Shown here: positions 1 to 47,902 of the stretch, in pieces | Numbering within the stretch: position 1 is the stretch's first letter | Layout of the letters: each line of letters begins with the position of its first letter | Assembly (NCBI GenBank): GCA_016218965.1 | Contig: JACRCP010000407.1 | Span: 1-47,902, forward strand | Origin: Deltaproteobacteria bacterium | GTDB lineage: Bacteria; Myxococcota; SpSt-1050; JACRCP01 | Length of the DNA: 47,902 nucleotides | Direction of reading: 5' to 3' | The notes under the pieces: generated by a model | What the model saw: only the letters and a program-made list of their open reading frames with translations | Database searches by the model: none | What the model was told of the DNA's origin: nothing | Program-made: the position numbers and the translations under genes

Positions 1-12
1 CAACACGAACAT

Positions 13-213
13 TCACCGCACCGTGAACCCGCCGCCCGAAGGAGACCACGACGGGCACGCCGCGGCCGGAACACCGGCGTCGAACCCGACATCGGCGCCC
101 GTGTCGGTGCCGCCATCCGGGATGACGACGCTGACGTCGCCCCCCGCCGAAAAGAGCCGCACCCAAATGACTTCCCCCTTGAAGCAAGGGGAGGTAAGGT
201 GGGGTGGCATCAT
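13..213 (-). CDS. possible small ORF or decayed lipoprotein remnant
   Basis: A 66-codon frame starts at an ATG that overlaps the stop of the upstream heparinase-like gene as ATGA, the same junction used one gene earlier. Its middle part reads PDGGTDTGADVGFDAG, which closely resembles the Asp/Gly/Ala linkers of true lipoproteins here, such as the endonuclease I lipoprotein near the right end. Its first part, however, is a repeat-like hairpin sequence, and there is no signal peptide or domain. It could be a translationally coupled peptide, a relic of a lipoprotein gene, or chance. No function is assigned. Confidence 0.22.
   Translation of the reverse strand: MMPPHLTSPCFKGEVIWVRLFSAGGDVSVVIPDGGTDTGADVGFDAGVPAAACPSWSPSGGGFTVR
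164..206. repeat. hairpin of a REP-like intergenic element
   Basis: CCCCTTG at 175-181 and CAAGGGG at 185-191 form a perfect 7-bp stem with a 3-nt loop. They are flanked by GGTAAGGTGGGGTGG, a composition common in dispersed intergenic hairpins of GC-rich proteobacteria. It lies just past the stop of the heparinase-like gene and has no U-tract, so it is at best a weak terminator. Confidence 0.4.
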
Positions 214-3200
214 GTGCTCACAATCGCGCACCCGCAACTTCCCGCGGGTTTGCTCGGGCCGGTCCCTCCGTCGTTTCTCGTCCCATCGTCTTTCGTCCCG
301 TCGTCCTTTCCCTCGTTCCGCGCCGCGTCCGACGGAGCTTCGGCGGAGTCGGATCCCTCGTCTTCTCGTCCTTCGTCTCTCGTCCCTTCGTCCATTCCTC
401 CGCCGTCCGTCCCCCCGTCCATCGCCGCGCGCGCCTCGCGCACGTCGCCCTCGACATCAAGAAGGACCGACGCAACGTCCGTCGCACCTCCGCCCGATAC
501 TTGGAGTTCAATCCGGTACGACCCCGGCAGGTCGGGTGTGAATCCGGTTTCGACCGCCGAGGGCGCCGACAGTTCCGCCGCCGACATCTCGGGCTTCATC
601 GTCACCCGCCACGAATACGAGAGCGCCCCGCCGCTCGGATCGCACGACTTCGCCCCGGAGAGGGTCACGGGCTTTAGCACGTCGAGCGCAGGGCGGTATG
701 GGTTGATCTCGTATGACGGCATCAGATCGACAGCCGCGACGACCCCCCGAATGGTCTCGGATGTTGACAGATGAAAAGGACCGTTTCCCGGCTTCGTGAC
801 CTTGGTCATGGCGTCGTCCGATGGCGTTAATCCACAAACACCCGTTCCACCGCCGTAGGACCCCTGTACCTCAGTGTTTCCAACGGGGGCGGCCTCAAAC
901 TGGTAGCCGTCGACTTCATCGTTGCCCAGGCCGAGGAAGACCTCGCCGCCGCCGGCAATCAACGGCGAACCCCACCACGACGACCCGAGTTCGCGGATTG
1001 CCTTGCCGTAGAGCGTGACGTCGAAACCCAGTCCGTTCCCGCGCATCGCAGAAAAATCGGCGTCTGACACGTATTCTTCGATCTCGACGTTCTTCCCCAG
1101 CGCGGCTCCGTAGCCAATCTCACCACCCGAATCCCACACGACCATGCCCGCTGAGACGGCCAATTTTTTTGTCTCGAAATCCGACCCGGTTTTCTTCTCG
1201 ACGACCATCACCGTCATGAACCGCCCCTTCGCGCCCGCCGGGAGATCGACCGTCGCATTGAGGACGTTGTGCGTCCGCTCGTCCCACTGCCGGCGGTCGT
1301 GGATGGCGACCGTTGTGGACAGCGCCATGGGCAGGTCGGAAAGCACGATCACGCGGACGCGCGAGTCCGCCTGCGTCCAGAGCGCCCCGCGCTCGATCTC
1401 CTCGTACTGCCCGCCGGAGGTCCCGCCGCCGTTGCCGTGGAGGAGGAGGCGGACTTCGTGCGCCTTGCCGTCCCTGGCCTCGAACTCGTCGTAGACGGCG
1501 AGGTACTTGTCGTCGATCCAGACGAACCTGCGCGCCCACTCGAACCCGCCGGCCGCCTTGTACCTGGTCTTCACGATCGCGATCTTCATGTGCTCCGAAA
1601 CGAATGAATCGACGAGGTACGCGTCGCCGTCGGGGCCGAGCGTCCACCCTCCCTCGCGCCACGGCTCGTCAAGAACGTACCCACCGTCGCCGGAGTGCGA
1701 CTCCGGGACGACGATCGACGGCATCTGCGGCCCCTTGCCGTCCACGAGCAGGATGTTGTGGTTGTACGGGTTGTTGACCTTGCCGTGGTCAGGCCATCCC
1801 AGATAGCCCGAGTCGATGATGAGAGGCTCCTGCCCTGCGTAGACCATGAACGACGCCGGTTCGAGGTGCTCGTGCCCCGCGAGGCCGTCGAAGGCGTCGC
1901 CCCAGCGCGTGTACGTCCGCGCCCCCGCGTTTCCGTGTTCGGCGTTGACGACAAGCGCGTTGGCGTCAGTGTCCCACGATGGGCGAAACACGACGTTCCC
2001 TGCGATCGGGAGAACGGTGTCGGGCGGCGCGGGCGGCGGCGACGGGGGAATCGAGTCGTCGAACGCGGCGATCATGTCGGCCGCCCCCGCCAGTCCCGGG
2101 TACACAAGCCCGTACGGCGACGACTCCCACGCCCACCGGTACAACGGCGCGTTCGGAAATTCCGGATCCACCGCCCAACCCCACGGAAAGCTCACGCCCG
2201 GCGTGCAGTCGTCAAAGGGCGGCGCGGTACGATCCGGCAGCATCGTCTTCCAGATGTAGTCGAGTTGCGCATGAAAGACCGCGCTCGACCAGAAGTCCTT
2301 CACCTCGTACGGGCCGGTCGCCGAGATGGCGTAGTACGGTGCCTCGTCCACTTTCCATGGTTGATACGTGTACGATGCGCCGCCCGTGTAGTGATGCCAC
2401 GCGCGGAAGAACGGGATGTGGTTGACAGCCGCATAACTGTAGTAACCACCGGATTCCTGATACGTCCCCTCCTGGTCCGTTTCGAGGCTCATCAGGACAA
2501 GGTCGAGGTACCGCATCGCGAAGTCGACCCACTGATCTAGGTCGTGCCGCCCGTCGGCCTCGTTCGCCGTGAAGTCCGCTCCGTTGAGTGCAATCGCCGC
2601 CATGCCGAGCGCCGCCGCCGCCTTGCTCCGGTGGTTGTTGAGGTACCCGCGGAGGATGAAGGCGTTCTTCACCATGTAGTCGGTCCAGAGGTCGGCGGCG
2701 AGGTCGGCAATCGCCTGCACGGCGGCCGGCCCGACCTGCTGCCCTTCGACCGTGAAGTCGAACCCGGCCCCCGCAAGGAGGTCGTACGCCTGCGACCACA
2801 TGTGGAGCGCCTCGGAGGTCCCCAGTCCCCCGTCAGGTTGGATCCCTTTGGCGAACGACTGCGTGTGCATCCAGAGCAGGTGCTGCGCGGCCTTTTCAGC
2901 GTACGCCCTGCGCGCCGGCTCGTCGGCGAACGGGGCCGCGGTCCCCGACGCCGCATCGAAACGCCGCTCGACGGCGTACAGGAAGGCGCACGACTTCGCG
3001 ATCGCCGCCTTGAGCGACTCGTTGTTTTTCGAGTGATCGTCGAGCACGGCATCACGGTCGGCCTGAGACTGGATCGAGGCGAGCATGTCGATGTACGGTG
3101 CGCGCGTGAGCCGATCGTGGATTACGGGCAGGTCGTTCGCGCGGAGGACGGTTCGCGGGTGGGGTCCGGCGTCGGTCATTGACCCTGCAAGCCACGTCTG

Positions 3201-3266
3201 CCCGGCGTGAGCCGTCGCGCCGGAGCCGAGCGAAAGGACGAAGAGCAGGGCGGCGCGTGCCCTCAT
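210..3266 (-). CDS. exported heparinase II/III-like polysaccharide lyase with PKD-like domain
   Basis: A 1018-aa protein predicted to cleave an acidic polysaccharide outside the cytoplasm. A signal peptide (MRARAALLFVLSLGSGATAHA) is followed by an alpha-helical region typical of the toroid of alginate/heparin lyases (to about residue 460). Next comes a beta-rich heparinase II/III C-terminal-like region (about 480-800), with ASFMVYAGQEPLIIDSGYLG and YNHNILLVDGKGP. A PKD-like domain follows (about 870-955). The last 70 residues are Asp/Glu/Gly-rich and end in GSCGCAIVST. The start was chosen because its ATG overlaps the stop of the upstream glycoside hydrolase gene as ATGA, so the two are probably co-translated. 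The substrate cannot be read from the sequence. The Cys-Gly-Cys tail resembles the beginning of a MYXO-CTERM sorting signal but lacks the membrane helix. Confidence 0.82.
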   Translation of the reverse strand: MRARAALLFVLSLGSGATAHAGQTWLAGSMTDAGPHPRTVLRANDLPVIHDRLTRAPYIDMLASIQSQADRDAVLDDHSKNNESLKAAIAKSCAFLYAVERRFDAASGTAAPFADEPARRAYAEKAAQHLLWMHTQSFAKGIQPDGGLGTSEALHMWSQAYDLLAGAGFDFTVEGQQVGPAAVQAIADLAADLWTDYMVKNAFILRGYLNNHRSKAAAALGMAAIALNGADFTANEADGRHDLDQWVDFAMRYLDLVLMSLETDQEGTYQESGGYYSYAAVNHIPFFRAWHHYTGGASYTYQPWKVDEAPYYAISATGPYEVKDFWSSAVFHAQLDYIWKTMLPDRTAPPFDDCTPGVSFPWGWAVDPEFPNAPLYRWAWESSPYGLVYPGLAGAADMIAAFDDSIPPSPPPAPPDTVLPIAGNVVFRPSWDTDANALVVNAEHGNAGARTYTRWGDAFDGLAGHEHLEPASFMVYAGQEPLIIDSGYLGWPDHGKVNNPYNHNILLVDGKGPQMPSIVVPESHSGDGGYVLDEPWREGGWTLGPDGDAYLVDSFVSEHMKIAIVKTRYKAAGGFEWARRFVWIDDKYLAVYDEFEARDGKAHEVRLLLHGNGGGTSGGQYEEIERGALWTQADSRVRVIVLSDLPMALSTTVAIHDRRQWDERTHNVLNATVDLPAGAKGRFMTVMVVEKKTGSDFETKKLAVSAGMVVWDSGGEIGYGAALGKNVEIEEYVSDADFSAMRGNGLGFDVTLYGKAIRELGSSWWGSPLIAGGGEVFLGLGNDEVDGYQFEAAPVGNTEVQGSYGGGTGVCGLTPSDDAMTKVTKPGNGPFHLSTSETIRGVVAAVDLMPSYEINPYRPALDVLKPVTLSGAKSCDPSGGALSYSWRVTMKPEMSAAELSAPSAVETGFTPDLPGSYRIELQVSGGGATDVASVLLDVEGDVREARAAMDGGTDGGGMDEGTRDEGREDEGSDSAEAPSDAARNEGKDDGTKDDGTRNDGGTGPSKPAGSCGCAIVST

Positions 3267-5194
3267 CTGGCCCTCACGTGCAGCACCCAGTCCCCCCCCG
3301 ACGGCGCGGCAAAGGACGGGCCGCCCGAGGCGGGCTGGGAAGTGCCGTCGCGGGGGTTGAACCACTTCGCGTCGAACGCGGGCGGGAGGGAGTCGATCGA
3401 AACTGACCCTGCGCCGTCGAGATAGACGATGAACTCGGAACCGCCCCGCGAAAGCGTCCACCCGGCGCTCGCCGCGCCGTCCGCCGGGGCAAATCCGGCG
3501 AGGTCGATGTTCATGTCGGCAAGGAACTTCCGGAGATACCCGACGTACCGAATCCCCTTCGCCGTGTTCTGATTCCCCACAACCGACTTCGTGAACATCT
3601 CGTTGTTGAAGACGTCAATGTGCGCGCCTGCGGTCAGCGCGGCCCACGCCTTTCGCCTGACGAAGTCGGCGTCGGGCTCGCCGGGACAGCAGTCGTTGTC
3701 GGTGATGAGCGGGACGTTCCATGCCCACTGTGTCCCCGCGAGCCTTCCGTGCATCGCGTCGATTGATTCTTCGGACCCGCCGCCGTTGGTCGGCGTCCGG
3801 TGCCCGGCGACTGTGCGGTGTTCGGGCAGATCGACGGGCATCACCAGGTGCCTCGGGTGGCCGGCCGCCTGCTCGGCCTCGTGGATCGCCTGCGCGACCG
3901 CCTTGTGGAAGGGGTGGGCGGCGCTCGACGCGAATGTGCTGGTGTCCGCGGCCTTCATCTCGTTGCACGTTTCCCAGACGATGTTTTCATACCCCCCGAT
4001 GACTTCGACCACCCTCTTGACGAATGCGCGGTTGTAGCCCCACACCCGCCCGCCCGTGTCCAGCCACTCGGCCTCGGTGGAAAACGACACCCCGTTGACG
4101 TTGTTTTGCGCCGCGAAGAAGTCGAGATCGGCGAAGCCGTACTTGAGCCCAAACCCCGAGTGCCAGCAATCGAGGAGCATCACCTGGACGACCAGGCCAT
4201 TGGATTTGGTGTAGCTCATGAACTGCGAGATGAGGTCGAAGTACTGCTGGTTGAACCGGTCAAGGTTGAGCTTCGGCTTTCCGTCGGCCGCGTTGCCCGG
4301 CCCAGTCCGTTCCCACGGTGTCAGGATGTGGCGGTCCCAGTTGTCGGGGAGAGACGCGCCGTCCGGGCTTGTGACAGCGCCCCAGCTGAACCAGATGCGG
4401 AAATGGTCGGCGCCGCCCGCGGCCAACTTGTCCATGAACGCCTCGTTGAATGCGCGAAAATCCCCGTTGTAGCCGTCGCCGGTCATGTTGAGCGCGGCGC
4501 CGGGATAGTAGCCGGCAGGGTACCAGGTCTTCCCATTTTTCACGAACCTGTGCGGATCGTCCGGATGGATCTGCGGCACCGCGCTTTTGGGGAGTGAGCC
4601 GGCGTCTTCCGGACCCGAGTCAAACGAACCGTCGGACGGATACGACGAATCCGACGGATGGGATGTGTCGTCCGTGGAACCGCCGTCTTCTCGTCCATCG
4701 TCGCCGGGTCCGCCGTCAACCGCATCCTTCGAACACACGCACCAGTCCGATGTGTGCCCGCTGTCGCACGGCAGGGGGTCCGGAAGCCGTACGCACCCCG
4801 GGTCCCCGGCGAACGCGCCCGTACAGACCATTCCCGCCGCCGCGCAGAACGCCGTGCAGCCCGCGCCGTCGGTGTAAAGGCCCTCGCACGTTGTCGCCGT
4901 CGCTTCGCAGACTTCCCAGCCCGCGTGTCCCCGGATCGCTTCGCAGAGATCGGGGGCGCCCGTATCCCCGGTGTCCTCTTGTCCGTCGTCGTTGTTTGCG
5001 TCGGAAGAATGAGAAACATCGGACGGACTTGACACATCGGACGGATGTGACGCATCGTCCGTCGTCCCGTCGCCCCTCGCCACTTCGTCGCCCCGTCCGT
5101 CGTTTCCTTGCTCCGACACGTCTTCGTAGCAGGAAAACAGGCCGGCAAGCGCCAGAATAGCCAGGAAACACCCGAATGCGCCCGTTGCCTTCAT
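3263..5194 (-). CDS. GH5-like (TIM-barrel) glycoside hydrolase lipoprotein
   Basis: A 643-aa lipoprotein: signal peptide with lipobox LFSC (Cys22), a Ser/Asp-rich linker, a Cys-rich module with about ten Cys (84-154), a second Ser/Asp linker, then a catalytic barrel from about residue 205. ENIVWETCNE places a Glu (about 412) in the Asn-Glu position used as acid/base in clan GH-A enzymes. The C-terminus (WFNPRDGT ... GGDWVLHVRA) looks like the small beta domain often called putative collagen-binding (Collagen_bind_2) that follows such barrels. It lies 22 nt after trxB, with GAGG before the ATG, and overlaps the polysaccharide lyase gene by ATGA, so the two enzymes probably attack the same glycan. 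The exact GH family is uncertain. Confidence 0.75.
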   Translation of the reverse strand: MKATGAFGCFLAILALAGLFSCYEDVSEQGNDGRGDEVARGDGTTDDASHPSDVSSPSDVSHSSDANNDDGQEDTGDTGAPDLCEAIRGHAGWEVCEATATTCEGLYTDGAGCTAFCAAAGMVCTGAFAGDPGCVRLPDPLPCDSGHTSDWCVCSKDAVDGGPGDDGREDGGSTDDTSHPSDSSYPSDGSFDSGPEDAGSLPKSAVPQIHPDDPHRFVKNGKTWYPAGYYPGAALNMTGDGYNGDFRAFNEAFMDKLAAGGADHFRIWFSWGAVTSPDGASLPDNWDRHILTPWERTGPGNAADGKPKLNLDRFNQQYFDLISQFMSYTKSNGLVVQVMLLDCWHSGFGLKYGFADLDFFAAQNNVNGVSFSTEAEWLDTGGRVWGYNRAFVKRVVEVIGGYENIVWETCNEMKAADTSTFASSAAHPFHKAVAQAIHEAEQAAGHPRHLVMPVDLPEHRTVAGHRTPTNGGGSEESIDAMHGRLAGTQWAWNVPLITDNDCCPGEPDADFVRRKAWAALTAGAHIDVFNNEMFTKSVVGNQNTAKGIRYVGYLRKFLADMNIDLAGFAPADGAASAGWTLSRGGSEFIVYLDGAGSVSIDSLPPAFDAKWFNPRDGTSQPASGGPSFAAPSGGDWVLHVRAR

Positions 5195-5216
5195 GGGGAC
5201 CTCACAGTCTGGACGT

Positions 5217-6194
5217 TCATTGCTTGAGCGTTTCGAGATATTTCTCGGCCGAGAACGCGGCTGTGGCGCCGTCGCCGACGGCCGTGGCGACCTGCCTGAG
5301 CGTCTTTTGGCGGACGTCGCCCGCGGCGAAGATGCCCCTGCGCGACGTCTCCATCGCGTCGTTGGTGATGACGTTCCCCCACTCGTCCATGGTTACCAGG
5401 CCCTTGAGATAGTCCGAGCGCGGTCTGGTCCCGATGAAGACGAACACGCCGCTCACGTCAAGGTCGCAGACTGAGCCGTCCTTGACGCCCTTGAGCTCGA
5501 CCGCCGAAACACCGTTGTCTCCCTTCACCGAGAGCGGGACGGTATCCCAAATGAATTTGATCTTCGGATTCGCCATAGCCTCTTCCTGGATGACCTTTTC
5601 GGCCCGAAGCGCGTCACGCCGGTGGACCACGAAGACCTCCGAGGCGAACTTCGTCAAGAATAGCGCCTCTTTCACGGCCGAGTCCCCGCCGCCGATCACT
5701 GCGACCTTCTGGTTCCTGAAGAACGGCGCGTCGCAGGTTGCGCAGAACGAGATCCCCCGGCCTACCAGCTCGGACTCGCCGGGGATGCCGAGCCTCTTGT
5801 ACTCGGCCCCCGACGCGGCGATGATCGACCGCGCCTTGTAGACCGGGTCGTAGCCCTTGACGACGAACAGCCCGTCCTTCTCTTCAACCGACTGCGCCAT
5901 GTCCGAGATGATCACCGCGCCGAACCTTCTGGCCTGTTCCTCCATCATCCGCGCAAGCTCGGCACCGCCCACGCCCTGCGGGAACCCGGGGTAGTTGTCC
6001 ACGCGGTCGGTGATGGCCGCCTGCCCGCCCACGACCCCGCCCTCGAGCACCAGCGTGGAGAGCCGCGCGCGCGAGGCGTAGAGCGCCGCCGTGAGCCCGG
6101 CGGGCCCGCCGCCCACGATCAGTACGTCGGCGGTCTTTTCGGGGTCCCAGGCTCCGTCGAAGTCCGTCCCGGCCTTCCCTTGGATTGTCGTCAT
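5217..6194 (-). CDS. trxB: thioredoxin reductase (NADPH)
   Basis: A 325-aa cytoplasmic flavoprotein that passes electrons from NADPH through FAD to thioredoxin. It has the FAD-binding GGGPAG (28-33), the redox-active CATC (151-154, in FCATCDAPFF), a second Rossmann motif VIGGGDSA for NADPH, and the C-terminal GIFAAGDV. The length is normal for the low-molecular-weight class. The start at ATG 6194 has GGAGG eight bases upstream. A GTG six codons further up (6212) is also possible but has no ribosome site. It is divergent from guaA across 88 bp and is the first gene of a run with the two polysaccharide enzymes, although a shared function is not evident. Confidence 0.95.
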   Translation of the reverse strand: MTTIQGKAGTDFDGAWDPEKTADVLIVGGGPAGLTAALYASRARLSTLVLEGGVVGGQAAITDRVDNYPGFPQGVGGAELARMMEEQARRFGAVIISDMAQSVEEKDGLFVVKGYDPVYKARSIIAASGAEYKRLGIPGESELVGRGISFCATCDAPFFRNQKVAVIGGGDSAVKEALFLTKFASEVFVVHRRDALRAEKVIQEEAMANPKIKFIWDTVPLSVKGDNGVSAVELKGVKDGSVCDLDVSGVFVFIGTRPRSDYLKGLVTMDEWGNVITNDAMETSRRGIFAAGDVRQKTLRQVATAVGDGATAAFSAEKYLETLKQ

Positions 6195-6245
6195 TTTGGT
6201 GTCCTCCGGCACAACAGAGGCGAAACTAGCTCACAAGGTTTCGCG

Positions 6246-6274
6246 TTGCAACCCGGCGGGCTTCGGGCTATACG
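6246..6274 (+). promoter_or_regulatory. predicted guaA promoter, near-leaderless
   Basis: TTGCAA (6246-6251), a 17-nt spacer and TATACG (6269-6274), a good sigma-70-type match. Only 8 nt separate the -10 from the guaA ATG, so the mRNA would begin within a few bases of the start codon. No Shine-Dalgarno is present. Confidence 0.55.
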
Positions 6275-6282
6275 AAACGGCC

Positions 6283-8106
6283 ATGCGGCACGATGCGATA
6301 GCGGTCATCGACTTCGGGGGACAGTACGCCCACCTTATCGCCACAAAGGTCCGGCGGGCCCGTGTCCTTGCCGAGATCCGGCAACCCGAGGATCCGATCG
6401 AGGCCTTCCGTTCGTACAAGGGCATAATCATCTCGGGGAGCCCCGCGCTCTCGTCGCACGGCGAGGACTCGGCGTACAACAAGTGGATCTACGAACTCGG
6501 CATCCCTATTCTGGGATTCTGCTTCGGCCACCAGGAGATTGCCAAACACTACGGCGGCACGGTCGTCCATGGCGGGCGCGAGTGGGGGAACGCGAATTTC
6601 CGGATCATCAAGAAGGGCCACCCGCTGTTTTCGGGGCTTGGCGAAATCGAGCAGGTGTTCATGAGCCACTTCGACTCGGTCGCCTCGGTCGGGCAAGGCT
6701 TCGAGGAATACGGCACGAGTTTTCTGTCGGACGAGCGCGAGGCTCACCGGTTCGCCGCGATCGGCTCGGACACGCTCAGACGCTACGGTTTTCAGTTCCA
6801 CCCCGAGGTGGACGACACGGTAGACGGCCAGACCATGATCGCGAACTTTGTCTTGGGGATCTGCGCGTGCAGGCCGACGTGGACGATGGAGCGGTTCCTG
6901 GACGATCAGATCGAAGCCGTCCGGCGGCAGGTCGGAAGCGAATCCGTGTTCCTCCTCGCTTCCGGCGGTGTGGACTCGACCGTGGCGGCGCGGGTGCTCG
7001 GGATGGCCCTCGGCCCGGGCCATCTTCACCTTCTGCACATCGACAACGGCCTCATGCGCAAGGGCGAGAGCGCGGACGTGATGGCGATGTTTCGCCAGAT
7101 GGGCCTTGACCGGAACCTTCACTTCGTGGACGCGTCCGCCGATTTCCTGGGCGCCCTCGGTGACGAAGTCGATCCCGAAAAGAAACGCCGCATCATCGGC
7201 GACACGTTCATTGCGGTCTTCCAGCGCGAGGCCGCCCGCCTGGGCATCGAACGGCACCTGTTGGGCCAGGGGACCATTTATCCCGACACAATCGAAACGG
7301 GCGGCACGAAACGCGCCGACACCATCAAGACGCACCACAACCGCGTCCCCATCATCGACAGGATGGTCCGCGAGGGGAGGGTGGTCGAGCCGCTCTCGGA
7401 GCTCTACAAGGTCGAGGTTCGCGAGCTGGGTGAAAGACTCGGCATCCCGCGCGAGATCGTGTGGCGGCACCCGTTCCCCGGACCCGGCCTGGGCGTCCGC
7501 CTGCTGTGTTCGGACGGCGCCCACGATCCGGCGGAGGTCGGGAAGATCACGCCCGCCGCGGCGGATGTCGCCCGTCCCTTCGGCCTGGGTGCGCGCGCGC
7601 TGCCGGTCCGGTCCGTCGGCGTCAAGGCCGACCTCAGGTCGTACGAGCACCCGGTCATGCTCTTCGGCGACGCCCCATACGAGAAGGTCGTCGAAGCCGC
7701 GGGGGAGATCTTCAAGAAAGTCCCCGGGGTCAACCGGTGTCTCTTGAACCTCTCGCCCGCGCCGCCTGCCGCCACCCGGCCGGTACGCGCGACCATGACG
7801 CGCGGGCGCCTCGAGGCCCTCCGCGAAGCCGATCATCTCGTGATGGACGGCCTCCGCCGGCACGGGGTCTACGACGGGATCTGGCAGTGTCCGACGGTCT
7901 TTGTGCCCCTGGAGATCGACGGCAAGGGCCGGGAGCTGTGCGTCATTCGCCCGGTCTACTCCGAACGTGCGATGACCGCGAAGCCCGCCCCGCTGCCTCC
8001 CGCGCTTGTCGCGGAATTCCGCGAATCTGTCTTGCGTCTTCCCGGCGTTTCGGGCCTCGCCCTTGACGTGACCTCAAAACCGCCCGGAACCATTGAATGG
8101 GAATAA
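6283..8106 (+). CDS. guaA: GMP synthetase (glutamine-hydrolysing), long eukaryote-type form
   Basis: Converts XMP to GMP using ATP and glutamine. An N-terminal class I glutamine amidotransferase carries Cys80 (in GFCFGHQ), His173 and Glu175 (FHPEV). The ATP pyrophosphatase domain has the PP-loop SGGVDS (227-232). At 607 aa it is about 80 residues longer than the usual bacterial enzyme. The C-terminus has two dimerisation-like segments, one starting ALPVRSVGVKADLRSY and a second ending LTSKPPGTxEWE-like (DVTSKPPGTIEWE). This order matches human-type GMPS as I know it. The ATG was chosen from homology (MRHDAIAVIDFGGQY). The stop overlaps an in-frame ATG of the next gene, but that gene's better start lies 11 nt downstream. 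Confidence 0.96.
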   Translation: MRHDAIAVIDFGGQYAHLIATKVRRARVLAEIRQPEDPIEAFRSYKGIIISGSPALSSHGEDSAYNKWIYELGIPILGFCFGHQEIAKHYGGTVVHGGREWGNANFRIIKKGHPLFSGLGEIEQVFMSHFDSVASVGQGFEEYGTSFLSDEREAHRFAAIGSDTLRRYGFQFHPEVDDTVDGQTMIANFVLGICACRPTWTMERFLDDQIEAVRRQVGSESVFLLASGGVDSTVAARVLGMALGPGHLHLLHIDNGLMRKGESADVMAMFRQMGLDRNLHFVDASADFLGALGDEVDPEKKRRIIGDTFIAVFQREAARLGIERHLLGQGTIYPDTIETGGTKRADTIKTHHNRVPIIDRMVREGRVVEPLSELYKVEVRELGERLGIPREIVWRHPFPGPGLGVRLLCSDGAHDPAEVGKITPAAADVARPFGLGARALPVRSVGVKADLRSYEHPVMLFGDAPYEKVVEAAGEIFKKVPGVNRCLLNLSPAPPAATRPVRATMTRGRLEALREADHLVMDGLRRHGVYDGIWQCPTVFVPLEIDGKGRELCVIRPVYSERAMTAKPAPLPPALVAEFRESVLRLPGVSGLALDVTSKPPGTIEWE

Positions 8107-8117
8107 AGGGGGCTTGG

Positions 8118-9302
8118 ATGCGCCGCTTGTTTCTCGTCCTTGCAGTTCCTGTTGTCCTTTTGGTCCTTTACTTGCCCGGCTGCGCCAACCCCCAGCCGCT
8201 GTCGCACACAGGGCCCGTGGGCCTTCCGCCTGCCGCCGAAGAGCCGGTCGCCCGGATCGTTGCAAGCGGCGCGATTGACTGTTTTCCAAAGGGTCTCAAG
8301 ACCGAAGACGGGAGCCCGGCCACCTGCGAGGTTTCCGCCGCAGTGCTGCGCGGAGACGTTCTCGTCCTTGCGAGCGACAAACCGGTGCCAGGGGGACACC
8401 GATCGTCTGTGTTCAAGGTTCCGTTCGTGGGGGCGCTCCCGCGCCAGGTCACGCCCGAAAAGATCTCGTACGTGACGGCAAAACCGTTCGTCTCGGCCGC
8501 CAAGTTCGAGGGTATGACGGTGACGCCCGACGGCGAGTACCACTTCGCGACCACCGGATTCGACAGGTTCGACCCGGGCTCGCCGAAGTTCGACGCGTAC
8601 GACACCCTTCTGTTCTGGCCGGCCGGACGCGAGGCGCTGGTGTCTCTGGTGACGCCGTCGTCGCGCGACGGCGTCGAAAGCTCGGCGGGCGTGTGGCAGA
8701 AGCTGTCGGCGGCGCAGAAATCGGACGAGTTCCCGGCCGGGGTTCCGTACTTCAAGGTCGAGGGCCTCGCCGCGATACCCGGGGATGCCCTGCTTTTCGG
8801 GATTCGCGAGGCGGGGAAGGACTACAAGAACTTCGCGTACACGGTTCGGATAATCTCGGTCCCGTACATGGTCCGCGACTGCCACGCCATCCTTGGCGAC
8901 GAGGTCAAGGTCTTGTTCGATGTTGCCGGGCGTGCGCTTTCGGATGGGGCCGGGATTGCCGAGACCGTCGCGCTGTCAAGTCTGGAATACGACCGGTTCG
9001 GTACGCGCCTGTACATGCTCACGAGCTTCGAGGCCGAGGGCGGGCGGGTCGGCGGGTACCTCTGGGTGATCGGTCTGCGCGACCTCCGGAGCGGCGAGAT
9101 GCCGCGGCTTGTCCGCCGGCCCGACGGAAAACCGCTCAAGTTCACCCACAAGCCCGAGGCCGTGACGGTGGTCGACGGCGCGACCGTGCTCGTCGTCCAC
9201 GACGACGACCGCGTGACCGGCATTCCGCCCGCAACCGATCCCGAAAAGGGCCCCAAGCGCGAGCTGCACCAGAGCTTCTACGACGTGGTTAGGTTCGAGT
9301 GA
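8118..9302 (+). CDS. lipoprotein, predicted beta-propeller
   Basis: A 394-aa protein with a strong signal peptide and lipobox (LPGC, Cys22), so it is probably lipid-anchored in the envelope. Repeated blocks such as FEGMTVTPDGEYHFATTGF, VEGLAAIPGDALLFGIREAG and KPEAVTVVDGATVLVVHDDD have the strand pattern of propeller proteins of the esterase-like/DUF3616 type. I see no catalytic motif. The start at 8118 was preferred over the overlapping ATG at 8097 because AAAGGGGG lies just upstream and MRR begins a clean signal peptide. It follows guaA by 11 nt and is probably co-transcribed. It ends 18 nt before the convergent toxin gene, with no clear terminator. Function unknown. Confidence 0.7.
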   Translation: MRRLFLVLAVPVVLLVLYLPGCANPQPLSHTGPVGLPPAAEEPVARIVASGAIDCFPKGLKTEDGSPATCEVSAAVLRGDVLVLASDKPVPGGHRSSVFKVPFVGALPRQVTPEKISYVTAKPFVSAAKFEGMTVTPDGEYHFATTGFDRFDPGSPKFDAYDTLLFWPAGREALVSLVTPSSRDGVESSAGVWQKLSAAQKSDEFPAGVPYFKVEGLAAIPGDALLFGIREAGKDYKNFAYTVRIISVPYMVRDCHAILGDEVKVLFDVAGRALSDGAGIAETVALSSLEYDRFGTRLYMLTSFEAEGGRVGGYLWVIGLRDLRSGEMPRLVRRPDGKPLKFTHKPEAVTVVDGATVLVVHDDDRVTGIPPATDPEKGPKRELHQSFYDVVRFE

Positions 9303-9320
9303 CGCGCAGGCGCGGCGCGC

Positions 9321-9761
9321 TCACGCCGCGGGGGCACGGACGTCAAAGTCGCCGCGGAACCTGACGAAATGGGCGACATTCCACGTCAGCAAAACGTCAG
9401 CCGCGCTCTTCCGGGCGCACGCCGCGATCAACGCGTCGTAGGTCATGCCGCCCCCGATTCCCTCATCCCGGCACCGCGCCAGGAATTGCCAGTATTCCTT
9501 TGCCGAGAGTCCCACGATCTCGTTTCGGCCCCAGTTTCCTTCGAGAAGGTGGTGGGCATCGGCCAGTGCCAGCCTGTGCGGTTGCGGAAGCCGAGTGAGA
9601 ACCGCGTACGCCTCCACCAACGCCGGGGCCGCGATAACGATCCCATGCCCCGCTTTTGCCTCCACGGCGAGCGCCGCCACGGTCGCAGCATGATGCTCGT
9701 GCCAGGCGCAGACCGCGGCAACGAAGCAATTTGAGTCAGGAAGGATCTTCACCTTTTGCAT
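9321..9761 (-). CDS. vapC: PIN-domain toxin (VapC-like ribonuclease)
   Basis: A 146-aa PIN-domain protein. Acidic residues expected to hold the metal are Asp9 (LPDSN), Glu50 (PALVEAY) and Asp109 (TYDAL); the end carries the usual LLTWNxxHF motif, with Asn128 where many VapCs have Asp. VapC toxins cut RNA, commonly tRNA or rRNA, when freed from the antitoxin. The start ATG lies inside the antitoxin gene (26-nt overlap), typical of translationally coupled toxin-antitoxin pairs. The gene converges on the propeller-like lipoprotein gene. The target RNA cannot be predicted. Confidence 0.85.
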   Translation of the reverse strand: MQKVKILPDSNCFVAAVCAWHEHHAATVAALAVEAKAGHGIVIAAPALVEAYAVLTRLPQPHRLALADAHHLLEGNWGRNEIVGLSAKEYWQFLARCRDEGIGGGMTYDALIAACARKSAADVLLTWNVAHFVRFRGDFDVRAPAA

Positions 9762-10032
9762 CGCCGCCTTGTCCGACGGCCCCCCGACCGCTGCGCAGAT
9801 CATCGACTGTCTTGCGGACCGTCTCGTTCGAAAGCACCGGCCTCGGACCCTCGGGCACCGCCACCAGAAGACCACTGCGGCGTTCCAGCCTCACCGGCAG
9901 CGGCGCCGCCTCGATCTCGAGATGGTCGCCAACCACGCGGATCTCCAGCGGGGCGCCCGGCCTGATGCCGGCCGCCTCGCGAAGCGCCTTGGGAATGACC
10001 ACCCGTCCGGCATTGTCCGCGGCCGTCTTCAT
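9736..10032 (-). CDS. vapB: AbrB/SpoVT-type antitoxin (VapB-like)
   Basis: A 98-aa protein whose N-terminus (NAGRVVIPKALREAAGIRPG) is a textbook SpoVT/AbrB swapped-hairpin DNA-binding domain. The rest, ending TVRKTVDDLRSGRG, is the likely toxin-binding arm. It should neutralise the PIN toxin and repress its own promoter. The ATG sits exactly where transcription is predicted to start, with only GGTGGT in front, so the transcript may be leaderless. The toxin gene overlaps its 3' end. Confidence 0.88.
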   Translation of the reverse strand: MKTAADNAGRVVIPKALREAAGIRPGAPLEIRVVGDHLEIEAAPLPVRLERRSGLLVAVPEGPRPVLSNETVRKTVDDLRSGRGAVGQGGDAKGEDPS

Positions 10033-10035
10033 ACC

Positions 10036-10067
10036 ACCATTATTGCCATTGATAATGGTATTGTCAA
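10036..10067 (-). promoter_or_regulatory. vapBC promoter and palindromic operator
   Basis: On the minus strand TTGACA (10067-10062), a 17-nt spacer and AATAAT (10044-10039) give a near-consensus promoter. A perfect inverted repeat, ACCATTAT (10036-10043) and ATAATGGT (10052-10059) with an 8-nt centre, covers the -10 and part of the spacer. This is the expected place for VapB autorepression. The -10 ends 6 nt before the vapB ATG. Confidence 0.75.
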
Positions 10068-10124
10068 TGCCAATCTCGGGCTCCCAACGGGTGTTTCGGC
10101 GGACGGCCCGCCAAGGCCCGCCTT

Positions 10125-10889
10125 TCAGCCAAATCCCCCCGCGCCGGCGTCCTGCGGTATCACCGAGCCGAAACCGCCTGCGCTGTTCCTTCGAAGTCCC
10201 GCGGCAGCCAACGCCCGGTACCACATCAAACGGAAGCGCCGCGGGCGTTCCACGGCTATCGCGTGTACAGGCCGGTCCGCGGTCGGATCGAAATGCCAGA
10301 TCCCAATTCTCTCGTCCTGCCAGCCGCGCAGGACGTGGGCAAGGTCGTCCGCCGGCTCGCTGAGACGGGATGCCCACCAGACGTCGCGAATTCCCCGGGC
10401 GCGGAGGAATCGCCCCGAAGGGAGATCCTGCGGCAACACAATCCACCGATTGTCAAAAGTGCCGACTTGGTGCTCAATGTCCCGTGTCCCGACCGTTCTG
10501 TCCTCGTCAAGCAAAAAACAAGGGGGCGCATGCGGCGGCAGCGCAAGTCTCGACAGATGATGCGTGCCGTGATGAATCCTGTCCAGAACCGGCAGCATGT
10601 CGACGATCGCCGCCTTCCCCGCAACGTTGTTGAACAACGGTATGGGCCGGAATCCCCGCTCTGCGAGTGCGATTCCCGTTTCCACCGAGACCGAACCGCT
10701 CAAGTCGATGATGAGTGCCGTGCTCCCGTCCGCCGCCGGCGCCCACCAGAGGTCCACATCGCGCCACTCCCCTCCGGGGCCGCAGGCCGAAGTCTCGTCG
10801 AGCTGCGTGAAAGCGACCGGCTTGGCCCATGGCGACCAGGGCGAATCTTCGGGCGCCCAGACGTTGAAGTGCTCCTCTGGCGTCATCAT
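10125..10889 (-). CDS. unrecognised protein, last gene of the DUF350/ATP-grasp operon
   Basis: A 254-aa soluble protein with no signal peptide or membrane helix. I do not recognise a named family. ALIIDLSGSVSVETGIALAE, followed by RGFRPIPLFNN, looks like a strand-loop-helix-strand Rossmann-type unit. Other blocks rich in Asp, His and Trp (PCFLLDEDR, RWIVLPQDLPSG, DVWWASRL, GIWHFDPTAD) suggest a real globular fold. GGAGGACGGG precedes the start, 22 nt after the ATP-grasp gene, so it belongs to the same transcript. Its position suggests it serves the ligase, for example as a substrate or scaffold partner, but that is inference. Confidence 0.6.
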   Translation of the reverse strand: MMTPEEHFNVWAPEDSPWSPWAKPVAFTQLDETSACGPGGEWRDVDLWWAPAADGSTALIIDLSGSVSVETGIALAERGFRPIPLFNNVAGKAAIVDMLPVLDRIHHGTHHLSRLALPPHAPPCFLLDEDRTVGTRDIEHQVGTFDNRWIVLPQDLPSGRFLRARGIRDVWWASRLSEPADDLAHVLRGWQDERIGIWHFDPTADRPVHAIAVERPRRFRLMWYRALAAAGLRRNSAGGFGSVIPQDAGAGGFG

Positions 10890-10911
10890 CTCCCGTCCTC
10901 CACTCGGACGA

Positions 10912-12141
10912 TCAGCATACGTGCCCGTCCCGAATCAGTACTGCGGCGTCCTGCGCGTATTGGTCGACTAGCGGCCTTCGCGCTACTCGGCCGTAGGCTC
11001 CCGCGGCGCGGCCGTCCACCGTGAACACTCCGATGCAGGGATAGAAGAGGTCCTCTTGATGTTCGAGCGGCACCGGGACAAAACGTCTCTGACGGACCCA
11101 TCGCTCCGGGTGCCTGTGCATCTGTCGCCCGATGTTTTCGGCCTCGCGCGGGCTCGTCACATCTTGAATGAGTACACCGTCCCCGACTCGTCCGAACGCG
11201 GGCTTGAGCACCCATTCGTCGCCGCCCCCGCAAGGCTCGTCCCCCGGTTTTCGTGTTTCCGGGATCCACGTGCGGCAGTTCTTCATCCGGGTTGCCAACT
11301 CGTCCCAAATCAACGGGAATCTCTTGCTTTGAGTCAGAATCGCAGACACCGGATTGCTGATCGGGGTGCGCGAGCCCCCAACGAGATTGGCCCAAACGCA
11401 TGACCGAGGCAGGTTGGGAAGCCATTCTGCCGGGAAGAATCGGACAATGGCATCGACAGGTCGCATCTCCCCGTCGTTCTGGATCGCCGCGCGACCCGAC
11501 GTCCACACGAGCTGCGTCGGAGATCCGAAGATTGGCGCCGCCCCCAAGCGCCTTGCCTGATTCGCGAGATACTGCACGACCTGCCTATCGTCAGCGTAAC
11601 CAGTCGCGTAAACGAAAGCAACGGCCGCATCGGGCGCACAACGCGAGACCAGGGCACCCATGTACGAGCCGGCCGGATCGCCGGGGAGACCACACGTCGG
11701 GAAGCAACCCGCCACTTGCCGCGAGAAACCAGAGCCCTCGACAAACCCTCCCGGGACATCAGTGTTCACCTCGCTCACACGCCAGCCTTCCGTCGTGTAG
11801 TGGAAATCGAACCGCATCACGCGTACCGCGCGCGGGGGATCGAACGATTCGGGAACACGGCGAAACTCGCGGAGCATCGCGCCGGGAAGACCCAATCCGC
11901 CGTGGAGCCCGGGCGAACGGAGGACCTCCGTTTCGGCCTGGAGTATCTCGACCGACATCGCCTCGGCGGCGGCGGCGATCGTGCGCCATTGCCTTGCATC
12001 CAGAATGATGGGGAACGCCGCAAGAGCCGGGAAATCACCGATCTGCGGATCCCACTTGCAGCAGTCAAAAATCGTCTTGAGACGTATCTTTCGGAGGACG
12101 TCCGGAGGAAGCGAATCCGTCGAATGCCATGGGGATTCCAT
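10912..12141 (-). CDS. glutathionylspermidine-synthase-like ATP-grasp ligase (YjfC-type)
   Basis: A 409-aa protein of the GspS C-terminal (ATP-grasp amide ligase) class. RFDFHYTTEGWRVSEVNTD (about 110-128) and EWVLKPAFGRVGDGVLIQD near residue 320 are the substrate and ATP-binding signatures of this family. The amidase half of true glutathionylspermidine synthase is absent, as in E. coli YjfC. Such enzymes join a carboxylate to an amine at the cost of ATP; the substrates here are unknown. The start codon overlaps the stop of the DUF350 gene as TAATG, with GGTGG just before it, so the two are translationally coupled. In E. coli the related yjfL (DUF350) and yjfC also lie close together, which supports a shared role at the membrane. 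Confidence 0.8.
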   Translation of the reverse strand: MESPWHSTDSLPPDVLRKIRLKTIFDCCKWDPQIGDFPALAAFPIILDARQWRTIAAAAEAMSVEILQAETEVLRSPGLHGGLGLPGAMLREFRRVPESFDPPRAVRVMRFDFHYTTEGWRVSEVNTDVPGGFVEGSGFSRQVAGCFPTCGLPGDPAGSYMGALVSRCAPDAAVAFVYATGYADDRQVVQYLANQARRLGAAPIFGSPTQLVWTSGRAAIQNDGEMRPVDAIVRFFPAEWLPNLPRSCVWANLVGGSRTPISNPVSAILTQSKRFPLIWDELATRMKNCRTWIPETRKPGDEPCGGGDEWVLKPAFGRVGDGVLIQDVTSPREAENIGRQMHRHPERWVRQRRFVPVPLEHQEDLFYPCIGVFTVDGRAAGAYGRVARRPLVDQYAQDAAVLIRDGHVC

Positions 12142-12938
12142 TACCACCTGCCTATAGTGGCGACGTGCCAGGCCGCCGCCGCGAGATACGCGATACCAGG
12201 CAGCAGGCCGGTCAAAGCAATGCGCGGTCGTCCCGGGTTCGTCGAACGATCCAGCAAGCGGTTTGCGGGTATCGCGACAAGGGCCATCGGCGCGCAAGGC
12301 CAACCCAATCGCGCGAAATCGGCGACGGTCTGACCGGCCGAATGCCAGTCGCCCGCCACCGACCGCCCCAAGATCACGCCCCACGCGACGTACAACCCGG
12401 CAGCGCGTACGCCGGCGGCAGTGCTACGTTCGACGGTTACGGTTTCATTCGACCGGCCGAACTGTTCGACGGTAGCGGCCAAGATCGCCCAAAGCCCGGT
12501 AGCCAGACCGGACGAGAACGCCACCACCCACCAGCCTGGCCCGTTGCCGATGTTCCCCCCGACGAAACATAGGGTCAGGCCCAACATCGCACCGGCGATC
12601 GCCGTCCCAGCCGCCGGGTTGCCGCGCTCGGCGACATCGTCCCTCGCGCTCAAGCCGACAAGAGGCAAAGCCGTCGCGGCCGCACCAAGCCAGGCGCTTC
12701 CCATCGCCAGGTAGAACAACAGGTAAACCGGGTCGTTGCGAACGTCGGCAGAGGCGAAAAAGCGGAGGACGAGATAGGTGATCCCGGCGCACAGCGGAGG
12801 GGCCGCGTAGATCGGAAGTCTTTTCGCGTGCGATGAGGCCAGCGGTGAAACAGAAAAAACGAAAAAATACCACCGGCCCCACAAGATCAGGCCCGCGACG
12901 CCGCAAAAGCCAAAAACGATGACTTCATCTCCGGACAT
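12141..12938 (-). CDS. DUF350-like polytopic membrane protein (YjfL-type)
   Basis: A 265-aa inner-membrane protein with about eight hydrophobic helices. The sequence is two related halves: each holds an ERGNPAAGT/ERSTAAGVR-like stretch followed by a Gly/Ala-rich helix, and the second continues GVILGRSVAGDW. This fits a duplicated DUF350 unit. GGGAGG lies seven bases before the ATG, 15 nt after the lipid kinase stop. Its stop is fused to the start of the ATP-grasp ligase gene (TAATG). The family's biochemical role is not established; the context suggests a membrane platform or channel for the ligase product. Confidence 0.72.
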   Translation of the reverse strand: MSGDEVIVFGFCGVAGLILWGRWYFFVFSVSPLASSHAKRLPIYAAPPLCAGITYLVLRFFASADVRNDPVYLLFYLAMGSAWLGAAATALPLVGLSARDDVAERGNPAAGTAIAGAMLGLTLCFVGGNIGNGPGWWVVAFSSGLATGLWAILAATVEQFGRSNETVTVERSTAAGVRAAGLYVAWGVILGRSVAGDWHSAGQTVADFARLGWPCAPMALVAIPANRLLDRSTNPGRPRIALTGLLPGIAYLAAAAWHVATIGRW

Positions 12939-12953
12939 TCAGGACCTCCCGCG

Positions 12954-13886
12954 TCACGCCACCACCGTCAGCGCGGCGGGGAGGATTTCGAAGGTGGCCG
13001 GGAGGCGGCCGGGGGCCTCGCCGTCCACGTCGAGGAGGACGCGGTCCTCGGGGTTGACGGGCTCGGCCCGGACCGTTTTGGCGCGGAGCGCCCGGATCTT
13101 GGAGTGCGGCATGTGCCTGCCCTTGTAAACCTTGGTGCCGTTGGTGATCACCTCCCAGAGCGTCAGATCGCCCAGGATCACAACGTCGAAAAAGCCGTCG
13201 TCAATCTGTGCCTCCGGCGCGATCATCATTCCCCCGCCGAAGAACTTCCCGTTGGCGACCGCCACGTTGTTGATCGTCATCTCCTCGGCCGCCGCGCCGT
13301 CAAAACTCACACGGACGCGCTGGTTCCGGTACGCGGCGAACGCCTTGACGGTGCCTATGAAAAACGATGCCTTGCCTCCGAGCGCCTTGGTCGAGTTGTT
13401 GACCTTCTGATCCACCAGCCCGCCGATCCCGAACGACGTGATGTTGACGAAGTGCCTTGTCACCGTCCGCCCTTCGTGGTCGGTGATCTCCATCCGGGCG
13501 GCGTCGATCTTTTTCTGAGAGCCCTCCGCGATCCGCCGGACCGCGGCCTCCACCGTATTTTCGATTCCGAGCGTCTTTCTAAGGTCCCCGCCGGTGCCGC
13601 GCGGGACGAACGCGAGCATCGGACCGGGCCGCGGCGCGCCATCGGCAAGCAGGCCGTTGACGACCTCGTTGTTGGTCCCGTCGCCGCCGACTGAGATGAC
13701 AAGATCGCACCCCGAGTGCGCCGCCTCGCGGGCGAGCGGGGTCGCGTCGCCCTGCGACTTCGTGAACGCGTGTGTAAACGGTCCGATGGCCTCTTTTAGA
13801 AGGGCCTCGATCTGCGGCCACTGCCGCGCGGTCGACCCGTTGGCCGAGTTCGGGTTGACAACGGCAAAAGGGTTGACGAATTTCAT
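12954..13886 (-). CDS. diacylglycerol/lipid kinase (DagK/YegS family)
   Basis: A 310-aa protein with the family's nucleotide motif GGDGT (67-71, in VISVGGDGTNNEVVNG), the PRGTGGDLRKTLG block and the C-terminal beta domain (IDDGFFDVVILGDLTLWEV). These enzymes phosphorylate diacylglycerol, sphingoid bases or related lipids at the inner membrane. The start at 13886 is preceded by GGAGGG; an ATG eight codons upstream is less likely. It sits 20 nt behind the Fe-S subunit and 15 nt before the DUF350 gene. With the AGPS-like flavoprotein at the head of the operon, this suggests handling of an ether- or glycerolipid, but the substrate is not shown by the sequence. Confidence 0.88.
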   Translation of the reverse strand: MKFVNPFAVVNPNSANGSTARQWPQIEALLKEAIGPFTHAFTKSQGDATPLAREAAHSGCDLVISVGGDGTNNEVVNGLLADGAPRPGPMLAFVPRGTGGDLRKTLGIENTVEAAVRRIAEGSQKKIDAARMEITDHEGRTVTRHFVNITSFGIGGLVDQKVNNSTKALGGKASFFIGTVKAFAAYRNQRVRVSFDGAAAEEMTINNVAVANGKFFGGGMMIAPEAQIDDGFFDVVILGDLTLWEVITNGTKVYKGRHMPHSKIRALRAKTVRAEPVNPEDRVLLDVDGEAPGRLPATFEILPAALTVVA

Positions 13887-13906
13887 CTGCGACCCTCCGT
13901 TCGGCA

Positions 13907-15031
13907 TCAATGTTCTGTCACCGCGTCGTACACAACATCCACAACGTCCACCACCTCAACCCCGCTCCCTTCGCGCCGGAGCATGGCCTCGCACGACGGG
14001 CACGCCGTCGCGATGGCGTCGGCCCCGATTTTTTTGAAATGCCCGCGCCTCGCGCCGGCGATCGCGCGGGCCGTGCCGGGCGACGTGAGCGGCAGATTCC
14101 CGCCGGCGCCGCAGCAATAGGCATTCTCGCGGTTCCACTGGAACTCCGCGACCTCGGCCCCACAGTAGTAGAGCGCGCGCCGGGGCTCGTCGTACAAGCC
14201 GAGGTGACGCCCCAGGTAGCACGGGTCGTGAAAAGCGAAACGGCGCCCGGACTTCTTGAGCCTGGCCGAGGATGCTTCGAGGAGCGGCAGCAGGAACTCG
14301 ACGGCATGTCGGACCTTCGGCCGGATGTCAATCCCCTGCTCCGGGTAGAGCGCCCGGAGCGCGTATGCGCACGCCGGGCACGGCGTCACGACGAGTTTGT
14401 ACGCCGAGAGCGCCGACGCGACTTTTTCGGCGTGCGCACGGAACTCGCGCACGAAACCGGCCGAGAAGAGTGGAAGGCCGCAACAGTACGGCGAGCGGCC
14501 CGCGCCGTCCCAGGCGCCGAGGTAGTCAACGCCGAGCTTCGCGGCCGACGCGAAGAACTTCGTTATTATCCCCGGGCTCCGGAGCGTGTGCGTGCAGCCG
14601 CCGAAAAACACGGCCCCGACGCCTTTTTCGAAATGCTCGGGCGGCAGGAGCTCGCGGATCACCTCTTGCGGGGCCTTCCCGGCGGGATTTCCCGAGGTCA
14701 CGAACGCCTGCTTGAGCGCCGCGATTCCTGGCGGTGCCGCCCCGCATTCGATTGCGAGCGCCCGGCCGGCGGAAAGCGAGTGCGGGACCGCGATCTCGTG
14801 CACGCAGTACGACCGGCAGAGCAGGCACCCGAGGCACTTGTAGAAGAGCGAGCAGTTGTCGGGATCGGAGGCGTGGGCGCCGGAATCGACAAGATTGAGC
14901 ATCGTCATCTTGCCCCACGGCGTCACCGTCTCCCGGCACTCGGCGTTGCTCACCGGGCACGCGTGCCGGCAGAGTTTGGGGCAGGCGGTGCAGAACTCGA
15001 CGTCCTTGTGTTGTCCCCGCGAAATAGCCAT
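13907..15031 (-). CDS. Fe-S subunit of a glycolate-oxidase-like dehydrogenase (GlcF/HdrD-like)
   Basis: A 374-aa protein with two N-terminal 4Fe-4S motifs (Cys14/17/21/25 and Cys66/69/72/76) and two Cys-Cys-Gly (CCG) domains. The latter contain FFGGCTHTLR ... YCCGLP and DPCYLGRH ... YCCGAGG ... ACPSCEAML. Such subunits carry electrons from a flavin dehydrogenase to the quinone pool or another carrier. It starts 6 nt after the FAD-binding subunit gene and lies just before the lipid kinase. It most likely forms a complex with the two flavin-type proteins encoded upstream. Confidence 0.88.
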   Translation of the reverse strand: MAISRGQHKDVEFCTACPKLCRHACPVSNAECRETVTPWGKMTMLNLVDSGAHASDPDNCSLFYKCLGCLLCRSYCVHEIAVPHSLSAGRALAIECGAAPPGIAALKQAFVTSGNPAGKAPQEVIRELLPPEHFEKGVGAVFFGGCTHTLRSPGIITKFFASAAKLGVDYLGAWDGAGRSPYCCGLPLFSAGFVREFRAHAEKVASALSAYKLVVTPCPACAYALRALYPEQGIDIRPKVRHAVEFLLPLLEASSARLKKSGRRFAFHDPCYLGRHLGLYDEPRRALYYCGAEVAEFQWNRENAYCCGAGGNLPLTSPGTARAIAGARRGHFKKIGADAIATACPSCEAMLRREGSGVEVVDVVDVVYDAVTEH

Positions 15032-15037
15032 CAGCGA

Positions 15038-16024
15038 TCAGCCTTCAGCATCCAGCGCGATTCCGATTCTGCGGAAGATCCCTTCGATGACCGGACTTCC
15101 CCCGTTCGTAAGGAACGCCCCGCCGCAACGGACGACCATACCCCCGCGCCCGGCTGCCGCGTCCGATGCGACCCGCGCCGCATCCGGCGGGGTCTTTCCG
15201 TCGAAACCGAAGAGAACGGAGAAACCCTCAGTCCCGTATCGCCACAGCGCGCCGCAGCGGGAGCCGAGCCTTTCAAGCGCGCCGCCCGCCTCCCGGATCG
15301 CGGCCAGGTTCGAATACCGCGCGTACACCTCCACGCCGTCTTTCCGCGCCCGCCCGCATTCCGCCAGGACGTCCGCCGAGCCGGAGGGGAGCGCTTCGAC
15401 CCTGACAGCGAGTCCTGCGCGTCCGCCCGGGTCCACCGGCTCGACACTGACCCCGGCCTCTGCGGTGGCAGCCCCCGCGGCCCGCACGATCGTGTCGGCG
15501 AACTGCGCCCTCGCGCGCCCCAGGTCGGTCCCGGTGTCGTGGACAAGGACCAGCGTATGAAACGACCCATTCGAAGTGAAATGCGCCGCCTCGATCTTCG
15601 CCTTCCGGTGCGCGAGCGAGGCCAACGCGGCGGCGGCCCGTTCGAGGAGATCGAACCGGTACACGGCCTCGCCGCGCGCCGACGGGGCCGGATGGACGCG
15701 AAGCCATATCTCGCGGACGCGTGCGAGCGCGCCGGCCGTCGACGAGACGAGGTAGTTGAGGTCCGGCCCGGTCGCCGACCGCGGCGCCATGTTCGTCACC
15801 AACCGCCCGCCTTTTCCTTGGGCCGAGATCGACACAATGCGATCGAGGAGCGTCCCGCCCGCCCAGTTGCAGGGCGGGATGAGCGGGTCGGCAAGCCAGT
15901 CCGCGACGGTGAATGCGGGGTTGCTCCCGGCGGGCGGCTGGAAGGCGCCGAGCGTGAACCCGTGTCGTCCGAGTTCGGCCTCCAGGTCGTCGACGCGGAC
16001 CTCGACGGGCGTCTTGACAAGCAT
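15038..16024 (-). CDS. GlcE-like FAD-binding subunit
   Basis: A 328-aa protein resembling the small FAD-binding subunit of glycolate/D-2-hydroxyacid dehydrogenases. It carries a reduced PCMH-type region (PLIPPCNWAGGTLLDRIVSI ... GRLVTNMAPRSATGPDL) and the terminal FRRIGIALDAEG. It lacks the strongest FAD-contact motifs of the large subunit, so it may be a structural partner. The ATG at 16024 was chosen; a TTG at 16051 would add nine residues, and neither start has a strong ribosome site. Spacing is 78 nt from the upstream flavoprotein and 6 nt to the Fe-S gene. Confidence 0.72.
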   Translation of the reverse strand: MLVKTPVEVRVDDLEAELGRHGFTLGAFQPPAGSNPAFTVADWLADPLIPPCNWAGGTLLDRIVSISAQGKGGRLVTNMAPRSATGPDLNYLVSSTAGALARVREIWLRVHPAPSARGEAVYRFDLLERAAAALASLAHRKAKIEAAHFTSNGSFHTLVLVHDTGTDLGRARAQFADTIVRAAGAATAEAGVSVEPVDPGGRAGLAVRVEALPSGSADVLAECGRARKDGVEVYARYSNLAAIREAGGALERLGSRCGALWRYGTEGFSVLFGFDGKTPPDAARVASDAAAGRGGMVVRCGGAFLTNGGSPVIEGIFRRIGIALDAEG

Positions 16025-16102
16025 CGCCTTGCTGTTGATTTCAAATCCCAAATCTGACCGCCTGTCCTGCTCTTGCCTTTCGCCTCTTGCCTCTCGCCTT
16101 GC

Positions 16103-17650
16103 TCAAAGTCCGAGCTTCCCCGGGTTCATCACCCCGTTCGGGTCGAACGCGCGTTTGACCGCGCGGTAGTACGGCATCCCGCCCTCGTGCTGGCGCGGCA
16201 GGAAGCGGGCCTTGCTCACGCCCACGCCGTGGTGGTGGCTGATGGTCGCGCCCGCCGAGATCGCGGCCTCAAGCGCGCGGTCCCAAATCCGGTCATAGAG
16301 CGCCTCGGCCTTTCCCCTCCGCCGCGGGCCTACGAACGTGAAATAGATCGAGCACCCGTCGGCATAGGCGTGCGAGAAATGCGCCATGATGAACGCCTGT
16401 GCCGCCACCGCCTTTTTTACCCCGAAATAGAGCGGCATGATGCGGTCCCACGGGGCGGCGACCTCCATGGTGTCACAGAAACCGCCCGCAAAGAATATCT
16501 TCGACTGCTTGTACGACACGGCGTAGCGTTTCTTGAGCCAATGCAGGCCGGGCGCTTCTCCCTCGTCCCTCCCGCCGCATGAGACAAACACCTCGCGCGC
16601 CGCGCGCACCTCGGCGTCGAGCATCGCGCCGTCGTCGCCGGAGAAAACCGTGACTAGCATGCAGCCGCCCGGCAGGTAGTCGGCAATCCTGTTCAGCACC
16701 GAGGTCGCGCCGAGCATCCGCTTGATCACAGCCTCGGTGAGCTCGCCCGGGACTGAGATCTCCTTGATGAACGACCCGAGGAGCCTGCCCCTGGGTTTCT
16801 TTACCGCACGGGTCTTTTCCTTTCCGAACCCGACAATCGTGTCGAACTCGTCGTAGAGGCGCAACACGGTCGGGCGGATCCCGAGTGCGAAGACCCGCCG
16901 CATCGCCTCGACCCCGGCGGCGACGTCGGGGAAGACGGTCCCGCGCGGAAGAACGATCGCCGGCTTGTCGTGGACGCGGAGGACCGACTTTGTGATGACC
17001 CCGAGCGTCCCTTCGGACCCGATGAGAAGCTGGTTTACGGAGTTGGCCTGATCCGGCGTGCCGCACTCCGCGGTGTCAACGACCTCACCGTCCCCCGTCA
17101 CAAACCTGAGCGAGACGACCATGTCCTCGATCTTGCCGTACCGGCTTGACTCCTGTCCCGCGCCGCGGGCCGCGATCCAGCCCCCGACGGACGAGCAGAT
17201 GATTGACGACGGGAAATGGCCTACGGTCAGCCCCTGCCGTTCCATCTCCATCTCGGCGTGCATGCCGATGACGCCCGGCTCGAAGGCGCAGGTCATCGAA
17301 GCAAGGTCGGGCGAATCGATCCGATTGAGCCTTTTCACGTCGAGCATCACGCCGCCCCGCACCGCGAGCGTCCCGCCGCAGACACCCGATCCGGCGCCGA
17401 ACGGGATGAGCGGGAACCGCTCGACGTTTGCGAGCCTGACGAGATCGACGACCTGCTGTTCCGACGCCGGCCAGACGATGGCCGAAGGCGCATGCGGCGA
17501 CCGGTTCTCCTTGAGCCAGATGATGGACTTGGGCCACAAATCCCGGTTGTACGAGAAGATGTCCGAAGGCCGCGTCGAAACGCCGTCGCCGCCGACGATG
17601 GCCGCAATCCCGCCGAGGATCGCGTCCGTGAGGTGTGTCGATTTCTCCAT
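16103..17650 (-). CDS. FAD-binding oxidase of the AGPS/GlcD family
   Basis: A 515-aa VAO-type flavoprotein. The PCMH FAD domain is clear (PLIPFGAGSGVCGGTL, then GVIGMHAEMEMERQGLTVGH and NQLLIGSEGTLGVITK). Near the C-terminus SHHHGVGVSKARF carries the His-rich loop that is characteristic of alkyldihydroxyacetonephosphate synthase, the ether-lipid enzyme, more than of glycolate oxidase. Family length is about 500-600 aa, so it is complete. It is the first gene of the seven-gene operon; ATG 17650 has no good ribosome site but a TTGACA-type promoter close in front. It could be a true ether-lipid synthase or a D-2-hydroxyacid dehydrogenase acting with the GlcE/GlcF-like partners. Confidence 0.85.
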   Translation of the reverse strand: MEKSTHLTDAILGGIAAIVGGDGVSTRPSDIFSYNRDLWPKSIIWLKENRSPHAPSAIVWPASEQQVVDLVRLANVERFPLIPFGAGSGVCGGTLAVRGGVMLDVKRLNRIDSPDLASMTCAFEPGVIGMHAEMEMERQGLTVGHFPSSIICSSVGGWIAARGAGQESSRYGKIEDMVVSLRFVTGDGEVVDTAECGTPDQANSVNQLLIGSEGTLGVITKSVLRVHDKPAIVLPRGTVFPDVAAGVEAMRRVFALGIRPTVLRLYDEFDTIVGFGKEKTRAVKKPRGRLLGSFIKEISVPGELTEAVIKRMLGATSVLNRIADYLPGGCMLVTVFSGDDGAMLDAEVRAAREVFVSCGGRDEGEAPGLHWLKKRYAVSYKQSKIFFAGGFCDTMEVAAPWDRIMPLYFGVKKAVAAQAFIMAHFSHAYADGCSIYFTFVGPRRRGKAEALYDRIWDRALEAAISAGATISHHHGVGVSKARFLPRQHEGGMPYYRAVKRAFDPNGVMNPGKLGL

Positions 17651-17659
17651 CGCCCCGTG

Positions 17660-17689
17660 TGTGTACCAGCCTGCGATGGAGGGTGTCAA
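17660..17689 (-). promoter_or_regulatory. predicted promoter of the AGPS-like/DUF350/ATP-grasp operon
   Basis: On the minus strand a perfect TTGACA (17689-17684) is followed after 18 nt by TACACA (17665-17660), a weak -10. It lies 9 nt before the ATG of the first gene, which again implies a very short or absent leader. Confidence 0.35.
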
Positions 17690-17737
17690 TTGTCTCGGGG
17701 GACGCTACGCTCAACTTCCCCCCCGAACCCCCCGCGC

Positions 17738-17759
17738 GCTCCGGCGGAGTGAATCCGCC
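17738..17759. repeat. REP-like hairpin, copy 1
   Basis: GCTCCGGCGG followed by a stem GGCGGA (17743-17748)/TCCGCC (17754-17759) with loop GTGAA. The same GCTCCGGCGG block heads a hairpin at 27640-27663, so the two look like copies of a dispersed palindromic element. Confidence 0.4.
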
Positions 17760-18007
17760 CTCGCGGTGCGGTGGGTGCGTTGCATTAACCCCGTTCACCC
17801 GCCGTCCGGACTCGACCCGGTTGCGCCGGAGCGGCGTTTTTCGGGCAACCACCGGGCGCCTCCTCAGGTGCCCACACACAACGACGCATCCGAAAACGAC
17901 GCGAAGGCGCGGCCGGGGAGGAAGACGGGCGGCCCCCGGCGCTGGCGCCATGCCGACCTTCAATGCGAACCCGGGCTTGTGCGACGGGCCCTCGTGCGGT
18001 CATCGTG

Positions 18008-18036
18008 TGGACGGGGCCTGCCGGACGGGATATCAT
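18008..18036 (+). promoter_or_regulatory. predicted promoter of the GH31 gene
   Basis: TGGACG (18008-18013), a 17-nt spacer and TATCAT (18031-18036), which matches the -10 consensus at five of six bases. It lies 27 nt before the ATG, leaving room for the GGAGGG ribosome site seen there. Confidence 0.45.
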
Positions 18037-18063
18037 GTCTTCGTTCTTGCCGGCGGAGGGAAA

Positions 18064-20301
18064 ATGAAAACAGTTGCCCAAAGGGTCTTGATTGTGATCG
18101 CGCTCGCAATTGTCACGCAGACGATCGCCTGCGGGACGCGGGAGGTTTCGGTGGCGGCGGGAGATGCGGCGGCGACTACGGATGCAGGGGCCACTGGAGG
18201 GGGCATTGACGACGGGCCCGCGGACGGGGGCGGGGTGGGGTTTCCCGGCGTGAACGTGGCGATTACGGACGAACCGCTCTCGATTGCGTTCACGTACAAG
18301 GGCGCGCCTCTCGTGGCGCTTTCCGCGGCCGGTTCCTCGGCGCTCTACCTCACGGACGGCACCACAAAGGTCGGTCTTTCGGGACCGGTGACGCAGACGA
18401 CCACGGCCGACGCCGTCATCCTCGATCTCTTCACCGGCGACGGGCGCGCGGCAAGGGTCGAGATCGGCCCGGCCGCGGAGGACGCGGCGCGGGTGAGGTT
18501 TTTTGTCGAAAAGAAAAAGAAGGAAGAGAAGTACGGGGCCGCGTTCTCCGTCGGCGCGCAAGAGGGATTCTACGGCGTCATGGAGCGCGTGGTGCAGGGC
18601 GACGACGACAGTTCCTGGAAGCCGGGGATGACGGAGGGCCTCAACCTCCGCGGCCAGTACGTCTACTTTTTCGTGATGGCCACCGTTTCGATATTCAGCC
18701 CGTTCTTCGTTTCGTCCGCCGGGTACGGCGTGTACACCGAGGGCTCGTGGCCCGGCGCGTACGATTTCGGCAGGACCGATCCCGCCGCCGTCGCGATGGA
18801 GTTTGAGGGGGACGAGCTTGTGTTCAGGGTCATCCCCGGCCCGGCGCCCCTTGACGTGAGCCGCCGGTACGCTCGCACCGCGGGCCTTCCCAAGAGCCAT
18901 CCGAGGTGGGTCTTCGGCCCGTGGCGCTACCGCGACGAGGACTACAATCTCCGCGCGTTCTACGACGGCACGCTCAACGCCACGCCGTTCAACTCGATGG
19001 TCGTCGAGGACGTGCTCATGATGGAGGCCCTGGGCATCCCGCTCTCGCTCCGCTGGCTCGACCGGCCGTGGTGCCCCGGGTACTTCGGATACAACGACCT
19101 TGAGTGGGACGAGAAGCGGTTCCCAAGCCCGCTTGACATGATCAAATGGCTCGAAGGCAAGGGGATCAAGCTGGCGCTCTGGATCGCCCCGTGGGCGATG
19201 GGAAAGATGGGCGAAGAGGCGGTGGAGAAGGGCTATGCCGTGGACAACCCTGTTCCCACCTTCCCCGCCGACGCCTACCTCCTCGACCTGACGAACGCGG
19301 AAGGTGTGGAATGGTGGCAGGACCGGCTCGCCCTGCGCATCAACGAAGGCGTCGCCGCGTTCAAGCTGGACCGCGGCGAGGAGAAGCCCCCGGACGGGAT
19401 CGCGTTTGCCGGGAAGTACGACAACGGCATGACCTACCGCGAGGGCCACAACCTCTATCCCCTTCTCTACGCCGAGGCCGTGCACGGCGCCTTCACCCGC
19501 GCGGGCGTTGACGAGTTCGCCATCATGCCGCGGTCCGGCTGGGTGGGGACCTCACGCCATGCGATCTCATGGGGGGGCGATACGGGCGGGACGGAATGGG
19601 GACTACGTTCGGTCATCATCGCCCTCCAGCGCGCCGCCGTGATGAATTTTCCGGTCTGGGGCTCCGACACCTGCGGGTATGTCGGCATGGCATCGCACGA
19701 AACCTGCGCCCGTTGGCTCGCGTTTTCCGCCTTCTGCCCGCTCATGGAAGTGGGCCCCACGCGCAACGCCTCACTCTGGTCGAGGGTCCCCGACGGCGAG
19801 TCGGGGGGCGTGGACGGGAGCGGGTATCACTACACGCCGTACTACGACGAATCGCTTGTCGCGGCGTGGATCTTTTACGCCCGCCTGCACCACGACCTCA
19901 TGGACTACACGCACGCGCAGGCCGAGCTCGCACACGAGGACGGCACGCCGATCGTCCGGCCGATGGTCGTCATGCACCCCGGGATCCCGGAGTTCACAGA
20001 CATGTTCGACCAGTACTACTTCGGGCCGGACATCGTCGTCGCGCCAATCTGGCAGACGGGCGTGGCCGAGCGCGAAGTCACCATCCCGCCCGGCGACTGG
20101 ATCGACGCGTGGACGGGGCAGGCCATGACGTCGGGCGCGGCGGTCACCGTGGACGCGCCCGAGCACAAGATACCAATCTACTATCGAAACGGGAGCGGGC
20201 TCGGCGCCGTTTTCGGCGACCTCCCTGCCCGCTGGGCCGACGCCCAGGCAAGGGCGAAGAACCGGCCGAACCTCGCCGAGCTTCAAAAAACGGTCAAGTA
20301 G
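18064..20301 (+). CDS. GH31 alpha-glycosidase lipoprotein
   Basis: A 745-aa retaining alpha-glycosidase (alpha-glucosidase/alpha-xylosidase class). The nucleophile is expected at Asp436 (FKLDRGE) and the acid/base at Asp506 (SGWVGTSRHAISWGGDTGGT), both in the right family context. The N-terminus is a signal peptide ending TIAC with a Gly/Asp/Ala-rich linker, so the enzyme is probably lipid-anchored and acts outside the cytoplasm. GGAGGG precedes the ATG. The stop overlaps by 8 bp the stop of the convergent GlcNAc-kinase-like gene, leaving no room for a terminator between them. The sugar specificity is not readable. Confidence 0.88.
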   Translation: MKTVAQRVLIVIALAIVTQTIACGTREVSVAAGDAAATTDAGATGGGIDDGPADGGGVGFPGVNVAITDEPLSIAFTYKGAPLVALSAAGSSALYLTDGTTKVGLSGPVTQTTTADAVILDLFTGDGRAARVEIGPAAEDAARVRFFVEKKKKEEKYGAAFSVGAQEGFYGVMERVVQGDDDSSWKPGMTEGLNLRGQYVYFFVMATVSIFSPFFVSSAGYGVYTEGSWPGAYDFGRTDPAAVAMEFEGDELVFRVIPGPAPLDVSRRYARTAGLPKSHPRWVFGPWRYRDEDYNLRAFYDGTLNATPFNSMVVEDVLMMEALGIPLSLRWLDRPWCPGYFGYNDLEWDEKRFPSPLDMIKWLEGKGIKLALWIAPWAMGKMGEEAVEKGYAVDNPVPTFPADAYLLDLTNAEGVEWWQDRLALRINEGVAAFKLDRGEEKPPDGIAFAGKYDNGMTYREGHNLYPLLYAEAVHGAFTRAGVDEFAIMPRSGWVGTSRHAISWGGDTGGTEWGLRSVIIALQRAAVMNFPVWGSDTCGYVGMASHETCARWLAFSAFCPLMEVGPTRNASLWSRVPDGESGGVDGSGYHYTPYYDESLVAAWIFYARLHHDLMDYTHAQAELAHEDGTPIVRPMVVMHPGIPEFTDMFDQYYFGPDIVVAPIWQTGVAEREVTIPPGDWIDAWTGQAMTSGAAVTVDAPEHKIPIYYRNGSGLGAVFGDLPARWADAQARAKNRPNLAELQKTVK

Positions 20302-21292
20302 GTGTTCGGATGTGTTCGTTGAGTGTGCAGGCGATCCTTTCCGCGACGGCCTTTGGCGTCGTCCTTCCGTAGTGCCCGTCCATCGCGAGGAGAACCCCGC
20401 CGACTGCAGGTTCGGTTCGAAGCTTGATGATCTTGACGGGGTTTCGCGCGGTCTTCACCACTCGCGCAAGGGCATCCGCGGGGACGGGGGGGCGCCCGCG
20501 CATGAACACGCTGCCGCCCAGGGCCACGGTAACAGGTTCGCCGGGCGCAAAGAGATCGTTAATGACGAACCTCGCCGCCTTGCCGATGCTCGATCCCGCG
20601 CGCACGAGGATGTCGTGCGCCACGGCATCTCCCATCGCCGCGGCCCTAAACGCAAGCGGCGTCACGGCGGCGATCGCGTCCTCCCGGCCCACGTCGCAGA
20701 ACCCGAGCTCGATCATGTCCTCGATGTCGTCTAGGCCGAACCTCTCCAGAATCAGGTCGTGAAGCAGGGTGTTCGGGCCACGCCCCTCGGCCTGCTTCAT
20801 CGCGGCGTTGACGGCGGCGACGGCGATGTCCGTGCCGCCTCCCCAGTCGGCCGAAAGCGGCCCGAGCCCGCCGACCCTCTTGAAACGGCCCTCGCGGTTG
20901 AACCCCATGACGTTGACGCCCGTGCCCGAAATGCACGCCACACCGACTCCGTCGGGGGTGCCGGCGCGCAGGGCGATGGACGTGTCGTTGACCAGCACGC
21001 GAAGCGGCGAAGCGTCGAAGCCGATGATCATGTCCATGACCGTCGCGTAGTCCTTATCACGGTCGGCCCCGCAGATGCCGTACCCGGCGGCGGCTGTCGC
21101 CGCAGGCCTGACCCCCGCGACGCGGAGCGCCCGGCGGTGGGCAAGCGCAAGTTCGGCCCGCGCCGCACGGACGCCGATCTCCTGGAAGTTGATCCCCCCC
21201 GACCGCCCGACGCCAAGAACATCGCCCTCGGCGTCCGCCACGACCGCGATCGTCTTCGACCCCCCGCCGTCCATTCCAAGGAAGTACGTCAT
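20294..21292 (-). CDS. BadF/BadG-type ATPase, N-acetylglucosamine-kinase-like
   Basis: A 332-aa ASKHA-fold kinase. MTYFLGMDGGGSKTIAVVAD is the phosphate-1 motif, CISGTGVNVMGFN the phosphate-2 region, GGLGPLSADWGGG the interdomain block and ALGGSVF the adenosine motif. The closest known class is eukaryote-like N-acetylglucosamine/N-acetylmuramic-type sugar kinase, which would phosphorylate amino sugars released from glycans or recycled cell wall. TTGGAG lies 8 nt before the ATG. It converges on the GH31 gene with overlapping ends and is divergent from the kinase-like receptor gene across 97 bp. Confidence 0.85.
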   Translation of the reverse strand: MTYFLGMDGGGSKTIAVVADAEGDVLGVGRSGGINFQEIGVRAARAELALAHRRALRVAGVRPAATAAAGYGICGADRDKDYATVMDMIIGFDASPLRVLVNDTSIALRAGTPDGVGVACISGTGVNVMGFNREGRFKRVGGLGPLSADWGGGTDIAVAAVNAAMKQAEGRGPNTLLHDLILERFGLDDIEDMIELGFCDVGREDAIAAVTPLAFRAAAMGDAVAHDILVRAGSSIGKAARFVINDLFAPGEPVTVALGGSVFMRGRPPVPADALARVVKTARNPVKIIKLRTEPAVGGVLLAMDGHYGRTTPKAVAERIACTLNEHIRTPT

Positions 21293-21389
21293 GCCAGTGT
21301 CTCCAACAAAAGTTGCAACGCTAGTCGGGCATGTGATAGTAAGCCTGCATTATTCGGGCTTTGTCAACTCCTTGGCAAGGGGTGATGCA

Positions 21390-23960
21390 GTGCTTTGTTA
21401 CAGGTGCGGAAGCCATGTCCCCGACGGGAGCGAGTTCTGTCCCAACTGCGGCCAGCGATTCACCGCGGGCGTGAGCAAGGATGAAGGGAAGGCCGTCCCG
21501 GCGGACGAGGACTCGCACCAGTACCAGTTCAAGGCGGGGGACGTGATCGCCGGCCGGTACCGGATCAAGGGGATCATCGGCTCGGGCGGGATAGGCGAGG
21601 TCTACCGGGCGCACGACTCGGAGATCGACGTCGACGTGGCGGTCAAGGTCCTGCACGAAGGCGTGATCACCGGCGAGGACGATTTCAGGCAGTTCTCGAC
21701 GGAGCTCAAGGCGGCCCGGAAGCTTGCCCACCAGAACATCGTCCGCGTGTACGACGTCGACCGGGATTCCGGAAAGGTCTTCTACGCGCTCCAGCTCCTG
21801 GAAGGCCTGACCCTCCGCCGGATCATCATGCTTCGCGCCGAGAAGAACCAGGTGTTCTCGCTCCAGGAGGTCGAGCCGATCTTTTCGCAGATCGTCCATG
21901 CGCTCGAGCACGCGCACCAGTTCACGTTTCACGGCAACCTCAAGCCCGAGAACGTGGTCATCCTTCCCGATCTCCTCAAGGTCACCGACTTCTTCCTGAT
22001 TGGCGCCCTGGGGCGCAAAAAGTTCCTCGACCGCCAGAAGACGGACGCGGGCGGGCTGCGGTACCTGGCGCCGGAGATCCGCTACGAGTGGGACAACGTC
22101 AACAACCGGGCCGACATCTTTTCGCTGGGCGCCATCCTTTCGGAGATGGTTACGGGAGAACCCTACGACGGCGGGCCGGCCAACCCCTCGGCGCGCAACC
22201 GCGCGCTCCCGCGATCGATCGACCGCCTCTGCGGCCGGGCGCTCGAGGAGGACCCGTTCAAGCGCCACGAGAGCGTGACTGAGTTCCTCCAGGAACTCAA
22301 CCGGGTGATCGAGGAGTCGATCACGGGCCTTTCGGCATCCGAGGTTGCGGCGCCCAAGACCAAGGAAGAGGAATTCCTCCCCGAGGGCGAGTTCGAGGAG
22401 ATCGAGGACCACGAGATCGAGGAGATCGAAGGACCCGCGCGGGCCGATGCGAAACCCGCCGCGGACAGGGGCCGGCGCGTCTCGTTCGGCCTCGAAGAGG
22501 AGCCGCGGGCCGCTCAGTCCGAAGGGTCCGCTCCCAGAGAGAGCAGGGCCCTCTATGCGGCTGCCGGGGCAGGGGGCCCGTCTGCCGCGCCCCCCGACGC
22601 GGCCGAGGCCGAAGACAAACCGGCGCGTCCCGCGCCTTCGGTCCCGCCGAAAAAGGCCGAGGCCAAACCGGCGCCCGCCAGGCCGGACGACAAGCCGATC
22701 AAACCCGAGCAGCCGAGGCTTCCGACCGCGATCGTGCGCGCGCAGAAGCGGCACTTCACCGCAATCCTGATAATGTTCCTTCTCGTGGTGCTCGTGATCG
22801 CCGGCGGTTCCTTCTTTATCTGGAAGCAGAGCGACAAGGACCGGCGCCAGCGCATCGCCGAGCTTGCCGAGATCGAAGAGCAGCGGAAAAAGGTCGACGA
22901 ACGACAGAAAAAACTTGATGATCAGATTACCCAGCTCCTGGCGGCCAAGAAGGATGCCGAGGAAAAGGTGAAGGCGCAGGAGGAGGAGGAGAAAAAAATC
23001 GCGGTCAAGACGGAACCCGTAAAGGAGGCGGTCAAGGAGGCCAAGGAGGCGAAGGAGGAGAAGCCCGAGCCGCTGCCGCCCGAGAAAAAGGGGCCGACCG
23101 AAGAGGAGAAGAACCTCGCCGACATCGAAGCCAAGCTTGCGAAGATTCGCGAACAGAAGGAGATGGCCGCCCAGCAGAAGGCCGAACTCGAGGCCAAGAA
23201 GTTTGCCAAGGCCGAAGAACGCAAGGCGGCGATGGAGGAGGCCAAACGAAAGGCGGAGGAGCGCAAGGCCGATCTCGATGCCAGGAAGGCCGAGACCGAG
23301 AAGGCAAAGGCCGAAGAGAAGGCCCGCAAGGAGGAAGAGAAGAAGAAGTCCGAGGAGGAGGCCAAAAAGGCCGCCGCGGCCGCAAAGGAGCCCAAGTGCC
23401 CCAGGGGGATGGTGCTGGTTCCGGCGGGCAGGTTCCAGTTCGGATCGGCCGCCGGCGACCCGATGAAGGGTTTTGGCGAGAAGAACAACGAGCCCGTCGA
23501 TCTTCCCGCCTATTGCATAGACATATACGAATACCCGAACGGCTCGGGCAAGCTCCCGCGCACCGGGATCTCGTACGGCGGCGCCGAGGGGGCGTGCAGG
23601 AAGGCCGCAAAGCGCATCTGCACCGAACAGGAATGGGAAAAGGCATGCAAGGGGCCTGGAGGGTTCCGCTATCCGTACGGCAACAAGTGGGAGCCCGCTT
23701 TCTGCAACAGCGAGGACGACCAGGGCAACAAGAAGCAGGTGGGCCCGGCCGGCTCGTTCACGAAGTGCCGGAGCGGCTATGGCGTGGCGGACATGAGCGG
23801 CAACGTCGCCGAGTGGGTCAACGCGGGCGGGGCGAAGGCGAACAAGGGCGGGGCCGCCGACCGGCCCAACTACGCCGTCCGTTGCGCGGCCAAGGCGGCG
23901 GCCGACCCGGGCAAGACCAGCGCGACCCTGGGATTCCGGTGCTGCGCGGGCGCGGACTGA
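21390..23960 (+). CDS. zinc-ribbon Ser/Thr pseudokinase receptor with FGE-sulfatase domain
   Basis: An 856-aa single-pass membrane protein. The N-terminus is a zinc ribbon (Cys3, Cys6, Cys17, Cys20). A Hanks-type kinase domain follows (about 55-320), with the Gly loop IGSGGIGEVY and VAVK Lys86. However, HRD is replaced by HGN (181-183, in HGNLKPEN) and DFG by DFF (200-202), so it is probably catalytically weak or dead. An acidic linker leads to a TM helix (about 455-479), a long Lys/Glu/Ala coiled coil (about 485-665) and a periplasmic FGE-sulfatase-like domain (670-856; MVLVPAGRFQFGS ... YGVADMSGNVAEWVN ... LGFRCC). The start is GTG with AAGGGG seven bases upstream. It looks like a sensor or scaffold linking cytoplasm and envelope. 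Confidence 0.85.
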   Translation: MLCYRCGSHVPDGSEFCPNCGQRFTAGVSKDEGKAVPADEDSHQYQFKAGDVIAGRYRIKGIIGSGGIGEVYRAHDSEIDVDVAVKVLHEGVITGEDDFRQFSTELKAARKLAHQNIVRVYDVDRDSGKVFYALQLLEGLTLRRIIMLRAEKNQVFSLQEVEPIFSQIVHALEHAHQFTFHGNLKPENVVILPDLLKVTDFFLIGALGRKKFLDRQKTDAGGLRYLAPEIRYEWDNVNNRADIFSLGAILSEMVTGEPYDGGPANPSARNRALPRSIDRLCGRALEEDPFKRHESVTEFLQELNRVIEESITGLSASEVAAPKTKEEEFLPEGEFEEIEDHEIEEIEGPARADAKPAADRGRRVSFGLEEEPRAAQSEGSAPRESRALYAAAGAGGPSAAPPDAAEAEDKPARPAPSVPPKKAEAKPAPARPDDKPIKPEQPRLPTAIVRAQKRHFTAILIMFLLVVLVIAGGSFFIWKQSDKDRRQRIAELAEIEEQRKKVDERQKKLDDQITQLLAAKKDAEEKVKAQEEEEKKIAVKTEPVKEAVKEAKEAKEEKPEPLPPEKKGPTEEEKNLADIEAKLAKIREQKEMAAQQKAELEAKKFAKAEERKAAMEEAKRKAEERKADLDARKAETEKAKAEEKARKEEEKKKSEEEAKKAAAAAKEPKCPRGMVLVPAGRFQFGSAAGDPMKGFGEKNNEPVDLPAYCIDIYEYPNGSGKLPRTGISYGGAEGACRKAAKRICTEQEWEKACKGPGGFRYPYGNKWEPAFCNSEDDQGNKKQVGPAGSFTKCRSGYGVADMSGNVAEWVNAGGAKANKGGAADRPNYAVRCAAKAAADPGKTSATLGFRCCAGAD

Positions 23961-23972
23961 GCGGCGCGGCAG

Positions 23973-23997
23973 TTTTCGCAGATTCCCTATGCGAAAA
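23973..23997. repeat. inverted repeat after the pseudokinase gene
   Basis: TTTTCGCA (23973-23980) and TGCGAAAA (23990-23997) form an 8-bp stem with a 9-nt loop. It stands 12 nt after the stop codon and could act as a weak terminator or as an mRNA end-protecting hairpin. Confidence 0.4.
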
Positions 23998-24003
23998 GAA
24001 CGT

Positions 24004-24030
24004 TCTCCGTGATCTCTGTGGTCTCTGAGG
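24004..24030 (-). repeat. CAGAG triple-repeat element, copy 1
   Basis: Read on the minus strand, three CAGAG-like units with a 9-nt period after CC: TCAGAG-ACC, ACAGAG-ATC, ACGGAG. Two related copies lie at 25014 and 29300. Confidence 0.6.
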
Positions 24031-24056
24031 CCGGAAACAGCAACGGGAGAGAACAG

Positions 24057-25007
24057 ATGTGCAAGCGGACCGTCGTCCTTGTCGTCGCTTTCGTCCTTGC
24101 GGTCTTTTGGGCCTCGAATGCCCCGGCCGCCGAGATCGCCATCGTCAAGAGCGACTACAAGAAGTACAACAAGGTCATCAGCAAGGTCATCACCGGGTTT
24201 TCGGTCGAGAGCAAGGTCCCCGTCGTCGAATACGACATGAAGAAGGACCCGGACCGGGGCAAGAAGATCTTCGAGATCATCAAGAGCAGGCGTCCGTCGC
24301 TCGTCCTCGCCATCGGTCCGGCCGCCGCCGCCATGGCCAAGAGGGAGATCACGGACATACCGGTCGTATTCGTCATGGTGCCCGACCACCAGAAGTACAG
24401 CCTTTCGGCGGACAACATGACGGGTGTCTCGCTGCAACTCCCATACAAGGTCCAGCTCGCCACGCTCCGCACCATTGCGCCCAAGATCCAGAACGTCGGG
24501 GTCCTTTACAACCCCAAGTGGTCCAGGGAGGTCTTCGAAAAGGCATCGCAGGCCGCGACCGAGATGGGCCTCACGCTCGTTCCGTCGAAGGTGGACGACC
24601 CCGAGGACGTGCCGAGCGCGGTCGGGACGTTCCTGGGCAAGGTCGACGCGGTCTGGATGATCCCGGATCAGACGGTCGCGACCCCCGCGGCGATGAAGGC
24701 GCTCATCAAGTTCACCTACGACAGCCGCGTTCCGTTCTTCACGCCCGTCACGAGCGCCGTGAAGAAAGGCGCCCTGGCGTCCCTATCGCCGGATTACACC
24801 GCGATAGGACAGCAGGCCGGCAGGCTTGCCAACCAGATCGTCCTGCAGAAGCTCGCCGCGAAGGCGATCCCTGTCACGGAGCCCGAGGGGATATCAATCG
24901 CCATCAACCTCTCCACCGCGCGGCGGCTGGGCGTCGAGTGCAACATGGCACTGGACATCTTCACGGTCGCCGCGACGCAGGGATACCCGATCAAGGTCTA
25001 CAAATAA
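24057..25007 (+). CDS. orphan ABC-type substrate-binding protein (PF04392-like)
   Basis: A 316-aa exported periplasmic binding protein. The signal peptide ends NAPAAE. Two Rossmann-like lobes follow (LVLAIGPAAAAMAKREITDIP ... VFVMVPD, then NVGVLYNPKWSREVFEKASQ and DAVWMIPDQTVATPAAMKALI), typical of the ABC_sub_bind/TrpX class. GGGAG lies seven bases before the ATG. No permease or ATPase gene is adjacent, so it may be a sensory ligand-binding protein or use components encoded elsewhere. It lies between the pseudokinase receptor and purB, with CAGAG repeat elements on both sides. The ligand is unknown. Confidence 0.82.
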   Translation: MCKRTVVLVVAFVLAVFWASNAPAAEIAIVKSDYKKYNKVISKVITGFSVESKVPVVEYDMKKDPDRGKKIFEIIKSRRPSLVLAIGPAAAAMAKREITDIPVVFVMVPDHQKYSLSADNMTGVSLQLPYKVQLATLRTIAPKIQNVGVLYNPKWSREVFEKASQAATEMGLTLVPSKVDDPEDVPSAVGTFLGKVDAVWMIPDQTVATPAAMKALIKFTYDSRVPFFTPVTSAVKKGALASLSPDYTAIGQQAGRLANQIVLQKLAAKAIPVTEPEGISIAINLSTARRLGVECNMALDIFTVAATQGYPIKVYK

Positions 25008-25013
25008 AAGAAA

Positions 25014-25040
25014 CCGCAGAGTGCGCAGAGATCGCAGAGG
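25014..25040 (+). repeat. CAGAG triple-repeat element, copy 2
   Basis: CC followed by GCAGAG-TGC, GCAGAG-ATC, GCAGAG. A weak inverted partner (CTCCGCGGACTCTACG ... GGCGGTT) lies about 40 nt downstream, so the 25010-25110 gap can fold on itself. Confidence 0.6.
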
Positions 25041-25127
25041 TTGGGAAAGTGGAACGTTGTTGTGTTTCAGGTTGATGTGCTCCGCGGACTCTACGTTCTT
25101 GGCGGTTGAAATGCCGGAGGAACGAGC

Positions 25128-26444
25128 ATGATCCGACGGTACACGCGCAAGGAGATGGCCCGCATATGGCTGGACGAGAACCGGCTCAACCGGTGGCTCG
25201 ACATCGAGCTTCTCGCCTGCGAGGCAATGGAGGATCTCGGGCGCGTTCCCAAAGGGACGGCCGAGCGCATCAGGAAAAAGGTCGGGCGCCTGACCGCCGA
25301 CGACGCGGCGCGGATTGATGAGATCGAACGTACCACGCGCCACGATGTGATCGCATTCCTCACGCTCATCGAGGAGCGCGCGGGGGATGACTCGAAGTAC
25401 GTGCACCTCGGCCTCACCTCGTACGACGTGGTGGATACGGCGTTCTCGCTCCAGCTCGTCGAGGCGGCGGACCTGCTCACAGAAGACCTGCGGGCGTTCG
25501 CGGGGGTGCTCGAGCGGCGCGCCCTCGAGTTCAAGACGGTGCCGCAGATCGGCCGCTCGCACGGCATCCACGCCGAGCCGATTACGTTCGGCGTCAAGCT
25601 CCTGCTCTTCTGGGACGAGACCATGCGCAACATCGCCAGGCTCCAAATGGCGCGCGAGTCCGTGGCGGTGGGCAAGTTGAGCGGCGCCGTAGGGACGTTT
25701 GCGAACGTCGAGCCCTCGGTCGAGGAGTACGTGTGCGCGAAGCTCGGCCTCAAGGCGGCGCACGCTTCCTCGCAGGTGATATCGAGGGACAACCACGCCG
25801 AGTTCTTCACGACCCTGGCCATCGTGGCAACCTCGCTCGAGAAGTTCGCCGTCGAAGTCAGGCACCTCCAGCGGACCGAGGTCCGCGAGGCCGAGGAGTT
25901 CTTCGTTGCCGGCCAGAAGGGGTCGTCGGCGATGCCCCACAAGAGGAACCCCATACTCACCGAAAACGTGACGGGGCTTGCGCGACTGATCCGGTCGTAC
26001 GCGTTTGCCGCCCTCGAAAACGTACCGCTGTGGCACGAACGCGACATCTCGCACTCTTCGGTCGAGCGCGTGATTGCCCCCGACGCGACCATAGCACTGG
26101 ACTTCGCCATCGTCCGGCTGTCGGGGGTCTTCGAGAACCTCATGGTCCATCCCAAGGCGATGGAGGAGAACCTGGCGCTTGCCGGAGGACTGATCTTTTC
26201 GGAGGCGGTCCTCCTGGCGCTGTGCGGGAAGGGACTCCTCCGGCAGAAGGCCTACGGCATCGTCCAGAGGAGTGCGATGAAGGCGTGGAACCGCGGCGGC
26301 GACTTCAAGGACCTCCTTTCGCGGGACCCCGAGGTCACGGCACTGCTCTCGCAGACCGAGATCGACTCGTGCTTCGACCTCCGCCACCACCTGCGCAACG
26401 TCGACTATATTTTCGAAATGACGTTCAAGCGCTGGAAAGGTTGA
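25128..26444 (+). CDS. purB: adenylosuccinate lyase
   Basis: A 438-aa cytoplasmic lyase of the fumarase/aspartase superfamily that acts twice in purine synthesis: SAICAR to AICAR, and adenylosuccinate to AMP. The signature SSAMPHKRNP is present, along with TSYDVVDTA and the catalytic-His region GRSHGIHAEPITFG. Length is normal for the family. GGAGG lies nine bases before the ATG. It is followed after 24 nt by the first radical SAM gene. guaA is also in this window but 19 kb away, so there is no purine operon. Confidence 0.96.
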   Translation: MIRRYTRKEMARIWLDENRLNRWLDIELLACEAMEDLGRVPKGTAERIRKKVGRLTADDAARIDEIERTTRHDVIAFLTLIEERAGDDSKYVHLGLTSYDVVDTAFSLQLVEAADLLTEDLRAFAGVLERRALEFKTVPQIGRSHGIHAEPITFGVKLLLFWDETMRNIARLQMARESVAVGKLSGAVGTFANVEPSVEEYVCAKLGLKAAHASSQVISRDNHAEFFTTLAIVATSLEKFAVEVRHLQRTEVREAEEFFVAGQKGSSAMPHKRNPILTENVTGLARLIRSYAFAALENVPLWHERDISHSSVERVIAPDATIALDFAIVRLSGVFENLMVHPKAMEENLALAGGLIFSEAVLLALCGKGLLRQKAYGIVQRSAMKAWNRGGDFKDLLSRDPEVTALLSQTEIDSCFDLRHHLRNVDYIFEMTFKRWKG

Positions 26445-26461
26445 AAAAGACGGTGTAGACT
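26433..26461 (+). promoter_or_regulatory. possible promoter of the first radical SAM gene
   Basis: TGGAAA (26433-26438), a 17-nt spacer and TAGACT (26456-26461), 7 nt before the ATG, overlapping the end of purB. The match is moderate; it is listed because the downstream gene has no ribosome site. Confidence 0.25.
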
Positions 26462-26468
26462 GGCCCCG

Positions 26469-27605
26469 ATGGACTTGGCGGGCATCTATCGAATCCTGTT
26501 CTCGGCGTGGGGCTCGGCCGCGTCGAAGCTGCCGGCGGGGCTGGCGCCGCCGCCGTTGCAGCTCTTTTTCGAGATCAGCGACCGCTGCAATCTCAAGTGC
26601 GGCTTCTGCTTCTACCGCCACGACATCGGATCGCGGGGCGGCGGTGAAGTGCTGAGGCCCCGTGAGGTAGAACGGGCCATCCATGAAATCCCTTCGGCCC
26701 GGCTCGTCGCCTTTGCCGGGGCCGAGCCTTTCTGCCGCGCCGATTTCATGGAGATGCTCGAGGCGGCCGCGCGCCGGCGCATCGCGTCGGTCGAAACCAA
26801 CGGGACCATGATCTCCGGCGACCTGGCCAGAAGGCTCGTCCGGATGGCGTTCAACCCGTCGCGCATGACCGGTCTTGCGAGCATCGACGCCTCGCTCCAC
26901 GGCCCCGCGGCCGTCCACGATCGGATCACGGGCGCAAAGGGCTCGTTTGGAAAGATCGAGGCCGCCCTCCGCGCCCTTCACGCGGCCCGCTCCGAGGCCG
27001 GGAGGCGGTTCCCGCTCATCCACGTCAAGACGGTCATCTGCGGGGAGAACGCGGCGGCCCTCTCCGAAACGAGACGGCTGGCCGCGGAGATGGGCGCCGA
27101 CGCCTTTCTCCTGAAGCTGCGCGACCCGTTCCCGATGTCGTTCCGAGTGGCGAACGGGGCGCCGATCGTCCGCCGGCCTCCCGCCGGGAAGCGGGGGCCG
27201 CGCCGGGGTCTTGGGCAGCCGGCGCCGGAAGGCCGCGGGACCCGCGGTGCGCCGGCCTTTCCTGCCGCGGCGCTCGCGCAGGAGCTCAAAAAGATCCGGG
27301 CAGCCAAAAAGGGCCCGCCGCTCATCACGCTTCCGCTAAACCTCGATGACGAGGCGGTCCTCGCGCACTATTCTGACGGCGGGGACGGCCTCGATCGGTA
27401 CTCATGCTCGAGCCCGTGGACGCGCGTGTCGGTCATGCCGTATGGCGACGTCTTTTTCTGCAAGTTGTTCGGACACGGGAATGTGCGGCAGGAGGGACTC
27501 GCCAAGTCCTGGAACTCCGAGCCCGCCCGCGCGTTCCGCCGCCGCCTGTCTTCGGGCCCGCTCCCGCCCGAGTGCAAGGGGTGTTGTTTTTTGACGAGGC
27601 AGTGA
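26469..27605 (+). CDS. radical SAM protein with SPASM-like C-terminus
   Basis: A 378-aa enzyme with the radical SAM cluster motif CNLKCGFC (Cys40, Cys44, Cys47). The SAM-binding region around AFAGAEPFCR replaces the usual GGEP, and VETNGTMI follows. The C-terminus has extra Cys (SCSSPW, GDVFFCKLFGHG, ECKGCCFL) in the style of SPASM auxiliary Fe-S sites. A Pro/Gly/Arg-rich insert (about 236-270) is probably disordered. No ribosome site is visible before the ATG. Substrate and reaction are unknown; such enzymes modify peptides, make cofactors or act on small molecules. A second radical SAM gene converges on it. Confidence 0.78.
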   Translation: MDLAGIYRILFSAWGSAASKLPAGLAPPPLQLFFEISDRCNLKCGFCFYRHDIGSRGGGEVLRPREVERAIHEIPSARLVAFAGAEPFCRADFMEMLEAAARRRIASVETNGTMISGDLARRLVRMAFNPSRMTGLASIDASLHGPAAVHDRITGAKGSFGKIEAALRALHAARSEAGRRFPLIHVKTVICGENAAALSETRRLAAEMGADAFLLKLRDPFPMSFRVANGAPIVRRPPAGKRGPRRGLGQPAPEGRGTRGAPAFPAAALAQELKKIRAAKKGPPLITLPLNLDDEAVLAHYSDGGDGLDRYSCSSPWTRVSVMPYGDVFFCKLFGHGNVRQEGLAKSWNSEPARAFRRRLSSGPLPPECKGCCFLTRQ

Positions 27606-27607
27606 CC

Positions 27608-27663
27608 GCCGCCGTCCGGCGGCCCGGCTCGGACCACCGGCTCCGGCGGGGCAAGCCCGCCGG
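27608..27663. repeat. two hairpins between convergent radical SAM genes (REP-like copy 2, possible terminator)
   Basis: GCCGCC/GGCGGC at 27608-27623 (loop GTCC), and CCGGCGGG (27643-27650)/CCCGCCGG (27656-27663) with loop GCAAG. The second is led by GCTCCGGCGG, shared with 17738-17747. They stand just past the stop of the plus-strand gene and could end transcription there, though no U-tract follows directly. Confidence 0.45.
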
Positions 27664-27728
27664 GGGCTCCGCTCCGCAACATTGGTCGAGTCGCAAAAAG
27701 GCGCGGGTTTTTACGAGAGAGTCAACAT

Positions 27729-28823
27729 TCAGCGCTTTTCGTAGTCTTCCCGCCTGAGGCGCTCGAGCACCTCGACGCCCTTCCGCGGGTCCTTGCCCTC
27801 GTACGCGAGGCGGTTGATCTCGGGCAGGGCCTCGCACTGGAAGCGCCGGTTGCCGCCGGTGAGGCAGGGGCCGTTGGCGCCGCAAAAGATTGGGGTGCGG
27901 CGCATGCGCAGGTAGATGGTCTCAAAAGGCTCCTCGCGGACGTTCCCGTAGCTTGCGTGTATCGCCGCACACGGCATCACGTCGCCGTAGGGCGTTACGT
28001 AGACCTTTTCGGTGCCGGCCGGACATCCCTCGGTGAGGTAGTTCGACGACCCCTCCCACCTGACGTGCGGGAGTTCCATGATCTCGCGGACGCGGGCCAT
28101 CTCGTCTTCGTCAAGCAGCAGGTCCGTGCGCCCGTGCCACGAGCCGACCAGATACGGGAGGTTGATTGTGAGAAGAGCATCCCAGCCGGCGACGAGGCGG
28201 GTGAGTGCGTTCAGGTCGCCGCTCGACACATTCTCGTGCGTGGCGATCGCGTTGATGAAGACGGGGATGCCCTCCGCCCTGCAAGCCTCGACGCCCGTCA
28301 CGACGTCGGCGAACACGCCGTCGCACCCTCGTCCCTTGTCGTGCGCCGTCGCCTCGGCCGAATCGAGGCTGAATGTCACCATCCGGATCCCGGCGGCCTT
28401 GAGCCTCCGGACCTTGGCCCGATCGACGTCTTTCCCGTTGCTCGCGAGAGTGACGAAGAGTTTTCGCGGCCGGCACGCACCCACGATCTCGTAGAAATCC
28501 TGCCGGAGCAGCGCCTCGCCGCCGGTGAGGTTGCAGAACAGGAGGCCGACGTTTGCCATTCCCCGGACCGCCCGCCCGATCTCCGCAGGGTTGAGTTCGG
28601 CACGCCCGGCGTCGATCAGCGTGTCCTTCAGGCAGTGGCTGCAGCGGCACTGGCAGCGGTAGGTGATCGCGAACTCGACACCGCGCAGCGTCGGTTTTCG
28701 GAGCACGAGCAGCCGGAAATACGACCGGGCGACGACCGGCAGGAGGTACGCGTTCCGCAGGATCACCTTCCCGTGCGCCCGCGCGAGTTTCAGGGGGTTC
28801 CGCAGGCGCTTTCTCATGGGCAT
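27729..28823 (-). CDS. radical SAM/SPASM-like protein
   Basis: A 364-aa enzyme with the cluster motif CQCRCSHC (Cys57, Cys61, Cys64 as CxxxCxxC) and GGEALLRQDF, the expected SAM-binding GGE. A Cys-rich C-terminal part (TEGCPAGTEKVYVTPYGDVMPCAA ... FCGANGPCL) is typical of SPASM-type auxiliary clusters. The basic, hydrophobic first 45 residues could touch the membrane. It starts 19 nt after the HNH nuclease gene, on the same strand, without a clear ribosome site. It converges on the other radical SAM gene. I see no precursor peptide or partner gene that would reveal the substrate. Confidence 0.8.
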   Translation of the reverse strand: MPMRKRLRNPLKLARAHGKVILRNAYLLPVVARSYFRLLVLRKPTLRGVEFAITYRCQCRCSHCLKDTLIDAGRAELNPAEIGRAVRGMANVGLLFCNLTGGEALLRQDFYEIVGACRPRKLFVTLASNGKDVDRAKVRRLKAAGIRMVTFSLDSAEATAHDKGRGCDGVFADVVTGVEACRAEGIPVFINAIATHENVSSGDLNALTRLVAGWDALLTINLPYLVGSWHGRTDLLLDEDEMARVREIMELPHVRWEGSSNYLTEGCPAGTEKVYVTPYGDVMPCAAIHASYGNVREEPFETIYLRMRRTPIFCGANGPCLTGGNRRFQCEALPEINRLAYEGKDPRKGVEVLERLRREDYEKR

Positions 28824-28842
28824 ATGGGGCGTGAACCGGGCT

Positions 28843-29283
28843 TCATTTCCCTTTTTCCTTCAGCTTGGCGAGCGCCGCGGCGAGCTGGCTGAAACCGCCG
28901 GCGGGTTTCGTCTCGGGTTCCCCACCCAGGGCGGCCTCGCCCCCGCCGGCCCCCGCCTCCGCCGCGTAGTCCGCGAGCACCCCGCGGGAGTGCTCGTCCT
29001 CGTGGCAGTAGACGCACAGGTTCTCCCAGTTGCTCCCGTCCGGCGGGTTGTTGTTGTGGTTGCCGTCTTTGTGGTGGACCGTCAGGAGGTGGAGGTTCGA
29101 CGCGTTGTAGTCGCGGCCGCACTTGGCGCAGACCCACGGGTGCAGTTCGAGCGAACGGCGGCGGTACTCGGACTCCTTTGCGGCTATCCCGGCGCGGACC
29201 TTTTTGACAAACTCCGCCCGCTCCGGCTCACTCGCCGGCGTCCCGGCCGCCCTGTTGACTTTTTTCTTCCCGAAGTGCGGCAT
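28843..29283 (-). CDS. HNH nuclease family protein (YajD-like)
   Basis: A 146-aa protein close to E. coli YajD. It has ESEYRRRSLELHPWVCAKCG, then LLTVHHKDGNHNNNPPDGSN and WENLCVYCHEDEHSRG. The four Cys (52, 55, 90, 93) bind zinc and the His pair (70-71) with Asn forms the HNH metal site. A Gly/Ala-rich C-terminal tail is added. The ATG at 29283 fits the family start; no good ribosome site is visible. YajD-like proteins have no settled role in the cell. Confidence 0.85.
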   Translation of the reverse strand: MPHFGKKKVNRAAGTPASEPERAEFVKKVRAGIAAKESEYRRRSLELHPWVCAKCGRDYNASNLHLLTVHHKDGNHNNNPPDGSNWENLCVYCHEDEHSRGVLADYAAEAGAGGGEAALGGEPETKPAGGFSQLAAALAKLKEKGK

Positions 29284-29299
29284 GACGGGTTCAATTCTG

Positions 29300-29326
29300 C
29301 CACAGAGCGCCCGGAGAGCACAGAGT
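29300..29326 (+). repeat. CAGAG triple-repeat element, copy 3
   Basis: CC followed by ACAGAG-CGC, CCGGAG-AGC, ACAGAG, then a T7 run. It has the same 9-nt period and length as the copies at 24004 and 25014. It lies in the leader of the HNH gene. Confidence 0.6.
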
Positions 29327-29341
29327 TTTTTTGGGGGGTGC

Positions 29342-29366
29342 CACGGACAACCGTAGGTTGTCCGTG
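29342..29366. terminator. perfect 11-bp hairpin after the Pro-rich surface protein gene
   Basis: CACGGACAACC (29342-29352) and GGTTGTCCGTG (29356-29366) with a GTA loop. It lies 40 nt past the stop of the minus-strand gene. The stem is strong but no U-run follows on the minus strand, so it is either an atypical terminator or a mobile-type palindrome. Confidence 0.4.
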
Positions 29367-29406
29367 CCTGTCCGAGCCGGATCAACGCACCCTGCCCGAC
29401 GCGTCT

Positions 29407-31348
29407 TCACTCCAGACACCTCGGGTCGTCTCCCTCGGCCATGCATTTGACCTGCGCCGCGTCGGCGTCGCAGAATGACACCGTCGGCGGGGGCTGGCCT
29501 GCGGGCGGGACGTTGATGGTCTGGCAACCGGCGGGATTGACGGCGCCGGCGGCCGTGCGCGGGCAAACGCGGCAGACGAGCTTGCCGGGGCACAGGTTGG
29601 ACACGGTCGAGTTCAGAACCTTCTTGCACGTGCTCGCGGCGGGGGTTTCGAACTGGGATTCCCGCACGCATGGCGCGACGTTGATGCACGCCGGTTTCGG
29701 AGTGGGTGCCGGCGCGGGAACGGGCGCAGCGGCCACGGGCGGGGGAGGCGGAACGGCCGGCGCGGGCTGCGGTGGAGGAGCGGCCGGAGGGGGTTGCGGA
29801 GCGGGAGCCTGCGGCGAAGGTCCCGGCGCCGCCCACGACGGCGCCTGCTGTGCCAGGTACTCGGGAAGCGCGCGCGCGGGTGCGGCTGGCGCGGCCAGCG
29901 GCGGTTGGGCGGGTGTGGCCGCGTGCGCTGTCGTCGTCGGCGCCGTCGGCGCAACCGCCATCTGAGCGGGCGGCGGCGGTTGTGGAGGAGGCGCAGCAGG
30001 GGCAGCCGGGACCGGCGCTGGCGGTGGCGGCGCCGCGTAGACTGGAGGACCTGCCGGAGGAGGTTGCGCCTGCCACGGCTGCGGCTGGGGTTGGGCGGGC
30101 GGCGGCGCCCACGACGGCGGGGGAGGGCCGGGTTGCGTGGGCGGCGGCTGGGCCGGCGGGTAGGTCGGTGGGTATCCCGCGTATGCCGGCGGCGGCTGCG
30201 GTTGTACGGGCGCCTGCGCCGGTTGTGTCGCCTGCATCGTTCCGGCTGCCGCCTGCGTCACCTCGTCCACGTATGTGACGCCGACCCCACTTGTGACAAC
30301 GCCGCTCTGGAAGAACCCCTGCACGCCGACGACCCATTTTCCAATCTCGACGCCGGCCGTCACCATGGGCCGAACGGTGTCAAACATGTCGCCCCCCGCC
30401 GCGACCTCGAGAGTGAAGCCCGGTTGAAACACGAGGCTCGCGAGCGGGCTCACGTCGTATGCGGCGCGAAACGCAAACAGGGCCGGGAGTTGAAAACCGT
30501 CGGCGTAGTGAAGGTCCACGCCGGTGCCGCCCCCGAGGCTGAATTTTCCGAAACCCCGTGATATCCCGCCCAGAAACCCCAGACCGAGGATGTAAGACAC
30601 GCCGAATTCCAGGCCGTCCCCGGACGTCCCGACGAATTGGAGAGGGAGCGTGGCACCGACGACCTTACGCATTCCTCCGGGTTCGGCCGGGTCGTCGAGC
30701 CGCCAGACGCGCGAGGGCGTGACGTTCAGGCCATACTGATAGATCGACTCGCCGTAGCCGAACAGCAGGTTGCCCCGGATATCGGCGTCCCACGAGGCCA
30801 CGCGGACCGGCCAGTTGAACGGAATGGCGATTCCGTGCGAGACGGCCGATTCCTCGGCGACGCTGACGTGCGTGAACTCGTACATCCCGCCCGCTTCGCG
30901 CGGGCTCGCGGTCCCGCGGCCGCGTTTCTCCATGCTTCGAAAGACCGTCGAGAGTCCCCGGCTCTGCACACCCGCCGATGATGCGGCCGAAACCATGACG
31001 CCGCCGGAGCCGACGCAGTAGAGCTGGAAACCCCTCCGGCCGGCGGCATCGTTTTGAGCGTCCGTGGCCGTTGAGTCCACTTTGACGGCGCCCCACGCGC
31101 AGCGATAGTCCGAGCTGTTTCCGATGAAAGAACACTCGACGTCGACACCGCAGATGGTGCACCCGAATGTCTGGGACTCGCCGTACGCGCCATAGCCGGC
31201 ATCATAGCAGCTCGCGACGCCCGCATTCATCCAGTCTTCCGGCGACGCGGAGGCGGCGCGGGAGGGCAAGAAGCACAGCGGCGGAAACGAAACAGACGCC
31301 GAATTTGATGCAGAACCGCTTTCGATGCCGGAACGAGCGTGTTGCCAT
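29407..31348 (-). CDS. exported beta-barrel-like protein with Pro-rich tail, apparent frameshift in the signal peptide
   Basis: The mature frame runs to 29407. It has a Cys-containing N-terminal part (SCYDAGYGAYGE ... CTICGVDVEC) and about a dozen alternating beta segments (GATLPLQFVGTS, LEFGVSYILGLGF, GVEIGKWVVGVQGFF) that look like outer-membrane strands. A 180-residue Pro/Ala/Gln-rich tail and a small Cys-rich end follow. This frame has no signal peptide. A good one (MATRSFRHRKRFCIKFGVCF ... VLLALP) starts at ATG 31348, behind GGAGG, in the neighbouring frame, and reaches stop at 31202. Joining the frames by one base near 31255-31275 gives a signal peptide with an SRAASA cleavage site. It is therefore a sequencing error, a broken gene or a programmed shift. 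Function unknown. Confidence 0.68.
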
Positions 31349-31413
31349 GACCGGCAGTCCTCCTGCGAGTGGCCTCCAACCACATATATTATGGATGCAC
31401 TTCGTTTTGGAAG

Positions 31414-31443
31414 AAAAAAAAGGCCGCGGATTTCTCCGCGGCC
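31414..31443 (-). terminator. rho-independent terminator of the Kazal lipoprotein gene
   Basis: GGCCGCGGA (31422-31430) and TCCGCGGCC (31435-31443) form a perfect 9-bp stem with a 4-nt loop. It is followed on the minus strand by eight T (31421-31414). It lies 26 nt past the stop codon. This is the clearest terminator in the window. Confidence 0.9.
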
Positions 31444-31469
31444 CTCCTCCCGGAGGCGGGGTCAGGTCG

Positions 31470-33635
31470 TCACATCGGTTTGCAGCAGGCGCCCTCGTAG
31501 CAGGCGTAGCCGGCGGGGCAGTTGTTGTCGGACGAGCACGGGGCGAAGGTTTCGATGCACTCGCCGCGGCATTCGCCCTTGTGGGCGACGGCAACGCCGG
31601 CGCACTTGGCCTCGCACTCGTTCCCGTACGTCACGCCGTCGGCGCCGCACACGGGCGAGTAGTACATCGGGCACACGCACCCTTGCGGCTCACAGCACTC
31701 CTGCGGGTAGACCCCGTCGTTGGGGGCACGGCAGAGGCCGTTTTCATCCACCCAGGCGCCCCAGCATTCGTCGGTCCCGCACTTCATCGTGACCGAACCG
31801 TCGGGGTTGAAGCAGCGCTCGCAGATCTGGCCGGTCGGGTCGGTGAAGGTTTCGCATGCCGGCGGCTCGTTGCACTCGCAGACCTCGCAGCCGTTGGCGT
31901 CCCTCTTGAACCCGTACTCGCAGTACATCTTGCACAGGACCGGCTTGCATTCGCTGCACTTGCAGACCTCGCAGCCATTCTCGTCCACCTGGAACCCGTA
32001 CTCGCAGAAGAGATCGCACGCCACGGGTTCGCAGACCGGGATGCAAACGCCTCCTCCGCCGCAGTCCGTGCCCGGGGCGCAGTCGTACATGGCGCAAACG
32101 TGGCCGGGGGGGCAGTCCGCGTCGGCAAAGCACTCCTGCTGGGCCGGCACGCAGTAACCGTAGCAGACCGCCGGGCATTCCATACCGGCGCTCGGATCGC
32201 ACCCCGGGGGCGGGTTGCACACGTCGCCCGCGTTGCACTTCATCCCCTGCGGGCAGTCATAGTCGGAGTAGCAGCCGTTCTTGCACTGTCCCTGGTAGGC
32301 GACGCCGACGCCGGCGCACTTGGCCTCGCACGGGTTGCCGTACGTGACGCCGTCCGTCCCGCAGACCGGGTCGTAGTAAAGGGGGCAGGCGCAGCCGACG
32401 AGCTGGCAGCAGCCGTTCACGCATGACCAGCCCTCGACGCCAATCGGGCAGTCCATGTCGGACCGGCAGACCAGTTCGTCTTTGCAGACCTCGCCCGTGC
32501 ACGAGCAGCAGCCGCCGGAGGCCGCATCGCAGGTGTAACCGGGGTCGCAGTCGTAGTTCACGCCGCACATGCCATCGGACCGGCCGTAGCACATGCACTC
32601 CTGCTGGCACTCGCCGTCGTGGGCAATCCCCACCCCGGCGCACTTCGCGAAGCACTCGTTGCCGTAGGTGACGCCGTCGGTCCCGCAGACCGGGCCGTAG
32701 TACTCGGGGCATACGCAAGACTCGTACGGCAGGCAGACACCCTCGGTCGGGACCACGCACTTGAGCCCAAAGCACCTTGGGCTTCCTTCGTCCGACCCGC
32801 CGCTCGGGTCGGTGTTGAGGACGTCGGGCATGGCGCAGTAGTAGCCTTCGGGGCAGTCCTGGTCGGACATGCAGTTCATGTCCTCGGGCTTCTTGATGCA
32901 CACGCCCTCGCTCGGGATGCACCCTACCGAACCGCCGCCGCTCCCGCTTCCGGGATCGGTCGAGTCGTCGGAACCGCCGCCCGGGACCGTCCCGCCGCCC
33001 GAGCCTTCGGAGCCGCCTTCGCCGCCGCCGCTGTCCGGCGGCACTAGGCATCCCGGGACCGCCTCCCCGCTGTCGTCATAGACCATCGGGTACTCGCAGT
33101 AGTAGCCTTCGGGGCAGTCGCCGTCCCATTCACACCCGACTTGGGCAGGGGCGCACTTCCCGATGCACGGAGGGCAGTCGGTCGTCCCGTCCTCCCGCAC
33201 GGCGCAGGGCATCGCCGGGCACATCTCGAACTGGCACTGCTCGCCTTCGGGGCAGTCGCCGTCGTCCTGGCAGGTTGTCACGCCTTCGCAGACCCACACG
33301 CAGGACCCGGTGTTGCACTTCGCCTTCAGGTCCGACCCGTCGGCGCACGCCATCGCCGGCATTGCACCCTTGCCGCAGTCGGCGTCGCGCTTGCACTCGC
33401 TGTAGGCGCAGTCCCAGTTGCACACGCCCGACTCGCAGAGCCAGCGCCCGACGCACTGGGTGTGGTCGAGCCCCTCGCAGTCCGACGCGGCCTTGCAGCC
33501 CTCATCGCCTCCGCCTCCGCCTCCGCCGGACGACGTCCCGTCGGCCGCCCTCTCGCCGAAACAGCCGTCCGCACCCATCAGAAAAACTGCCGCACAACAC
33601 AGCGCCAGCGCACAAAGAACCTTTGTCCCCTTCAT
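31470..33635 (-). CDS. Cys-rich lipoprotein with three Kazal and two antistasin-like domains
   Basis: A 721-aa exported protein, strongly predicted to inhibit proteases. The signal peptide ends FLMGADGC (a loose lipobox). DxDCPxGxxC-type modules repeat throughout. Three Kazal domains share PVCGTDGVTYGNxCxAKCAG (about residues 305-340, 412-448 and 650-687). Two antistasin-like units read CEYGFxxDxNGCEVCxC (about 535-588). A Gly/Ser-rich linker lies near 195-240. The start is certain: AAAGGAGGTG directly precedes the ATG. It is a single-gene unit with its own promoter and strong terminator. The likely role is protection against foreign or self-made serine proteases at the surface; the target is not known. 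Confidence 0.85.
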   Translation of the reverse strand: MKGTKVLCALALCCAAVFLMGADGCFGERAADGTSSGGGGGGGDEGCKAASDCEGLDHTQCVGRWLCESGVCNWDCAYSECKRDADCGKGAMPAMACADGSDLKAKCNTGSCVWVCEGVTTCQDDGDCPEGEQCQFEMCPAMPCAVREDGTTDCPPCIGKCAPAQVGCEWDGDCPEGYYCEYPMVYDDSGEAVPGCLVPPDSGGGEGGSEGSGGGTVPGGGSDDSTDPGSGSGGGSVGCIPSEGVCIKKPEDMNCMSDQDCPEGYYCAMPDVLNTDPSGGSDEGSPRCFGLKCVVPTEGVCLPYESCVCPEYYGPVCGTDGVTYGNECFAKCAGVGIAHDGECQQECMCYGRSDGMCGVNYDCDPGYTCDAASGGCCSCTGEVCKDELVCRSDMDCPIGVEGWSCVNGCCQLVGCACPLYYDPVCGTDGVTYGNPCEAKCAGVGVAYQGQCKNGCYSDYDCPQGMKCNAGDVCNPPPGCDPSAGMECPAVCYGYCVPAQQECFADADCPPGHVCAMYDCAPGTDCGGGGVCIPVCEPVACDLFCEYGFQVDENGCEVCKCSECKPVLCKMYCEYGFKRDANGCEVCECNEPPACETFTDPTGQICERCFNPDGSVTMKCGTDECWGAWVDENGLCRAPNDGVYPQECCEPQGCVCPMYYSPVCGADGVTYGNECEAKCAGVAVAHKGECRGECIETFAPCSSDNNCPAGYACYEGACCKPM

Positions 33636-33710
33636 ACCGACACCTCCTTTTATTAAGGTCGTCAAAACACCATCGTCCATCCAGCGCGGTCTGTCTCTCG
33701 CAAGGATCAT

Positions 33711-33810
33711 GCCTTGCCGAAGCCAAGTATAACACATTGAAACAACGAGTGTAATCCCATGTGCTGGGGGCGGCGGAGACCAACGGAATCCTGACGCCTT
33801 GCCGAGCCAA
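33711..33810. repeat. direct repeat pair in a divergent promoter region
   Basis: GCCTTGCCGAAGCCAA (33711-33726) recurs as GCCTTGCCGAGCCAA (33796-33810). The first copy covers the predicted transcription start of the Kazal gene, the second lies upstream of the GAF/HD-GYP promoter. A GCAAGG/CCTTGC inverted repeat sits at 33700-33717. These may be regulator sites; the rest of this 236-bp gap shows nothing else. Confidence 0.4.
33726..33754 (-). promoter_or_regulatory. predicted promoter of the Kazal lipoprotein gene
   Basis: On the minus strand TTACAC (33754-33749), a 17-nt spacer and TATACT (33731-33726). It gives a leader of about 85 nt before the ATG at 33635. Confidence 0.6.
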
Positions 33811-33831
33811 CCCAGAAAACTGACTTTTCCG

Positions 33832-33860
33832 TTGCGTTCTTCCCTGGCGGCATGTACGAT
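33832..33860 (+). promoter_or_regulatory. predicted promoter of the GAF/HD-GYP operon
   Basis: TTGCGT (33832-33837), a 17-nt spacer and TACGAT (33855-33860), 11 nt before the ATG. The first gene has no ribosome site, so this is another near-leaderless arrangement. Confidence 0.4.
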
Positions 33861-33871
33861 TTCGAAACGCC

Positions 33872-35116
33872 ATGGGTGACATGCCGGCCGAAGAAAACAG
33901 GCTTCAGGAGGTCATCAGGCTCGGGCTCGAGCTCGCCGAGGTCCGCGACGTCGATCTCCTGCTCGAGCACGTCCTCGATGCGGCCCGCCGCTTCGTCGCC
34001 GCCGACGCGGGGTCGATCTACGTCAAGGACGGCGACCTCCTTCACTTCAGGCACGCCCAGAACGACACGCTCTCGGGGCGTCTCGAGCCCGGGAAAAAAC
34101 TCATCTTCACGACGTTCTCGGTCCCCATCAACAGCCGCTCGATCTCCGGCTACGTGGCCGAGTCGGGCCAGCCGCTCAACATCGCCGACGTCGACCGGCT
34201 GCCCGAGGGGGTGCCGTACTCCTTCGACCGGCACTACGACGAGCTTTCCAGGTACCGCACGAGGTCGATGCTCACGCTGCCGCTCAAGACGAACCGCGGC
34301 AAGATCATCGGGGTGCTGCAGCTCATCAACGCGAAGGACGAGGCCGGCGGGGTTGTGCCGTTTGACGATGAGCTGATGCCTTTCGTCCGGCACCTCGCCA
34401 ACAACGCCGCCATTGCCATCGGGCGCGCGCAGCTCACCAGGACGACCATCCTGCGCATGATCAGCATGGCGGAGCTTCGCGACCCAAAGGAGACCGGGGC
34501 GCACGTCAACCGCGTGGGCGCGTACTCGGTCGAGATCTTCGAGGCATGGGCGCGGAAGAAGGGTCTCCCGAGGCACGAGATCGATTCGACCCGCGACGCC
34601 CTGAGGATGGCCGCCATGCTCCACGACGTCGGGAAGGTGGCCATCTCGGATCTCATCCTCAAGAAGCCCGGCCGGTTCACCGAGGAAGAGTTCGCCATCA
34701 TGAAGGAGCACACGCTCCTCGGGGCGCGCCTCTTTCTTGACAGCCAGTCCGAGCTCGACGAGTTGGCGCGCGACGTCGCCTTGAACCATCACGAGCGCTG
34801 GGATGGACGCGGGTACCCCGGGCACGTGGAGGTCGAAACGGGGAAGCCGCTCCCCGGTCGTGCGGGCGAGGACGGGAGGGCGCGCGGGAAAGAAAAGGAG
34901 GAGATCCCGCTTCTGGGCCGGATCGTGGCCGTCGCGGACGTCTACGATGCGCTTTGCTCACGGCGGGTGTACAAACAGGCGTGGGGTGAGGACGAGGTGC
35001 TCAAGGAGATGCGCGAGCAGGCGGGCAGGCAGTTCGACCCCGAGATCATCGACGTCTTCTTCGAGTCCCTCGACGTGATGCGTTCGATATCCCACAGGTA
35101 TCCCGACCAGGAGTGA
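33872..35116 (+). CDS. GAF and HD-GYP domain protein (cyclic-di-GMP phosphodiesterase)
   Basis: A 414-aa cytoplasmic protein. A GAF domain (about 25-185; AGSIYVKDGDLLHFRHAQND, NKDEAGG-like end) senses a small ligand. An HD-GYP domain (about 200-400) has its active-site HD at 251-252 (LHDVGK) and GYP at 314-316 (RWDGRGYPGH), with a further metal-site region VAVADVYDAL. All key residues are present, so hydrolysis of cyclic-di-GMP is expected. A charged insert (about 325-345) is unusual. It overlaps or abuts the histidine kinase gene and opens a signalling run that ends at the pil operon. Confidence 0.88.
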   Translation: MGDMPAEENRLQEVIRLGLELAEVRDVDLLLEHVLDAARRFVAADAGSIYVKDGDLLHFRHAQNDTLSGRLEPGKKLIFTTFSVPINSRSISGYVAESGQPLNIADVDRLPEGVPYSFDRHYDELSRYRTRSMLTLPLKTNRGKIIGVLQLINAKDEAGGVVPFDDELMPFVRHLANNAAIAIGRAQLTRTTILRMISMAELRDPKETGAHVNRVGAYSVEIFEAWARKKGLPRHEIDSTRDALRMAAMLHDVGKVAISDLILKKPGRFTEEEFAIMKEHTLLGARLFLDSQSELDELARDVALNHHERWDGRGYPGHVEVETGKPLPGRAGEDGRARGKEKEEIPLLGRIVAVADVYDALCSRRVYKQAWGEDEVLKEMREQAGRQFDPEIIDVFFESLDVMRSISHRYPDQE

Positions 35117-35124
35117 CCCTCTTC

Positions 35125-36285
35125 ATGCGATTCGGGCTTGGCATGCGGTTCGCGCTGTCCCTGGCCGCGCTCGCGGCCGTGTTCGGCCTTCTCACCTTTC
35201 TGGCCGTGGACGGGGCGGTCCGGTCCGCGGCGGTCCCGGCCGGCGCCGCAGAGGTGGTCCGCAAGGCCGTCGCGCTGTTCGTCGGCGTAAACACCCTCCT
35301 GCTGGTCCTGTTTTCGCTGATAATATTCAACCGGGCCATCGCGCGCCCCCTGCGCGGACTTGCCGATCGCGCCGATCGGGCGGCCACGGATGCCGTCGTC
35401 CTCGATCTCGGGGGTGCGGCCCGGGACGAGGTGGGGGATCTCTCGCTGTCTCTCAACCGCATGGCGGCGCGGCTGCGCGACGACAGGGACAGGATGGCGG
35501 GGCAACTCCGCGAGCTCGAGGCGAAGACGGCGGCGCTCGAGCAGGCGCGGGACCAGCTGGTCCGCGCCGAGAAACTCGCGTTGGTGGGGAGGCTCTCGGC
35601 GGGGATCGCCCACGAGATCGGGAGCCCGCTGGGTGCCATTCTCGGCTACGTGGACATGCTGAGGCACGAGATCCGCGACAACGGCTCGACAGCCAACATT
35701 GAGTTTCTGGACCGGATGGAGAAGGAGATCAACAGGATCAACCGTATCGTCCGGGAGCTTCTCGACTATTCGAGGCCGGCATCGTTTCGGCTGGAGGACA
35801 TCGACCTCCGCAAGTCGGTCGAGGACGTGACCGACCTTCTCATGCCGCAGAAGGCGTTCCGGGCGGTGGAGATCGCGACGGACCTCGGCGAAAGACCCGT
35901 GACGGTGTATTCGGATTGGGACCGCCTGCGGCAGGTCCTGATGAACCTCCTGTTCAATGCGAGCGATTCGATGGGAGGGAAGGGCAGGATCGACGTCACC
36001 GTCGAGCGCACGGCCGGGGACGGGCCGGCCGGTGAGTTCGTGGCGCTCAAGATAAAGGATACGGGGTGCGGCATCGCGAGGGACGAGATAGACAGGATCT
36101 TTGAACCGTTCTATACGACCAAGGTACCGGGGGCCGGCACAGGTTTGGGGCTGGCCGTCTCCCAGCGGCTCGTCGAGCGGATGGGGGGCCGGATTGAGGT
36201 CGAGAGCACGCCCGGCAGCGGGAGCACGTTCTCGGTCATCCTCCGGACCGGGCAGGGCGGGGATGTGCCAAGGGGATCAAGATGA
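35125..36285 (+). CDS. membrane sensor histidine kinase (PilS/NtrB-like)
   Basis: A 386-aa kinase. Two TM helices (about 5-30 and 50-75) enclose only a short periplasmic loop, followed by a HAMP domain and a coiled coil. HisKA has phospho-acceptor His163 (AHEIGSP). The ATPase domain shows the N box (LMNLLFNASDSM), G1 (KDTGCGI), F box (FEPFYTTK) and G2 (GTGLGLAVS). The ATG at 35125 has AGGAG 11 nt upstream. A GTG at 35113 overlaps the previous stop as GTGA and is an alternative. The stop overlaps the response regulator start as ATGA, so they form a cognate pair. Confidence 0.92.
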   Translation: MRFGLGMRFALSLAALAAVFGLLTFLAVDGAVRSAAVPAGAAEVVRKAVALFVGVNTLLLVLFSLIIFNRAIARPLRGLADRADRAATDAVVLDLGGAARDEVGDLSLSLNRMAARLRDDRDRMAGQLRELEAKTAALEQARDQLVRAEKLALVGRLSAGIAHEIGSPLGAILGYVDMLRHEIRDNGSTANIEFLDRMEKEINRINRIVRELLDYSRPASFRLEDIDLRKSVEDVTDLLMPQKAFRAVEIATDLGERPVTVYSDWDRLRQVLMNLLFNASDSMGGKGRIDVTVERTAGDGPAGEFVALKIKDTGCGIARDEIDRIFEPFYTTKVPGAGTGLGLAVSQRLVERMGGRIEVESTPGSGSTFSVILRTGQGGDVPRGSR

Positions 36286-37688
36286 TCGACAGGAAAGACC
36301 CGTTTTCGGTGCTCGTGGTGGACGACGAGGAGGAGTTTGCGCGGATGCTCTCGCTCGCGCTTTCGCGCGGGGGCTACAAGGTCAGGCAGGCGTCACGGGC
36401 GCGGGAAGCCATCGATGTCCTCCGGGGCGAGCGTTTCGACTTCGTCGTGAGTGACGTCCGTATGCCCGGCATGGGGGGCCTCGATCTCCTTGACCAGATT
36501 CAGCGGGAAAGCCCCTCGACGACGGTCGTTATGATGACGGCGTACGGGACGCACGACATAGCGATCGAAGCGATGAAGCGGGGGGCGTACGATTATGTCT
36601 CGAAGCCGTTCAAACCCGAGGAGATGCTTCTCACCCTGCGGAAGGCCGAGGAGCGCGAACAGCTCAAGCGCGAGAACCAACGCCTCCGGGAATGCCTGGG
36701 CCGCGAGACCGGTCTCGGCGCCATGGTGGGGAAGAGCCGGCCGATCCAGGCCGTCTTCGATCTGATCCGGAAGATCGCCCCGCTGCGCTCGACGGTGCTG
36801 GTCACCGGCGAGTCCGGGACCGGGAAGGAGCTCGTGGCGAGGGCCCTGCATGAGCTTTCGACCCGCGCGAACGGCCCGTTCGTGGCGATAAACTGCGCGG
36901 CCATCCCCGAGAACCTCCTCGAGAGCGAGCTCTTCGGCTACGCGCGCGGGGCGTTCACCGACGCGGTCCGCAACAAGCGCGGGCTCATCGAGGAGGCGGG
37001 CGGCGGGACGCTGTTTCTGGACGAGATCGGGGAAATGCCGCAGCCGCTTCAGGTGAAGATGCTCAGGGTCCTCGAGGAGGGCGAGGTGCGGCGGGTCGGC
37101 GACACCAAGCCGGTCCCGGTGGACGCGCGCATCATCGCGGCGTCGGCGAAGGAACTCGAGTCCGAGGCCCGCGCAGGGCAGTTCCGCGAGGATCTCTTTT
37201 TCAGGCTGAGCGTCTTCCCGATTCGTGTGCCGCCGCTTCGCGAGAGGCGCGAGGACATTCCGCACCTGGTCGCGGCCTTCATATCCAGGATGGCCCCCGC
37301 GGCCGGCCGGCCCGGGCGCACCGTTTCGGCGGCGGCGATGAAACTGCTCATCGAGCACGACTGGCCCGGGAACGTTCGCGAGCTCGAGAACGCAATCGAA
37401 CGGGCGGTCGTGCTTTGCGAGGGCGCCGAGATCGAGCCCGCGCACCTCCCCGACTCGCTTGCCGCCCGCGCCGGCGCGGGCCCGGGCGCGCGCGGGGCCG
37501 CCCGCAACGAAGGACGCGAACTGTCCATCAAGAAGTCGACGGAGCTCCTCGAACGGGACCTCATCGCGCGCGCGCTGCGCAGGACCGGCGGGAACCGGAC
37601 GCGGGCGGCGGAACTTCTTGAAATCAGCCACCGCGCTCTGCTATACAAGATCAAAGAATACGGTCTTGACTCGGAGGGACGAGGATGA
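36282..37688 (+). CDS. NtrC-family sigma-54 response regulator (PilR-like)
   Basis: A 468-aa activator. The receiver has the acidic pair Asp14/15, phospho-site Asp58 (SDVRMPG) and SKPFKP. The AAA+ domain has Walker A GESGTGKE (about 176-183), the sigma-54 contact loop as GAFTDA (the usual form is GAFTGA) and Walker B GTLFLDEIGE. A Fis-type helix-turn-helix ends the protein (NRTRAAELLEISHRALLYKI). It is paired with the kinase by ATGA overlap and lies next to the pil operon, as PilR does in many bacteria. I found no clear -24/-12 site before pilM, so its target promoter may lie elsewhere. Confidence 0.93.
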   Translation: MIDRKDPFSVLVVDDEEEFARMLSLALSRGGYKVRQASRAREAIDVLRGERFDFVVSDVRMPGMGGLDLLDQIQRESPSTTVVMMTAYGTHDIAIEAMKRGAYDYVSKPFKPEEMLLTLRKAEEREQLKRENQRLRECLGRETGLGAMVGKSRPIQAVFDLIRKIAPLRSTVLVTGESGTGKELVARALHELSTRANGPFVAINCAAIPENLLESELFGYARGAFTDAVRNKRGLIEEAGGGTLFLDEIGEMPQPLQVKMLRVLEEGEVRRVGDTKPVPVDARIIAASAKELESEARAGQFREDLFFRLSVFPIRVPPLRERREDIPHLVAAFISRMAPAAGRPGRTVSAAAMKLLIEHDWPGNVRELENAIERAVVLCEGAEIEPAHLPDSLAARAGAGPGARGAARNEGRELSIKKSTELLERDLIARALRRTGGNRTRAAELLEISHRALLYKIKEYGLDSEGRG

Positions 37689-37747
37689 GCCGGGCGGATG
37701 CGGGCGGGCGACGGGTGTCGGCGAACAATGAGCGGGGCGGGCCGGCC

Positions 37748-37776
37748 GCCCGCCCACAACCTGTTGTGGTGGGGCG
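37748..37776. terminator. dyad symmetry after the response regulator gene
   Basis: CCACAAC (37754-37760) and GTTGTGG (37763-37769) are exact complements. Flanking CGCCCG/GGGGCG extends the stem to about 14 bp with two mismatches. There is no U-run, so it is either a weak terminator or a protein-binding dyad. Confidence 0.4.
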
Positions 37777-37796
37777 GATCGGGGTCCACCATATTT

Positions 37797-37820
37797 TGTG
37801 AAATTATATATAATTTCACA
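37797..37820. promoter_or_regulatory. perfect 24-bp AT-rich palindrome, likely operator
   Basis: TGTGAAATTATA followed directly by its exact complement. It lies in an AT-rich island (about 37790-37860) unlike the GC-rich surroundings, 42 bp upstream of the -35 of the HTH-pil promoter. It is a strong candidate binding site for a dimeric regulator, possibly the small HTH protein encoded just downstream. Confidence 0.65.
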
Positions 37821-37861
37821 TAGTATGTGCATATTTTACATTTAAGTGACCGCAAAAATTC

Positions 37862-37891
37862 TTGACAGGCGGAAGCCCGTCGTGACATACT
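37862..37891 (+). promoter_or_regulatory. predicted promoter of the HTH-pilMNOPQ operon
   Basis: Perfect TTGACA (37862-37867), an 18-nt spacer and CATACT (37886-37891). The leader to the HTH gene ATG is about 20 nt and contains AAAGGAG. Confidence 0.65.
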
Positions 37892-37918
37892 GGGCGCGCC
37901 GACAAAGGAGAACAAGAA

Positions 37919-38167
37919 ATGAACAGGGAAAGGAAGAACCCGAACAAGCTTCGTGAGGTCAGGGAGGATCTCATGATTTCCAAGGCGGAGCTCGCACGGC
38001 GGGCCGGCGTTTCCGCCTTGACGATAGACCGGATCGAAAGCGGCGAAAACTGCCGTGTTGACACCAAGCGCAAGATCATCCTCGCCCTTGGTCTGAAGCT
38101 CAACGAGAAGGACAAGGTCTTCGTGAACGAAACACAGGCGCATGAGAAGGAGCGCAGGCGCTCCTGA
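37919..38167 (+). CDS. small HTH (XRE/Cro-type) DNA-binding protein
   Basis: An 82-aa protein consisting almost only of a Cro/C1-type helix-turn-helix (KLREVREDLMISKAELARRA, then GVSALTIDRIESG). The Lys/Arg-rich ends suggest DNA binding. AAAGGAG precedes the ATG. pilM follows after 37 nt, so both are on one transcript. It may regulate its own promoter and thereby the pil genes, through the palindrome upstream, but that is inference. Confidence 0.85.
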   Translation: MNRERKNPNKLREVREDLMISKAELARRAGVSALTIDRIESGENCRVDTKRKIILALGLKLNEKDKVFVNETQAHEKERRRS

Positions 38168-38204
38168 CGGGGCGCGTCCCCGAAAAAGGGGAAAGGCGGA
38201 ATCC

Positions 38205-39269
38205 ATGGCTCGAGGGAAACCGGCGGTCGGTCTGGACATAGGATCTTCGATGGTGAAGATCGTCCAGCTCAAGGAGACGAAGAAGGGCTATCGGCTCGTC
38301 AACTTCGGGATGATCGGCATTCCCCCGGAAGCGATTGTCGACGGGGCGCTGATGAACTCGACGGCCATCGTCGACGTGGTCCGCGAGCTCCTGGCCAGCA
38401 CCAAGATCAAGGCCAAGGAGGTCGCCATCGGCCTCTCCGGGCACAGCGTGATCATCAAGAAGATCACCCTTCCGGTCATGACCCCGGAGGAGTTGGAGGA
38501 GTCCATTCACTGGGAGGCCGAGCAGTACATCCCGTTCGACATCAACGACGTCAACATGGACGCGACCATCCTCAACCCCCAGTCGGCGGTGCAGGGGCAG
38601 ATGGACGTGCTGCTCGTCGCGGCGAAGAAGGAGATGATCAACGACTACACCGCCGTGGTCACCGAAGCGGGGCTCCAGCCGGTGGTCGTCGATGTGGACG
38701 TCTTCGCCCTTCAGAACATGTTCGAATGCAACTACGAGATCCCGGGGGGCGAGACCATCGTGCTTTGCAACATAGGGGCCGGGAGCGTCAACATGAACAT
38801 CCTGGCCAACGGGATCTCGGCGTTCACGCGCGACATCTCGATGGGCGGGAACCAGTTCACCGAGGAGATCCAGAAACAGCTCAACGTTTCGTTCGAGGAG
38901 GCCGAGGCGCTCAAGATCGGGGGAGGCAACACCGCCGACGCCGACTCCGTGGTCCCCCAGGAGGTCGAGCGGGTGATCCAGAGCGTTTCGGCGAACATGG
39001 CGGCCGAGCTCCAGCGCTCGATAGACTTCTACACCGCGACCACGGCCGATTCGCACATCTCGCGCGTCTTCCTTTGCGGAGGGACCGCGAAGATCCCGAC
39101 GCTCCTCCGGGTGCTGGAGAACCGGCTGGGGATCCCCGTGGAGCTCATGAACCCGTTCAGGAACGTCGAAGTCGATCGCAGCCAGTTCGACCCCGACTAT
39201 ATCCAGGACATCGCCCCGCTCGCGGGGATCAGCGTTGGGCTGGGCGTCAGGCGCGAGGGGGACAAATGA
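38205..39269 (+). CDS. pilM: type IV pilus assembly protein PilM
   Basis: A 354-aa actin-fold cytoplasmic protein that links PilN to the inner-membrane platform. AVGLDIGSSMVKIVQLKETK, QYIPFDINDVNMD, CNIGAGSVNMNI and FLCGGTAKIPTL are PilM/ASKHA signatures. The start at MARGKP is preceded by a GGCGGA-type site. It begins the conserved order pilM-N-O-P-Q. A 14-bp near-tandem duplication separates it from pilN. Confidence 0.95.
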   Translation: MARGKPAVGLDIGSSMVKIVQLKETKKGYRLVNFGMIGIPPEAIVDGALMNSTAIVDVVRELLASTKIKAKEVAIGLSGHSVIIKKITLPVMTPEELEESIHWEAEQYIPFDINDVNMDATILNPQSAVQGQMDVLLVAAKKEMINDYTAVVTEAGLQPVVVDVDVFALQNMFECNYEIPGGETIVLCNIGAGSVNMNILANGISAFTRDISMGGNQFTEEIQKQLNVSFEEAEALKIGGGNTADADSVVPQEVERVIQSVSANMAAELQRSIDFYTATTADSHISRVFLCGGTAKIPTLLRVLENRLGIPVELMNPFRNVEVDRSQFDPDYIQDIAPLAGISVGLGVRREGDK

Positions 39270-39270
39270 A

Positions 39271-39298
39271 GGCGCGAGGCATGAGGCGGGAGGCATGA
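39271..39298. repeat. 14-bp tandem duplication between pilM and pilN
   Basis: GGCGCGAGGCATGA (39271-39284) followed by GGCGGGAGGCATGA (39285-39298), one mismatch. The second copy carries GGGAGG and may serve as the pilN ribosome site. Confidence 0.6.
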
Positions 39299-39302
39299 AG
39301 CG

Positions 39303-39857
39303 ATGATTAGAATCAACCTGCTGCCCGTGAGGGCCGCGAAAAAGAAACAGGCGGGGATCCACCAGGTCGTGCTGATGGGCGTGCTCATCCTTTTTGTCGT
39401 CGTCGTCATGGCGATGGTGGTCACGGTGCTCAAGGCCGAACGCGCCAAGCTCGAAAAGGAGATCGTCCATACGCAGGGTGAGCTGCAGAAGCTCGAGCAA
39501 ATCATCGGCGAGGTGAACCAGTACTCGGCGACCAAGGCCATGCTCGAGAGCAAGCTCAAGGTGATCGAGGACCTTAAAAAGGGAAGGACGGGCCCGGTGA
39601 AGGTCCTCGACGAGATGGCGCAGAAGATTCCCAAGAAGGTGTGGCTGGTCAAGATGGAGGAGAAGGACAAGCTTCTCCAGATCGCCGGCGAGGCCGCCAC
39701 CGACGAGGACATCGCGGCGTTCATGCAGGACCTTCAGAAGTCGCCGTACTTCCAGGACTTGAGGTTGAAATTCACGAAGATAGCCGAACGCGCGGACCAG
39801 GGCGGAATGAAGATCAAGACGTTCGAGATGGAATGCCAGGTGAACTATGCCATTTAA
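39303..39857 (+). CDS. pilN: type IV pilus assembly protein PilN
   Basis: A 184-aa bitopic inner-membrane protein. The invariant N-terminal MIRINLLPVR binds PilM in the cytoplasm. One TM helix (about 20-44) is followed by a periplasmic coiled coil and a small ferredoxin-like fold, which pairs with PilO. The pilO start overlaps its end by 11 bp, so the two are translationally coupled. Confidence 0.94.
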   Translation: MIRINLLPVRAAKKKQAGIHQVVLMGVLILFVVVVMAMVVTVLKAERAKLEKEIVHTQGELQKLEQIIGEVNQYSATKAMLESKLKVIEDLKKGRTGPVKVLDEMAQKIPKKVWLVKMEEKDKLLQIAGEAATDEDIAAFMQDLQKSPYFQDLRLKFTKIAERADQGGMKIKTFEMECQVNYAI

Positions 39858-40497
39858 GATGCCGACAAGGGACGAGTTCCTGAACCAGGTTGTCGCGGCC
39901 CCGATCCAGAAGAAGGTGGGGGTGATGGTGGCTATCATCGTCCTTCTGGTCGGCGGGTTCTGGTACTTCTCGATCGACTCCGAGAACAAGAAGATCAAGA
40001 AGGCCCGCACCCAGCTCGCCGAGCTCAAACGCCAGCAGGTCGAAAAGGCCGCCATCGCGAACAACCTCGCCAAGTTCAGGCGCGAGGTCGAAAAGCTCAA
40101 CCAGGATCTGAAGGATGCGGTGGCGCTCCTTCCGAACGAGGCCGAGATCCCGGAGCTTCTGCAGAAGGTGTCGGAGCTCGTCGAAAAATCCGGGCTCCAG
40201 ATGGACGTGTTCGAGCTCATGGGAGAGCAGCCCGTGGGCTTCTACGCCCGCGTGCCGGTCAAGGTCGAGGTCAGCGGGTCGTTCCATGAGGTCGTGGTCT
40301 TCCTGGACAAGCTGGCGAAGCTCTCGCGAATCGTGAACGCCACGGACATCAAGCTGGGCGACCCGGCTTTCAAGAACCAGAAGATGGCGCTCAAGTCGGC
40401 GTTCCTCGCGACCACGTTCCGATTCATCGAGACGAAGCAGGCGGGACAACCGGGGCAGGCCGGGCAGCCGGGCGGCGCCGCTCCGGCAAAAAAGTGA
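39847..40497 (+). CDS. pilO: type IV pilus assembly protein PilO
   Basis: A 216-aa protein with a short cytoplasmic start, one TM helix (about 24-43), a coiled coil (NKKIKKARTQLAELKRQQVE) and a periplasmic domain (GFYARVPVKVEVSGSFHEVV). It forms the PilN-PilO alignment complex. The C-terminus is a short Gly/Gln/Ala tail. AGGTGA precedes the first ATG; an ATG four codons later is also possible. Confidence 0.93.
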   Translation: MPFKMPTRDEFLNQVVAAPIQKKVGVMVAIIVLLVGGFWYFSIDSENKKIKKARTQLAELKRQQVEKAAIANNLAKFRREVEKLNQDLKDAVALLPNEAEIPELLQKVSELVEKSGLQMDVFELMGEQPVGFYARVPVKVEVSGSFHEVVVFLDKLAKLSRIVNATDIKLGDPAFKNQKMALKSAFLATTFRFIETKQAGQPGQAGQPGGAAPAKK

Positions 40498-40505
40498 GGT
40501 CAGCG

Positions 40506-41018
40506 ATGAGAGGTCGCCGGTTGACAGTGTCGTTTGCGGTTGCGTTGGCAGTCCTTGCCGCGGCCCTTCTCCAGGGGTGCCCCGGCAAACCGCCGCCGCC
40601 ACCACCACCGCCGGCTGTTCAACAGGAGGAGGCCGCCCAGGACAAGCCGCAGGAGCAGCCGAGTTATTTCTACACGCCCATCGGGAAGCGCGACCCGTTC
40701 CGCCCGTTCTTCGTGGACGTCCGGAAGGAACCGGTCGGACTGGACCGGGCGCGGACGGAACTGGAGACGTTCGACCTCGAACAACTTCGGCTGGTTGCAA
40801 TCCTCACGGGCATGGAGACACCCATGGCGATGGTGGAGGACCCGGAGAACAAGGGGTACCCCATCACCATCGGGACGCCGATCGGAAAGAACGGAGGCCG
40901 CGTCTCGCGGATCACCAGGGACGACGTGGTCGTCGAGGAAGAGTACTACAACAGCGAAGGGAAGCGGATCCTCAACAAGGTTGCGCTGAGGCTTCCCAAG
41001 GACACGGCAGCGAAGTGA
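40506..41018 (+). CDS. pilP: type IV pilus lipoprotein PilP
   Basis: A 170-aa lipoprotein: signal peptide with lipobox LQGC, a run of Pro, then the PilP fold (YTPIGKRDPFRPFF ... AILTGMETPMAMVEDP). It connects PilN/PilO to the secretin PilQ. The ATG at 40506 with GAGG seven bases upstream is preferred over a GTG overlapping the pilO stop. Confidence 0.93.
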   Translation: MRGRRLTVSFAVALAVLAAALLQGCPGKPPPPPPPPAVQQEEAAQDKPQEQPSYFYTPIGKRDPFRPFFVDVRKEPVGLDRARTELETFDLEQLRLVAILTGMETPMAMVEDPENKGYPITIGTPIGKNGGRVSRITRDDVVVEEEYYNSEGKRILNKVALRLPKDTAAK

Positions 41019-41044
41019 ATGCAATACCCACGAGGAGAGCCATA

Positions 41045-43915
41045 ATGAAACGGCATGTCGTCGGAGTCATCCTCGCACTGACCCTGGCGCTGGTCCCACT
41101 TTCGGCGCCCGCCCACGCCCCGCCGGGTCCGCCGGGCCCGGCCGGGTTGAACGTCGTTTCGCGGTTGTCGATCGCGGCGGAAGGCGATGTCACGGCGATC
41201 TCGATCGTCGGGAGCCAGGAGCCGTTGTTCACCGCGTTCAAGATGGACGCCCCCGCCCGCCTCGTGATCGACATCGCGCACGCCAGCGTCGAAGGCGCAA
41301 AGGCCCCCGATTTCAAAGGTTCTGCCGCGGTGACCGACGTGGCCACCTTCCAGTTCGCAAACGCCGGTGATTCCACGGGCCGCATTGTCGTGGGAGTGAA
41401 AGACGGCGTCACGTACGACGCCAGGGCGCAGGGGGCGGAACTCGTCATCCAGGTCGCCCCGAAGGGCGTCGCCCTGCCTCCTTTCAAGTTTGCGAAAGCC
41501 GGTTCGACGCCGGCGGAACCGGGTGCGAAGGCCGAACCGAAACCGGCAACTGCCGCGCCTGCGGCGGGCGCCGCCGCCGCGAAGACCGCCGATCCGAAGG
41601 GGGACAAACCAGTCGCCAAGGCCGAAGCAAGACCGGACGCCGGGGCCGCGGGGGGCGGGGCGCCGGAGTACTCGATCAAGCCGGACCCGGCCGCGATCCG
41701 GCCCGTGACCGTCAGGGAGATCAAGACACGCAGGCTCTCCGACGACAAGGTCGAAGTCGTTGTCGCTCTGGACGGGGCCGCGGCGTTCGGCGTGATGGAG
41801 GTCTCAAGTCCCGGGCGCCTCGTGGTCGACATACCGGCGGGCACGGCGGCCCGCACCCTTGCGAGGTCCATCGATCTCGGAAAGGGCCCTGTCTCAAAGG
41901 TCAGGGTCGGCGTCCACGACGACAAGGTGCGGCTGGTGATGGATTTGGGCGGCGCGATGCCCGCCTACGACGTCAAGTTCTCGGGGAAGGCGCTCACGAT
42001 GGTGTTGGATGCGGCGCCGAAGGCCGTCGCCGCAAAGGACCAGGCGGCCAAGCCCGAGGCCAAGCCCGAGGCAAAACCCGAGGCGAAGCTCGTGGCCGGG
42101 CGGGAGCCGAAGCCCGTCGCGCCTGCGGCGAAGGCCGATCCGCCGGCTCCGCAGGCGCCGAAGGGCGCCCCCAAAACGGCCAAGGCCGTGTCGGTCGAGG
42201 ACATAGCTTTCAGGCAGTACGAGGGCTATTCCCGCATTGCCGTCAGGCTTTCGAAGGGCGCGGACTACCGTATCGTCGATGGGGATGGGCTGACGACCGC
42301 CCTGGAGATCAGGGACGGGACGCTCAAGAAGGATCTCGAGCGAACGCTCGACGTGAGCGAAGTCACCGGCCCGGTCGAGTCGATATCGTCGTTTAGCGAC
42401 GGGTCGCGCGGGGGCGCTGTCATGGTCGTGGTGAAACTACGGGAGAAGGTCAAGGGGCGGCTGACCGCCGAGGGGAACGAGATCCTGTGGGACTTTGCAC
42501 GGGGACAGGCCGGAACGGCCGGGAAGGCCGGCGAGGTGGTGGAGTACAGCCAGGCCAGGACGGCCGGCGCCACGTCCTCGATCGCGACCGCGACCGGCAC
42601 GGCGGCCGCCGGGAAGGTCTACAAGGGCAAGCGCATCTCGCTGGACTTCAAGGACGCCGACATCCACAACATCCTGCGGCTCATCAGCGAGGTGAGCAAG
42701 CTCAATATCGTCACGTCGGACGACGTCAGAGGGAGGGTGACCGTAACTCTCCGAAATGTCCCCTGGGATGAGGCGCTGGAGATCATCCTCCAGGCCAAGG
42801 GCCTCGGGAAGAAGCAGGTCGGGAACATTATCCGCGTGGGCCCGCTGGAGCAGTTCCAGAAAGAGGCCGAGATCGATCTTGCCCGCAAGAAGGCCGAACG
42901 GCTCAAGGAGCCGCTGTACGTTCGCCTGATTCCCGTCAACTACGGCGTCGCGTCGGAGATTGTCAATCAGGTCAGGGACGTGCTCTCGGAGCGCGGTACC
43001 GTGAACATCGACCAGCGCACGAACGTCATCATCGTCAAGGACATGCAGGAAAACGTGATCAAGGCCGAGGGGCTGATCCGCAACCTCGACACGCAGACGC
43101 CCCAGGTCCTGATAGAGGCGCGGATCGTGGAGGCCAACACGTCGTTTGTCCGCGACATCGGCATCCAGTGGGGCGGCAACCTCTCGTTCTCCCCGGCCAA
43201 CGGGAACCAGACGGGGCTGAAGTTCCCCAACGTCGTGAGCATCGCGGGCGGCGCCGACGACTCCAGGACCCTAAACCCCATGAACGGCACGATGAACCCG
43301 GCCGGGTTCGCAATCAACATGCCGGCGCCGGTCGGCGCCGGGGCCGGCGGCGCGATAGGCTTCATCTTCGGCAGCGCCGGCGGCACGGCCAACCTGAACC
43401 TCCGCCTCTCCGCGATGGAGAACACCGGTGACGTCAAGATCCTCAGCGCGCCCCGCGTCACCACGCTCGACAACAAGGAGGCCAAGATCGGGTCCGGGAT
43501 CTCGATACCGATCAGCACCGTGTCGGCCGCGGGCATCAACACGGTGTTCATCGAGGCGAAATTGGAGCTCTCGGTCACCCCGCACGTCACGCAGGACGGC
43601 AGCATCCTGATGAAGATCAACACGACCAAGAACGAGCCGGACTTCTCGCGCACCGGCGCGTCCGGCGACCCGACCATCATCAAGAAAGAGGCCACGACCG
43701 AAGTGCTGGTCAAGGACGGCGACACCACGGTGATAGGCGGGATCTATACGCGGAGGAACTCCGAGGAACTTGCGAAAGTGCCGCTCCTGGCGAACATCCC
43801 GGTGATCGGGTGGCTGTTCAAGAAGCGCAGGGTTGCCGATGAGCGCACCGAGCTCCTCATTTTCATCACGCCGCGCATCATCAACCGCTCACAGGCGACA
43901 GTGAGCTCGAAGTAG
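41045..43915 (+). CDS. pilQ: type IV pilus secretin PilQ
   Basis: A 956-aa outer-membrane secretin. After the signal peptide come three AMIN domains (about 35-140, 218-325, 380-490), which bind peptidoglycan, separated by long Ala/Lys/Pro/Glu linkers (PEAKPEAKPEAK). A secretin N0/STN domain (about 525-590; RISLDFKDADIHNILRLISE), an N1 domain (about 612-690) and the secretin core follow. The core has VLIEARIVEAN, KEATTEVLVKDGDTTVIGG and LLIFITPRII. AGGAGAG precedes the ATG. Three AMIN domains instead of one or two make it longer than the usual 600-780 aa. Confidence 0.95.
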   Translation: MKRHVVGVILALTLALVPLSAPAHAPPGPPGPAGLNVVSRLSIAAEGDVTAISIVGSQEPLFTAFKMDAPARLVIDIAHASVEGAKAPDFKGSAAVTDVATFQFANAGDSTGRIVVGVKDGVTYDARAQGAELVIQVAPKGVALPPFKFAKAGSTPAEPGAKAEPKPATAAPAAGAAAAKTADPKGDKPVAKAEARPDAGAAGGGAPEYSIKPDPAAIRPVTVREIKTRRLSDDKVEVVVALDGAAAFGVMEVSSPGRLVVDIPAGTAARTLARSIDLGKGPVSKVRVGVHDDKVRLVMDLGGAMPAYDVKFSGKALTMVLDAAPKAVAAKDQAAKPEAKPEAKPEAKLVAGREPKPVAPAAKADPPAPQAPKGAPKTAKAVSVEDIAFRQYEGYSRIAVRLSKGADYRIVDGDGLTTALEIRDGTLKKDLERTLDVSEVTGPVESISSFSDGSRGGAVMVVVKLREKVKGRLTAEGNEILWDFARGQAGTAGKAGEVVEYSQARTAGATSSIATATGTAAAGKVYKGKRISLDFKDADIHNILRLISEVSKLNIVTSDDVRGRVTVTLRNVPWDEALEIILQAKGLGKKQVGNIIRVGPLEQFQKEAEIDLARKKAERLKEPLYVRLIPVNYGVASEIVNQVRDVLSERGTVNIDQRTNVIIVKDMQENVIKAEGLIRNLDTQTPQVLIEARIVEANTSFVRDIGIQWGGNLSFSPANGNQTGLKFPNVVSIAGGADDSRTLNPMNGTMNPAGFAINMPAPVGAGAGGAIGFIFGSAGGTANLNLRLSAMENTGDVKILSAPRVTTLDNKEAKIGSGISIPISTVSAAGINTVFIEAKLELSVTPHVTQDGSILMKINTTKNEPDFSRTGASGDPTIIKKEATTEVLVKDGDTTVIGGIYTRRNSEELAKVPLLANIPVIGWLFKKRRVADERTELLIFITPRIINRSQATVSSK

Positions 43916-43934
43916 CAAATCCGGAGGTGGGACT

Positions 43935-44702
43935 ATGAAGATTCGGCGATTTGCGGCACTCGTGCTGGCGGCGGCCGCACTCACGGTGCCGTCCTGCATG
44001 GCGGACGAGTACGGCATATTGATCAGGGGGCTGACCAACCCGGCCGATTGGGAGAACGACTGCGTCTGGAGCGTGGCGTCCGGCGCCGACGTGTTCAAGG
44101 CGATAGGCCGCATCGATCTCTCGTTCTCGGGCGCGCGCTATCTTGCCGGGGTGCAGGTTTACAACAACCTGGTCGAATCGACCCCGAACACGAGCATGAT
44201 GTCGATGAGCGCGATCGGCACCCTCCATCTGGATGCCAACGCCGTGGTTCCGAGGCGCGCCTACGGCCGGATTCGCAGTCCCGATGAGGCGAACACGGGG
44301 GCCGCGTTCGGGGAATACGAGTGGTCGGCCGAGATCACCGGCGACCCGATAACGTCGGCGAAATCGGCGGACATGCCGGGCTCCGGCGTCGTCCTGTTCG
44401 AGCTGATCCCCAACGGCGTCATCGCCAATCTCCTCGCCCTCGACCCGAACGCGCCGTTCCAGGAGGGCGACCCGCCGGCGCGGGCGATGGTGGACTTTTA
44501 CCTCGAATTCTCGACCATCAGCGGCGACACGGTCTACTCGTCGACGTTCACGTACGCGATGGAGATATGCTTCGGCTGCCTGAACGGCATGGGGAGAGGG
44601 AGCCTCGAGGAAGGCTGCGATGCCGAAGGGGAGGGTTGCGATATCGCCGGAAACCTCTGCAGCCCGGGCCAGGATGCGGCAACGTATTGCAGCTGCATCT
44701 AG
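43935..44702 (+). CDS. lipoprotein of the pil operon, unknown function
   Basis: A 255-aa lipoprotein (signal peptide ending TVPSC). The N-terminal part after the anchor (WENDCVWSVASGADVFKAIG) and a beta-rich middle are followed by a Cys-rich C-terminus (EICFGCLNGMG ... GCDAEGEGCDIAGNLC ... YCSCI) that probably forms disulphides. CGGAGG lies before the ATG, 19 nt after pilQ, so it is on the pil transcript. I do not recognise the family. It may be a secretin-associated or pilotin-like protein, or a surface protein, but nothing in the sequence proves this. Confidence 0.72.
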   Translation: MKIRRFAALVLAAAALTVPSCMADEYGILIRGLTNPADWENDCVWSVASGADVFKAIGRIDLSFSGARYLAGVQVYNNLVESTPNTSMMSMSAIGTLHLDANAVVPRRAYGRIRSPDEANTGAAFGEYEWSAEITGDPITSAKSADMPGSGVVLFELIPNGVIANLLALDPNAPFQEGDPPARAMVDFYLEFSTISGDTVYSSTFTYAMEICFGCLNGMGRGSLEEGCDAEGEGCDIAGNLCSPGQDAATYCSCI

Positions 44703-44723
44703 TTGCGCGCGCGGCGGCTTTCG

Positions 44724-45332
44724 GTGCCTGTTGACGAACCCCAAAAACCCGCCGCGGCGGCGCTCGGGTCACTCAAGCTCTCAAAGGCGGCCATCCCGCA
44801 GGGGGCCGGGAGCGGGGAACGCCCGGCGGAGGTGGTCCGCGCCGCGGACTCCGAGATAGGGACGGAGGCCGATATCGGCCGTTCGGAACCCGCCGAGAGC
44901 CGCGGCGGGACGGACGATCTCCGGCTGCAGATTGAAAACTCCCGGCCCGTGGCCGGTGCCGGCGGGGGAAAGGTCCCTTCGGACGCAGTCGAGATCCCCG
45001 GTTCACTTCCGCTCTACAAGTTTCCGGGGACGGGCGAACTTCGGCAGGAGCAGCGGGCGCCCGCGGGGCGGGGCCCAAAAGCGAAATCCCCTTCTGGGAG
45101 CCACGGCGCCGCCCCCCCGCCCGAGGCCGGACCGCAGCCCGCCGGACAGCCGATATCGGCGCGCAAAGAGCACCTCTTTGACCGTATTGCCGAACACAAA
45201 ACACTGCTCACCGTCGCGGCCCTGCTTGCGCTTGCGGCGCTCCTTGTCCTGTCGCTCGTGAAGTACTCCGAACGGGCGTCCCGCGAGGCGGAAGAGTCCG
45301 AGCGGCTCCAGAAGATCTCGGGACAAAAGTGA
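44724..45332 (+). CDS. disordered protein with one C-terminal TM helix
   Basis: A 202-aa protein from a GTG start with GGCGG upstream; a TTG at 44703, directly after the previous stop, is an alternative. The first 150 residues are Ala/Pro/Gly/Glu-rich and predicted disordered. A TM helix (about 158-181; LLTVAALLALAALLVLSLV) and a short charged coil (SERASREAEESERLQKIS) end it. No family is recognised. It may be an accessory inner-membrane component of the pilus machine, since it is the last gene of that run. Confidence 0.55.
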   Translation: MPVDEPQKPAAAALGSLKLSKAAIPQGAGSGERPAEVVRAADSEIGTEADIGRSEPAESRGGTDDLRLQIENSRPVAGAGGGKVPSDAVEIPGSLPLYKFPGTGELRQEQRAPAGRGPKAKSPSGSHGAAPPPEAGPQPAGQPISARKEHLFDRIAEHKTLLTVAALLALAALLVLSLVKYSERASREAEESERLQKISGQK

Positions 45333-45380
45333 ACTGCCCTGAGGTCGTTTTTGGGATCTCTTTCGTTTCCGGACCCGCCA

Positions 45381-45417
45381 GGGACCTCAAGGACAACAGG
45401 GACTTCAAGGACCAACA
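45381..45417. repeat. tandem repeat between convergent genes
   Basis: GGGACCTCAAGGACAACA (45381-45398) followed by GGGACTTCAAGGACCAACA (45399-45417), differing by one substitution and one insertion. It fills part of the gap between two convergent genes. Confidence 0.6.
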
Positions 45418-46247
45418 GCAACCATGGTGATCGCGCCGGACGGGCAGCTTCGGGCGCAGACGGCACAGCCGTGGCAATCGCCGATCTCGGGGCACCCGTC
45501 GCGCTCGGTCACGACGTCGTACAGGCAGACCTCGCGGCAGGTGAAGCATCGCGCGCATTTCGAACGGTCGATCACGGCGCGCCGGTTGCCCCGCGTCATG
45601 ACCGGCATCCGCCGCCGGTTCACCTCGAGCGGGACGCACGCGCCCTTGCAGCAGTTGCAGATCACGAACTCCTTGCCCTCGAAGGTTCCCGCCACGCAGA
45701 AGTAGTAGATGTGCGGGGCGTGGCGCAGCGCGATGAGTTCCTCGATCCGCCCCACGGCCTCTGCCCTCGAAATGACGCGGTACTCCCCGGGGTAGCCGTC
45801 GCGGTAGAAGCGCGTACCCCACCGCACGGTGATCTCCGTTTCGGTCGGGTGCGGGCAAATCCCTTTGTGGAACCGCCAGCACGGGCCCCGTCGCGCGACC
45901 TTGCACCGGCACCCGCCGACGGCCGTCTCGAACTCGGGGGGGAGGTCCTCGAAAAACCGGCGGACTTCGCCCCCGTCCATTGCGCGCCCGGTCTCGCCCC
46001 AGCGCCTGAGCCACGTCCCGAACGACCACCAGATGAGCCGCTCACCCAGCCGCGTCCGTCCCAGCCGCGTGCCCAGAACCCAGAGGACCAGCCGGAGGAA
46101 CTTCACTTCGTAGACCACGTAGAGGCGCAGGAACCAGAGCCGCAGACGGCTCCGCTCGCCGGTCACGGCGTGAAAGACGTGCGCGAAGAAGGGGACGGCA
46201 AGCGCCAGGATTGCCGTTTCTGCCGCCGGTGTGGACATCGGCGGCAT
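45405..46247 (-). CDS. membrane-associated ferredoxin-type 4Fe-4S protein
   Basis: A 280-aa protein. The N-terminus carries a hydrophobic stretch (TAILALAVPFFAHVFHAV) and a further amphipathic region, so it is probably at the membrane. A Cys-rich middle (GGCRCKVARRGPCW, FVICNCCKGACVP) precedes a ferredoxin domain with two motifs, CARCFTCREVC and CHGCAVCARSCP. It may shuttle electrons in an unknown redox pathway. Starts at ATG 46247 or 46238 are both possible; no ideal ribosome site is seen. It is divergent from the endonuclease I gene across 67 bp. Confidence 0.75.
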   Translation of the reverse strand: MPPMSTPAAETAILALAVPFFAHVFHAVTGERSRLRLWFLRLYVVYEVKFLRLVLWVLGTRLGRTRLGERLIWWSFGTWLRRWGETGRAMDGGEVRRFFEDLPPEFETAVGGCRCKVARRGPCWRFHKGICPHPTETEITVRWGTRFYRDGYPGEYRVISRAEAVGRIEELIALRHAPHIYYFCVAGTFEGKEFVICNCCKGACVPLEVNRRRMPVMTRGNRRAVIDRSKCARCFTCREVCLYDVVTERDGCPEIGDCHGCAVCARSCPSGAITMVAVGP

Positions 46248-46279
46248 TACACAGGAAAGCTCCGCGGCGATCAAGCGTG

Positions 46280-46308
46280 TTCACGATTGCGCCCGGGTGG
46301 TGTAGAAT
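46280..46308 (+). promoter_or_regulatory. predicted promoter of the endonuclease I gene, near-leaderless
   Basis: TTCACG (46280-46285), a 17-nt spacer and TAGAAT (46303-46308). Six bases then lead to the ATG, so transcription should start at or next to the start codon. Confidence 0.5.
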
Positions 46309-46314
46309 TGCCGC

Positions 46315-47391
46315 ATGGACGCGAAACGACTTGGCGCGGCTCTTCTTCTCTTCGGCTTGCTCGCCTCGGGCTGCGGCGGGACCGATGTTTCGACCAACGC
46401 CTGGTACAATCAAGACTCGGCTTCGGGAACGGATTGGGACGCCGCGGAGGCCGACGGCGGCGCACCTGACGTCTCTGGAGAACCGGACGGGGCCGGGCCG
46501 GACGGGCAGGTTTTGGAAGACGGCGGCGACGCGGGGCGCGAGCCGTGCGACGAGGACAAGTTCGCCTATCGCGGCTGTCCGGACGGCGACCTTGTCACGC
46601 CGTGCGTGGACGGGTGGTACGGGGAGCCGTATTGCGAGCAGTACGACGGGGGCGCCGACGGGGCGGCCCCCGACGGATCTGCCGACGCCGGCCGGGACGT
46701 TGGGTTCGACGCCGGATGGGATATCGGCCCATTCCCCGACGCCGGGCCCGATCCTTTTGAGGAACGGTACAAGGGCACCGAGGGGCTGTCGGACGGCGCG
46801 CTTCGGGACGCGCTTTTCGACCTCGTCAAAAACCACGACGGTCTCGGGTACGACGGCGCAAAGGAAGTGCTCTTTTCGTACATAGACAACGAAGGCGGCC
46901 GCGTGCAGTGCGTGTACACCGGCAAGTGGGTCGAAACCTCCGGCATCCCGCCCAACGACGTGATGAACACCGAGCACACCTGGCCGCAGAGCAAGGGCGC
47001 CGACGTCGAGCCCGCGCGGGGCGACTTGAATCACCTCTACCCGACCGACAGCCGCGCCAACAGCCGGCGGAGCAACCACGACTTCGGTTGGGTCGTAGAC
47101 GTCACGTGGACCGAAGGGGGGAGCAAGTCAGGGACAGACGCCGACGGGAAGGCCGTGTTCGAGCCTCGGGACGAGCACAAGGGCAACGCCGCGCGCTCGA
47201 TCTTCTACTTCTCGGTCCGGTACGAAATGCCCGTCCCGCAGGACGAGGAAGAGGCCATCAAGGTCTGGAACCACCTGGACCCCCCGGACGAAAAGGAGCG
47301 GGCGCGCAACGGCAGGATCGAGGAGTACCAGGACACGAGAAACCCGTTCGTAGACCACCCCGAATTCGCCGACCGGATCGGCGATTTCTGA
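46315..47391 (+). CDS. endonuclease I family lipoprotein (extracellular nuclease)
   Basis: A 358-aa lipoprotein (lipobox LASGC). An Asp/Gly/Ala-rich linker with a short Cys-rich piece (PCDEDKFAYRGCPDGD) leads to an endonuclease I domain (about 150-358). NTEHTWPQS (about 217-225) holds the metal/catalytic His region; DLNHLYPTDSRANSRRSN, GNAARSIFYFSVRY and NGRIEEYQDTRNPFVDHP are family motifs. It should degrade DNA or RNA at the cell surface for nutrients or against extracellular DNA. The ATG has no ribosome site and lies 6 nt after a -10 hexamer. Confidence 0.9.
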   Translation: MDAKRLGAALLLFGLLASGCGGTDVSTNAWYNQDSASGTDWDAAEADGGAPDVSGEPDGAGPDGQVLEDGGDAGREPCDEDKFAYRGCPDGDLVTPCVDGWYGEPYCEQYDGGADGAAPDGSADAGRDVGFDAGWDIGPFPDAGPDPFEERYKGTEGLSDGALRDALFDLVKNHDGLGYDGAKEVLFSYIDNEGGRVQCVYTGKWVETSGIPPNDVMNTEHTWPQSKGADVEPARGDLNHLYPTDSRANSRRSNHDFGWVVDVTWTEGGSKSGTDADGKAVFEPRDEHKGNAARSIFYFSVRYEMPVPQDEEEAIKVWNHLDPPDEKERARNGRIEEYQDTRNPFVDHPEFADRIGDF

Positions 47392-47491
47392 ATTTGATTG
47401 TCAGATTGACTCCCACCCTCGATCGGTGGTAAAAGTCGTTCGGTCCGGACACCAACTTCACCCTCTCTGCGTGTGACAGGCGAGGACGCCG

Positions 47492-47902
47492 ATGAACCCG
47501 TTGGCACGCACCTTCCGAAGCCCACGCGCGGGCCGGCGCAGCGGGATCGTCGCGCTGTGCCTTCTCCTGCTCTCGCCCTCTCCCCTCCTCGCGGACCCCG
47601 GACGTCCGGCCGAGGCGAAGGGCGCTTGGCCCGAGGTGCAGCCCTCCAAAAAGCGGCCCAAGGGCTTGAGCGTTGCGATCTTCCAGCTAGAGACCCACGG
47701 GACCGACAAGAGGGTCGCGGCCATCCTCACGGACACCATCGTTTCCCAGGTCTCCAGGATTCCCGACGCCGAGGTCATCGGGTCAAAAGAGATCGACGCC
47801 ATGCTCAACTACGAGCAGAAAAAGCAGATGGCCGGCTGCGACGACACCTCGTGCGCGGTGGCGCTGGGCGGGGCGCTGGGCGTGGACAAGATCCTCATGG
47901 GG
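47492..47902 (+). CDS. exported TolB/CsgG-like protein, N-terminal part (runs off the right edge)
   Basis: The first 137 codons of an open frame with no stop in the window. A signal peptide (GIVALCLLLLSPSPLLAD) is followed by SVAIFQLETHGTDKRVAAIL, AEVIGSKEIDAMLNYEQKKQ and GCDDTSCAVALGGALGVDKI. This pattern opens many deltaproteobacterial exported proteins with a TolB/CsgG-like first domain, often followed by PEGA or other repeats. GAGGA lies seven bases before the ATG. The rest, and therefore the function, lies outside the window. A weak TTGACT promoter-like element is at about 47404. Confidence 0.7.
   Translation, partial: MNPLARTFRSPRAGRRSGIVALCLLLLSPSPLLADPGRPAEAKGAWPEVQPSKKRPKGLSVAIFQLETHGTDKRVAAILTDTIVSQVSRIPDAEVIGSKEIDAMLNYEQKKQMAGCDDTSCAVALGGALGVDKILMG

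Follow-up and report, generated by a model that had tools for sequence, protein, structure and literature searches.

The acceptor used by Gss/GspS is a C-terminal glycine carboxylate, that of glutathione. In eukaryotes, conjugation of SUMO or ubiquitin with spermidine joins the polyamine to the C-terminal Gly-Gly carboxylate of a protein (PMC12270671). Closest to the ligase described here are YgiC and YjfC of E. coli, which RefSeq names peptide-spermidine ligases, after Pederick et al. 2023 as cited in PMC12568646. Residues of Cp1B equivalent to the catalytic R, D, E, and N of our ligase are required for activity (PMC12568646). Related PSP-associated operons, the third group in PMC11237479, are discussed in that paper together with polyamine genes. 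The yjfL-yjfM-yjfC locus of E. coli encodes a DUF350 membrane protein, a GG-tailed protein, and the ligase. The partners of YgiC and YjfC are DUF1190 proteins with a tail of the form RGGFG...GG-COOH; in 11 Pseudomonadota cases, a G[FY]G motif was followed by a terminal GG (9) or GS (2).

We analysed a 47,902-nucleotide stretch of DNA (the window), in which seven genes, among them a ligase gene of this kind, lie close together (Table 1). As a sequence-only reading had claimed, open reading frames were found for all seven on the minus strand, spaced by at most 78 nt (51-78, 6, an overlap, 15, a 1-nt overlap, and 22 nt, from FAD1 to g7). The claimed TAATG coupling of the DUF350 and ligase genes was likewise seen, as GGTGGTAATGGAA with the ATG at 12141. 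The proposed family identifications agreed with the domain matches (GSP_synth in the ligase, DAGK_cat and YegS_C in the kinase, FAD_binding_4 and FAD-oxidase_C in FAD1, and CCG in the Fe-S protein), the DUF350 and FAD2 calls being weak. A weak scan of the minus strand from 17650 to 10600 found no promoter-like site, and it is therefore plausible that the seven genes lie on one transcript in this genome.

Table 1. Positions of the seven genes and of two features within them, numbered along the window.
Feature	Position	Strand	Remarks
FAD1 (gene 1), AGPS/GlcD-like FAD oxidase	16103-17650	minus	ATG at 17650; TTG also at 17689
FAD2 (gene 2), GlcE-like flavoprotein-type subunit, divergent	15038-16051 (TTG), or from ATG 16024	minus	weak GlcE match; conserved position
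Fe-S protein (gene 3), CCG domains, GlcF/GlpC-like	13907-15031	minus	CCG domain match
YegS/DagK-type lipid kinase (gene 4), last of four-gene unit	12954-13910	minus	TIGR00147, 160 bits; DAGK_cat and YegS_C
DUF350-type membrane protein (gene 5), 265 aa	12141-12938	minus	weak PF03994 match; adjoins ligase gene
ATP-grasp ligase (gene 6), 409 aa, YgiC/YjfC-like, GSP_synth	10912-12141 (ORF); 10915-12141 (409 aa)	minus	PF03738, 71.7 bits; fold matches
Ligase catalytic block, R110-x-D112 ... E124-x-N126-x-D128	11758-11814	minus	no variation in 14 aligned ligases, YgiC and YjfC among them
g7 (gene 7), 254-aa alpha/beta protein, unnamed family, proposed acceptor	10125-10889	minus	contiguous with ligase in relatives
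g7 C-terminal tail, residues 231-254, ending GGFGSVIPQDAGAGGFG-COOH	10128-10199	minus	pLDDT <50, predicted disordered

The same reading had joined all seven genes in a single pathway: a lipid produced by the flavin/Fe-S proteins together with the lipid kinase would be amidated by the ligase at the DUF350 protein. The common strand, the short gaps (just 15 nt between the kinase and DUF350 genes), and the outcome of the weak promoter scan are consistent with such a pathway. Comparative searches, however, separated the two ends of the locus. Genes 1-4 recurred together in other genomes of the window's phylum, with the lipid kinase gene following the Fe-S gene, and DUF350, ligase, and g7 genes were absent from all loci carrying FAD1-FAD2-FeS-kinase. 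Genes 5-7 recurred in the window's phylum, in Acidobacteriota, Planctomycetota, and Verrucomicrobiota, and in one cyanobacterial genome, a Nostoc that was the only cyanobacterial case given by a wide scan. Flavin, Fe-S, or kinase genes were present at none of the 48 other g7 loci, 35 of which had at least 3 kb of upstream sequence. Since the two gene sets were never found together in other genomes, the joint lipid pathway is unsupported and fails the check that the sequence-only reading had itself set; moreover, the closest characterised relatives of the ligase use peptides, not lipids, and we regard this pathway as very improbable. A lipid-amidating role of the ligase was rejected for want of conserved linkage, and its likelier substrate is the C-terminal tail of g7, a protein that had been given no role. 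Judged from gene content across genomes, the seven neighbours are two distinct gene sets that adjoin each other, each conserved separately. The four upstream genes are best explained as an AGPS-like lipid or redox unit of their own, placed ahead of the trio by chance in this genome, and DUF350-ligase-g7 as an independent, widespread three-gene modification system.

Inspection of the four-gene unit revealed that the best solved relative of FAD1 is AGPS 2uuu (E 2e-60, residues 43-513). FAD1 has both the full-length similarity and the C-terminal HHH motif of AGPS, its SHHHGVG aligning with 2uuu and SHHHG being kept. FAD2 matched GlcE weakly and had no Pfam match; its position in the unit is conserved. 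A comparable pair occurs in M. tuberculosis, where we take Rv2251 to be AGPS-like. In the excerpt of PMC4564863, Rv2251-Rv2252 is a flavoprotein gene adjoining a diacylglycerol kinase gene, like genes 1 and 4 here, but GlcE/GlcF-like genes are absent between the two, unlike in our four-gene unit.

The ligase is a stand-alone synthetase, matching PF03738 with no amidase domain match. Its single sequence gave no match against the PDB, and profiles were needed. A profile from the alignment of 14 ligases ranked YgiC and YjfC first partly because both are in the alignment; for this reason, relatedness was judged with a profile built without E. coli sequences, which found YgiC (E 1.4e-6) and Gss (E 1.9e-5). 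The top Foldseek matches of the ligase model (pLDDT 82, pTM 0.87) were YjfC (7uk6, E 4e-18) and YgiC (7uk8, E 7e-18), over about 400 residues and at a sequence identity of only 18-19%. The fold search also showed a fold in common with Gss and glutathione synthetases. Gss shares the synthetase fold but has an N-terminal amidase domain, which our 409-residue ligase lacks, and its acceptor is glutathione, whereas we propose a protein tail. In the 14-ligase alignment, R110, D112, E124, N126, D128, K273, and K313 were invariant. The amidase-less GSP_synth fold, the catalytic R, D, E, N, and D, and the ATP-site lysines are all present, as in YgiC/YjfC-type ligases. The comparison with E. coli YjfL/YjfC drawn in the sequence-only reading was the right lead. 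The yjf locus has the make-up of the trio. On plasmids, no relative of the window's ligase was found.

We then considered how firmly the members of the trio are linked. The DUF350 protein matched PF03994 weakly (24.3 bits as a protein, with a cut-off of 26, and 30.7 bits in the genome search), and its relatives L016 and L026 scored 28.1 and 115.9 bits. Its partnership with the ligase, also claimed earlier, is borne out by adjacency of the two genes in 32 loci including the window. The g7 and ligase genes were adjacent in 41 of 47 intact cases. The 6 genomes with an intact g7 but no ligase beside it had a strong ligase match at another site (E 1e-76 to 1e-97), and the 2 genomes with a broken g7 gave weak, remote ligase matches only (E 1e-9 and 3e-13). 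In the genomes checked, an intact g7 is accompanied by the ligase. The conserved gene order is evidence of linkage, not of substrate identity.

The g7 protein matched nothing in Pfam, NCBIfam, PHROGs, or PADLOC, the last meaning no defence-system match, and a profile search gave no match. With its model (pLDDT 80, pTM 0.83), a fold search against the PDB found nothing at E<=0.001 (best E 0.036, TM 0.26), and therefore no enzyme function is given to the g7 domain. D128, R131, D146, N147, and R148 of the ordered alpha/beta domain are invariant among relatives. The tail has the conserved pattern GGFG...Gly-COOH, the first GGFG codons lying at 10167-10178, with G238, F240, and G241 invariant in 22 relatives. 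Gly is the last residue of 39 of the 47 intact g7 proteins (40 of 48 when one tail-only fragment is counted in) and of 23 among the 28 representatives that share less than 50% identity; the other 8 intact proteins end mostly in Ser. At the same loci, a terminal Gly was seen in none of 41 ligases and in just one of 20 DUF350 proteins. The last 25 residues of g7 proteins are 28% Gly and 20% Ser.

The trio and the E. coli yjf and ygi loci have in common a stand-alone GSP_synth ligase with identical catalytic residues and a partner whose C-terminus reads GG[FY]G...GG-COOH, and the yjf locus also includes a DUF350 membrane protein. The partners themselves, DUF1190 in E. coli and g7 here, have no detectable relation, and the kind of tail alone is common to them. 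Membership of g7 in DUF1190 was rejected, with no match for g7 up to E 0.1 and none for relatives L016, L018, L023, L026, and L029 up to E 1. YgiB has a lipoprotein-type N-terminus, whereas the short g7 forms show no evident export signal. Unlike in yjfL-yjfM-yjfC, the gene order here is DUF350-ligase-partner, and no PspA, YjfI, or YjfK gene adjoins; the Pfam-scanned neighbours on both sides were of families other than PspA and CesT/Tir-like (YjfI). The operons of PMC11237479 resemble the trio in their ATP-grasp GspS-like ligase and DUF350 protein, but the excerpt describes them with PspA, DUF1190, and DUF2491, and makes no mention of g7 or of the window's gene set.

The ligase might instead make a small molecule (a glutathionylspermidine-like compound or some other pseudopeptide), with g7 as a scaffold, regulator, or second enzyme and the tail as a binding element. 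This is consistent with the fold common to Gss and glutathione synthetases, and the invariant residues of the g7 domain could form a catalytic or binding site. It leaves unexplained, however, the free C-terminal Gly of most g7 proteins and the like tail on unrelated DUF1190 proteins beside characterised peptide-spermidine ligases. Together with the statement in PMC12506659 that YgiC lacks GspS activity, this makes a small-molecule product unlikely.

We consider it fairly likely that the trio is a modification system acting on the g7 tail, separate from the four upstream genes, and infer its reaction, donor, DUF350 role, and physiological effect as follows. The ligase would bind the flexible C-terminal tail of g7 and, using ATP, phosphorylate the carboxylate of the terminal glycine. 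The activated terminus would then be condensed to an amide with a primary amine, for which spermidine or a different polyamine is the likeliest candidate. GspS treats the C-terminal glycine of glutathione in this way. The positively charged, capped tail might alter the interactions of g7, perhaps with the membrane beside the DUF350 protein. This genome encodes spermidine-synthase-like proteins. The proposed reaction resembles SUMO/ubiquitin-spermidine conjugation in joining a protein C-terminal Gly carboxylate to spermidine, but an ATP-grasp ligase would take the place of the E1/E2 enzymes. Amino-acid donors are common among ATP-grasp ligases. Like RimK acting on ribosomal protein S6, the ligase could add an amino acid or peptide, not a polyamine, to the g7 C-terminus, its donor specificity being unreadable from sequence here. 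Such a donor is nevertheless improbable, as spermidine is the substrate of the nearest characterised relatives and polyamine genes accompany the discussion of related operons in PMC11237479. Within the favoured scheme of a tail-modifying trio, an amine of another kind or an amino acid might be the donor. The tail might also have a different use, for instance in binding membranes or proteins, and a peptide other than the g7 tail might be what the ligase acts on.

Attachment of a small amine to a protein C-terminus is a modification almost unheard of in bacteria. The occurrence of like tails on the unrelated DUF1190 and g7 partners, beside ligases in different phyla, points to the tail as the cellular substrate of these ligases. 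We give about an even chance to the broader proposal that C-terminal polyamination is a dedicated modification in many bacterial phyla, in which YgiC/YjfC-like ligases cap a portable tail, GGFG...Gly-COOH, on at least two unrelated families, DUF1190 and g7, recognising the tail and not the folded domain; g7 would be the first such partner outside DUF1190. If true, C-terminal polyamine modification would join the few protein modifications known from bacteria, and g7, an unnamed family in at least five phyla, would gain a function.

All seven minus-strand genes were present in the window sequence, closely spaced and with the DUF350 and ligase genes overlapping at TAATG, and the families assigned by the sequence-only reading matched family searches of the window's proteins. 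These searches placed FAD1 as an AGPS/GlcD-like FAD oxidase, FAD2 as a divergent GlcE-like protein, the Fe-S protein as GlcF/GlpC-like, the lipid kinase as YegS-type, and the ligase as a GSP_synth ATP-grasp enzyme. The DUF350 assignment in the window was weak, and searches of Pfam, NCBIfam, PHROGs and PADLOC gave no match for the seventh gene product, g7 (254 aa). The nearest solved structure to FAD1 was AGPS (2uuu, E 2e-60), with the SHHHG motif retained.

Coordinates of the features (L-numbers, loci fetched from genomes; G000 and C175, genome and contig handles)
Feature	Location	Strand	Remark
Seven-gene run	window 10125-17650	minus	
MazE-like and PIN-domain genes	window 9321-10039	minus	likely a VapBC-type toxin-antitoxin pair
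Promoter-like site, good	window 10067-10039		TTGACA-17-AATAAT, with the MazE-like/PIN-domain gene pair
Protein kinase with FGE-sulfatase domain	window 21075-23960		
Protein matching Kazal and antistasin protease-inhibitor domains	window 31470-33737		
SRR-x-hydrophobic N-terminus (example)	L116:7300-8682		twin-arginine-signal-like
SRR-x-hydrophobic N-terminus (example)	L029:9950-11449		twin-arginine-signal-like
Broken g7	L139:7685-7861		stand-alone 58-codon C-terminal tail remnant
Broken g7	L142:7741-8426		copy interrupted by stop
Genome's other DUF350 match	G000 contig C175, about 32.5-34.1 kb (L001, L147)		spermidine-synthase-like gene (523-aa open frame) close by, same strand

The seven genes had been read as one pathway, in which a lipid or membrane compound is amidated or peptidylated by the ligase at the DUF350 protein. 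As one conserved set they did not hold together, because the four-gene unit and the trio of DUF350, ligase and g7 genes each recur separately in relatives, an outcome that the sequence-only reading had itself named as refuting. No flavin, Fe-S or kinase gene was found at any of 48 other g7 loci, 35 of which had at least 3 kb of upstream sequence, and FAD1-FAD2-FeS-kinase was found again without the trio elsewhere in the phylum to which the window belongs (L065, L066, L072-L074, L076 and L077, among others). In L063 and L064, which come from the same taxonomic order as the window, FAD1-FAD2 is followed by an opposite-strand gene, with no recognisable Fe-S or kinase genes after it. A role of the four-gene unit in glycerolipids appears reasonable, since two ORFs upstream of it in L073 resemble, by eye, glycerol-3-phosphate dehydrogenase genes, and in M. 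tuberculosis a flavoprotein gene adjoins a diacylglycerol kinase gene near glpD1 (PMC4564863).

Ligase relatives were taken from Nostoc, Planctomycetaceae, Holophagales, Verrucomicrobiales, Sumerlaeia and further members of the window's phylum, and most of the loci fetched had the order DUF350-ligase-g7 on one strand. A g7 profile search was positive in 11/297 genomes of the Acidobacteriota set, 18/294 of the Planctomycetota set, 5/289 of the Verrucomicrobiota set, 1/292 of the cyanobacterial set and 18/189 of the window's phylum. By hand tally from the neighbourhood table, the ligase adjoins g7 in 41 of 47 intact cases, with DUF350 also there in 32 of the 41. Pairwise identities of the three proteins correlate (r 0.87-0.89, 14 loci), consistent with the trio being passed on as one unit. 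Six genomes of the Acidobacteriota set have a long g7 gene without a nearby ligase, but each of the six has a strong ligase match at another place in the genome (E 1e-76 to 1e-97). In the genomes of L139 and L142, where g7 is broken, all ligase matches are weak and remote, and similar ones turn up in other genomes too. As there are two broken cases, the pairing of intact g7 with the ligase is suggestive and falls short of proof.

The predicted ligase structure (pLDDT 82, pTM 0.87) best matched the E. coli stand-alone ligases YjfC (7uk6, E 4e-18, TM 0.70) and YgiC, with glutathionylspermidine synthetase ranked below them. A ligase profile without E. coli sequences found YgiC at E 1.4e-6 and Gss at E 1.9e-5. 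RefSeq names YgiC and YjfC peptide-spermidine ligase, following Pederick et al. 2023 (title cited in PMC12568646 and PMC10948618). Residues R110, D112, E124, N126, D128, K273 and K313 are invariant in the alignment, and activity of the distant relative Cp1B requires the corresponding R, D, E and N (PMC12568646). YgiC is reported to lack GspS activity (PMC12506659).

The g7 model (pLDDT 80, pTM 0.83) consists of an alpha/beta domain, with no significant match among solved folds, and a disordered tail (residues 231-254). Within the tail, the most informative region of g7, GxFG (usually GGFG) is invariant at G238, F240 and G241 in 22 sequences; after it comes a short stretch rich in Ser and Gly, in most cases with Gly as its last residue. 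A C-terminal Gly occurs in 40/48 g7 proteins (39/47 without the tail-only fragment L139) and in 23/28 representatives below 50% identity, against 0/41 ligases and 1/20 DUF350 proteins from the same loci. Longer forms retain the GGFG-type tail (e.g. ...RSGSFGRSGSSSGG). Most of them also have a hydrophobic segment at the N-terminus, often preceded by a twin-arginine-like SRR motif or, in L114, by a lipobox-like sequence. The SRR-x-hydrophobic N-termini suggest export or membrane anchoring of these forms, in contrast to the g7 of the window. Often near long-form g7 (L115, L116, L120, L122, L123, L029, L030) lies an additional unnamed gene of about 190-280 aa with the motif FFGIQ/YFLGIQ; searches of Pfam, PHROGs and PADLOC with its L029 copy were negative.

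The C-terminal ends of g7 resemble those of the DUF1190 partners of YgiC/YjfC: E. coli YjfM ends ...SRGGYGRSSSARGHWGG, the YgiB tail is of the same kind, and among 11 Pseudomonadota DUF1190 proteins nine end in GG and two in GS. A GspS-like ligase gene adjoins the DUF1190 gene in 8/8 annotated neighbourhoods (two E. coli, six plasmid records), and DUF350 is also there in 5/8, leaving out L155, whose DUF350 gene is annotated only as inner membrane protein. Outside the tail, g7 and DUF1190 have no detectable homology. The tail is best explained as what the ligase would handle, because two unrelated domains share one tail kind beside one ligase kind; a main rival to this reading is that the ligase makes a small molecule with g7 as helper. 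The target of GspS is the glycine at the C-terminus of glutathione, and a glycine-ended protein would therefore be a natural type of substrate. Spermidine can be joined to the C-terminal Gly-Gly of eukaryotic SUMO (PMC12270671).

What was observed is the gene set, the ligase fold and its catalytic residues, the conserved tail and the co-occurrence; from these we propose that the ligase would turn the g7 C-terminal carboxylate into an acyl phosphate and then couple it to an amine, which would probably be a polyamine. The window's genome contains spermidine-synthase-like genes; the other main rival is an amino acid as donor. As a guess, DUF350 may position the modified protein at the membrane. 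The C175 locus resembles the second operon group of PMC11237479.

No description of the g7 family, its tail or its distribution across at least five phyla turned up in the papers searched. Compared with the YgiC/YjfC systems, the trio is a variant whose partner family is new and unrelated; DUF350 paired with GspS-like ligases in envelope-stress operons is already described in PMC11237479.
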